IMG/VR virus record: IMGVR_UViG_3300001683_000060
Coordinates: 1 to 37,887 of that record
DNA from: a virus
Reading direction: 5' to 3' (one strand)
DNA length: 37,887 nt
The notes below the pieces were generated by a model. It was not told the origin of the DNA, made no database searches, and worked only from the letters and a program-made list of their open reading frames with translations. A program made the translations under genes and the position numbers. Shown piece by piece: positions 1 to 37,887 of this stretch. Every line of letters starts with the position of its first letter. Position 1 is the stretch's first letter.

Positions 1-1
1 A

Positions 2-130
2 CCCGGTTTGGGGTTTCTAGTGAGCGATATTGACACAGTGACGGCACCATCTCCCGGAACCCCATCCGGCCATGCTGACTGTGACTACTGTGCGGGTTCC
101 CCTGTCCCGATGCTGCAGGTTCATAAGTAG
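2..130 (+). CDS. Possible C-terminal end of a gene cut by the window edge
   Basis: One frame is open from the left edge to TAG at 128-130. Its end reads CDYCAGSPVPMLQVHK, with a Cys-x-x-Cys pair that looks more like a protein tail than random sequence. An internal GTG at 20 could also be a start, but it has no convincing ribosome-binding site. Joining the right edge of the window to the left edge does not extend this frame from the ATG at 37884, because that reading stops after seven codons. It is either the tail of a truncated gene or chance. Confidence 0.3.
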   Translation, partial: PGLGFLVSDIDTVTAPSPGTPSGHADCDYCAGSPVPMLQVHK

Positions 131-156
131 ATCGGATAGAATAAGGTAGATCGTGG

Positions 157-186
157 TTGACAGGGTAGGCGATACCGTGGTCTATT
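157..186 (+). promoter_or_regulatory. Putative sigma70-like promoter for the left early genes
   Basis: TTGACA at 157-162 is a perfect -35 element. TCTATT at 181-186 lies 18 bases further on and matches four of six bases of TATAAT. The predicted start of transcription, near 193, lies just before the first complete gene at 226. A second TTGACA at 30-35 has no -10 partner. Confidence 0.4.
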
Positions 187-225
187 TGAGTAGTGGCAAT
201 GGTGCCACCGGAAGGCAGGTACAGA

Positions 226-588
226 ATGACACCGGAACCCGGCACAGTTGTGACGGTTCATATGAACCTAAACAATGTGAAGAGTGGCAAACCCCGATGG
301 TCGATCAAGCACAAGGGCAAGGTTGTCTGTAATGTCGATCATGTGACCTTGCGGGATTGCACCCCACTAGTCGCACCCGGTGGCCATCGTCGGATACTTA
401 GCAAGGGACATCGTGAGGTCTATGCAAGGGTCAAGGGAACCCTTGTTAGCACCGGAAGGCAGGAGACCGGACAGCAGGAGATTCACTTGAATCCGCATCG
501 CTGCCGTGATTTTACGATGGCCGATGGCACGGTCTACACCGGATCACCGATGGCATACTTCAATCAAGATAGTTTTTTCACCGTCTAG
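226..588 (+). CDS. Hypothetical early protein, 120 aa
   Basis: I do not recognise this protein. It is basic and rich in Thr, Gly and Val, with two single cysteines in the first half and the segment NPHRCRDF near residue 95. There is no membrane segment. An upstream in-frame ATG exists at 193, but ATG 226 is preferred because GGAAGGCAGG lies just upstream, the same leader used by at least ten other early genes here. It is the first complete gene of the left plus-strand unit, and the next gene starts 15 bases after its stop. Alternating hydrophobic and Thr residues suggest a beta-rich fold, which is inference only. Confidence 0.6.
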   Translation: MTPEPGTVVTVHMNLNNVKSGKPRWSIKHKGKVVCNVDHVTLRDCTPLVAPGGHRRILSKGHREVYARVKGTLVSTGRQETGQQEIHLNPHRCRDFTMADGTVYTGSPMAYFNQDSFFTV

Positions 589-603
589 CAGGAAGGCAGC
601 GAC

Positions 604-846
604 ATGACAATTACATACATCAACAACGGGGAACCCGTCACACTGGAGGATCACCCGCTACAGTGGCACCTGCAGGGACTACAGCAGACTGCTACAGGCT
701 ACGGGCAACGGCTCACAACACGGCACAAGGTACGCCACAACGGGAGATTGTACCGTGTGTACGCCACTTGTTTTTCTAATGCGGCATCTCACTGGATCAT
801 CGCAGGGGGTGTGAAACTTCACATCGCAGATTACCAGGTTTCATAA
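604..846 (+). CDS. Hypothetical early protein, 80 aa
   Basis: Small basic protein of unknown function, rich in His, Gln and Tyr, with no membrane segment. It starts at ATG 604 behind the leader AGGAAGGCAGCGAC, which begins directly after the stop of the previous gene. The C-terminal half (RHKVRHNGRLYRVYATCFSN) has the look of a small beta-sheet domain. The stop is followed within three bases by a short GCCC/GGGC hairpin and the leader of the next gene, so the two genes are probably translated from one transcript. Confidence 0.6.
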   Translation: MTITYINNGEPVTLEDHPLQWHLQGLQQTATGYGQRLTTRHKVRHNGRLYRVYATCFSNAASHWIIAGGVKLHIADYQVS

Positions 847-848
847 CA

Positions 849-876
849 GCCCACCGGGCAGGAAGGCAGCAAGATG
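849..876 (+). promoter_or_regulatory. Intergenic hairpin plus GGAAGGC translation leader, copy 1
   Basis: GCCC at 849-852 pairs with GGGC at 856-859 across a three-base loop. AGGAAGGCAGCAAG then runs directly into ATG 874. The preceding stop codon ends at 846. The same design recurs at 1242, 1513 and 1817. Confidence 0.5.
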
Positions 877-1242
877 TGTGACGCTTACATCGAACCCGAA
901 GGATGCGAATTCTTCTGTGAGGATTGTGCCCCCGAAGGGGCTGAGGGATACCCGGATGGCGGGGGTGAGGCAGATACACCGCAGCACTGCAGCGGATGTC
1001 ACTGTCCCCTCGACAATCCACTAACTGAGGAAGGAATTGCCTATGTTGTCGAGGCCGTAGAAGAGTCACTGGCGGCGGGTAACTACACGATGATGTGTGG
1101 CACCCCTTACAAGGGAACATGGTTCGAGGACTCCCGGCATTGTGAGATTGTCCGGGGTTGGGCCGAACAGGTGCAGAACTACAACCTGAGCGATGCCGAT
1201 GCGGATACGGTCGAGAAGTTTCTAGAAGTTTCAGAGAAGTAG
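874..1242 (+). CDS. Cysteine-rich putative zinc-binding protein, 122 aa
   Basis: The N-terminal half is acidic and carries cysteine pairs (CEFFCEDC and CSGCHC) spaced like two zinc-ribbon knuckles at about residues 11-18 and 39-44. The C-terminal half is an acidic helix-rich stretch. No family is recognised, and the cysteine spacing is the only functional hint. The start is fixed by the leader AGGAAGGCAGCAAG immediately upstream of ATG 874. The stop codon TAG at 1240-1242 supplies the first base of the next intergenic hairpin. It lies in a run of small genes of similar size. Confidence 0.65.
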   Translation: MCDAYIEPEGCEFFCEDCAPEGAEGYPDGGGEADTPQHCSGCHCPLDNPLTEEGIAYVVEAVEESLAAGNYTMMCGTPYKGTWFEDSRHCEIVRGWAEQVQNYNLSDADADTVEKFLEVSEK

Positions 1243-1272
1243 CCCTAACCAGGGCAGGAAGGCAGCAAGATG
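1242..1272 (+). promoter_or_regulatory. Intergenic hairpin plus GGAAGGC translation leader, copy 2
   Basis: GCCCT at 1242-1246 pairs with AGGGC at 1251-1255 across an AACC loop. The stem begins with the last base of the TAG stop of the gene at 874. AGGAAGGCAGCAAG follows and leads into ATG 1270. Confidence 0.55.
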
Positions 1273-1491
1273 GACAAGTGCGTATACACTGGGTGCGACA
1301 ATTCACGGCGGACCCGTGGATTGTGTCATGGCCACTATCAGGTTCTGAGAACCTATATTCGGCAGGGTAAAACAACCGAAGCAGAGCAGGAGCAGAAGGG
1401 TCTGCTGATGTCTAAGGGTACCGGTCAGGGCCGAGTGCCAGCAGGACACGGCGACTTTCTGGATCCCGATGCGACCGGGGATGCGAAGTAA
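1270..1491 (+). CDS. Small putative zinc-finger protein, 73 aa
   Basis: The first 23 residues hold MDKCVYTGCDNS followed by GLCHGHY, a Cys-x4-Cys then Cys-x2-His arrangement like the short zinc fingers common in phage and HNH-associated proteins. The remaining 50 residues are polar (Gln, Glu and Gly rich) and look disordered. There is no nuclease motif, so DNA or RNA binding is only a guess. ATG 1270 is chosen because the conserved leader AGGAAGGCAGCAAG sits directly upstream. It overlaps no neighbour, and the gap to the next gene holds the third hairpin copy. Confidence 0.6.
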   Translation: MDKCVYTGCDNSRRTRGLCHGHYQVLRTYIRQGKTTEAEQEQKGLLMSKGTGQGRVPAGHGDFLDPDATGDAK

Positions 1492-1512
1492 AGTAGATAG
1501 TGAAAAAAGCTG

Positions 1513-1541
1513 GCCCGGAAGGGCAGGAAGGCGACAAGATG
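1513..1541 (+). promoter_or_regulatory. Intergenic hairpin (GNRA loop) plus translation leader, copy 3
   Basis: GCCC at 1513-1516 and GGGC at 1521-1524 enclose GGAA, a GNRA-type tetraloop. AGGAAGGCGACAAG then leads to ATG 1539. Confidence 0.55.
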
Positions 1542-1817
1542 AAACAAGTGGAATTGCTGGCTCTATATTTGAGCCTGAAGCACGGCGACAAGGTGGCGAT
1601 GGATTTTTCGGGGTGCTGGTCTGGCGGCAAGACAACCCTGATTGTGACTAGTGCCCATCGAGTGGTGGGGAAGCGGAAGGTAGGCCGCATCATTTTCAAG
1701 CATCCCGACAATCTCAGGGGGTGCAAGTTTGTCTGGTACAACGATGATGGCAGGGTCTCGATGGCTCACGGCGACATGGCGGCGACTCTCAAGTCAGCGG
1801 AATTGGTACAAAACTAG
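1539..1817 (+). CDS. Hypothetical early protein, 92 aa
   Basis: Unknown protein. It contains SGCWSGGKTTL near residue 25, which resembles a P-loop by chance composition. It is not placed in a beta-strand/loop/helix context long enough for an NTPase, so I do not call it one. The frame is also open upstream to 1500, but ATG 1539 follows the leader AGGAAGGCGACAAG and is preferred. The stop TAG at 1815-1817 forms part of the following hairpin. Composition is basic in the middle (KRKVGR) and otherwise mixed, suggesting a small soluble beta-rich protein. Confidence 0.55.
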   Translation: MKQVELLALYLSLKHGDKVAMDFSGCWSGGKTTLIVTSAHRVVGKRKVGRIIFKHPDNLRGCKFVWYNDDGRVSMAHGDMAATLKSAELVQN

Positions 1818-1845
1818 CCCGGAAGGGCGGAAGGCGGACAGCATG
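1817..1845 (+). promoter_or_regulatory. Intergenic hairpin (GNRA loop) plus translation leader, copy 4
   Basis: GCCC at 1817-1820 and GGGC at 1825-1828 enclose GGAA. The stem starts on the last base of the TAG stop at 1815-1817. GGAAGGCGGACAGC follows and leads to ATG 1843. Confidence 0.55.
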
Positions 1846-2127
1846 GTAAATTTACGAGACCCCTACGCAGTGCATATTCTCCCGGCGGCAGTGGAGTACA
1901 AGGCGGCACCCTATGGGAAGATTGCCACGATCCCAGCGGGTACGAAGTGCCGACTGGCTACGAATCTCCCGGCAGCGGACGGGCTGAGGTACTGGGCCTT
2001 GCCTTGGGAAGGTATGACTGAGAAGGCACGAGGATGGCATCGTGGTTACGGGTTCCTGCTCACAGTGGAGGATGTACGAGGGAGCGATGCATCGCCCCTG
2101 TTCGCAACCTTGGAAGGGGGCGAGTGA
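1843..2127 (+). CDS. Hypothetical early protein, 94 aa
   Basis: Unknown protein with several Trp and Tyr residues (RYWALPWEGM, RGWHRGYGFLL) and one cysteine. The aromatic-rich centre suggests a compact beta fold. ATG 1843 is selected over an in-frame upstream ATG at 1729 because it sits behind GGAAGGCGGACAGC and does not overlap the previous gene. Its TGA stop shares one base with the ATG of the next gene (TGATG), which points to translational coupling. Confidence 0.55.
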   Translation: MVNLRDPYAVHILPAAVEYKAAPYGKIATIPAGTKCRLATNLPAADGLRYWALPWEGMTEKARGWHRGYGFLLTVEDVRGSDASPLFATLEGGE

Positions 2128-2333
2128 TGAAGGTAGCGATCCAAGAATTACGCTGTGCATTCAGGAGTTTTGACAAGTGGAAAACCTACGGATTCGCACG
2201 GGATCTGAAGAAGGCAGGGAAGGTGCGACAACTGGACATTTACGATGCTGCTGCCCTGGTGGGGATTCTCCCAAGCGTTGCGAGGATGCGGCTTGCTGAT
2301 CTAGAAAAACAGAAAGGGGGCAGTGATGCCTAA
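2127..2333 (+). CDS. Hypothetical small protein, 68 aa, possible helix-turn-helix-like
   Basis: Small basic protein (many Lys and Arg) of predicted helical character. Residues 35-63 (VRQLDIYDAAALVGILPS and the following VARMRLADLEKQ) have a helix-turn-helix look, but no regulator family is recognised. Start ATG 2127 overlaps the upstream TGA by one base. GGAAGGGGGCGAG about five bases upstream is a strong ribosome-binding site. Its stop overlaps the next small gene by eight bases. A DNA-binding role is inference from charge and helices only. Confidence 0.5.
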   Translation: MKVAIQELRCAFRSFDKWKTYGFARDLKKAGKVRQLDIYDAAALVGILPSVARMRLADLEKQKGGSDA

Positions 2334-2496
2334 TCTCGAACTAAATTTCATCATGTCTGTGATATGCCAGAATCTCCCAGCGGTCAGCAATAAGACCCTG
2401 CTCTCCATTGCAGACCAGTTGGAACCACTCGATGACAAGACTGCTGAGATGGCTGACGATGAACTACTCGAAGCACTGGAAGGGGGCGAGCGATGA
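2326..2496 (+). CDS. Hypothetical acidic small protein, 56 aa
   Basis: Short ORF starting at ATG 2326, four bases after an AAAGGGGGCAG ribosome-binding site inside the end of the previous gene. It ends at TGA 2494-2496, which overlaps the ATG of the next gene. The protein starts MPNLELNFIM, is acidic (about 13 Asp/Glu) and ends with EALEGGER. The two overlaps and good ribosome-binding site on both sides support it as a real coupled gene. No family is recognised. Confidence 0.5.
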   Translation: MPNLELNFIMSVICQNLPAVSNKTLLSIADQLEPLDDKTAEMADDELLEALEGGER

Positions 2497-2729
2497 GTGA
2501 CCCAGCAGCAGAGGCAGCCCGGGATCTGCTGGCCCGTGCGAGGGCAGCAGCAGAGGAGATGACTACTCAAGACGATGTAAGTGAGGAGGACATAGCGGTC
2601 GAGGTTTCCGTAGAAATTGAGAACTTAGAGCATGATGCGAGCGGCAATATCAGCAGGGGTATCGACCCTGCAATCGAGTACGCCTTTGTCGAGGCGGTCA
2701 AAGGTCACTTGAAAAGTTGGGGCTACTAG
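2493..2729 (+). CDS. Hypothetical acidic protein, 78 aa
   Basis: Strongly acidic, Ala/Glu-rich and predicted helical through residue 50 (EAARDLLARARAAAEEM, then an acidic stretch), with a more aromatic C-terminus ending SWGY. ATG 2493 overlaps the stop of the previous gene (ATGA) and is preceded by GGAAGGGGGCGAGCG. It could be a small interaction or inhibitor protein, since acidic helical phage proteins often bind host factors, but nothing in the sequence identifies a target. Confidence 0.5.
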   Translation: MSDPAAEAARDLLARARAAAEEMTTQDDVSEEDIAVEVSVEIENLEHDASGNISRGIDPAIEYAFVEAVKGHLKSWGY

Positions 2730-2754
2730 CCCCTCAGAAAAGGAAGGCAGACAG

Positions 2755-3057
2755 ATGCTAAATGACAGTGATCCGCAATGGGAAACAATCGGCTGCATCT
2801 ATGTGGATGCAGGACTCTGCTGGCTTGGCGATCCCTGCTACATCATGGGGGATGAGGCGAGCAGCAGGGTCAAGGACTGGGGCAAATTTGTCGAGGCCCT
2901 GCACAAGGGTAGCGGCACCTCTGCTCCTCTAGGTGAGGGGGTAGGGGTTGCGGTGAGTACGGGCTGGGGGGATGGAAAGTACCCGGTGGAGGTGAAGAGG
3001 AGAGCGGGTCGAGTGGCAGAAGTTCGCATCGTATTCATAGCAGAGGGGGAGGAGTGA
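2755..3057 (+). CDS. Conserved-looking GDPCY protein, 100 aa
   Basis: The protein reads as a small beta-barrel-like domain: IYVDAGLCWLGDPCYIMG near residues 15-31, then a Gly-rich loop, GWGDGKYPVEV around residue 73, and a C-terminal strand VAEVRIVFI. The GDPCY and GDGxYPV motifs recur, as far as I remember, in uncharacterised proteins of phages and bacteria. I know of no assigned function. ATG 2755 follows AGGAAGGCAGACAG. The end overlaps the next gene by four bases (GTGA). Confidence 0.6.
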   Translation: MLNDSDPQWETIGCIYVDAGLCWLGDPCYIMGDEASSRVKDWGKFVEALHKGSGTSAPLGEGVGVAVSTGWGDGKYPVEVKRRAGRVAEVRIVFIAEGEE

Positions 3058-3404
3058 CCCGCACCGAAGAGATGCGTCTGTCCTGTCAGCGATTCCATGC
3101 TGCTCACCCTGAAGTATGGGAGCTCTTCGTGAAGTTCTCACGGCAGAAGATCCGGGAAGGCTTCGAGCATTACGGAGCGAAGGCCGTGATGGAGCGGGTC
3201 AGGTGGGAGACGGAGGCAGGTGGAGGTGAGTACCGCATCAACAATAACCATTGCAGATTCTATGCGGAAAGATTCAACAAGATCTGGAGGGAGGGGTTCT
3301 TCCGTTCGAGAAGGGGTCCAGCGTCCACGGAGACGGACGCTGATCCCTCCCCCCTCTCTCCACTATGGGGAAAGGCTGGAGGCGGCAGGGAAGGGCAAGG
3401 CTAG
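3054..3404 (+). CDS. Conserved-looking phage hypothetical protein, 116 aa
   Basis: The core (FHAAHPEVWELFVKFSRQKI, then HYGAKAVMERVRWE, then EYRINNNHCRFYAERF) matches a pattern I recall from many phage hypothetical proteins, sometimes near HNH or replication genes. It is helical and basic. The final 30 residues after RSRRG are low complexity (Pro, Ser and Gly) and may be disordered. The start is GTG 3054, overlapping the upstream TGA (GTGA) with GGGGGAGGA just before it. The stop at 3402-3404 is followed by a promoter-like element, so this gene may close the first early operon. Confidence 0.6.
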   Translation: MTRTEEMRLSCQRFHAAHPEVWELFVKFSRQKIREGFEHYGAKAVMERVRWETEAGGGEYRINNNHCRFYAERFNKIWREGFFRSRRGPASTETDADPSPLSPLWGKAGGGREGQG

Positions 3405-3419
3405 GTGGAATAGATCCTA

Positions 3420-3448
3420 TTGACATGGTAGTATGAGTAGGCTAGAAC
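3420..3448 (+). promoter_or_regulatory. Putative sigma70-like promoter
   Basis: TTGACA at 3420-3425 is a perfect -35 box. TAGAAC at 3443-3448 is 17 bases downstream and matches four of six bases of TATAAT. It lies in the 122-base gap between genes, upstream of a structured leader, so it plausibly drives the operon that starts at 3527. Confidence 0.55.
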
Positions 3449-3457
3449 ATAGAAACA

Positions 3458-3506
3458 GAGGAGGGGTTGCCCCCATTGGCGGGCTACTGGCGGGCTTCCC
3501 CTCCTC
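3458..3506 (+). promoter_or_regulatory. 5' leader hairpin with SD-like and anti-SD-like arms
   Basis: GAGGAGGGG at 3458-3466 pairs perfectly with CCCCTCCTC at 3498-3506. The enclosed 31 bases contain a second possible stem (GCCC with GGGC). No T-run follows, so it is not a standard terminator. The true ribosome-binding site AAGGAAGGCAG follows 5 bases after the stem and precedes ATG 3527. Confidence 0.5.
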
Positions 3507-3526
3507 ACTACAAGGAAGGCAGTGAC

Positions 3527-3739
3527 ATGAGTAGTGACCTGGAAGGCTTGCGAGACCAGCAACAGGGGGAGGTTCATTACCTCTGGCAAGCAATCGAGAA
3601 GTTAGAGAAGCGTGTCGAGGTGCTGGAGTTGGAAGGCTCCGACAACCCCGACAACTACCCGAAGCAGAGCGTGGTCTCTCGTCTCCGTTGGAGGTGGGAA
3701 CAGTTCAAAGGAAAAAGGAAGGCGGTGCGGCGTGGGTGA
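3527..3739 (+). CDS. Small coiled-coil protein, 70 aa
   Basis: Residues 1-40 form a heptad-like amphipathic helix (LEGLRDQQQGEVHYLWQAIE, then KLEKRVEVLELE), a likely short coiled coil. The C-terminal 25 residues are very basic (RLRWRWEQFKGKRKAVRRG). Start ATG 3527 follows AAGGAAGGCAGTGAC and is preferred over an in-frame ATG at 3467, which lies inside the leader hairpin. It overlaps the next gene by eight bases. Function is unknown; a basic tail plus coiled coil could suit nucleic-acid or membrane contact, which is speculation. Confidence 0.55.
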   Translation: MSSDLEGLRDQQQGEVHYLWQAIEKLEKRVEVLELEGSDNPDNYPKQSVVSRLRWRWEQFKGKRKAVRRG

Positions 3740-4079
3740 TAAAGTTTTCAAGTTCATCTTTCTGTTGATGGACATCGACACTGACCCCTCAGAGGAGGGG
3801 ATCAACAAGCCGGATGAGTTGGAGGAGTTCTGGAAGAGGTATCAGGATGACTTCGATCTGTGGCTAGAAGGCAAGGGCAGGTCACGCTTCGATTGGGAAG
3901 GGATCACCGTCATCCCGATTGAACACTACGACTTCGACAGTGCTGCCATATATGGGAGGTCGGAAGCCTTCCACCTGGGCTTGTCGAACCTCAACACCAT
4001 CAGCGTGATTCTCTCCGACGAGGCGGAAGGGGTCTATGTCCCTCGCCACCCCCTCGCAAGGGTGAGGAGGGAGGAGTAA
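3732..4079 (+). CDS. Hypothetical acidic protein, 115 aa
   Basis: The start is set at GTG 3732 because GGAAGGCGGTGCGGC, a version of the early-gene leader, lies just upstream. ATG 3768 (MDIDTDPSEEG) is an alternative. Unknown protein, acidic, with many Asp and Glu and aromatic segments (FWKRYQDDFDLWLEG), followed by a more compact beta-looking half (ITVIPIEHYDFDSAAIYG). No cysteine. The stop TAA shares one base with the next ATG (TAATG), so the two are translationally coupled. Confidence 0.5.
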   Translation: MGDKVFKFIFLLMDIDTDPSEEGINKPDELEEFWKRYQDDFDLWLEGKGRSRFDWEGITVIPIEHYDFDSAAIYGRSEAFHLGLSNLNTISVILSDEAEGVYVPRHPLARVRREE

Positions 4080-4369
4080 TGGTAATGGAATCATGGCAAC
4101 AAGACCTCTACGCAAGAGAGGCAGCAGAGGATGCAGCGGAGAAGGCCAGTGACGCTGCCTTTGCAGGGATCAGGGAGGAACTCCCGGCCTTGAGGAAGGC
4201 CATTGAGGTGTTCCCTGAGACATCATGCACTCAGGCTCAGTTCGACGAAGTAATGAATCAGTTTGACGCCATCTGGAGATCTCAAGACTTGGAAGATCCA
4301 GGGCTTGAGGAAGAAGTGAACGCTCTCCTCCTCGCCTTCGAGAAGAAGGTAGGAGAGGGGGAGAAATGA
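4079..4369 (+). CDS. Hypothetical helical acidic protein, 96 aa
   Basis: Predicted almost wholly helical, acidic and Ala/Glu rich, beginning MVMESWQQDLYAREAAEDAA. A second start (ATG 4085) is three residues in. No family is recognised. It begins on the last base of the preceding stop behind GAGGAGGGAGGAG, a strong ribosome-binding site. It ends overlapping the next ATG by four bases (ATGA). It is part of the run leading into the recombination module, but nothing ties it to that function. Confidence 0.5.
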   Translation: MVMESWQQDLYAREAAEDAAEKASDAAFAGIREELPALRKAIEVFPETSCTQAQFDEVMNQFDAIWRSQDLEDPGLEEEVNALLLAFEKKVGEGEK

Positions 4370-4545
4370 TCCGCTTCATACTCATGCTGCTGCACCCAGG
4401 TTTCTGGCTGGACCTGTGGAATCTCCGCAAGGAGGACGACAGCCTCGACCTCACCGATACACCTGAATCTGCTGCGTATGCTGCAGCACAGGCAGAAGAA
4501 TACAAGGCGTGGGCGACACGCCAAAGAAAGAAAGGAAGGGTATGA
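4366..4545 (+). CDS. Small protein with hydrophobic N-terminus, 59 aa
   Basis: Starts at ATG 4366, overlapping the upstream TGA, with AGGAGAGGGGGAGAA as ribosome-binding site. The first 20 residues (MIRFILMLLHPGFWLDLWNL) are hydrophobic and aromatic and could sit in or on the membrane. The rest is an acidic then basic helix ending KKGRV. It overlaps the ATPase gene start by four bases (ATGA). No family is recognised. Confidence 0.5.
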   Translation: MIRFILMLLHPGFWLDLWNLRKEDDSLDLTDTPESAAYAAAQAEEYKAWATRQRKKGRV

Positions 4546-5282
4546 AACTACCGACAAAGCGGAAGGACATCCCACCCCCATCAATCGACGGGGATATGTT
4601 TTTGGTGATCGGTGAGCCGAAGTCAGGCAAGTCCACCTTCGTCAATCAGATCCCCAACTGTCTCGTGATCGACACGCAGCGGGGTCATGCCAAACTGGGT
4701 GGCATGGTCCTCGATCTGAGGGAGGCAGGTGCCGACCCCCTTGCCACCTTCGGAGAGGTGCTGGCAACGCTGCAGAAGGACTGCCCCTATGATGTGGTGG
4801 CAATCGACACCCTCGACGATCTCTCTGTCATGGCTGAAGAGTTAGCCACCCAGAGATGTAATGTAAAACTGAACATGAAAGAGACAGGGATTGCCAACTT
4901 CCCTCATGGTACAGGGTGGCTCCAACATAGGGAGATCATGATGAAGATGGTGACACAGATCAGGGCACTCCCATGTACCACCATCCTGGTGGCTCACAAC
5001 AAACGCATGATCGACGAGGAGACCAGCGAGGTGAGCAAGGTGCTGGATCTCCCCGGCAAGTTGGCCCATCACATACCCGGCGAGGTAGATCACATCGCCA
5101 TCGCCTCTCGCTCGAAGAAGGGGTACACGCTTTCCTTCGAGGGCTACGAGCATGAGAGGTCAGGCAAAAAGACTGTCATGCAAGCGGGGTCGAGGCTCAA
5201 GTGTCTCAACGGCAAGGTGATCGAGACCTCTTGGGCATCTCTCCAGAAGTCAGTGAAGGGGGGCAGCGATGGCTCTGCCTGA
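4542..5282 (+). CDS. Sak4-like RecA-fold ATPase (phage recombinase), AAA_24 type
   Basis: A 246-residue P-loop ATPase. Walker A is GEPKSGKST at residues 24-32, Walker B is VVAIDTLDD at 85-93, and a further strand reads TILVAHNKR near 155. This single RecA-like core with the short N-terminus (KLPTKRKDIPPPSIDGDMFL) matches the phage nucleotide-binding AAA_24 group that includes Sak4-type recombination mediators. These act with the phage SSB in single-strand annealing or strand exchange in the cytoplasm. The DUF669/SSB-like gene two genes downstream supports this. ATG 4542 is chosen for AAAGGAAGGGT just upstream and its ATGA overlap; GTG 4509 is an in-frame alternative. It overlaps the next gene by 14 bases. 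Confidence 0.85.
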   Translation: MKLPTKRKDIPPPSIDGDMFLVIGEPKSGKSTFVNQIPNCLVIDTQRGHAKLGGMVLDLREAGADPLATFGEVLATLQKDCPYDVVAIDTLDDLSVMAEELATQRCNVKLNMKETGIANFPHGTGWLQHREIMMKMVTQIRALPCTTILVAHNKRMIDEETSEVSKVLDLPGKLAHHIPGEVDHIAIASRSKKGYTLSFEGYEHERSGKKTVMQAGSRLKCLNGKVIETSWASLQKSVKGGSDGSA

Positions 5283-5715
5283 TAACTTTATACCCGACGA
5301 GAAGTTCCGGGCGTTGAAGGAGGATCTTTTGCCCCTCGACCAAGCGAGGGCGATGGCGAGTGATATATTGGTGAGCCACTCCTTGATCATCCAAGAGAAT
5401 GATTTGCCCAAGGAGTGGTGGAGGATTGCGTTGTCGAGGAAGGTCATCAAGAAGGGAGAAGATGGGGAGGATGTGACGCTAGGTGCGTACTTCATGATCT
5501 CACCGATCAACGCTGGCCGTCACGGCATGGGCTACATGATCGTGAAAACCGCCGACTTCGAGAGGAGGGTGCTGATAATGTGGGAGGCAGAGAAGGGCAA
5601 CCTGCCAGCCATGTTCCATTGGAAGGGTAGCGTGATTGGCTCTGCTATCGACGAGGAGTTAAGAGAGGGTGATCCAGGTGGGTCATTCGACGGGTTCGGA
5701 GGGTTCGATGAGTAA
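5269..5715 (+). CDS. Unknown protein of the recombination module, 148 aa
   Basis: Lies between the Sak4-like ATPase and the SSB-like gene and overlaps the ATPase by 14 bases, behind AAGGGGGGCAGCG. Residues 1-55 look helical (LPLDQARAMASDILVSHSLI). The middle is beta rich (LGAYFMISPINAGRHGMGYM). The C-terminus is acidic and Gly/Phe rich (GGSFDGFGGFDE), similar in style to an SSB-type protein-interaction tail. I do not recognise the family. Its position suggests a helper of recombination or replication, which is inference from context. Confidence 0.6.
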   Translation: MALPDNFIPDEKFRALKEDLLPLDQARAMASDILVSHSLIIQENDLPKEWWRIALSRKVIKKGEDGEDVTLGAYFMISPINAGRHGMGYMIVKTADFERRVLIMWEAEKGNLPAMFHWKGSVIGSAIDEELREGDPGGSFDGFGGFDE

Positions 5716-5727
5716 GGAAGGCAAGCG

Positions 5728-5889
5728 ATGACAACCCCAGCAGACCAGATCGACAGCGACTCGATCAAGGAGTTGCTGTACACAGTGCTTAACAATGTCA
5801 ACGAGAACCATAGAGACTTGCAACGCCGCATAGCGGACTTGGAGTTTCAACTAGGAAGGAAGGCAAACAATGCCAGCATGGAACGGTAA
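5728..5889 (+). CDS. Small hypothetical protein, 53 aa
   Basis: Short ORF from ATG 5728, which follows AAGGAAGGCAAGCG, to TAA 5887-5889. It overlaps the start of the SSB-like gene by 20 bases. The protein begins MTTPADQIDSDSIKELLYTV. Its centre is a helical, heptad-like stretch (VNENHRDLQRRIADLEFQL), so a short coiled coil is likely. The conserved leader supports translation. Confidence 0.55.
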   Translation: MTTPADQIDSDSIKELLYTVLNNVNENHRDLQRRIADLEFQLGRKANNASMER

Positions 5890-6391
5890 ACCACCAGCGG
5901 ATACCAAGGGGGGGGGAGGCAGTATGCTCCGACCCGGCACCTATGAAGCGACGATCTCTTCCATCGAGGAAACCACCGGGTTCGACGACAAGACGCAAGT
6001 CTGCGTCACCTACGGGGCAGGGGGGCAGTCGATCAGGCAGTGGGTCACCGCTGAACTTGGCGATCCCGACAACAAGGGAGTGTGGATCTTCTGGAAACTG
6101 GTGGGGGCACTCGACTACCCCACTCAGGAATACTGGGAGACTCCCGCAGGGGAGCGAGAGGCAAGGGAGTGGAATCCCCTTGAAGACTTGAGGCAGTGCA
6201 TGGAAATAGGTCGCACCGTATTGTTAACGGTGGAGTCATACTCCAAGAAGTCTGGAGGCATGGCGACGAGGGTATCCTCCAGCAAACTGGCATCCCCTCG
6301 CCGGAACCCCGGTGCAGCGACACACACAGGCCCAGCAGAGGCGGCAGTGGAACCTAAAGGTTTCATCGCCAACGACGATGTGCCATTCTAA
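5870..6391 (+). CDS. DUF669-like single-stranded DNA-binding protein, 173 aa
   Basis: After a short Gly-rich start the core reads MLRPGTYEATISSIEE, then strands typical of the DUF669/phage SSB-like group (VCVTYGAGGQSIRQWV and VWIFWKLVGAL). It ends with a disordered linker and the tip NDDVPF. That acidic-hydrophobic tip closely resembles the C-terminal tail by which SSBs recruit partner proteins. It likely coats single-stranded DNA and works with the Sak4-like ATPase at 4542. ATG 5870 follows GGAAGGAAGGCAAACA. A second start at ATG 5924, behind a nine-G run and AGG, would give the classic MLRPGTYEA start, so the start is not settled. Confidence 0.75.
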   Translation: MPAWNGKPPADTKGGGGSMLRPGTYEATISSIEETTGFDDKTQVCVTYGAGGQSIRQWVTAELGDPDNKGVWIFWKLVGALDYPTQEYWETPAGEREAREWNPLEDLRQCMEIGRTVLLTVESYSKKSGGMATRVSSSKLASPRRNPGAATHTGPAEAAVEPKGFIANDDVPF

Positions 6392-6404
6392 GTAACACCT
6401 CCTC

Positions 6405-6442
6405 GGGGTGGGGGAGAAGGAAATCGCTCCCTCCCTCACCCC
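6405..6442 (+). terminator. Stem-loop after the SSB-like gene, terminator-like
   Basis: GGGGTGGGGGAG at 6405-6416 pairs with CTCCCTCACCCC at 6431-6442 with one G-U pair across a 14-base loop. The bases after it (CTTCTTGG) are only weakly T-rich, so termination may be partial. It lies in the 65-base gap between the genes at 5870 and 6457. Confidence 0.45.
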
Positions 6443-6456
6443 CTTCTTGGAGTGCT

Positions 6457-6873
6457 ATGACTTCCGAACTTTTTCTAAGTTATGACCCTGAGTGGGGCTG
6501 CTTCTCCAGCAGTGAGATCTTCAATGAACTATGCAAGGAGCATCTTCCTCTTAACTTAGAGGACTTGGATATCTGCGAGCAGATCAACCACCTACTCGAC
6601 CGTTCGTTTGAGTTAGAACTCTCAGCAGATCCAGAGATCCGTCAGTCTGGTCGTCGCCTACGCACTGCCGCCCGTCATGCGTGGCGTAAGGCACTCAAGA
6701 TAGAAGCTGCTGAGTTAGGTTGCAGTGGTCGCTACCCTGTGCGTTGGCGAGACCTGCGGGTGGACACTGGCCCTGGTGGCTATGCTATCAAGTCTTCAAT
6801 ACAAGACATTCAGAATCATGTTATGCTCCGCTACGACATAGCGGGGCCGAGGAGGATTACAGGCAATTGGTAA
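6457..6873 (+). CDS. Hypothetical protein, 138 aa
   Basis: Unknown protein. Residues 1-70 are acidic and Leu rich (LCKEHLPLNLEDLDICEQIN). Residues 70-95 are basic and helical (RRLRTAARHAWRKALKIEAA). The C-terminus is mixed (VRWRDLRVDTGPGGYAIKS). There are no obvious catalytic motifs. ATG 6457 follows TTGGAGTGCT, a moderate ribosome-binding site, and is the first gene after the stem-loop at 6405. The leader GGAAGGC seen at other early genes is absent here, so this may begin a separate translation group. Confidence 0.5.
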   Translation: MTSELFLSYDPEWGCFSSSEIFNELCKEHLPLNLEDLDICEQINHLLDRSFELELSADPEIRQSGRRLRTAARHAWRKALKIEAAELGCSGRYPVRWRDLRVDTGPGGYAIKSSIQDIQNHVMLRYDIAGPRRITGNW

Positions 6874-6883
6874 GGGGGGCACT

Positions 6884-7066
6884 GTGAAGATAGGGATCTG
6901 GTACGAGTTCACGAAGGAAGAGAAGAAGGTGGTGAGGAAGGAACTGCGAGGGCTGAAGGCCAACACAGGTCAGGCAACCCCTGAAGAACTCATGGAGTGG
7001 GCGAAGAAGGTGATTCGAGAAGCCCTCGACACTGCTGCTGAGTATCAAAAGGAATACATACGGTGA
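6884..7066 (+). CDS. Small basic hypothetical protein, 60 aa
   Basis: Starts at GTG 6884 with AAGGGGGGCACT upstream. It is a charged, helical protein (YEFTKEEKKVVRKELRGL) ending QKEYIR. No family is recognised. Its stop TGA overlaps the GTG start of the PP-loop gene (GTGA), so the two are probably translated together. It could be an accessory to that enzyme, which is inference from coupling only. Confidence 0.5.
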   Translation: MKIGIWYEFTKEEKKVVRKELRGLKANTGQATPEELMEWAKKVIREALDTAAEYQKEYIR

Positions 7067-7857
7067 GCGACTACGACTACACCTACTTGAGTTACGGTTG
7101 CGGTGTGCAGTCCACCGCTCTGCTGGTTCTCTCTGCCCTTGAGCAGCGAGGTGTGCCGAAGGTGGACGCAGCGATCTTCGCTGACACTGGCGACGAGCCA
7201 CAATACATCTATGACTACCTGGAGATCGTGAAGCCTTGGGCAGAGGACCACGGGATCCCTCTGCATATCTGCTCTGCTGGCAAACTAAGTGCCGACTTGC
7301 TTGAGACTGACCGGACCTTTGTAGCAATCCCGGCCTGGAGACCAATGGATGATGGCCGTGAGATGCCCATGCGTAGGCAATGTACGAGGGAGTACAAGGT
7401 CACGCCAATCGAGAAGAAGGTGCGGGAACTTTTAGGCTACCAACCTCGCCAGCGAATCAAGGAGAAGGTTCGGTGCTTCTTAGGCATTAGCATGGACGAA
7501 GTTACCAGGGTCAAACCTTCACGCACTTCATGGGTGACAAACGAGTGGCCTCTCATTGACGCAAGGTTGAGAAGGCCGCAATGCGTAGACATTGTGGAAG
7601 AAGCAGGGCTACCAAAACCATCCAAAAGCAGTTGCCACTATTGCCCTTATCATTCAAATAAATACTGGGAGTGGCTAAAGAAAAATCATACTGCCGATTT
7701 CCAAAAGGCAGTGGACTTCGACATAGCAATCAGGGAGTTGCATAAGGACGACCCGATGTATGTTCACCGATCTCTAAAGCCTCTTGGTGAGGTTGACCTC
7801 ACCGACTACCAACTCTCTCTTTGGGATGAGGAATGCGAGGGCTACTGTGGGATCTAG
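7063..7857 (+). CDS. PAPS-reductase-like PP-loop protein of phage type, 264 aa
   Basis: The N-terminus has the PP-loop SYGCGVQST (residues 9-17) followed by AAIFADTGDEPQYIYDYL, the pattern of the PAPS reductase/adenine-nucleotide alpha-hydrolase group. Further cysteine motifs follow: QCTREYK, CHYCPYH and the C-terminal ECEGYCG. All of these also occur, as I recall, in phage proteins annotated as PAPS reductase/sulfotransferase. The family activates a substrate by adenylation or uses a sulfonucleotide; the phage members have no agreed role. The cysteines could hold Zn or an Fe-S cluster. The start is GTG 7063, overlapping the upstream stop. It is followed nine bases later by a cytosine methyltransferase, which suggests a role in nucleic-acid modification (inference). 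Confidence 0.8.
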   Translation: MSDYDYTYLSYGCGVQSTALLVLSALEQRGVPKVDAAIFADTGDEPQYIYDYLEIVKPWAEDHGIPLHICSAGKLSADLLETDRTFVAIPAWRPMDDGREMPMRRQCTREYKVTPIEKKVRELLGYQPRQRIKEKVRCFLGISMDEVTRVKPSRTSWVTNEWPLIDARLRRPQCVDIVEEAGLPKPSKSSCHYCPYHSNKYWEWLKKNHTADFQKAVDFDIAIRELHKDDPMYVHRSLKPLGEVDLTDYQLSLWDEECEGYCGI

Positions 7858-7865
7858 GGGGGGAA

Positions 7866-8420
7866 GTGAATGAGCTGGCACTATTCTCAGGCACTGGTGG
7901 ATGCATTCTCGGAGCGAGGCTTGCTGGTCACAAGGTCATCGCAGCGGTTGAAAACGAACCGTACTGCATCGAGGTCTTGCTTCGGAGGCAAGAGGATGGG
8001 TCGCTCGACCCCTTCCCAGTCTGGGATGACATACGATCATTTAACGGTAAACCTTGGAATGGCATCGTCGATGTTGTGTCTGCTGGATTCCCCTGCCAAC
8101 CCTATGCCCAGTGCGGCCATCAAGGAGGGGTCGAAGATGAACGGAACCTCTGGCCCGATACCTGTCGAGTCATTGGCGAAGTACGACCACGATACATCCT
8201 CTTGGAGAATGTCCCTCCCGTTGTTCAACACCTGGGAGGAGTATTGTCCGGAGACTTGGCCCGTCTCGGCTATGACTGTCGGTGGACAACTATATCCGCT
8301 CGTTCCGCAGGTGCCCCACACCTTCGGAAGCGATGGTGGTGCGTGGCCTACTCCAACAGCCAACACGAGACCGAACGAGGGGAATGTAAGATTGCTGCGA
8401 AAGCAAGTTCTCGAAGGTGA
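7866..8420 (+). CDS. C5 cytosine DNA methyltransferase, motifs I-VIII
   Basis: This frame carries the ordered motifs of C5 methyltransferases: I (LFSGTGGCILGARLAG, SAM binding), II (AVENEPY), IV with the catalytic Cys (GFPCQPYAQCG), VI (LLENVPP) and VIII (SAGAPHLRKRWWCVAYS). The C-terminal target-recognition region and motifs IX-X are missing. They appear in the overlapping +1 frame (to 8814). The start is probably GTG 7866 behind AGGGGGGGAA; ATG 7833 inside the previous gene is an alternative. Either a frameshift joins the halves or two polypeptides act together. The enzyme would methylate cytosine at C5 in phage DNA, for example to evade restriction. Confidence 0.8.
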   Translation: MNELALFSGTGGCILGARLAGHKVIAAVENEPYCIEVLLRRQEDGSLDPFPVWDDIRSFNGKPWNGIVDVVSAGFPCQPYAQCGHQGGVEDERNLWPDTCRVIGEVRPRYILLENVPPVVQHLGGVLSGDLARLGYDCRWTTISARSAGAPHLRKRWWCVAYSNSQHETERGECKIAAKASSRR

Positions 8421-8814
8421 TCTGACTGAAGCAGAAGCCACAAGTATGCTCAACGGTAAGTCTCCCTTCTCTGCTCAGGGTGTGATCCCCGCCATGCCAA
8501 CACAAAACGATTTGAATGATGCCGTAGATCTCAAGGAGGGGCCAGACAATGGTGGTCGATTGAACCCCGATTGGGTGGAATGGCTCATGGGCTGGCCTGT
8601 GGGCTGGACCTCCCTCGACCCCCTCCCTGAAGGAACGATGGAAGCGTGGGAGACAAGCGTAAAGGCTGGCACTTACTGGGACACTGATCCAGCGGACACA
8701 GGGGATGTCCCCCGGCTAACAGAGAAGAAAGAGAATCGAGCTTCACGCTTGAAGGCAATCGGCAACGGGCAAGTCCCTGCTCAAATCCTCTTGGCTTGGG
8801 AAGTGCTGGGATGA
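7870..8814 (+). CDS. Overlapping-frame protein: MSWHYS start, methyltransferase C-terminal region, 314 aa
   Basis: This ORF begins four bases after the methyltransferase GTG, in the +1 frame, using the same ribosome-binding site. It runs through the methyltransferase gene for 550 bases and then 394 bases beyond it. Beyond the overlap, LNPDWVEWLMGWPVGWTSLD and RLKAIGNGQVPAQILLAW match the C-terminal region and motif X of phage C5 methyltransferases. Inside the overlap, SLAKYDHDTSSWRM, ETWPVSAM and GAWPTPTAN resemble peptides I remember from phage proteins that begin MSW-x-x-SQALV. So both frames may be coding. It ends with ATGA overlapping the RuvC-like gene. Confidence 0.7.
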   Translation: MSWHYSQALVDAFSERGLLVTRSSQRLKTNRTASRSCFGGKRMGRSTPSQSGMTYDHLTVNLGMASSMLCLLDSPANPMPSAAIKEGSKMNGTSGPIPVESLAKYDHDTSSWRMSLPLFNTWEEYCPETWPVSAMTVGGQLYPLVPQVPHTFGSDGGAWPTPTANTRPNEGNVRLLRKQVLEGDLTEAEATSMLNGKSPFSAQGVIPAMPTQNDLNDAVDLKEGPDNGGRLNPDWVEWLMGWPVGWTSLDPLPEGTMEAWETSVKAGTYWDTDPADTGDVPRLTEKKENRASRLKAIGNGQVPAQILLAWEVLG

Positions 8815-9233
8815 ACAGAATACTGTGCTTGGATCTCGGCACCACTACCGGGTTCGCCTTCCACAGTGAAGGAGATGTAAGCCACGGGATAAAGAAGTTC
8901 CCCAAAGACCTGGGCGAAAGGCTCCATGAGTTCTATGACTGGCTGCACACCCTCAGACCTGACCAAGTGATCTATGAAAAACTGTTCAATGCACCGGGCA
9001 GGTCGGCCCTTACCCTCAATGCCATGACCGGGGTGGTGATCCTTGTAGCCACGCAACGGGGCTGGGAGATCTCCAGTGTCTCACCCATGACCATCAAGAA
9101 GGCAGTCACAGGGACAGGCAGGGCCAGCAAGAAGGACATGGTGGAGTACATCCAGAAGAGATACCCAGAGGTCACAGACCACAATGAGGCAGACGCACTA
9201 GGTATATGGCTATGGTGTTCGGAAGCCGAATGA
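8811..9233 (+). CDS. RuvC-like Holliday junction resolvase, 140 aa
   Basis: The RNase H-fold start LCLDLGTTTGFAF carries the first catalytic Asp (residue 7). YEKLFNAPG supplies the middle Glu, and the C-terminal HNEADALGIWLW supplies the final acidic residues, in the order and spacing of RuvC-like phage resolvases. Such enzymes cut branched DNA made by recombination or replication before packaging. Length is near the family minimum. ATG 8811 is preferred over ATG 8796 because it makes an ATGA overlap with the preceding stop and starts directly before the catalytic strand. The next gene overlaps by four bases. Confidence 0.8.
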   Translation: MNRILCLDLGTTTGFAFHSEGDVSHGIKKFPKDLGERLHEFYDWLHTLRPDQVIYEKLFNAPGRSALTLNAMTGVVILVATQRGWEISSVSPMTIKKAVTGTGRASKKDMVEYIQKRYPEVTDHNEADALGIWLWCSEAE

Positions 9234-9478
9234 CTCTCAGGAAAGTAACAGGGTTCCCTGACTACAAGTACGACGACAAATGGATGGACGAAGAGGAAGC
9301 CCTGTACCTTATCAAGCACATACTGAAGAGTCAGAACCAAGCGGCCAGACCCTACGACCCGAACATGATTCACCATGTTTTGTTAAAGACAGCGGAGATC
9401 AGGGAGGGGATGCTAGAAAATGGGAGGCCAGGGGAAACACTATCCTCTGACCCCCATTACGGAAGAAGTATCGACTAG
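9230..9478 (+). CDS. Hypothetical protein at the end of the rightward unit, 82 aa
   Basis: Unknown acidic, helical protein, beginning MTLRKVTGFPDYKYDDKW, with a central helix EEEALYLIKHILKSQNQ. ATG 9230 overlaps the resolvase stop (ATGA); GTG/ATG alternatives upstream lie inside that gene. Its TAG stop at 9476-9478 overlaps the opposite-strand TAG at 9475-9477, so this is the last gene before the converging late unit. No terminator is visible between them. Confidence 0.55.
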   Translation: MTLRKVTGFPDYKYDDKWMDEEEALYLIKHILKSQNQAARPYDPNMIHHVLLKTAEIREGMLENGRPGETLSSDPHYGRSID

Positions 9479-9657
9479 GACTTGCTCAAGCCATTGTCGT
9501 GGATTGCTCTGCCAAGGATGTAAGCCATCAAACCTTCAGCAGTCAGCGTGACCTGATCGGAGTCAAGGCCCACTTGCCCACCGAGCAGTACAACCAACAC
9601 GAGTAGCAACAAACCCTGAGCTTTGCGTGATACCAGAATGTCTTGAATCAACTTCAT
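9475..9657 (-). CDS. Small membrane protein, holin candidate, 60 aa
   Basis: One strong membrane segment at residues 15-31 (AQGLLLLVLVVLLGGQVGL) is followed by a polar loop and a second, less hydrophobic helix (LMAYILGRAIHDNGLSKS). This organisation, one or two helices plus the AYILGRAIHDNG type ending, resembles small phage membrane proteins thought to be holins. A holin would make lesions in the inner membrane at lysis. It is the last of three overlapping small membrane genes. No endolysin motif is visible nearby, so the assignment rests on topology and position. Confidence 0.5.
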   Translation of the reverse strand: MKLIQDILVSRKAQGLLLLVLVVLLGGQVGLDSDQVTLTAEGLMAYILGRAIHDNGLSKS

Positions 9658-9920
9658 TGTGTTTCCTCAACTTTCTTAGTGGCGACTGACCAACCAGTGG
9701 CCGCAGAAATGATAACGATCAATAACTCTTTCCAAGGTGACGGGAAGAATGGGACAGAATCCACTACAGCCTCACCAGCGGCTTGACCAGCAGCCTCAAT
9801 GGCAGTGCCCGTACCGACTGGCCCTTGTCCAGACAGCCCCCTCGTAAGCCCATCCCAGAAGGCACAGCCTGAGACAGTTACAAGCAGGAACAGAATTAGA
9901 ACCAACAGATTCCACTTCAT
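9654..9920 (-). CDS. Lipoprotein, putative outer-membrane spanin subunit, 88 aa
   Basis: The N-terminus MKWNLLVLILFLLVTVSGCA has a signal segment ending in a lipobox (VSGC), so Cys19 would be lipidated. A second hydrophobic segment (WKELLIVIISAATGWSVATKK) follows at residues 63-82, which is unusual for a plain o-spanin. The gene overlaps both neighbours by four bases, and the neighbour upstream has a membrane anchor plus coiled coil, as an i-spanin would. A spanin pair joins the two host membranes at the end of lysis. A general lipoprotein is the alternative. Confidence 0.5.
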   Translation of the reverse strand: MKWNLLVLILFLLVTVSGCAFWDGLTRGLSGQGPVGTGTAIEAAGQAAGEAVVDSVPFFPSPWKELLIVIISAATGWSVATKKVEETQ

Positions 9921-10207
9921 CGTCGAGTCTCCTCTCTTAGTTTGCGAACCTCTACCAAAGTCTCACGATTTTCAGCCCGTGACTCCTTCAGCAAGTGTGT
10001 CTGCATGGTCAACAACTGATTCAGGTTGTTGATAGCATGGGACATCTTGCGGATCTCAGTCTCTAACATACCGATAGTTTTGCTTGTCTCGTAGGTGGTG
10101 CTAGTGCCATTCAATTTCTGTGACTTGAGAAACGAAAAGGTTTCCCTCAAGAGTAAGAGGGCTACCACTGCAGCAAGACCAATCTGGGATGCGTCTTCAA
10201 AGGGCAT
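9917..10207 (-). CDS. Membrane-anchored coiled-coil protein, Rz/holin-like, 96 aa
   Basis: A short hydrophobic helix (IGLAAVVALLLL at residues 9-20) is followed by a charged, heptad-patterned stretch (residues 45-95) ending KLREETRR. This N-in/C-out pattern fits an i-spanin-like or XhlA-like lysis protein. ATG 10207 follows AGGATTAGTCC and starts three bases after the stop of the giant virion protein. It overlaps the lipoprotein gene by four bases, which supports a two-gene spanin unit. The function is inferred from topology and gene order. Confidence 0.5.
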   Translation of the reverse strand: MPFEDASQIGLAAVVALLLLRETFSFLKSQKLNGTSTTYETSKTIGMLETEIRKMSHAINNLNQLLTMQTHLLKESRAENRETLVEVRKLREETRR

Positions 10208-10210
10208 GGA

Positions 10211-13200
10211 CTAATCCTGCTCCACTTCGACAGTGCTGCCGGGTACAGGCTTGACGAATCCTCGTTCTTTAGCCCACTCCAGAAGGTACATGATCGGGCC
10301 AGTGGTTGCGGCACCGGGCCTGAGTGGAATGGGGAAGGGTGCCCCGTAGTCTTTCAGGTATCTTCGCCATTCTCTTTCGTTTTTTGGCGTGTCAAAGAGC
10401 AATGTCCCCAACCCAACAATTGAGTTAAGTGCCCCTGCTGCACCGGGAGCGACTTGACGACCAACTTCCCATGCCCAATCTGCGGTCTTCATAGGTCTGC
10501 CTCCAGTAGACCTGCGGTATGTCCACCAGAAACTTTCGGCCCTTCCACCCCACTTACCACCAATGCCAGTGCCCATGAGTGTGTCAAGGAAGCGGTCGCC
10601 AACAGTACGCTTTGGTCTCCGCTCCAGATCGGGGATACCTGCTTCTCTTCCCCACTCCTTGATTGAATCAAGCGCCCACCACACCAAGAAGGCTTGACCA
10701 CCTCTTTTGGCAACCATAGCAGCATTGGCGATGCCACCAGCATTGACCAAAGATTGCACTGCTCGATCCCCGTACAACTTGCTAACTGTTGATGGGAATC
10801 CCTGAAGGGTGTTCGTTACCATTTCAATAGCACGATCAATATCGGTTCTTACAGCCCCTTCATTGCCGGGAGTCCTACTCTGTTGTGCCAAGTCTTCTTT
10901 CCTTGGTCGCACAGAAGTTTCTTCAACATGAACAATGACACCATTCTCGAACTTTTCACCGAGTGTTTGGTTCCTCCACATACCAGGAGAGGCTTCCCTC
11001 AATCCTGTAGCAGAGGTTTTGTTGTGATCGAAATGGCTCCACTGCAGATAGGACGAACCTAGTTCCTGTTCTGTCATGCCCATTCTCAAAACATAATGGG
11101 ATTCGTTGGGGGTAAGGACTTCACCAAGAGCAATCTTCTCACCAATATCGAGTGCCCTAGTCGTGTGAAGTCTTGCGGCAGTACCCCTTACCACTGGTTG
11201 AGCAAAGGCAAAGAGACTTCCGTATTTCCAAACTTCTCCAGACACACCCTCAAACTTACCCAAAGCTCCTTGCCCCTTGTGGGTCTCGGGTACAGCAATG
11301 GTCCCTTCAAGAGATGCACCGCCGGGATCTCTGGTAAACTGTGCTGCGTTACTCATTATCTCTTTTTCTGCAGCCTCAACCATCTGAGTTATAGTTCTCA
11401 TCTCGTCAGGGGTAGGAGCGTCACCCCATGTCCTCTTTGCTCTGGCAATGATTGCCCTAGTAGTTGCGTCTAGTCCACGGATCAAACCTGAATCACTGTT
11501 CGCTATGGCAACAGCAATATCCATTGACGAGTTTATTGCAATGTTGGGTGCGGTCATAACACCCGAACCAAATCGGTTCATTGCCCTCAACATTGCTATT
11601 GTAGTGCTGGTTGAACTGAACTCCTGACCTATCAGGGAATCCCTGAGTGCTGCCATTCTTGAAGCAGTCAGGTTCATTTCCCTTGTGAGGTCGTCCTTAC
11701 TCTTGACCCCCCTCATGCGGTCCTTGACGCTAACCTTTTCGGGTGCCTCTTCTATCCTCTTCTCAAATGATCTTTTGATCTTCCCACCAAAGCCGACATC
11801 CAAGAAAACATACTGACCATTCCGCTCTGCTACACCAAGGGACATGGCACCAATAGCACTGTCATGTCTGACGGTAGATATTTCCGTGTTGAGTTGACTT
11901 CGGGTGACTTCTTTGCCGGGTCTTCGACCAAAGGTTTCTCGATAATCCCCGTCAGCCTTACGCTTGTCTGCTCTGGCATCTCTTCTGGCGATCCCTGCCT
12001 CTTGTATCTCCACCCTGGTTGCAGCGATCTCATCTGTAAGACTCTTCACCCTTGGGTCAATAGTGTTCGCCTCTCGACGCAAGTAGCGTTGAAGTCTCTG
12101 GCCGTCTGTGTCTCTATCAAGTTTGCTTGTGAGTCTTTCGATGCGAGATTCTAGTTCAACAATCTCATTGTGGTTGGCACTGTTCTCAGACAGCAGATCC
12201 TCTCTCTTCTTGACAGCCCCGTCAAAGTCCAGAGCGTTCTTGCCCCTGCCTAACTTGTAGCCACCCCTTCTCCCTCCAATGTGTGCTAGTGCTTCGGGTG
12301 AAGGACTGAGCGGATCTCCCCATCCATCTATCAGTTTCCGTAATGCTTTGATTTGTCTGGATGTTTCAAGGTGTACCTTGTTACTCCACTGAGCAGGTGG
12401 TCTGCCTTGATATTCAATGTCAAGTTCTCTGAGGAAGTCCAATTCTCCGGTGAGTTCTTCAAGTTTCTTCAGGTCGGAAGGGCTGAGATCAGGTGCCTTG
12501 AAATCCTCCAAGTCCTTCTGGACCTTTTCAAGTTGTTCAGCAGCACGAGTAGCAGCCTTCTCCTCAGAGGGGAGCATCTTCTCATGGTCACGAGAGGCGA
12601 ACTTGCGAAGAGATTTCTCCGGCAGGTTTTCTTCTAGGTACTTAATGTCCTTGTTCGCATCTGCCCTCTTGTAGTCAGGTGTATCCTTCCGACCACCAAC
12701 TCGCCAGCGGAGAACCCTAACCCTTGCCTCTGAAACATTGACGCTTCTTTCGGAGTATAGAATTCTCCCTTCAGCCTTGTTCTTTGCAGACTCAATCCTC
12801 TTGAGTTTCCTGTTCATTAGAGTTTCGATCTTCTTCCCGACCTTCTCGATTTCAACTCGCAGTTCTACTTCAGGTACTTGCACACCCTCGTCTATCCTGG
12901 CGGCTTGCAAGTCAAGTTTGTTTACCAGTTCAACCTGTGCGTCTTCCTTGAGACCCTTAGCCCACACTTCAATGTCTGCTATTTGCCCAGCGTTTTCGTC
13001 ATAGGCATCTTCGAGATCAATGAGTCTGTTCTCTTCACCAACAACGGTGTTGTAAGAGTCAAGGATTTCCTGATCTCTTGTGTCGAACTGATTGCGAACT
13101 TCCTCGGTAAGTTCCTGCCTGACAGTCATTCTCTCTTGGACAAGTTCCTGCCTTCTCTCTCGTAGACGCTGATGGATTGATCCTGCATCTTTTGCTGTTT

Positions 13201-15913
13201 GAGTGGCAGCTTTATGGGCATCAATGTTTTCATTGAAGTCAGCAAGGTGATCCTGTGGGTTGCCACCCTCCATCCTACTCTTCCTGAGTGCGGCAGATTG
13301 GGGTATGACTTCGTAGTTGAGATCGTCGGTGTGGGTGGGGGTGCGGGGGGTGGGTGGATCTGTTCTGTTATATCCAATGAGTTTTTCAAACGACATCGGG
13401 CCGGGTTGGCTTTCTCCACCAGCGTAGTATTTTATATTCACTGGGATATGAGTAAGCCCTGCTTCCTTTGCCGCTCTGACACGGTGGTTGCCTTCATTTA
13501 TTCTTACGGAACCATCGAATTCAACATTGAGAAACACTGGTCTTTCGGGGTCAAAACCACTTTCCTCTATGCTCTTGGTTAGTTTCTGTATATTCGCTTG
13601 GCTCCTAGAACCTCCCATTCGAAGATGCTCACCAGTCATACCCTCCAGTTTCAGTAAATCTTCTACCGGAACTAAAACCTCATCTACCCACGCCGTAGTA
13701 GACCCACCTCTTTTATACGGTGTTACTCCTCCACCCGTGACTAATGGGCTTCGCTCGACCCCTTGTATATCCCCTGCCAACCACTCACCACCGGGGTTGT
13801 CTACCCGAACACTTCTTGCCCCGGTTGCTGCGGTTAGTTGTTCTCCTGACATCTCCAACGGGTCAACATTCACCTCAGGCACCACGCCCGGAGCCTCGCC
13901 CTCCACTGGAGCAGGGCGCAGTTTCGGTAGGGTGACTGCCGTACCCTCTTCGCTAAGGGCTGCCAGTATTACTGCATTGGTGTCGGCGTTACTTCGACGA
14001 AGATTGCCACGGAAGAGGGCACTTGGATCGTCATAGAACATATCCATGACCCTGTAAGGTAAGTCTATTGTCCGTTCCTTCGCAGTGCCCGGTTCCTCGA
14101 TACCCCTGTTGCTAATCTCTGCCGTGACATGACCGTCTTCGCCAAGATGGAAACCCAACTTTGCCGCTGGTGGTTCCGCACCACGAATGATAGCACTCAG
14201 CGATTTGAATGCGGCTTCATCCGCTTTCTCTGGGCTAAAACCATTCTCTTCGTAATACTTCTTTGCTTTCTCAAGGAACGCATCTTGTCGGTCTGGCATA
14301 TCAATCAGTTCTTTGCGACGACCAACATGGGGGAAATAGTTTTCTTTGGGAGCGGCAAGACCTACTGCTTCACCCAACTCTCTATATTCACCAAAGACCT
14401 TTCGATCTATTCGGGCAGCAAATTCTCTGAGTTGCTTTTTAACATCGTCTGGAATATGACTGAACTCGTCTGCATCAAGACGAGATGCCCCCTCGTCAAG
14501 AACCTGGATCAATGCTGAGTAGTATTGCTTCGAATGAAGAGGACTGTTCTTGGCAAGGATACTTGCCTCGTCAAACAGGCTGTTGATCCGCAGTAACCTT
14601 GCGGCAGAAAGTTCAGAAACATTCTGAACAACCGCTGGGTTCTCTGCTGCACGGAAAACATACTGTGATTCGTTGGGGATACGGATTTCTTCCGTAATAT
14701 CCTCTAGCCGGGGGACTTCATCGGCCCAATCGTATCGCCTCCCCGTTGGGGGAGTATCCCTTACCTCCGTCCATATGTCCACCATGTCGGCATGACGACC
14801 AAGTTGGAAGTATGTCGCACGGACCACTGGGTCGGTGGAGTGCTGCATATCTGAAATGGGTCCACGCAACCAGTAAGTGGAAGCGTTATCTAATGCTCGT
14901 ATTTTCCTTATGAGACCACCAGCAATGACACTGTAATCCTCACCATTGTCTAGTCTTCTCTGCATTTCAGTAACTGTTTTTTGAACATTCTCTATTGACC
15001 TGGCCCTTGATATTTCTTGAGGAACTTCAGGGGAAATACTGGGGTGGTGGAGAATGTCACGCCAATATCTATCACCAAGTTTTAGAACTTCATTCGTACT
15101 ATATTTAGCAAGGGCACCACCACCTACCATTAACCCGACAAGGGCAGCAGAAGTTGCACCAGCAAAGATAATGTCATTCCGTGTCACCTTGTCGTCAAAG
15201 TAGGACTCGAACCCCATACTTGCAACGCCAGCCAAAGCACCCTGAGCCAGTATCCCAGAAACAGGTGGCACACCATTGAGGCTTTTCCTGAAGGCAACCG
15301 CTTCTTCTGCAGTGAGAGTCCCACCTCTACTCTTGAGTACCTTCTTCACTCTCCTCGCTTGTTTGAACGCTGCCGATAACTGCAAAAGTTTAGGGCCAAT
15401 GAGTATGTTTGTTGGATCGGCAAGCATATTGGCAAGAAACCAACCACTCCAACCAGCGGCCCCTTGCTCACTGATGTTTTCAAAGTCTTCCATTTCTCCG
15501 AGAACAGAACTTATTCGTCTGTTCAGATCGACCGGACCCGTGGACTCCATGATGTAGTTTCTGTTGTCTGAATTTGCTTCAAAGATCTGAACCATAGACT
15601 CCGGTGAAATAACTCCGTCACCGAACCTAGTCCCCCCGGTCCTCTTTTTTAGTTGCTCTATTGGGTTCCAGTCTTTACCTGTGTCCTGTCGGTATTGTTT
15701 AGACCAGTCCCCGCTCCACTCGTCGTAAGGAATACCCTCGTCGTTCCACCAATCCACTACTTTCCCTATGGGACTCTGACGGAAGATTGCACCAATGTTG
15801 GAACCAAACTCTTCCCAAGCAGTGCCAATAACGCTGAAATCTTCTTGTGGAATAAGAGGGGGAGCTTCGCTATTGTCAATATCTGGAATGCTATCGTTTT
15901 GATCATCCAGCAT
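10211..15913 (-). CDS. Giant internal-virion/ejection-type protein with ParB/Srx-like domain, 1900 aa
   Basis: The largest gene in the window. Its place after the connector and ejection-like proteins is that of the T7 gp16-type internal virion proteins that enter the host with the DNA. Residues 1-300 are helical with a possible membrane-active segment (AAGWSGWFLANMLADPTNIL). Residues about 740-828 hold a ParB/sulfiredoxin-like domain: VDEVLVPVEDLLKLEGM, then NIQKLTKSIEESGFD, then RINEGNHRVRAAKEAG. Residues about 900-1300 are charged coiled coil. The last 500 residues are mixed and end with GSTVEVEQD. No transglycosylase motif is seen. Start ATG 15913 overlaps the upstream stop (TAATG). Confidence 0.75.
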   Translation of the reverse strand: MLDDQNDSIPDIDNSEAPPLIPQEDFSVIGTAWEEFGSNIGAIFRQSPIGKVVDWWNDEGIPYDEWSGDWSKQYRQDTGKDWNPIEQLKKRTGGTRFGDGVISPESMVQIFEANSDNRNYIMESTGPVDLNRRISSVLGEMEDFENISEQGAAGWSGWFLANMLADPTNILIGPKLLQLSAAFKQARRVKKVLKSRGGTLTAEEAVAFRKSLNGVPPVSGILAQGALAGVASMGFESYFDDKVTRNDIIFAGATSAALVGLMVGGGALAKYSTNEVLKLGDRYWRDILHHPSISPEVPQEISRARSIENVQKTVTEMQRRLDNGEDYSVIAGGLIRKIRALDNASTYWLRGPISDMQHSTDPVVRATYFQLGRHADMVDIWTEVRDTPPTGRRYDWADEVPRLEDITEEIRIPNESQYVFRAAENPAVVQNVSELSAARLLRINSLFDEASILAKNSPLHSKQYYSALIQVLDEGASRLDADEFSHIPDDVKKQLREFAARIDRKVFGEYRELGEAVGLAAPKENYFPHVGRRKELIDMPDRQDAFLEKAKKYYEENGFSPEKADEAAFKSLSAIIRGAEPPAAKLGFHLGEDGHVTAEISNRGIEEPGTAKERTIDLPYRVMDMFYDDPSALFRGNLRRSNADTNAVILAALSEEGTAVTLPKLRPAPVEGEAPGVVPEVNVDPLEMSGEQLTAATGARSVRVDNPGGEWLAGDIQGVERSPLVTGGGVTPYKRGGSTTAWVDEVLVPVEDLLKLEGMTGEHLRMGGSRSQANIQKLTKSIEESGFDPERPVFLNVEFDGSVRINEGNHRVRAAKEAGLTHIPVNIKYYAGGESQPGPMSFEKLIGYNRTDPPTPRTPTHTDDLNYEVIPQSAALRKSRMEGGNPQDHLADFNENIDAHKAATQTAKDAGSIHQRLRERRQELVQERMTVRQELTEEVRNQFDTRDQEILDSYNTVVGEENRLIDLEDAYDENAGQIADIEVWAKGLKEDAQVELVNKLDLQAARIDEGVQVPEVELRVEIEKVGKKIETLMNRKLKRIESAKNKAEGRILYSERSVNVSEARVRVLRWRVGGRKDTPDYKRADANKDIKYLEENLPEKSLRKFASRDHEKMLPSEEKAATRAAEQLEKVQKDLEDFKAPDLSPSDLKKLEELTGELDFLRELDIEYQGRPPAQWSNKVHLETSRQIKALRKLIDGWGDPLSPSPEALAHIGGRRGGYKLGRGKNALDFDGAVKKREDLLSENSANHNEIVELESRIERLTSKLDRDTDGQRLQRYLRREANTIDPRVKSLTDEIAATRVEIQEAGIARRDARADKRKADGDYRETFGRRPGKEVTRSQLNTEISTVRHDSAIGAMSLGVAERNGQYVFLDVGFGGKIKRSFEKRIEEAPEKVSVKDRMRGVKSKDDLTREMNLTASRMAALRDSLIGQEFSSTSTTIAMLRAMNRFGSGVMTAPNIAINSSMDIAVAIANSDSGLIRGLDATTRAIIARAKRTWGDAPTPDEMRTITQMVEAAEKEIMSNAAQFTRDPGGASLEGTIAVPETHKGQGALGKFEGVSGEVWKYGSLFAFAQPVVRGTAARLHTTRALDIGEKIALGEVLTPNESHYVLRMGMTEQELGSSYLQWSHFDHNKTSATGLREASPGMWRNQTLGEKFENGVIVHVEETSVRPRKEDLAQQSRTPGNEGAVRTDIDRAIEMVTNTLQGFPSTVSKLYGDRAVQSLVNAGGIANAAMVAKRGGQAFLVWWALDSIKEWGREAGIPDLERRPKRTVGDRFLDTLMGTGIGGKWGGRAESFWWTYRRSTGGRPMKTADWAWEVGRQVAPGAAGALNSIVGLGTLLFDTPKNEREWRRYLKDYGAPFPIPLRPGAATTGPIMYLLEWAKERGFVKPVPGSTVEVEQD

Positions 15914-18327
15914 TACTGCCCACCAGTGCTAAAGGGATCGAAGAGTCCATCTATTTGTTCGCCCATAGCGTCTGGGAAGTGTTCAACCCAAAACTTGTTC
16001 CTGCCGGGGACTGGATGGAAGTTCATTTTGTCGTATTCCAGGCCAAGCACGGATCGGTTTCCATCCAGTGCCCACTGCTGGAAGTTGCTACGAACTCTTG
16101 AACTTGCTGTATCAATCCTTTCTGCAGTGGTGCCCGATAAAGTAGTAGCCAGCATGAGCATTGGGGATTTTTCTTTTGGGATAAGAGTTTCGCTACCGGG
16201 CCTCTTCTCAAATGCTAATGCCATCTGGTGGGCGAAGATTTCTGCTTGGTTTGAGATGTTTCTAAGTCCATACCACAACTCTGCTGCTTTTTCTTGGACA
16301 TCCTCATCGTCAAAGACAGACAGGTTTTTAGAAATCAGAACATCGTCTTCAGTTATGGTTTGCGAGGGAATTACTTTCCACCCATAATGCTCTGCCATTG
16401 CACTGTTCCAGTGGTTCCGAATATCCACAGTTGTGTATCGCCTTATTTGAGCAGCGGTCATTGCTTCACCAGGATTCTCGTCAAGATAAGCATCTTGGAA
16501 TAAGGTGTCTCCAAGCAAAAGAGACAGAGCAACGGGGTTATCCATCACTGAGTCCTTTATATCTTTCGGTGATATAACTCGATTGCCTTTGTCATCTCTA
16601 TGGTCGAGCAAGATGTCCAAGCGGCTCTCGATCTCCGTCTTGTTGTCGTAACCCATCTCGCCAATCACACCTCTCCATGCCGCCAGTTCCTCCTCTGGTG
16701 TCTTGGCTAGATTCAACAGAGACTTAGCAACTTGCTCCATCTCAGAAGTTTTTTCATACGCACCTTCGTCACCACCCAAGTTCCCCTCTGCCAAAGCAAG
16801 GCTTTCACCTTGCCCACTGATCGATGAAGAAAGATTGGTTGCCTCATCGCTAATAGCCGAAACAGCCAAACCAGTAGCATTGGCCCCTGCTTCTGTTCTG
16901 GCTGGGAGAGGTGCCACTTCAGGCCAATGAAGTCCAGGTTGCTTGATAAAACTTGAAACCTCTTGGACTGATTGGCCCAACTCTCCATAAAGCGTCTGAA
17001 AGAATACGCCAACCCTCTCACTCCAAGATGTAGGTCTTGTACCACCTTTACCGTCATCGACTTCTGGGATATTGGAAGTTGCTTTGTTGGCTCGCCGTAT
17101 AGCAGATCCCCAAGTCTCCTTGAATTGCGGGAGATCTGTCTTTTCATATTCCTTTGCTTCATCTACTTCAAACTTCTGCAAATGTGTTTCAACCAATGCA
17201 CGAACCTGTGGGCTAAGTTCTTTTCTGTTGTCGTAAAGGTAGTTGATAGCATCTCTGGGGATAGACGGTAAAACAGTATCCCTGATATTGGTCACATGGT
17301 CTCTTGCATCTCCATACTTCTTGAATGAGTCAAGATAGAGCGGATGGGATTCTTCAAGTTTCTCCTTTGTCGGAGCTGAACCGTCCGGGTTTGTACGGAC
17401 TGACTCTGCAGCGTCCCGTAGGTCTAGAACTTCTTGGAGTCGTACCCTCCCCCTGCCAGTTTTACCATTAAAAGCAATCCGTTCCCTACTCTTTTGCATT
17501 TCCCAGTCGTTGTCGGCTCGATAGTAATCTCGGTCTATCTCATCCAGTGCCCTGTTGTGCCTTCGCTCGCCTTCTATTTTATCTTCTTCGAGACTTTCGA
17601 TCTCGTGATCCAACTCGCCTTGACGAACTTCGATTGCCATCACTTCTACCTGGAGTTTGTTTACCTCATGTTCTAGTTGCTCTGCTTTTAGTTTGTTTCC
17701 TTCTTCTCTTGCAGTTTTAGCCTCTGCTTGTTTCTCTTGTATAAGTCTGTTTGTCTCATTCCGGGTCTTGCTAGTTTCAGTTAGTTTCTGTTTCTTGTAC
17801 TCTAAGTCTTTATCGAACTGCTCGTCCTGTTGTCCCCATCGTGTTACTTGAGCAGTTAATCTGTTTTGTCTGTCCTTAGATGCTATTCCTGCTCGCTTGG
17901 TACGCTCTTCTTCCTGATGTTCATTGAGAGAGATCTTGGCATACCCAAGTTGTCTCTCGGCTACTGCATTGGTGATTCTTCCCTCTTCGTGAGCCGTAGT
18001 AATTCTCAGTTTCTCTTCATCAAATGCCCTTCGGAGCCTTGTTTCTTCCCTGTCTAGTTCATTATCAGCGAATTGCTTCCCTCGCATTTTCTCATCGTGT
18101 GCCCGACGAACTGCTAGATCATTAAATTCTAATCTGCGAATAGCATTGGTGTCCTGATCCACAGTAATCTGGGCCATTTTGCCTTGGTGAGAGAGAAGGG
18201 CACGGGACTGCTGAAGGGCTAAGGCTTGCTGGTCTTGCAGGTACTTGAACCCTGCAGAGAAGTCTATGACCGGAAGAGGCTCTGCCCCAATCCCACCACG
18301 AGTAAAATCAAAACCTGGATCTGGCAT
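15913..18327 (-). CDS. Coiled-coil internal-virion protein, 804 aa
   Basis: Residues about 40-300 are a long coiled coil rich in Glu, Lys, Arg and Gln (QDTNAIRRLEFNDLAVRRAH and onwards). The rest is a mixed helical protein. There are no enzymatic motifs. Long helical proteins in this position form the inner core or ejection tunnel in podoviruses. ATG 18327 is preferred over TTG 18345 because GGGAGGGG lies at ribosome-binding distance and the start overlaps the preceding TGA. The stop overlaps the giant protein start, so the two are coupled. Confidence 0.65.
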   Translation of the reverse strand: MPDPGFDFTRGGIGAEPLPVIDFSAGFKYLQDQQALALQQSRALLSHQGKMAQITVDQDTNAIRRLEFNDLAVRRAHDEKMRGKQFADNELDREETRLRRAFDEEKLRITTAHEEGRITNAVAERQLGYAKISLNEHQEEERTKRAGIASKDRQNRLTAQVTRWGQQDEQFDKDLEYKKQKLTETSKTRNETNRLIQEKQAEAKTAREEGNKLKAEQLEHEVNKLQVEVMAIEVRQGELDHEIESLEEDKIEGERRHNRALDEIDRDYYRADNDWEMQKSRERIAFNGKTGRGRVRLQEVLDLRDAAESVRTNPDGSAPTKEKLEESHPLYLDSFKKYGDARDHVTNIRDTVLPSIPRDAINYLYDNRKELSPQVRALVETHLQKFEVDEAKEYEKTDLPQFKETWGSAIRRANKATSNIPEVDDGKGGTRPTSWSERVGVFFQTLYGELGQSVQEVSSFIKQPGLHWPEVAPLPARTEAGANATGLAVSAISDEATNLSSSISGQGESLALAEGNLGGDEGAYEKTSEMEQVAKSLLNLAKTPEEELAAWRGVIGEMGYDNKTEIESRLDILLDHRDDKGNRVISPKDIKDSVMDNPVALSLLLGDTLFQDAYLDENPGEAMTAAQIRRYTTVDIRNHWNSAMAEHYGWKVIPSQTITEDDVLISKNLSVFDDEDVQEKAAELWYGLRNISNQAEIFAHQMALAFEKRPGSETLIPKEKSPMLMLATTLSGTTAERIDTASSRVRSNFQQWALDGNRSVLGLEYDKMNFHPVPGRNKFWVEHFPDAMGEQIDGLFDPFSTGGQ

Positions 18328-19073
18328 CAGTATTGCCCCTCCCAAGGTGTGTTAGACGCAACTCCGGGCAGCGGTCCCCAGCCTTGGTGTCCACCTCCAC
18401 CGCCCCAACCGCCACCACCACTGGGGCTACCGGATGCAGCCGCTTGCTGCTGTCCCATCCCGCTCAGTATATCCAAGTACCGATTCCCCTGTGCCAACCC
18501 TTGACCCTGCATATAGGTGTTACCCATGCCAGAGATAGCGTTCATCATGTTGGCACGGTTGGATTGTGAAACCTGACGACGAGCAGCCATCTCTTGGAAG
18601 CCCAGATCCCCACGGATATTGCCCGTCATCATGGCGAAGATGTTACGAGCGGGTGACGCTTGCTCAACTGCCATGAGGTTGCCGAAGTCTTGCTGTCTCA
18701 TCTGCTCTTGGAACTGCAAGCCAGCGAAGGACTCCTTCAAGGCTGCAGCAGGTGATCGAATGGTTCCCCTCTGAGCTTGATTCCCTCTGGTGAACTTAGC
18801 CATGTCCTGAGCCAACTGGAACCTTCGGTTGTCGTCTCCGAACATCTGGCTTGCACTCTGAGCCAGTTGACCAAACATGGGAGACATCTGTGAGTAGGCA
18901 TCCATGTACTGCCCACCATACTGGTTGAGGTTCTGCACCCCATACCCCAGTTGTTGCTGGAACAGCCCTTGGTTTCTTCTGAGGATGTTGGCAAAGTTTG
19001 GCTTCTTCTGTCTGCCAAACAGGCCACCAAGAAGTTGTGCCCCCATCATTACCATTTGTGGAGTGATTGGCAT
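18327..19073 (-). CDS. Small internal-virion/ejection-type protein, 248 aa
   Basis: Gln-, Gly- and Met-rich protein. It starts MPITPQMVMMGAQLLGGLFG, a hydrophobic helix like those of phage ejection proteins. The middle is helical and Gln-rich (LFQQQLGYGVQNLNQYGGQY), and the tail is Gly-rich and low complexity (SGGGGWGGGGGHQGW). Size, composition and position directly before two much larger virion genes fit the first of a three-protein ejection set (as T7 gp14/15/16). Sequence homology to those proteins is not apparent by eye. Confidence 0.6.
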   Translation of the reverse strand: MPITPQMVMMGAQLLGGLFGRQKKPNFANILRRNQGLFQQQLGYGVQNLNQYGGQYMDAYSQMSPMFGQLAQSASQMFGDDNRRFQLAQDMAKFTRGNQAQRGTIRSPAAALKESFAGLQFQEQMRQQDFGNLMAVEQASPARNIFAMMTGNIRGDLGFQEMAARRQVSQSNRANMMNAISGMGNTYMQGQGLAQGNRYLDILSGMGQQQAAASGSPSGGGGWGGGGGHQGWGPLPGVASNTPWEGQY

Positions 19074-19082
19074 TGTGTCTCC

Positions 19083-20417
19083 CTATCTCGTCACTATTTT
19101 GAAAGTAGGCTTTTGCATACCGAGGCTTGCGAAGGTCGTGGTCCCTGTTCGGTAATCTGACGGGGCTAGTATTCGGAAGTTGCCAGCGGCGTGTGTGCCA
19201 TGCCACCAAGCACGAACTTTGTAGGTTCCTGCAAATATCGGAGCGCAAGTATGTTCCAAATGCCTAAACCAAACTCCGTTGTTCCCCGAGCCAGTTGTCA
19301 AGTAGTTTGTTTGACCAAACCTTGTACTACCATTTGGATCTACATACTCACTCAGGCCAGACCACGACCCTTCCGAAACCACGAAATCAGCAGATAGCCC
19401 AACAACAGACGATGCCTCAATGGTTACACGCAAACCAATGCCACGATCCGCAGTGCTGGAATGACTGGAGACACACTTGATCGCTATATCGCTCAAGAAA
19501 ACATGAACCATTTGATTCGCTTGAAGAACAAACTCCCCTGACTCAACAACAACATCCTCAGACCCAGCATCGAGTGTCTCGTCCCACCATGTCAGTGGAA
19601 GCCAAGCGGATGTTGAAGGACTAGCCCCATCGTTACTTGTAGATGAGCCACCTGCCCCGTCCGTTCCTGGTATGCCATTAGGCGTTGTCATTGTTGGACT
19701 GTTAGATCCAAGATGGGCATTACCCACTCGATGGTTCTGCACCAATGCTACGGTCGTGGTCTTCTGAACATAGTCAACCGTGTGACCTGACAGAGCGACA
19801 AGCCACTGGTCTGTGGTCCCCGTGTCCTTGACTGCTATTCCAAAGGCTCCCGCCACTTGACTGGAGCCAAGACTCTTCGCCAACTTCACGGTATCTGAAG
19901 TGCCCAGGTAGTCCCCAAGAGTCACCGTGCCCGTAGTCTTCACCATTACCAAACCTGAACGAACCACTCGACCTTCATTACCGTTACCCACCACAGCAAG
20001 GCCGTCTGCAGCACTGGCAATCACACCAGCAACCTTGGTACTACCAGCCGAAGTCGTTGTTGTCACAGAGCGAGCCGCACTTGTGTCGAAGATAACCAGA
20101 TCCCCGTAAGTCAAGTCACCACCACTACTATTCAAGTAGTATTGCTCAACATTCTTGGCGACCGACTGCCAACGGGTGCCGTCATGGATCTTCAAGATGC
20201 CGTAACCATCTGCCTCTGGACCTGAAGTGTCCCACCAAGCATGACCAGCAGTAGCAGCAGCCGGAGCTGTTGTACCACTCGTTATGATATGAGAACCGTC
20301 AGCAAGTGCAGCCTCGGCAATGTTAGCAATAGAAGCAGAGTCTACCAAGTTGTGCAACTTGTCGGCTGTAACCAAATCCCCGCTACTGAATGTGTGACCT
20401 CTAGTTATATTAGCCAT
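19083..20417 (-). CDS. Putative tail or fibre structural protein, 444 aa
   Basis: Beta-rich protein with the start MANITRGHTFSSGDLVTADK, often seen in phage tail-fibre-like proteins. The N-terminal half has repeats of strands and turns (AWWDTSGPEADGYGILKIHD, a particle-attachment-like segment). The C-terminal half, from about residue 275, is rich in Ser, Trp and Gly and looks like a jelly-roll receptor or carbohydrate-binding domain (EHTCAPIFAGTYKVRAWWHG). No enzymatic active site is evident. It starts on the last base of the upstream stop (TAATG). Role in adsorption or head decoration is inference. Confidence 0.6.
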   Translation of the reverse strand: MANITRGHTFSSGDLVTADKLHNLVDSASIANIAEAALADGSHIITSGTTAPAAATAGHAWWDTSGPEADGYGILKIHDGTRWQSVAKNVEQYYLNSSGGDLTYGDLVIFDTSAARSVTTTTSAGSTKVAGVIASAADGLAVVGNGNEGRVVRSGLVMVKTTGTVTLGDYLGTSDTVKLAKSLGSSQVAGAFGIAVKDTGTTDQWLVALSGHTVDYVQKTTTVALVQNHRVGNAHLGSNSPTMTTPNGIPGTDGAGGSSTSNDGASPSTSAWLPLTWWDETLDAGSEDVVVESGEFVLQANQMVHVFLSDIAIKCVSSHSSTADRGIGLRVTIEASSVVGLSADFVVSEGSWSGLSEYVDPNGSTRFGQTNYLTTGSGNNGVWFRHLEHTCAPIFAGTYKVRAWWHGTHAAGNFRILAPSDYRTGTTTFASLGMQKPTFKIVTR

Positions 20418-22078
20418 TAGTCAAAGTTCTCCATTTCAGGCAATGCAGAGACAGAGAAGTACAGAATCTTTACCTTATTCTGCCCACTACTCCTGAACTT
20501 GAACTGCATCTCTCGACAAGCCTCAAACCTGTCGAGGTAAAATCTTTTCCTAAACAACCCGCCGTCCGACAGGATTGCCGTATCGTCCAGAACAAAACCA
20601 CTGTTAGCATCACCAGTTACTCCAAGTGCTAATCCACCGGAAGTGATCGTATAGGTATCAACAAGACTGAACGCTGCTTCATCCTTGCCCACATACAACT
20701 CGACAGCCCCGCCAGTGCCACCATAGACATAGAGGTCCAGGTATTGGAAATGCTTACGGAAGGTTGTCCCACCGAAACTGAACCGGGCAGTCTCTATGAT
20801 GGACTCAATGTTGGTTCCTGAATCAGTATCGGCACTGGACTCTAAAGCCTCATACAACTTACCAGTTGAGAGATCCCCGTAGTACAGTGCGTCCTCTTCC
20901 GTGAACCTAACAGGAAGGAAGGCAGATGGAGTCCAACCGTCAAAGATACTCCAAGCATCTTCAACCATATCGTAAACCAGGATATGAGAGTTGGTTGTAG
21001 CACTGTCCAGAGGAACAGCCAGCATATACAGATTGTCCCAGACCATGCCCACGCAATCATAGGCATAGGTCCAGTTGACCCGATCCATCGTTCCCTTGAT
21101 CTTATCTGAGATCGGGATCGTCACTCCAAGAGGACGGTCCCTTTCCGTCTTCGCCAACCTGTGGACTCCATGTCGGCTAAGAAAGAAGAAGTCATGCCCT
21201 GCTTGCACCACGGAGTCAGGGGCAACGGTGCCGATGTCTGTGTTGATAGGCATGATGCTAGTAGCGTCAAAGGTCAGGTCTCCGAAGTTGGCCTGATCTA
21301 TGTCCAGAATCCAGATTGAATCCCTTTGGAAAACCAAGAGACCATTCTGCATGAATGGGACAATACGCATGGTCTCGTCAGACGGGTTGATTAAGTAACC
21401 AGCGGATTTGTTGATACGATTAGGCTCACCTATTTGAGAGAAATAGATGTAACCGTTCTCTTCTTCTCCTCCACCTGCTATCCACAGACGAGATAGCCAG
21501 AACAAAGCGTCCCTGCCAGCAGCAGGGTCAAGACCACCAGAGCCAGATACCAGACTTAAAATACCACCAGACCATTTGAGAATCTTGGTGCTACCTTCTT
21601 CCAGTATGTATAACTGATCTTTGGTGGCTTCATTGAAATCAAACACCTGAACCATACGCATCTTTCCCCGTGTTGCAGGAAATGCAAAACCACCCGGTTT
21701 GGCTAACTGAGTCCAGTTACTTACTCCAGTCCCCTTGCCATCCCAAGCAAGGAACTCCTCACCCACATTCATCAATAGCCTGTTACCTAAAGATCCAGAT
21801 GTGGGGTAGTAATGACCCATAGCATAGGTCTTGCCAGTTGGCCTTGTCCCACCACCAGATACCGTGGTGCCAGACTTGTCTACGGAACCGGACCTCTTCT
21901 CCGCAAAGGCTCCCTGCTTGATAAGGAAGTTCTGGATCAGAGCTGCCTCATTGGGGCCGATCCTCGTCGGGTGAGCCTTCGTATTCATACCACCAGATAG
22001 GCTGTCGATCTCGAATGCCCCGATTGGAGAATCGAGCAGTTGAGATCTACGCTGGAAAACTCTGGGATCTACTGGCAT
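20417..22078 (-). CDS. Tail hub/stabilisation-type protein, beta-propeller-like, 553 aa
   Basis: All-beta protein. The N-terminus is typical of tail-tube stabilisation proteins (SGGMNTKAHPTRIGPNEAAL followed by NFLIKQGAFAEKRSG). There are repeated strands with DxD and WxxD-type turns (SIWILDIDQANFGDL, DNLYMLAVPLDSATT, YDMVEDAWSIFDGW). The phrase DAWSIFDGWTPSAFLP and the final KILYFSVSALPEMENFD resemble the hub or gp12/gp10-like proteins of podoviruses. These close the portal and join it to the tail. It lies between a connector candidate and a fibre, coupled to both by TAATG overlaps. Confidence 0.65.
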   Translation of the reverse strand: MPVDPRVFQRRSQLLDSPIGAFEIDSLSGGMNTKAHPTRIGPNEAALIQNFLIKQGAFAEKRSGSVDKSGTTVSGGGTRPTGKTYAMGHYYPTSGSLGNRLLMNVGEEFLAWDGKGTGVSNWTQLAKPGGFAFPATRGKMRMVQVFDFNEATKDQLYILEEGSTKILKWSGGILSLVSGSGGLDPAAGRDALFWLSRLWIAGGGEEENGYIYFSQIGEPNRINKSAGYLINPSDETMRIVPFMQNGLLVFQRDSIWILDIDQANFGDLTFDATSIMPINTDIGTVAPDSVVQAGHDFFFLSRHGVHRLAKTERDRPLGVTIPISDKIKGTMDRVNWTYAYDCVGMVWDNLYMLAVPLDSATTNSHILVYDMVEDAWSIFDGWTPSAFLPVRFTEEDALYYGDLSTGKLYEALESSADTDSGTNIESIIETARFSFGGTTFRKHFQYLDLYVYGGTGGAVELYVGKDEAAFSLVDTYTITSGGLALGVTGDANSGFVLDDTAILSDGGLFRKRFYLDRFEACREMQFKFRSSGQNKVKILYFSVSALPEMENFD

Positions 22079-22971
22079 TAAACTCTCTCAGTCCGCTTGT
22101 TCATGTCGGGCATGAAGGCCCAAGTGCTATCAGATCCTAGCCTATCTCTAAGGAACCCCTCAAGGAGAGTCTGATACCGCAACTCCTCTGCTTCTGCTTG
22201 AGCAAACTGACGAAGATTCCTGAGCAGGTCACTGAAAGCACCAATCACCAAGATATGTTCGCAATCAAGGAGCAGATCATCCTCGTCGTCGTCCAGATCG
22301 CTAACCCTCGTAGAGTGCGTAATGTGCAGGGAGACAGAGGTGGGGATCGGGTGAAGTCTGATGACTGCGTATCGGGCTACCTTCTCTTCACGGGCTAATC
22401 GTGCATAGGTGCTGGCTTCTGTATTGTCCTTCAAAGAAATCACACCAGAGGTAGGGACACTCTTGCTGAAATGGAGAACCGAAGTGAAGATGCGATCCGT
22501 CACAGTCCCAATAGTTTTCTCGTCTTCAACCAACAGTCCATTAGCGTCATACCCACGGACCCTGTAAGTGCCCGAATCTGACCCGGCATCAGTTACAGCC
22601 ACGAGAGCAGTGGCTGCAGAGGGTTGTGTCAGAACCCCTCGATTGCCCAGACGAGAGTAATACTGAGGGTTACCAGCACTCCCAATATCCTTGATATACC
22701 TCTCGGTAAGATCCTGGTCAGGCAGTGGCATGACTACTCGATTGTTGGTCCTGTCATAGACCTTGATGATCTTAGCAACGCTCTGAGGAAGGCCCACTGT
22801 CTCAGTGGTAGCAGTTACGGTAGTCTCCTGAAGTAACTCAGGCCAGTTGTAGAACTGCAGGATCTCCTTGTATCTCCTGTTTATGGCTTCCTTGACGACA
22901 GTTTCCTTATCCAAGTCTGTCCGGTTGGCGAAACGCAGAACCTCTCCGGCTATGTCTCCAAATGTCTTCAT
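22078..22971 (-). CDS. Head-tail adaptor/connector protein, 297 aa
   Basis: N-terminal helices (KTFGDIAGEVLRFANRTDLD and EAINRRYKEILQFYNWPELL) match the start of phage adaptor proteins that sit under the portal. Then comes a beta-rich insert with an acidic loop (VSDLDDDEDDLLLDCEHILV), and final helices. Position just before the hub gene supports an adaptor or gatekeeper role. It would bind the portal ring and the tail. ATG 22971 follows AGAGGACAAA, a clear ribosome-binding site, and is one base away from the end of the repeat adhesin. Confidence 0.65.
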   Translation of the reverse strand: MKTFGDIAGEVLRFANRTDLDKETVVKEAINRRYKEILQFYNWPELLQETTVTATTETVGLPQSVAKIIKVYDRTNNRVVMPLPDQDLTERYIKDIGSAGNPQYYSRLGNRGVLTQPSAATALVAVTDAGSDSGTYRVRGYDANGLLVEDEKTIGTVTDRIFTSVLHFSKSVPTSGVISLKDNTEASTYARLAREEKVARYAVIRLHPIPTSVSLHITHSTRVSDLDDDEDDLLLDCEHILVIGAFSDLLRNLRQFAQAEAEELRYQTLLEGFLRDRLGSDSTWAFMPDMNKRTERV

Positions 22972-22972
22972 G

Positions 22973-25900
22973 CTATTTTGTCCTCTGTCGTAAGGTTGAA
23001 AGCTGCCTGAACGCTTTGTATCCCAAATGCTCCGGGTTTATCACGGCGTACTGGCAAAACACTTCAGCCGGAGTAGCCGCAAAAGTAACCCCTGTTATCC
23101 CATAGGAACCTGTTGCACTTACAGGAGTCCCCACCACTAATACCGCATACGAACCTGTTGCGGTAGTCACTCCAGATACGGTTACAGAGTAAGAACCAGT
23201 GGCCGTAACAGTCCCGGAAGTGGTCGAAGATACATCATAGGAACCAGTTGCGGTAACTGGAGACCCAGTAGATATGACCGCATAAGAACCCGTTGCCGAA
23301 GCAGTGCCCGTCGATGTCACCGCATAGGAACCCGTAGAGGTTACAGGGGTGCCTGTTGACGAAATGCTGTAAGCACCAGTGGCCGTGACTGCCGTTCCTG
23401 TGCTTGTAACAGCGTATGATCCCGTTGCCGAAGCAGTGCCAGAAGCACTCGAAGACACTTCATAACTGCCTGTTGCCGTGACACCCGCAACGGCGGGAAT
23501 CTCCCATTGGCTCATCCTTATTGTTCTATTAGCCTTGGGCAGGGTACCAGACGGGATGTTAAAGTTCGTGGTAATCTTTGACGAGTTGGTGGGACGGTTC
23601 CTTGGTAAGTCATAAGAGACATAAGCCGAAGCAAGAACTTGGTCATCAGCATCCGTGGTAGAACTGCCCTGTAGTGCCTCATCGTAAAGGTCGATATAAT
23701 AACCATCACTAAAGTGCGAGGTTTGGTATGTTTGCTTGCCGGGAGTTGGGTAACCACTATAAATCCGATTGTACCCAGCAATGAATAACGCTAGGTTGTT
23801 TTGACTTGACCATTGGTTTGTGCTATCGCCCATATTATAGGAGGTAATCGAAGTGCCTAATGAAACCGATCTATCTGAAAAGGCATCCACTAGAGACCAG
23901 TTTTTAGTTGACCCTGTGAGAGCGGGGACAACATTCCTGATCCTTAGTAGAACTCCACCTATTATATTTCCAGTAGCGGAGGTACTGGTGGTGTCTTCAC
24001 CCGCATCCCTTTGAAACTCCGCCTTGAACTCGTAGTCCGTTGGCTCGCCGGAAGCCGCAACGGTCCTAACACCCATCCAGGAGACAGTCCCTTGCCATAT
24101 CCCGGCTCCAGGGGACAAAACATCATGGGAAACATACTGACCGCCCGCCGTCACATCGACATATGCATCGAAGCCAGAGTGGGTGTATACGGCATCGTAA
24201 GTTGGGGATGGCGTTGTGGCTTCCATCGTGCCACCAACACCACCAATAATCATAACAAGTTGATCGCCCGGAGACAGACTTACAGTTGGAGTAAATGTAA
24301 TAGATGAATCATTGGTCTGATCGACACTTCCGACAGCAGTCATGGAGACCGAGGCAACTACTTCAACTGTTGGTGCTGGTACTCCCGTTGAGGTAACTGC
24401 ATAACTTCCTGTAGCCGAAACAGAACCACCAGCTGTCGAATCAACTGCGTAGGAACCCGTTGCCGTGGCGGTCGCTGAACTGGTGACTGAATAACTACCC
24501 GTGGCTGTTACCGGAGAGCCAGCCACCTGGACCGCATAAGAGCCTGTCGAAGTTACCGCCGTACCCGTGGAGGTAACGGCATAACTACCCGTTGAAGTAG
24601 TCGGAGACCCGGCAGTAAGGACGGCATAACTGCCTGTCGAGGTGATCGCCGTCCCCGTCGATGTCACTGCATAAGAACCAGTTGAAGTTACCGGAGAACC
24701 CGTGAGCAGGATCGCATAAGCACCAGTGGCGGTTACTGCTGTCCCCGCTGCGATAACTGCATAACTGCCTGTGGCTGAAGCGGAACCACCAGTTGTCGAA
24801 TCAACATCGTAGGAACCTGTGGCTGTAACTGCTGTCCCTGTAGAGGTGACGGCATAGGAACCTGTGGCTGTGGACACCGTGCCAGCCGCAGTAACGGCGT
24901 AAGACCCGGTTGCTGTTGTCACCGTTCCTGTCGAGGTAACGGCGTAAGATCCTGTGGAGGTCGCTACTGTTCCTGTTGAAGTAACTGCATAAGCACCCGT
25001 AGCGGTTGTGGCTGTTCCCGCAGAAGTGACTGCGTAAGATCCTGTGGCAGTAGCAATCGTTCCCGCAGACACAACAGCGTATGAACCTGTAGCCGAAACA
25101 GAACTGCTAGTCGTTGAGTCAACATCGTAACTACCTGTGGCTGTAACTGCTGTTCCAGTAGATGTCACCGCATACGAGCCAGTAGCAGTAACAGGAGTTC
25201 CCGTAAAGGTAACTGCGTATGAGCCTGTTGCGGTTGCCACTGTCCCTGTGGAGAGAACAGCGTATGAACCTGTGGCTGTAACAGCCAACCCGGTAGTGGA
25301 TACCGCATACGCACCTGTGGCTGTTGCTACCGTTCCCGTTGAGGTGACTGCGTAACTACCCGTTGCGGTGACAGCCCCCGTGGAAGTAACGGCATAGTCA
25401 CCCGTGGCAGTCGTCGGGGTTCCAGTGGAGGTTACTGCATAGGAGCCAGTGGCCGTGACCGGAGTTCCGGCAGTCTTGACGGCATACGATCCCGTGGCTG
25501 TTGAAGCAGTGCCCGTGGAAGTGACGGCATACGAGCCTGTGGCAGTGACGGGGGTTCCTGCGGTGGTGCCACCCGCATCCTCCCGAAGACCAACCTGTAT
25601 CGAACTCCACCGACGATTACCCGTTGCGGAACACGCAACACCCGTGACAAGGGAAGTTCCAGCCACCTGCACATAGTGCATAAGCCCCAAGGCACCATCC
25701 CCCCCGGTGCCAGAGAGTTGCCCGCCGAAAGCGAACCCAGTGGGGGCTGGACTGGAAAATGTCGAGTTCCTTGCATACGCCACCCACCCGAACTGAGCCA
25801 CATTGCTCGTTCCGGCAACGCTAGTTGGGTTTGTCCAGGTTATATTCCCGCTAGAGTTGGTACCTGCCCAGCCCGTTCCCTCGGCCCCGATAGTTACCGT

Positions 25901-26263
25901 GCCTCCCGATACACGGGAGATATGCATCTTGTTCCCCTGGCCCGACCAGCCAGAGCCTGTACTCACGGTCGTTCGGCTATTGCTCACATCGAGAGCGGTG
26001 ACTGTGTGGTAGTAGACAGACAACCGTGCGTCAGTCCCAGCACTGGGTTCGTAACCAATGAGGGTGAAGGCGACGCTCGATATCGGTGTCGCTGTGTTTT
26101 GTAGTTCAGGTTGGTCGGTACTATTGCTGGATGGGATACCGTTGGACTTCCTGCCCCCTGCACAGGCAACAAAAATAATGTCCCCAGCAGAGAGAGTTAT
26201 AAGGTTGGAAGTCGATGAGTTGCTGGCTGAAACAACCAGAGTGGTTTCCAGTACAACTGCCAT
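22973..26263 (-). CDS. Large repeat adhesin/fibre with about 35 copies of a 15-residue repeat, 1096 aa
   Basis: Residues 1-240 form a beta-rich globular domain (LSAGDIIFVACAGGRK, then SSIQVGLRED). Residues about 241-628 hold some 26 tandem units of about 15 residues, consensus ATGSYAVTSTGTAVT, with a recurring variant SYDVDSTT every seven or eight units. Residues about 630-925 form a second globular domain that resembles the first (LSPGDQLVMIIGGVGG, then TIRMSQWEIPAV). About nine further repeats follow near the C-terminus. A long, repetitive beta fibre bearing two copies of a lectin-like domain fits a host-binding adhesin. ATG overlaps the upstream TGA (TGATG). The repeats are in frame and imperfect, so copy-number change is possible. 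Confidence 0.7.
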   Translation of the reverse strand: MAVVLETTLVVSASNSSTSNLITLSAGDIIFVACAGGRKSNGIPSSNSTDQPELQNTATPISSVAFTLIGYEPSAGTDARLSVYYHTVTALDVSNSRTTVSTGSGWSGQGNKMHISRVSGGTVTIGAEGTGWAGTNSSGNITWTNPTSVAGTSNVAQFGWVAYARNSTFSSPAPTGFAFGGQLSGTGGDGALGLMHYVQVAGTSLVTGVACSATGNRRWSSIQVGLREDAGGTTAGTPVTATGSYAVTSTGTASTATGSYAVKTAGTPVTATGSYAVTSTGTPTTATGDYAVTSTGAVTATGSYAVTSTGTVATATGAYAVSTTGLAVTATGSYAVLSTGTVATATGSYAVTFTGTPVTATGSYAVTSTGTAVTATGSYDVDSTTSSSVSATGSYAVVSAGTIATATGSYAVTSAGTATTATGAYAVTSTGTVATSTGSYAVTSTGTVTTATGSYAVTAAGTVSTATGSYAVTSTGTAVTATGSYDVDSTTGGSASATGSYAVIAAGTAVTATGAYAILLTGSPVTSTGSYAVTSTGTAITSTGSYAVLTAGSPTTSTGSYAVTSTGTAVTSTGSYAVQVAGSPVTATGSYSVTSSATATATGSYAVDSTAGGSVSATGSYAVTSTGVPAPTVEVVASVSMTAVGSVDQTNDSSITFTPTVSLSPGDQLVMIIGGVGGTMEATTPSPTYDAVYTHSGFDAYVDVTAGGQYVSHDVLSPGAGIWQGTVSWMGVRTVAASGEPTDYEFKAEFQRDAGEDTTSTSATGNIIGGVLLRIRNVVPALTGSTKNWSLVDAFSDRSVSLGTSITSYNMGDSTNQWSSQNNLALFIAGYNRIYSGYPTPGKQTYQTSHFSDGYYIDLYDEALQGSSTTDADDQVLASAYVSYDLPRNRPTNSSKITTNFNIPSGTLPKANRTIRMSQWEIPAVAGVTATGSYEVSSSASGTASATGSYAVTSTGTAVTATGAYSISSTGTPVTSTGSYAVTSTGTASATGSYAVISTGSPVTATGSYDVSSTTSGTVTATGSYSVTVSGVTTATGSYAVLVVGTPVSATGSYGITGVTFAATPAEVFCQYAVINPEHLGYKAFRQLSTLRQRTK
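23085..23490 (-). repeat. In-frame tandem repeats, C-terminal block of the adhesin
   Basis: About nine degenerate 45-base units encode ATGSYAVTSTGT-type repeats. Boundaries are approximate, judged from the translated sequence. The units vary in codon use, so this is an old array rather than a recent expansion. Confidence 0.7.
24368..25545 (-). repeat. In-frame tandem repeats, central block of the adhesin
   Basis: About 26 degenerate 45-base units (a few 42 or 48) encode ATGSYAVTSTGT-type repeats. A variant unit encoding SYDVDSTT recurs about every seven units, giving a higher-order period. Boundaries are approximate. Confidence 0.75.
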
Positions 26264-27411
26264 CAGGTGTAGTCAATCTTGATATAGACTATGCCGGGTT
26301 CGTTCATATCCTCGACAACGAACTGCACCACTTGATCTGCCGCAACAGAAAGCCCGGGAGAGGCCCACGCTTCTTTGGTAAAGACTGAAGCACCAACCTC
26401 CGTCAGTGCTGGCACGGAAGCCTCACTGAAGCCACTCACAATCGTAGACATCGGTGAGGAGAACTTCCTTACAGTGTGAGTCCCCTTGGAGTCTCTTGGA
26501 TCAGTGGTCACATAAGGATGGCCCGTGGACCCGTTGGCGTTTCGTAGTGCGGAATTCGTTTCCCACTTGTGAGCCAAGTACCCTTCGATCTCCTGCCTCT
26601 TGGTTGTTCCCATCGTGGAAGCATCTTCGTCGTATACCAGGATCTCGTTGATTTCAAAAGTCCCGCTGCCCTGATCTCCGTCTGTGGTGTTTGCCTTGTT
26701 GATGAAGTTGAAATTGAATGCGCTGGTGAAGGTGGATGTGTCTTCTAGTAGTTCGATACCATTCTCGTAGTCCCAAACCGTTCCGCTTGTGTTGTCGCCA
26801 GTCATTAGCGATCCAGACCAGAGTGCCTCATTGTTAGCGTTGTCGATGATTGCACACTTGTTGTTGTCGATGCCCCATATAGAAAGGAGGTCTCCCCTTG
26901 ATGGGTTCGTTCCTCCGAATAGGTATGCTTCTCTGGCAGAGTTCTTTGTGACAGCCTTAAATGAAACAAAGATGGTGAATGGGTCGGTGGATGCAAACTG
27001 GAACTGGGCAGATGGTAGACTCGCTATTTCGCCTTCATCGAAGAGCATCGTTGGTCGTGCTGCTTGACCTGTTCCGTTTATCAAGTAAGAAGGCTTCGTA
27101 GTTCCTGTACCAGTGACAGAGTTTGCTGGTCTGTACCACGACTTCCAACTGGAAATGTCTGTGCCGCTTGAGGATGGGTTGCCGAATGTCATCGGCTTAT
27201 CTGCAAGCAACGCAAATGTGAGGGAGTCACCGAAGATGTCCGTCTTCAGTTGGTCCAGCGTCATGTCTAGTGTCAGATCAGAAGCATTCTCTTTAGTGAC
27301 ATAGACATTGTGGATCTTGTGGGCAGCACTGCTTACATACGCAACAGTCGCAGGGAATCCGTCTGTCGGTATCGCTGCCCTCGTATCGAAGGACAGTGTT
27401 CTGAACGCCAT
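26263..27411 (-). CDS. LamG/concanavalin-like protein, probable fibre or decoration protein, 382 aa
   Basis: The middle (residues about 120-300) reads like a LamG/concanavalin-type beta sandwich. It has LFGGTNPSRGDLLSIWGIDN, then NFNFINKANTTDGDQG, and ends with EINEILVYDEDAST and a helix QEIEGYLAHKWE. This EGYLAHKWE ending is typical of such domains. They bind carbohydrates on cell surfaces. The last 80 residues are a separate beta domain. It lies directly before the repeat adhesin, which it overlaps by one base (TGATG). Together they may form a receptor-binding fibre. Confidence 0.65.
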   Translation of the reverse strand: MAFRTLSFDTRAAIPTDGFPATVAYVSSAAHKIHNVYVTKENASDLTLDMTLDQLKTDIFGDSLTFALLADKPMTFGNPSSSGTDISSWKSWYRPANSVTGTGTTKPSYLINGTGQAARPTMLFDEGEIASLPSAQFQFASTDPFTIFVSFKAVTKNSAREAYLFGGTNPSRGDLLSIWGIDNNKCAIIDNANNEALWSGSLMTGDNTSGTVWDYENGIELLEDTSTFTSAFNFNFINKANTTDGDQGSGTFEINEILVYDEDASTMGTTKRQEIEGYLAHKWETNSALRNANGSTGHPYVTTDPRDSKGTHTVRKFSSPMSTIVSGFSEASVPALTEVGASVFTKEAWASPGLSVAADQVVQFVVEDMNEPGIVYIKIDYT

Positions 27412-27423
27412 GTCACCACCCAG

Positions 27424-27735
27424 CTACTCCTCGTGAAGTACGATCTTGTCCCCGCCGAACTCCCACAAATGTCTCTTCTCACCCTGCTCCCACCCGAAGA
27501 AGTAACGGGTTGGACCCTTGGTCTCCGTGTCGCTTGGGTCGGTGCTGATAACAATCGAGTGACGCTCAAAGATCACGGGACTGGCTTCAATTGGGATCTC
27601 GACCATGAAGGGGATCTCAACACCCGGCCCCTTGATGACCAACGAGCGAAGCGAAAACTCTCGGGCAAAGGTTTGCCCCAGCCCATCTGAGTCAACCTTC
27701 TCGCCAGAGGTTGTGATCCCCTGCCAAGTGAACAT
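27424..27735 (-). CDS. Hypothetical virion-region protein, 103 aa
   Basis: Unknown beta-rich protein that begins MFTWQGITTSGEKVDSDGLG. The C-terminal half is strand-like with several Trp and Phe (TRYFFGWEQGEKRHLWEFGG). ATG 27735 shares a base with the stop of the gene upstream (TAATG). It lies between the head proteins and the LamG-like protein, so a head-decoration or fibre-adaptor role is possible. Confidence 0.5.
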   Translation of the reverse strand: MFTWQGITTSGEKVDSDGLGQTFAREFSLRSLVIKGPGVEIPFMVEIPIEASPVIFERHSIVISTDPSDTETKGPTRYFFGWEQGEKRHLWEFGGDKIVLHEE

Positions 27736-28301
27736 TAGACAACTACATCAAAGGTAACTTGAATTCCCAACCCCACTCCAGCAACGGAATTTGCATTGGT
27801 GGTCACTTGCAACGCAAACAGTTGAGTCAAACCAGTTCCGGTATTAGTCAAGACAAGATCGGTGGTCAGCAACCCCTCGCTATTTGCCCCGTTGATTGAC
27901 AGAGCAGTTGGACCCGCAAGAACCGTTGTGTCTCCGGTGGTCGCTCCGACCCCAGTTGTGTATAAAGCGTCTGCCATTTCACCCTGGCTACTCACTGTTG
28001 CACCATTACCATCGGTGTCAGTTCCGGTCGCCCCTGCCGGTGTATTCGTTCTCTTGAGCAAGCAAGTGTTGGCAGTAATCGTAGAGCCAGAACCACCAAC
28101 CCCGTCATCGAGGAACGAAATCTTGAAGAACCTGCGAACACTACGAGAGCCATTAGTAATCGCATCGGCAAGAACTTCAGCAGTGCTGTTGGCAGTGTCG
28201 TCAGTTCCACCAAAACCGAAGGTTGCTCCGGTGTTTGCTGCGGTGGGAAGCGTAGCACTTGTCCCCGCTGTATATGATTTCCAAGTTGCTGCTGCACCCA
28301 T
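27735..28301 (-). CDS. Putative capsid decoration or head-fibre protein, 188 aa
   Basis: Thr-, Gly- and Ala-rich beta protein with short strands separated by Gly/Thr turns (ATWKSYTAGTSATLPTAANT, then FFKISFLDDGVGGSG) and no cysteines except one. It ends VGLGIQVTFDVVV. Composition and position just downstream of the capsid gene in transcription order fit a decoration protein or head fibre. No family is named. The start has GTAAGTAATG-like context with weak ribosome-binding sequence. Confidence 0.55.
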   Translation of the reverse strand: MGAAATWKSYTAGTSATLPTAANTGATFGFGGTDDTANSTAEVLADAITNGSRSVRRFFKISFLDDGVGGSGSTITANTCLLKRTNTPAGATGTDTDGNGATVSSQGEMADALYTTGVGATTGDTTVLAGPTALSINGANSEGLLTTDLVLTNTGTGLTQLFALQVTTNANSVAGVGLGIQVTFDVVV

Positions 28302-28311
28302 TACTTACCCC

Positions 28312-28668
28312 TTACTTCGGGTCTTTCAGGTCGAACCTGGAAAACATCCGAATGAATTTCTTTGAACCACCAGTGTTCCAGAACTCGGGAAGCAATGCGT
28401 TCACGAGTATCCAAGGACGGGTGGGGATTAAAGCGGCCATCATCAGGTCGCCATTTATGCTCATGCCATTTGGCTGGTGTTTCGTCTGACGAAGCAGATC
28501 AACTTCCTTGAGAAATCGCTTTACCTCGTGAGGGTACTTCTTGAACCAAGTATCCATGATAGCCCGAAGAACTCTCTCTTCAGCCTGACCTTTGACATAA
28601 CTAGTAGGGACTGGACGGGGGGCCGCAACCTTGGCGACCCCCCTACCATTCGTAGACTTGCTAGTCAT
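28312..28668 (-). CDS. Hypothetical head-region protein, 118 aa
   Basis: Basic, helical protein (AEERVLRAIMDTWFKKYPHE and VKRFLKEVDLLRQTKHQPN). ATG 28668 lies within the last bases of the capsid gene, overlapping its stop by eight bases. A TTG in frame just before it is an alternative. There is no clear ribosome-binding site, so translation probably depends on coupling to the capsid gene. Unknown function; a head-completion or small virion protein is likely from position alone. Confidence 0.5.
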   Translation of the reverse strand: MTSKSTNGRGVAKVAAPRPVPTSYVKGQAEERVLRAIMDTWFKKYPHEVKRFLKEVDLLRQTKHQPNGMSINGDLMMAALIPTRPWILVNALLPEFWNTGGSKKFIRMFSRFDLKDPK

Positions 28669-29689
28669 CAAGGATGTTTACCCAAGCACCAGCAGCACCG
28701 ACAGCAGCAACCTCAAGAGTCAGTTCATGGAGAACCATGCCACGCTCGGAGTCACCACTCTTCGGCAGACGCTCGGCAACAGTTGGACGCAGGGTCGCCT
28801 TGCGAAGATGCTGACGCTCGAAAGCGAAAGCAGTCTTTGAAAGAGCGACCGTAGCGATTCTTCCCAAGTCACCGTCAGGAGTTCCGTGACCCGTTGGGCC
28901 AAAACGCTCAAGAATAACATCAACAGTGCCGAAATCGCTTTCGTACCGCATGACATTTGAAACGAGATCGTTCTTGCCAACATTGAAACGAGCAATCGAA
29001 GAACCAGCGTATGCCGTGATGTCCTTCTTCGCTGCCGGAGAAGCAAGGATCGTGTCAGGTGCAACACCCGCCGTCCACATTCTCTGCAGCAGAGTGTTGA
29101 AGTCCTCTTCAGCAAGTTGAAGTGCCGTACCAAGAGTCGCCGGGGCACCAGTGCCATCTGTGCCGATCAGATCGAAGAGAAAGTTATCCGCTGCCACCGC
29201 CACATCAGCGTCCAAGATCTCGTGGTAGAGACCGTTCATGGTGCGAGCATTGCCAGCAATTAGAGTTCCTGCTGGAACAGTTTGATCCACCTGACACAGC
29301 AACGCTTGTTCAGTGTTGCGAGCCAACTCACGCAAAGCCTTCATCATCTGGTACGAGAACTGAGAAGCCATACCCGCATGGGTGACAGCCTCGTTCGTGC
29401 CCGTGACAGCAAAGTCCTTGCGAAGAATCTGCGTGTGGTTGTTTGAGCGAGTCGGATCAACCAGCGTAGCACCAGAAAACTGATCGCCCTCAACGGCACC
29501 AGCAGAAGTAGTCGCAGTGAGACTATCCCTGATCCACTCATGTTTTGTCGAAGTCGCTGCAACAGACTGCAGCATGGAGAAAAACGGTGTGTCATACGGC
29601 GAGATCATCGTGATGACATCAGAGAGATCTTCTCTGATAGTCGTTGTCAGATGATCAGCGGTATGTTCAGCACCACCAATAATAGCCAT
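28661..29689 (-). CDS. Major capsid protein, SU10/DUF5309-like, 342 aa
   Basis: The N-terminal stretch DHLTTTIREDLSDVITMISP, continuing YDTPFFSML, then KHEWIRDSL and FAVTGTNEAVTHAG, match the SU10-type major capsid family (DUF5309-like, HK97 fold). The downstream E-loop and P-domain helices (KALRELARNTEQALLCQ) and the C-terminal beta region (NVGKNDLVSNVMRYESDFGT) are consistent. It forms the capsid shell. Length fits. ATG 29689 follows AAAAGGACAT. It is preceded by the scaffold gene and followed by small head proteins, the standard order for this group. Confidence 0.8.
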   Translation of the reverse strand: MAIIGGAEHTADHLTTTIREDLSDVITMISPYDTPFFSMLQSVAATSTKHEWIRDSLTATTSAGAVEGDQFSGATLVDPTRSNNHTQILRKDFAVTGTNEAVTHAGMASQFSYQMMKALRELARNTEQALLCQVDQTVPAGTLIAGNARTMNGLYHEILDADVAVAADNFLFDLIGTDGTGAPATLGTALQLAEEDFNTLLQRMWTAGVAPDTILASPAAKKDITAYAGSSIARFNVGKNDLVSNVMRYESDFGTVDVILERFGPTGHGTPDGDLGRIATVALSKTAFAFERQHLRKATLRPTVAERLPKSGDSERGMVLHELTLEVAAVGAAGAWVNILDD

Positions 29690-29716
29690 TGTTATGTCCT
29701 TTTATGGGCACTGGCT

Positions 29717-30526
29717 CTAACGAGAGTCTTTCCAGGGTTGATGTTTCTCCAAGTACCGCAACAACGAGTTTGGATCGCCCGGTTGAATGCCCGCCCGATC
29801 TGCCGCCTCTTCAGCCTGTGGTGTCGTCTGAGGGGCAGGGCGAACCCCACCTTCCAAACGCTGGCTACTAGAAGGGGCACCACCAGAACGAGACAATCTC
29901 GCAAAGGTCGATTCTGCTGCCCTCAACATTCCAGTCGGGAGTTCCTGAAGACCCGGATCACTGAGGTATTCCGCCTCAGATTCCTTGAAAAAATCCGACT
30001 TAGGATTGTTGAGTTCTGGGTACTCAGACCTTGCTTGGTCCCATGCTTGCTGCCTCTGCACATCAAACTGTTGAACAGCCGATGCCCTCGCTTGCTCTTG
30101 CATGAGTCCCTGTATCGTTTGGCTTGAGATCTGCGTTGCCCGCAACTTCGCAATGTTATCAGCAGCTTCAACAGACTTTCGAGGATCGTCGAAACTATCC
30201 TCTGCTATCTTTGTCCACCGACTGATCTCATCGTCGATTGCGTCAGGCACCGCACCCGCTGGTTGCTGTACTGGAATCCCTGGTTGGCTCTGTATCTGAG
30301 CCTCGTACCCTTTCATTTTGTCGTAAACTTCTTTGAAACGGTCATAAGGAATCCTTCGATCCCCTGTTCCCGGCGATGCGTCCGAGGCTGGTGCATCTTG
30401 ACCAAATTGCTTCGCAGGAGTTTGTGCCTCTACTGTGTTCGGGGGAACACTACTGGAATCCTGGGAGCCAGTTACGCCCGAGTTGGTGACGGGGACACCA
30501 CCTACGCCCGTGTTCGTATCGTCCAA
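29717..30526 (-). CDS. Scaffold protein, 269 aa
   Basis: Hydrophilic, Pro/Gln-rich and helical protein with a disordered N-terminus (Ser, Pro, Thr). It has a helical middle (PYDRFKEVYDKMKGYEAQIQ) that is typical of phage scaffolds and a Lys/Arg/Trp C-terminus (LLRYLEKHQPWKDSR). It lies between the portal side and the capsid gene, as scaffold genes do. It guides capsid assembly and is lost before maturation. The start is TTG 30526, supported by GAAGGGGG five bases upstream; no ATG or GTG start is available at this place. Confidence 0.7.
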   Translation of the reverse strand: MDDTNTGVGGVPVTNSGVTGSQDSSSVPPNTVEAQTPAKQFGQDAPASDASPGTGDRRIPYDRFKEVYDKMKGYEAQIQSQPGIPVQQPAGAVPDAIDDEISRWTKIAEDSFDDPRKSVEAADNIAKLRATQISSQTIQGLMQEQARASAVQQFDVQRQQAWDQARSEYPELNNPKSDFFKESEAEYLSDPGLQELPTGMLRAAESTFARLSRSGGAPSSSQRLEGGVRPAPQTTPQAEEAADRAGIQPGDPNSLLRYLEKHQPWKDSR

Positions 30527-30553
30527 GTAACCCCCTTCAGGGTATCTAGGTTT

Positions 30554-30583
30554 TTGTTACACCCAAAGACGGGTACCTGTCAA
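30554..30583 (-). promoter_or_regulatory. Possible promoter upstream of the scaffold and capsid genes
   Basis: On the minus strand TTGACA (30583-30578) is followed after 18 bases by TAACAA (30559-30554), a weak -10 match. It lies in the 59-base gap before the scaffold gene. It may boost scaffold and capsid transcription. Confidence 0.35.
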
Positions 30584-30585
30584 TA

Positions 30586-30906
30586 CTAATCCTGATCTGC
30601 ACACACATTCAAGAGGTAGTTCTCAATATCCTCAAAGGCCATATACGCTCCACGGGCTTCGTAGATGTCCTTGGGGTCGCTGGCTGTCAGAGCAGATGAA
30701 AGATATTGCTCCCGAAGAGGCTGAAGGACTGCCATTAAAAAAGCCAAACTCTGGTCCCTGATAAGGGCTTCCAGCCTTCTCTGCTCCTCTGCCCTCTTTT
30801 GGCCCATTAAGGTTTGAGGAGTTCCATCCCCATCCAAGGCACTCCAGTACCCCCGAAACTCCTTGCTTTGAAGACCATGCTCCTCAATCACCTGCTCTAT
30901 TCTCAT
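30586..30906 (-). CDS. Hypothetical helical protein, 106 aa
   Basis: Charged helical protein (EQRRLEALIRDQSLAFLMAV, then QPLREQYLSSALTASDPKDI) with two short coiled-coil-like stretches. ATG 30906 overlaps the portal stop (ATGA), so it is translationally coupled to the portal. Position after the portal and before the scaffold is often filled by a small head or scaffold-associated protein. No family is recognised. Confidence 0.5.
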   Translation of the reverse strand: MRIEQVIEEHGLQSKEFRGYWSALDGDGTPQTLMGQKRAEEQRRLEALIRDQSLAFLMAVLQPLREQYLSSALTASDPKDIYEARGAYMAFEDIENYLLNVCADQD

Positions 30907-33116
30907 GCCATTACCTCCCCTTCAGGCTGCGGTTCTTCTTGTGGCGGTGCCTCTTGTGGTGGCCCTTCTTGCGGTGGCCCTTGAGCCATCGGACCCTGCT
31001 CGGGGAAGGTCATGTAGATCCTTGTCCCCTGCTGCTGAACCTCTGCCCCCTGCTGCTGCAACTGTTCCACCACTGAGTTGTCTCCAAGCATGGACATATG
31101 CAGACCTATGTGGCCCGTCAAGAGTAAGACCAACTCCTGATCTTCCATGTTCGCCTGAATCGCTTGCTGCAAGACTTCCATGTGAATCTGGTGTGCGTCA
31201 CCCTGGTCCACCGGAGAAACCTGCTTCATCGTCTGCATGAACTGGATCTCTGTCAGTTGCTCACTGGCAGCGTCCTCCTCCATGACCCCCGGTGCCCGTA
31301 AGAACCTCCTCGAAGAACGGTAGTCACTGTTCTCGAAGTAGTCACGGACCAGTTCATAGGAGTTGATAAAGGGAGAGAAGTTCGGAGAAGAAGCCACCTG
31401 CATATCTGCCAGTGCCTTCTGGGACCGTGCCCTCGAATCCATGTTGTCCAATCGACCCGTTGGAATCAGGTCGAAGTCAGAGTAGAGATCCCAGCGGTTG
31501 AACATGACAGGCTCACGACCGTCAATGTTCACCATGACTGACATATCCCCATACTGACCCCAGAGGAACAAGGTCTGACGATGCAGCCTCCTCATAGACT
31601 CTTGGAAGATCTGGATGTCCAAGGCTCCCTGCATCTGGCTCATGCGAGAAATCTCCTGAACCTCCGCCGCAGTCCTCCTCTCCACCTTCTGGTTCACATT
31701 TGAGATTCCGAAATCCTGAATGCCGACATACTCCTCGGCGTAAGCCTTGAGAGTCCTCTCTTCAGCCTCGAATGAATAATCCATGACCTGATGCGTAATG
31801 GGCTGCACATCGTCCATACGCCTGACAGGAATGTATCCACCCGGACGGAAACGCAACTGAGAAGGATTGCGAACCGAACCCTCTCTAACCTTGAAGGTCA
31901 GAGCATTTTGAATCGTCATGCGGTCGAGCTTGGCATTGTGCTGGGCATTGATCTCTGCATTGAGGTCATGCAGTAGTTCAGGAATCCCACGAGGGGCATA
32001 CCAGCGAGGCTCAGTGATCTCGTAAACGAAACGAGTAAAGGGCCACTCACCATGCTCGTAGGGGTATTCGATCAGACGCAAGACTTCATTGCCCTTGGCA
32101 CTGATAGTCATCACGCACTTCTCTTCCAACCCGTCACCATTGATATCATGGTAGAAATAGATCTCGTAAACCTCAATGTGTGAACCGCTAGAGGAAGTGG
32201 AAGAGATGCCCTCTCGTGCCGTTCTAGATGTGTTCACATAGGAAGTGTCACGACTGGCAATCTCTGAAGTCTTGGACTCCTTCGCCACCTTCTGGGCAAC
32301 CTCGGAGTCATACATTCCTTGGATACCTCTGGTCCTGATCTCTGCTGGAGTCAGGAACATTCGGTGAGCGATCCAAGGCAAGTTGTCGATATCGTCGGAA
32401 GAATCGAAGGGAACCACAATGTCCCTCGAATCAACGAAGTGCCAAGCAGGAGCGTTCTGTTTCACCACTTGCAGGGAAACCTTCAGGAACTCCTTGCCGT
32501 CCCGGAACTGCTTGAGGACAGACTCAAAGGCAATGCGGTCCTCTTTGTTCTTGAGGTCCAACCCCATCTGTGGAGCCAGTTGAATGAAGTCCTCATCCGT
32601 CACTTCGCTCCGGTCCACATCTTCAGGCAAGAAAGAAAGGTCCAGAGTCCTGGTCTTCCTCTCAGTCTGGTGGTCCCAGACAGCCTTGATGTAAGACTGA
32701 CCGTAGGTAAGGAAGTGGTCTATTGAGTGGATCTGAGTCTCACGGCAATGATCCATCTTGTAGCGGATCAACCAATCATAGAAGTTCTCTATCCTTCTCG
32801 CTCTCTCAGGGGCAGCTTCCCCCAGAGTCTCAATCGACAACACAGGATTCACACCGAAAACCGCACTCACATAGAGGGGCTTCTGACGGCGTATCGTCTT
32901 GTCAATCAAGGGAATGTTGATGTTAGAAGAACCCGGCCAAGGGAAGTTCTTTTCCCCACGGATACCAAAGCGTCTCTCGTAAAAGACTCTTTGCTTGTTC
33001 TCCCACTGAGAACGATCTCCTATGGCTTTCTCGACCTGCTGAACCAGATCAATGACCGTCTCGTTTTTGATTTGAGGAGCAAGGTCTATACCCCTGCTCT
33101 CTGGATGTTTTTCCAT
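30903..33116 (-). CDS. Portal protein, P22-like, 737 aa
   Basis: Length and layout are those of a P22-type portal. The N-terminal clip and wing region starts ENKQRVFYERRFGIRGEKNF and continues PWPGSSNINIPLIDK, a typical opening. RRIENFYDWLIRYKM and the strand YGQSYIKAVWD follow, and the stem/crown region includes GIPELLHDLNAEINAQHNAK. The last 50 residues are Gln/Pro-rich and low complexity (QGPPQEGPPQEAPPQEE), probably a disordered crown tail. Twelve copies form the ring through which DNA enters and leaves the capsid. ATG 33116 directly follows the terminase stop (TAAATG). Confidence 0.85.
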   Translation of the reverse strand: MEKHPESRGIDLAPQIKNETVIDLVQQVEKAIGDRSQWENKQRVFYERRFGIRGEKNFPWPGSSNINIPLIDKTIRRQKPLYVSAVFGVNPVLSIETLGEAAPERARRIENFYDWLIRYKMDHCRETQIHSIDHFLTYGQSYIKAVWDHQTERKTRTLDLSFLPEDVDRSEVTDEDFIQLAPQMGLDLKNKEDRIAFESVLKQFRDGKEFLKVSLQVVKQNAPAWHFVDSRDIVVPFDSSDDIDNLPWIAHRMFLTPAEIRTRGIQGMYDSEVAQKVAKESKTSEIASRDTSYVNTSRTAREGISSTSSSGSHIEVYEIYFYHDINGDGLEEKCVMTISAKGNEVLRLIEYPYEHGEWPFTRFVYEITEPRWYAPRGIPELLHDLNAEINAQHNAKLDRMTIQNALTFKVREGSVRNPSQLRFRPGGYIPVRRMDDVQPITHQVMDYSFEAEERTLKAYAEEYVGIQDFGISNVNQKVERRTAAEVQEISRMSQMQGALDIQIFQESMRRLHRQTLFLWGQYGDMSVMVNIDGREPVMFNRWDLYSDFDLIPTGRLDNMDSRARSQKALADMQVASSPNFSPFINSYELVRDYFENSDYRSSRRFLRAPGVMEEDAASEQLTEIQFMQTMKQVSPVDQGDAHQIHMEVLQQAIQANMEDQELVLLLTGHIGLHMSMLGDNSVVEQLQQQGAEVQQQGTRIYMTFPEQGPMAQGPPQEGPPQEAPPQEEPQPEGEVMA

Positions 33117-34529
33117 TTAGCCCCCATACCCCGTAACTCCAAGATCCCTGGTTTCTTCAACACTTACTGATTGCCCCATACTGAACTGAGGCTCGAAGTC
33201 CAAGAGGTAGCGAAGCGTGTCAATCATGTCCTTGCCCGCATCCCCTGGTCTCTCCTTCGCCCCATACTCTGACTCCATGTCCTTCTGATTCCAAATGTAG
33301 TTCTCAAAAGCCCAGACCATATTCCGGCAACCCTCGAAGACCAGAAACTTTGGCTCACCAATATCTGTCCTCAAAGCCTCGTGAATCCTCTGGTGACCAA
33401 GTGACAGGTCGTTGTTGATCTCTGCGTAGAAATCAAGGTTGTGGTCCTCATACTCCTCTATCAGTGTCCTCCCTGTAAACACCGAAGGAGTCTTGCCGAA
33501 GTTTGGGTCAATGATCCTCTCATAGATAGACTCTTTCCCCTCCTCTGTACGGATAATCGAAACATAGTCACGGACAGAGTTGCGACAGGTCTTGATCGAG
33601 TGGAAAGGATCGTGAGGCCACTCACGGTAGCAAAACAACTGGTTCTTCGGATTGATCGCAAACCATGCCATGTAGCACGGACGACGATCATGCGGGTCCA
33701 TGACCAGGAAGCGAGGCCATGACTCTGGAATCTCGAACCCCCGAACCACATGAGTCTCACGGCTAAACTCAGGGAAGATCGAACCAGACAAGTGACTGAA
33801 CTTGCCGTGAACCCTTGATTCAATCTCTTCAGGAGTCAAATCCTCTATGAAGGAAAGTTTCTCCTTCTCGGGGATATATGGATTGTTCATCAAGTCTAGA
33901 TGGAAATCCGCAATCCTTATGCCGTCTGCCCTCGAAGCAATCTCGTTATAAATCCAAGGACAACTCAGTGGGGTCAGAGTAAACCAGATTCTCCCACCAT
34001 GATCCAAGCAACCACGGCGAACCGCCACGAACATCTTGCGAGGAGGAGGCTCGTCAAACCAAACACCATGCCAGTCGTGGCCCTCATAGGTGGAAGGGTC
34101 TTGCATATAAGAACCGATGTAGAGCCGTGAGCCGTTCGAGAAGCGGAGGATCTCCGGGTATCCGTCCGTCCCATTCTTCGTGTGTTCAATCCAACCCTTG
34201 GCAGAAAACTCCTTGATCTTCTTCATCAAGATCTTGTCTACCGCTTTCCTGCGATCATTGACCATAGCCAAGATATCCACAGGAGGGGTTGGAAGGTTCT
34301 TCCTCGTCCCGTCATGCCTGAACCCCATGCAATGAGCCAGCACCTCGACAACGCCAACCGTTGACTTGCCTGTACGGTTCCCTCCAGTAATCAAACGGAT
34401 CTGAGCAGGATGCTCCAAGAACTCTGTCTGTTGTCCGTAAGGTTCAAAGAAGAAGAAGGGGGCTTCCTTGAAGACTTGAGCTTGTTCCTTGAGTTGCTTG
34501 TATTCGTCAACCAGATCGCCATGTTCCAT
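33117..34529 (-). CDS. Terminase large subunit, 470 aa
   Basis: Walker A GGNRTGKST at residues 49-57 and Walker B GVWFDEPP near 155 form the packaging ATPase. The C-terminal nuclease domain shows VMDPHDRRPCYMAWFAIN near residue 270 and an acidic site further on (RIIDPNFGKT). The ending MIDTLRYLLDFEPQF is also typical of large terminases. It cuts the concatemer and pumps DNA into the head through the portal. It is adjacent to the portal gene and is preceded by two small genes. The exact packaging type (headful or cos) is not evident. Confidence 0.85.
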   Translation of the reverse strand: MEHGDLVDEYKQLKEQAQVFKEAPFFFFEPYGQQTEFLEHPAQIRLITGGNRTGKSTVGVVEVLAHCMGFRHDGTRKNLPTPPVDILAMVNDRRKAVDKILMKKIKEFSAKGWIEHTKNGTDGYPEILRFSNGSRLYIGSYMQDPSTYEGHDWHGVWFDEPPPRKMFVAVRRGCLDHGGRIWFTLTPLSCPWIYNEIASRADGIRIADFHLDLMNNPYIPEKEKLSFIEDLTPEEIESRVHGKFSHLSGSIFPEFSRETHVVRGFEIPESWPRFLVMDPHDRRPCYMAWFAINPKNQLFCYREWPHDPFHSIKTCRNSVRDYVSIIRTEEGKESIYERIIDPNFGKTPSVFTGRTLIEEYEDHNLDFYAEINNDLSLGHQRIHEALRTDIGEPKFLVFEGCRNMVWAFENYIWNQKDMESEYGAKERPGDAGKDMIDTLRYLLDFEPQFSMGQSVSVEETRDLGVTGYGG

Positions 34530-34700
34530 CTAGAACCACTCCCAATAGCCACAAGGCTTATCCCTGGTTGACAACTGACGACAGGAGCGAATCGGCCTTA
34601 ACCCTCTCCATCCACGGATTGTCGTGGTCTCAACATGGACAATAAGGAAACGACCTTTGCCTCGACCGGACCCTTGGCAGCGAGGGCACTCTTTAGTCAT
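34530..34700 (-). CDS. Small zinc-binding-like protein between terminase genes, 56 aa
   Basis: Short ORF from ATG 34700 to TAG 34532-34530, directly next to the large terminase start. The protein begins MTKECPRCQGSGRGKGRF, a DnaJ-type Cys-x-x-Cys-x-Gly-x-Gly motif, and has two more cysteines at 40 and 50. It would hold one zinc ion. It overlaps the upstream gene by eight bases, and the reading frame is closed exactly between the two terminase-region genes, so it looks real. Role unknown. Confidence 0.55.
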   Translation of the reverse strand: MTKECPRCQGSGRGKGRFLIVHVETTTIRGWRGLRPIRSCRQLSTRDKPCGYWEWF

Positions 34701-35418
34701 CTGGCTCCTCCATTGTCACGGAAGTGTTCACCACTCCCATTTGCTTCTTCATCTTCTTGATATGGGCTAGTAGTTCCTCTTCTGTCATCACGGTCGGGTC
34801 TAGTTCCTTATCCCCACCAAGGTCTGCTTCTTTACGCTTCACATAGCGATAAAACAACTCAGTGTCCTTCACCGAACCCTCACTGGCACGGATCGCCACA
34901 CTCATAGCGATGTGGCCCTCTGACTCTTCTGCTGCCTTGAGCAAGAGCATATTGATAATGGTGTTGATGTCCCTGCGGGAAACACGGGAAAGGAGTACAT
35001 TGAGATCGACATTGAGTTTCTTGGCAACCAGCCCCCTGGCCTCTTCTTCGTCATGTCCCCTTCGCAGGTACTTGGTGTAGTAGTGGCAATACCTATGGGA
35101 CCACCATATCTCGTAGGGACCGAGCCAGCCCTGAATATCCCCCACCAGTCTCTTGAACATCTTCACTGCCGACTGGTAATGGCCCACACTTGCGAGTCGA
35201 GCGATGAACTCTTTCTCTGTTGATTGGCTCATGCTCATGGGGACCAGTTGCGAAAGTTGTCCGGCAAAGTCCACGAGTTGGTGTTTACGAATGGGGTCCA
35301 GCCCCATAAGCCACATGGCTCCTGCGTCAGACTTGTCCTTGAGTCTCTTCAGGACTTTGTTCGCAACTTTCTCTGGAGCCTTCAGTTCCTTGGGGGGGTC
35401 TTTCACTCTGATTGTCAC
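34693..35418 (-). CDS. Putative terminase small subunit, 241 aa
   Basis: First gene of the leftward late unit and two genes before the large terminase, the usual place for the DNA-recognising small subunit. It is helical and basic in the first half (KVLKRLKDKSDAGAMWLMGL). The middle has WWSHRYCHYYTKYLRRGHDE, and there is an acidic C-terminus. No helix-turn-helix is obvious by eye, so assignment rests on position. The start is GTG 35418 with only a weak AGAAAG upstream. It could also be an early regulatory gene of the late unit. Confidence 0.5.
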   Translation of the reverse strand: MTIRVKDPPKELKAPEKVANKVLKRLKDKSDAGAMWLMGLDPIRKHQLVDFAGQLSQLVPMSMSQSTEKEFIARLASVGHYQSAVKMFKRLVGDIQGWLGPYEIWWSHRYCHYYTKYLRRGHDEEEARGLVAKKLNVDLNVLLSRVSRRDINTIINMLLLKAAEESEGHIAMSVAIRASEGSVKDTELFYRYVKRKEADLGGDKELDPTVMTEEELLAHIKKMKKQMGVVNTSVTMEEPDD

Positions 35419-35469
35419 TTTCTATTACTGACGAGTCAAATCCTACGCTATTGAAAACGAAACCAAAAG
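35419..35469. promoter_or_regulatory. Divergent control region between the two transcription units
   Basis: The only place in the window where genes point away from each other. It is about 50 bases of AT-rich sequence (84 bases if the rightward gene starts at 35503). No perfect -35/-10 pair is seen: the best minus-strand element is TTGACT, and rightward candidates are weak. It should hold promoters or binding sites for both directions. Confidence 0.45.
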
Positions 35470-35502
35470 ATGTATATTGCCCACGAAGGCGAGGCAAAAC
35501 CA

Positions 35503-35892
35503 ATGGACAAGGACAAATCCGGGCTGGAAGTCTACCACCAGCACACCTATCAATCTTCCGAGGGCCAATCTTACAAACTGGGATTCTTCATTCCGTTCGA
35601 GAATGGGGCACTCAAGCCCTTGGAGTTCTGGGTCAAGTCCGAAAACAAGAAAACAATCTTTCGATCATCTGGGTACAATGACCCCACATGGGTCGTAGAC
35701 ACCTCTAGCAATGACGACTTCCGCTTTATCGACATCGTTAAAGAAGGGCTGAAGCTGCCCATTGAAACCAGTTCGTTCCTTATTTCACTATGGAGGGAGA
35801 TCCACGAAAAATGGCAAGGTCTAGAAAGAGAAGCAAGAAAAGAAATGCCAAAGTCGCCACGATTAAAAGAGTTCAAAAAGACACTGAACTGA
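35503..35892 (+). CDS. Hypothetical protein, first of the right-hand rightward genes, 129 aa
   Basis: Mixed alpha/beta protein beginning MDKDKSGLEVYHQHTYQSSE, with NGALKPLEFWVKSENKKTIF in the middle and a basic helical C-terminus (LEREARKEMPKSPRLKEFKK). Start ATG 35503 has GAAGGCGAGG eight bases upstream, a variant of the early leader. ATG 35470, 11 residues further upstream, has no ribosome-binding site. It overlaps the next gene by 82 bases in another frame. The basic tail may bind nucleic acid. No family is recognised. Confidence 0.5.
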   Translation: MDKDKSGLEVYHQHTYQSSEGQSYKLGFFIPFENGALKPLEFWVKSENKKTIFRSSGYNDPTWVVDTSSNDDFRFIDIVKEGLKLPIETSSFLISLWREIHEKWQGLEREARKEMPKSPRLKEFKKTLN

Positions 35893-36035
35893 ACGACATA
35901 AAGAAATCGCTGGACCTTTGCCTTTTTGAAATCCATGAGCAACAGATCTCCAGCCAGAAGCAGAAGCACAGATTGCTTGAGGTCAGGAACATGATCCAGA
36001 ACCGACTACACAAGCAGCCAGGAATAAGCCTGTGA
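35811..36035 (+). CDS. Small basic helical protein, 74 aa
   Basis: Strongly basic N-terminus (MARSRKRSKKRNAKVATIKR) followed by helices with a heptad pattern (ELNDIKKSLDLCLFEIHEQQ). ATG 35811 has GGAGGGAG upstream; ATG 35790 is an in-frame alternative. It shares 82 bases with the end of the previous gene in a different frame, a long overlap for this window. The basic stretch suits binding to DNA or RNA. The TGA stop overlaps a GTG. Function unknown. Confidence 0.5.
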   Translation: MARSRKRSKKRNAKVATIKRVQKDTELNDIKKSLDLCLFEIHEQQISSQKQKHRLLEVRNMIQNRLHKQPGISL

Positions 36036-36066
36036 ACCTTGCCATTTCCCGGAGAGGGGGGTTTTC

Positions 36067-36594
36067 ATTGGTGCGGCATTTGGCCTCCCTCTCCGCTTTC
36101 AAGGTAAACCCATAGAAACCCTCCAGTGTAGTCAATGCCAACAAGTCCTGCCCCTGGACAAAAAGCACTTCCAGTTCTTCTGGGACCAGAAGGCCAACCA
36201 GACCCGACACCTGAAAATCTGCAAAATATGCAACAGGAGAAGGCTCAGGACGAATATCCAGCACAGGTCTTTGCGTCTCCTTCATGGGGCAAAAAGGAGA
36301 GCCAAACTCAAGGCTATGGAGTTCGGGCTAGATATCGAATGGGTCAAAAAAAGAATCCAACTTGGAACCTGTGAAGCCTCAGGAGTGCCCTTTGACCTTC
36401 AATCCAAGTCGGGCCAACTCTCCCCACGAACCCCCACTATTGATAGAATCATTCCAGAACTAGGGTACACGAAAGAGAACTGCCGAATCATCTGCATGGC
36501 ACTGAACACGCTGTTTGGGACATGGGGAGAAGGAGCGGCAATCGAGATAATCCTGCCCTATCTCACAAAAAGGGGAATCAAGACATGGAATTAA
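36067..36594 (+). CDS. Zinc-finger/HNH-like nuclease family protein, start probably ATT
   Basis: The reading frame holds two Cys-x-x-Cys pairs (CSQCQQVLPLDKKHF near 36127 and CKICNRRRLR) and a central stretch LRLLHGAKRRAKLKAMEFGL. Then come GTCEASGVPFDL and PTIDRIIPELGYTKENCRII, as in zinc-finger HNH-type phage proteins with an IDRI core. The frame is open from a TAA at 36025 and contains no ATG before the finger. ATG 36271 would cut off the fingers. ATT 36067 lies 9 bases after GGAGAGG, so ATT initiation is proposed; ATA 36112 is a weaker option. An error or frameshift upstream is the alternative. It overlaps the next gene by ten bases. Confidence 0.6.
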   Translation: MGAAFGLPLRFQGKPIETLQCSQCQQVLPLDKKHFQFFWDQKANQTRHLKICKICNRRRLRTNIQHRSLRLLHGAKRRAKLKAMEFGLDIEWVKKRIQLGTCEASGVPFDLQSKSGQLSPRTPTIDRIIPELGYTKENCRIICMALNTLFGTWGEGAAIEIILPYLTKRGIKTWN

Positions 36595-36836
36595 GCGAAC
36601 GAAACAGTTGGATGCAGCCAGCCGACAACGAACCCACCGAAGGAGTCGAGTTCTGGTTCAAGTATGATCCAGATACCGACAACTTCGCACTCCTGTTCAC
36701 CTCACCCTCCAACCGCAAGCAAGTGAAAATACACCTCTCAAGCAAACTCATGGAACGATTCATGGACGAAAGCCTAGCTTTCTTCATAGACATTATGAAC
36801 CGGGAAGAAAGGGAAGACGATGAGAATAGCCCTTGA
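36585..36836 (+). CDS. Hypothetical acidic protein, 83 aa
   Basis: Unknown protein beginning MELSERNSWMQPADNEPTEG. The middle EFWFKYDPDTDNFALLFTSP looks like beta strands, and the C-terminus is a charged helix (MNREEREDDENSP). ATG 36585 overlaps the nuclease stop with AAAAAGGGG upstream; an ATG 21 residues earlier lies inside the neighbour and is less likely. It overlaps the HAD gene by 17 bases. No family is recognised. Confidence 0.5.
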   Translation: MELSERNSWMQPADNEPTEGVEFWFKYDPDTDNFALLFTSPSNRKQVKIHLSSKLMERFMDESLAFFIDIMNREEREDDENSP

Positions 36837-37128
36837 CTATGACGGCACCATCACCAAGGCACCGCCATTCTGGGAAGATTTCGTAAAACTCTGCAAAACA
36901 CACAGCATCGAGGTCTGTGTCGTCACCGCAAGACCCCCTCGCAAAGCATACAAAGACGAAATACCCTACATCCTCGGGCACTCGGTCCCTGTCATCTTCA
37001 CCAGCGGAAGAGCCAAGAAGCCCTATTGCCGGGAACAAGGGGAAGAGTTCGACATCTGGATCGACGATAACCCCTGGATGGTACACATCAGCTCAGAGGA
37101 TCTGAAGAAACATGGAATCGAACCCTAA
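36820..37128 (+). CDS. HAD-family phosphatase-like protein, 102 aa
   Basis: The start MRIALDYDGTI carries HAD motif I (DxDGT; Asp6 nucleophile and Asp8). VVTARPP at residues 34-40 is motif II (Thr36), a Lys lies in SGRAKKPYC (66-67), and IDDNP at 81-85 is motif IV. It is a compact HAD core without a cap domain, of the size seen in phage phosphatases. The fold cleaves phosphate esters, and the substrate is not predictable. ATG follows AGGGAAGACG. It overlaps the next gene by 17 bases. Possible role in nucleotide or nucleic-acid end processing is inference. Confidence 0.7.
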   Translation: MRIALDYDGTITKAPPFWEDFVKLCKTHSIEVCVVTARPPRKAYKDEIPYILGHSVPVIFTSGRAKKPYCREQGEEFDIWIDDNPWMVHISSEDLKKHGIEP

Positions 37129-37381
37129 ACCCGAACTCGTTGTCGTCATCTGGGAGGATACCGCCGCATTAGAGGAAACATGGAGCGATGAGGAAGAAGC
37201 ACGGGAACTCAAGCCAGGGATAATGCACTCAGTCGGCTGGATCCTCGCCAAAACACCCAAATACCTCACCATCACCTCCTCCGTTGAGTTCGACGGCGAA
37301 CTCGTAGGCGATGTCAATTGCATACCACTCGGTTGCATAAGAGAAATCAAACAAGTACGACCCCATGAGAAATCCACTTGA
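37112..37381 (+). CDS. Hypothetical acidic protein, 89 aa
   Basis: Mixed protein beginning MESNPKPELVVVIWEDTAAL, with HSVGWILAKTPKYLTITSSV in the middle. The strand-like pattern and final GCIREIKQVRPHEKST suggest a small OB- or SH3-like beta domain. It overlaps the HAD gene by 17 bases. It resembles small regulatory phage proteins of the type that report cell-surface or enzyme context, but no family is recognised. It is the last clear gene before a 320-base stretch with only short ORFs. Confidence 0.5.
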   Translation: MESNPKPELVVVIWEDTAALEETWSDEEEARELKPGIMHSVGWILAKTPKYLTITSSVEFDGELVGDVNCIPLGCIREIKQVRPHEKST

Positions 37382-37430
37382 CCCACAGCAAGGCAACGGA
37401 TAGAACCTCTCCTGACGACAGGAATCTGTC

Positions 37431-37457
37431 GGTGCCAAGTTTAGGGTCTTCGGCACC
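37431..37457 (+). other. Hairpin in the gap after the last larger gene
   Basis: GGTGCC and GGCACC with AAG/CTT inside form a stem of about nine pairs. There is no T-run, so it is not an intrinsic terminator by itself. It begins the 322-base stretch 37382-37703, which holds no gene over 60 codons. That stretch also contains the A8/G7 tract, a palindrome and one candidate short ORF. Confidence 0.4.
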
Positions 37458-37539
37458 CAGCATACGAAGGACTCACCAACAACTCAGGGTGAACAACCGC
37501 AAGAGCAGTGCTGGCAACAATCCACCGCTATTCCCCCAT

Positions 37540-37567
37540 AAAAAAAAGGGGGGGTAGGGGGGGTTTT
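37540..37567 (+). other. A8-G7-TA-G7-T4 tract with G-quadruplex potential
   Basis: Eight A at 37540-37547, seven G at 37548-37554, TA, seven G at 37557-37563, then four T. Four runs of three G can be made from the two G7 blocks, and CCCCC at 37533-37537 could pair with one G block instead. It is the most extreme homopolymer stretch in the window. Confidence 0.5.
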
Positions 37568-37606
37568 GACCAGCACCAAAGGATCTACCACAATCTAGGG
37601 AGTAAG

Positions 37607-37687
37607 TTGCCGAAAGCAGACCTGCTGAACAACCTACTCAAATTGAAAAAAGTGATGTGGTGCAGCTGCACCTGCAGCAGCCACTAA
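37607..37687 (+). CDS. Candidate 26-residue peptide with TTG start
   Basis: TTG 37607 has AGGGAG four bases upstream. The frame encodes 26 residues with a Lys/Leu-rich first half and Cys-rich end (VMWCSCTCSSH). It ends 16 bases before the next small gene. The support is only the ribosome-binding site and position. Confidence 0.3.
   Translation: MPKADLLNNLLKLKKVMWCSCTCSSH
37659..37672. repeat. Perfect 14-base palindrome GGTGCAGCTGCACC
   Basis: The sequence equals its own reverse complement. CTGCAG follows at 37672-37677 and adds a second short dyad. It lies inside the candidate 26-residue ORF, 32 bases before the 19-residue gene. It could be a protein-binding site or the stem of an RNA hairpin. 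Confidence 0.45.
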
Positions 37688-37703
37688 CCACAGGAGAAGT
37701 TAT

Positions 37704-37763
37704 ATGCCAAAAGGACCAGGCACCTACGGAAGCCAAGTCGGCAGACCTAAGAAGAAGAAATAG
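37704..37763 (+). CDS. Conserved-type 19-residue basic peptide (MPKGPGTYGS...KKKK)
   Basis: ATG 37704 has AGGAGAAG six bases upstream, one of the best ribosome-binding sites in the window. The 19 residues read MPKGPGTYGSQVGRPKKKK. I recall very similar tiny proteins (G-x-GTYGSKVGRPxKKK) as short ORFs in marine and other environmental phages. A conserved 19-residue gene is unusual. The basic tail suggests nucleic acid or membrane contact. It is followed by a strong terminator, as expected for the last gene of a unit. Confidence 0.65.
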   Translation: MPKGPGTYGSQVGRPKKKK

Positions 37764-37789
37764 CCATACCAACATCTCGGCCTTCCTTG

Positions 37790-37839
37790 AACCGGATACC
37801 CACCGCCTTCCACATCAGCGGGTGTCCGGTTCTCTTTTT
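37790..37839 (+). terminator. Intrinsic terminator
   Basis: AACCGGATACCC, then CCGC, pairs with GCGGGTGTCCGGTT across a loop near 37807-37817. TCTTTTTA follows. There are about 13 pairs, including one G-U, and the U-rich tail is clear. It ends the right-hand rightward unit after the 19-residue gene. Confidence 0.75.
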
Positions 37840-37887
37840 AGCCAGATAGCCACAGAACCACCGCAGGACGCTATTCGAGGAAAATGT

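Follow-up and report, generated by a model that had tools for sequence, protein, structure and literature searches.

C5-cytosine DNA methyltransferases that are divided between two polypeptides are known, among them M.EcoHK31I and M.AquI (PMC3404938). In M.EcoHK31I (YGGCCR) the alpha chain carries motifs I-VIII and X and the beta chain carries motif IX; in M.AquI (CYCGRG) alpha carries motifs I-VIII and beta carries motifs IX-X (PMC3404938). For the ShiLan element, an HNH endonuclease was described that lies concealed in a different frame of a phage methylase (PMC11855218). The phage protein families PHROG 363 and PHROG 1008, both named 'DNA methyltransferase', are listed as separate families, and a relation between them as two frames of one DNA is unrecorded. 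The beta of M.EcoHK31I reportedly lies in another frame within alpha, as Lee is said to have found in 1995. The usual role of phage C5 methyltransferases is protection against host restriction.

We have analyzed a locus in the virus record IMGVR_UViG_3300001683_000060 from IMG/VR, the whole of which (37,887 nucleotides) is referred to here as the window. At this locus one C5-cytosine methyltransferase appears to be encoded as two polypeptides, alpha and beta, in overlapping frames with one ribosome-binding site and two starts, a reading to which we give a probability of about 0.85. Compared by described motifs, the division is the same as in M.AquI; overprinting of the whole alpha gene is not described for that enzyme in PMC3404938, whereas the pair in the window overlaps over the full alpha. 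M.EcoHK31I, also compared by described motifs, is similar in having two polypeptides with motif IX in beta and not in alpha. It differs in that its motif X is in alpha and that of the window is in beta (most relatives of the window resemble M.EcoHK31I in this respect), in that its TRD is placed in alpha, and in that beta of the window begins 4 nt past the alpha start and overprints all of alpha. Alpha of the window belongs to PHROG 363 and beta to PHROG 1008. The ShiLan element resembles the window in that a phage methylase gene contains a second protein in a different frame, but it is a mobile insertion with an unrelated product, whereas the second frame of the window crosses the enzyme core and would complete it. 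Two annotated pairs of 'DNA methylase' genes, gp91/gp90 of mycobacteriophage CloudWang3 (locus L160) and 34/35 of Streptomyces phage Sebastisaurus, also have motifs I-VIII followed by motifs IX-X in the +1 frame; however, they overlap by 179 and 32 nt only and have no MSW start. A search of the open-access literature found no report of the present phage arrangement. New features are the overprinting of the whole alpha by beta and at least 3 frame changes of motif X.

The window is read as coming from a tailed phage, judged by its terminase-, portal- and tail-like ORFs. The alpha gene (7866..8420, + strand, frame 0) has 184 codons from GTG 7866 to TGA 8418-8420, or 195 if the possible in-frame ATG at 7833 is used. 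As the original prediction had stated, the ordered methyltransferase motifs FSGTGG, GFPCQP, LLENV and GAPHLRKRWW are found in its translation, representing motifs I (FxGxGG), IV (PCQ), VI (ENV) and VIII in this order, and no methyltransferase motif follows motif VIII. The match to PF00145 (E=5e-33) covers profile positions 4-168 of 324 only, that to phrog_363 has an E-value of 3e-51, and that to M.HhaI (1e-11) extends over M.HhaI residues 16-174. On these matches alpha is predicted to be the SAM-binding catalytic domain of a C5-cytosine DNA methyltransferase, with motifs I-VIII and a corresponding predicted activity.

The beta gene (7870..8814, + strand, frame +1, ATG start) encodes 314 aa beginning with MSWHYS and matches phrog_1008 with an E-value of 5.6e-28. 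It overprints the whole of alpha and then extends 394 nt past its end, so that the +1 frame is open not just through the methyltransferase half, as had been noticed, but from 7870 to 8814. Upstream of the pair is a phosphoadenosine-phosphosulfate-reductase-like (PAPS-reductase-like) gene (7063..7857, + strand; phrog_424, E=1.3e-35), and downstream is a RuvC-like resolvase gene (8811..9233, + strand; PF02075, 2.6e-11), the start of which overlaps the beta stop (ATGA). Elsewhere in the window, a 1096-aa ORF (22973-26263, - strand) contains dozens of degenerate repeats of the ATGSYAVTSTGTxV type, and a 1900-aa ORF (10211-15913, - strand) has a ParB-like stretch in mid-protein, recognized by eye (NIQKLTKSIEESGFDPERPVFLNVEFDGSVRINEGNHRVRAAKEAG).

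The two starts lie close together. The beta ATG at 7870 lies four bases past the alpha GTG at 7866, behind the same AGGGGGGGAA, just as the original prediction described it, and a putative ribosome-binding site, AGGGGGGG (7856..7863, + strand), which was read from the sequence and has a Shine-Dalgarno (SD) core as its counterpart in relatives, would serve both. Among 207 loci, 140 have their first usable +1 ATG exactly 4 nt past the alpha start, and the start words in these are mostly NTGAATG or TTAAATG. Of these 140 loci, 107 have an SD core upstream, mostly with 3-5 nt between it and the alpha start, which puts it 7-9 nt ahead of the beta ATG; of random 20-mers, 17% contain one. From this geometry we infer that one ribosome-binding site serves two starts. 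In 22 loci (TTAAATG context, for example, L003 and L008) the codon at the alpha start position is TTA and the beta ATG is kept; TTA is not a start, and alpha must therefore begin upstream there.

The last third of beta contains the equivalent of motif IX, RLNPDWVEWLMGWPVGWT (8557..8610, + strand), and motif X, RLKAIGNGQVP with the core GNGQVP (8746..8778, + strand). Motif IX, which is missing from alpha, is carried by beta as WVEWLMGWPVGW and was recognized from the sequence, from relatives and from homology to the single-chain enzyme L241; motif X, recognized from sequence and relatives, is in the beta frame here and in the alpha frame in most relatives. Motifs IX and X thus both follow downstream in beta, with numbering based on their order and on homology to L241. 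This enzyme, from mycobacteriophage Batiatus, is a single chain that has motifs I-VIII, LPTP repeats, PRLTAAFPEWMMGWPAGW and GNGVCPQQ in one frame, and both phrog_363 and phrog_1008 score on it. Its N-terminus matches alpha of the window (E 1e-22), and its C-terminus matches the beta profile from beta residue 158 on (hhalign, 97.4% probability, E=1.6e-11). Since the N-terminal part of L241 resembles alpha and the C-terminal part beta, residues 158-314 of beta (8341..8811, + strand) are, by homology, the C-terminal half of the methyltransferase. The +1 protein, which had been proposed as one member of a conserved overprinted gene pair, does belong to such a pair, but it would be the other part of the same methyltransferase and not an unrelated gene.

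Residues 1-157 of beta (7870..8340, + strand) are the overprinted N-terminal part; they have no counterpart in the single-chain enzyme and exist only as an overprint. They are probably an interface or stabilizing extension created by overprinting. Searches with Pfam and NCBIfam models did not recognize beta, and a PDB sequence search with beta as query gave nothing meaningful. AlphaFold2 gave low confidence to beta in the N-terminal part and in most of the C-terminal part, and in the model of the natural fusion L037, which as a whole matches M.HhaI over about 175 alignment columns only, the beta part was left unresolved. The missing single-chain counterpart and the low-confidence prediction of residues 1-157 would fit a different reading, in which beta consists of its C-terminal part only, begun at an internal start, and the open N-terminal +1 frame is incidental. 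In relatives that include mycobacteriophage and Paenibacillus loci (L006, L007, L009, L012 and L067) stops also occur close to the beginning of the +1 frame, and in these beta must start internally. In loci of the MSW type, however, the N-terminal frame is free of stops, the ATG and its spacing are fixed, and the +1 residues over the region of motifs I-VIII are conserved beyond the null expectation described below, and we regard the internal start as improbable in comparison with a full-length beta.

The relatives show how the two genes are distributed. Separate tblastn searches with alpha and beta found the same phage loci, offset by four bases; 65 IMG/VR loci were retrieved via alpha and 80 via beta, and both sets are alike in layout. 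In most of these loci beta begins with MSW..S.ALV four bases past alpha and both frames continue together. Alpha in most relatives is full length with motif X at its end, and beta stops a short way past motif IX. The window and its nearest kin (L013, L015-L017 and L081) have an alpha that stops past motif VIII and a beta that carries motifs IX and X. A total of 121 viral and 76 bacterial loci combine motif IV in frame 0 with motif IX in frame +1, and in all 197 the beta frame passes through the motif IV region without a stop; the bacterial set was retrieved by the beta profile and is therefore selected for beta and unselected for alpha. One locus (L150:2997-3317) has a single stop at alpha codon 108 with beta intact, either from decay of this copy or from an error of sequencing. 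A single frame is annotated in most records, namely alpha in ABMM1, Mel-JY01, S9-5 and the E. coli records H167-H170, and beta in phPA-G and Vibrio phage 1.236.O; in Paenibacillus phage Bloom both frames are annotated.

An objection to dual coding is that chance or the composition of frame 0 accounts for the openness of the +1 frame. We compared +1 stops with a null obtained by synonymous shuffling of the alpha codons, in which the protein and the codon usage are unchanged. For the window alone the result is modest (0 stops versus 3.4 expected, P=0.005), an open antisense frame exists as well, and the +1 peptides are in part reflections of conserved frame-0 motifs. The original prediction had relied on family-like peptides; homologues annotated on their own do exist (phrog_1008), but MSW..SQALV and KYD.DTSSW are partly forced by the frame-0 motifs opposite them and are for this reason weak evidence, insufficient alone. 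Across relatives, however, the picture is clear. In 44 dereplicated loci, mostly retrieved with the alpha query, 22 +1 stops were seen versus 200 expected, and all 22 are confined to 9 loci without the MSW start; in the same loci +2 stops numbered 569 versus 510 expected. Bacterial and prophage loci had 34 +1 stops versus 193 expected. In ordinary enzymes there is no such depletion: in a control set of 29 C5 methyltransferase ORFs, taken from genomes that belong to the phylum of the window, the +1 stops seen equaled those expected along the gene. Other genes of the same loci have 3.9 +1 stops per 100 codons.

Conservation was treated in the same way. In MSW loci the +1 amino-acid similarity exceeds that of shuffles with alpha held fixed by 0.46-0.64 BLOSUM units per site (z 15-38), versus 0.03-0.08 (z at most 2.5) in 23 control enzymes of like divergence; these z values are descriptive, as related sequences are not independent, and our case rests on the difference from the controls. 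This comparison omits controls L328 and L345, which have long +1 runs too. The single-chain methyltransferases of Firmicutes phages (L162-L240) were considered as a negative control and rejected because they have a conserved +1 ORF of their own; genome-derived PF00145 enzymes replaced them. Individual codons tell the same story. After dereplication at 80% identity, 98% of the loci use GCC for alpha Ala132 and 92% use GGG for Gly135, where local codon usage would give 29% and 21%, and the wobble bases of these two codons encode the Pro and Gly of TWP.WG in beta; Asn2 is AAT in 100%, another wobble base fixed where beta needs it. We relied on these named positions only, as a general statistic of wobble excess is inflated by shared ancestry. 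For alpha the dN/dS-like count (OLGenie-like rates) is 0.24; within the overlap beta has 0.64 (0.57-0.70), and phantom frames have 0.79 (0.64-1.10), an interval that overlaps that of beta. The difference lies in the expected direction, but such substitution rates are only suggestive of moderate constraint on beta in the overlap and weak alone.

The second frame is thus depleted of stops beyond chance and conserved beyond what the first frame forces, and we consider it confirmed, at the level of sequence comparison, that both frames are kept by selection and that this is true dual coding, a case that has largely escaped notice. An origin of the open +1 frame in chance or composition is judged refuted. 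Independent homologues of the +1 frame, which had been set beforehand as a test, are present (phrog_1008); stops in this frame are absent from MSW-type relatives, and synonymous variation in frame 0 is not free. Together with the fixed start spacing, these results bear out the claim of a conserved overprinted pair. The antisense ORF at 8037-8453 (- strand) is open, as had been cautioned, but its length is within chance, being reached by 27% of shuffles, and only 10 of 85 relatives have this phase open; it was rejected as coding.

The division of the motifs in the window could also be explained by a programmed frameshift that joins frame 0 to frame +1 and yields a single fusion protein with all of motifs I-X, the openness of the +1 frame before the shift being a by-product. 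In the clade of the window, where alpha ends past motif VIII and motifs IX and X are in beta, a +1 shift would give a complete enzyme, and natural one-frame fusions do occur (L037, L045 and L241 of Batiatus). In most relatives, however, both frames run in parallel with their own stops. Inspection of 17 loci with a short alpha revealed no conserved shift site at the change-over of frames; there is no common sequence at the alpha stops, and the codons differ. A frameshift would also leave unexplained the conserved beta ATG and the stop-free, conserved +1 frame upstream of any shift. We consider such a frameshift unlikely, and two separately started chains remain the preferred reading.

Under two-chain coding the motifs appear to have moved between frames. 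Of the 107 loci in the alpha tree, 79 have motif X in alpha and 18 have it in beta; its frame has changed at least 3 times by well-supported branches of the tree of the alpha N-terminal region, and 8 times if the tree is taken at face value. Because both frames are open, a single indel can shift a motif between the chains, and such indels may have moved motifs from one chain to the other. In L037:3001-3813 and L045:3001-3810, which are 96% alike, motif IX is fused to alpha in its frame, the +2 frame holds motif X, and beta is shortened to 195 aa.

The Firmicutes-phage single-chain enzymes (L159, L162-L240; for example, L162:1652-2074) have motifs I-X complete in frame 0. Over motifs III-VIII they have a +1 ORF of about 140-190 codons, with about 7 +1 stops seen versus about 170 expected in columns 40-180. 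This ORF terminates in SLSDILEEQVDEKYFLS, forms a family of its own (phrog_16143) and has a weak match to phrog_1008; M.HhaI has a segment similar to it in frame. It looks like a second overprinted family. A broader proposal, to which we give even odds, is that an entire branch of C5 methyltransferases relies on two-frame coding: the N-terminal part of beta would be functional and have arisen over the catalytic motifs, small indels would pass motifs IX and X between frames or re-fuse them, and a second branch, that of the Firmicutes phages (phrog_16143), would have a +1 protein of this kind within a complete single-chain enzyme.

The enzyme may then work as follows. One mRNA would encode both chains, with a single ribosome-binding site and two start codons 4 nt apart (GTG for alpha and ATG for beta), and the choice of start would set the subunit ratio. 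Alpha, from frame 0, would supply the SAM-binding catalytic domain with motifs I-VIII, and beta, from frame +1, the small-domain half with motif IX and, in the window phage and its nearest relatives, also motif X. The two halves would pair as in M.EcoHK31I and M.AquI, and by this analogy the product is most likely a heterodimer. The paired enzyme would methylate a specific cytosine site and, we assume, most likely protect the phage DNA from host restriction. Translation of both frames, pairing, activity, target site and biological role are all deduced here from the DNA.

Among double-stranded DNA phages, it is unusual for the core of an enzyme to be overprinted at length on the same strand. 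The arrangement recurs in about 200 inspected loci, from phages and from bacterial genomes of many phyla, which makes a comparative study possible. Half of the enzyme is commonly lost in public annotation: a single frame is named in most of the inspected phage records and in those that we found for E. coli. The locus is well suited to testing how two starts 4 nt apart share one ribosome-binding site, and equally how a catalytic motif can pass between reading frames.
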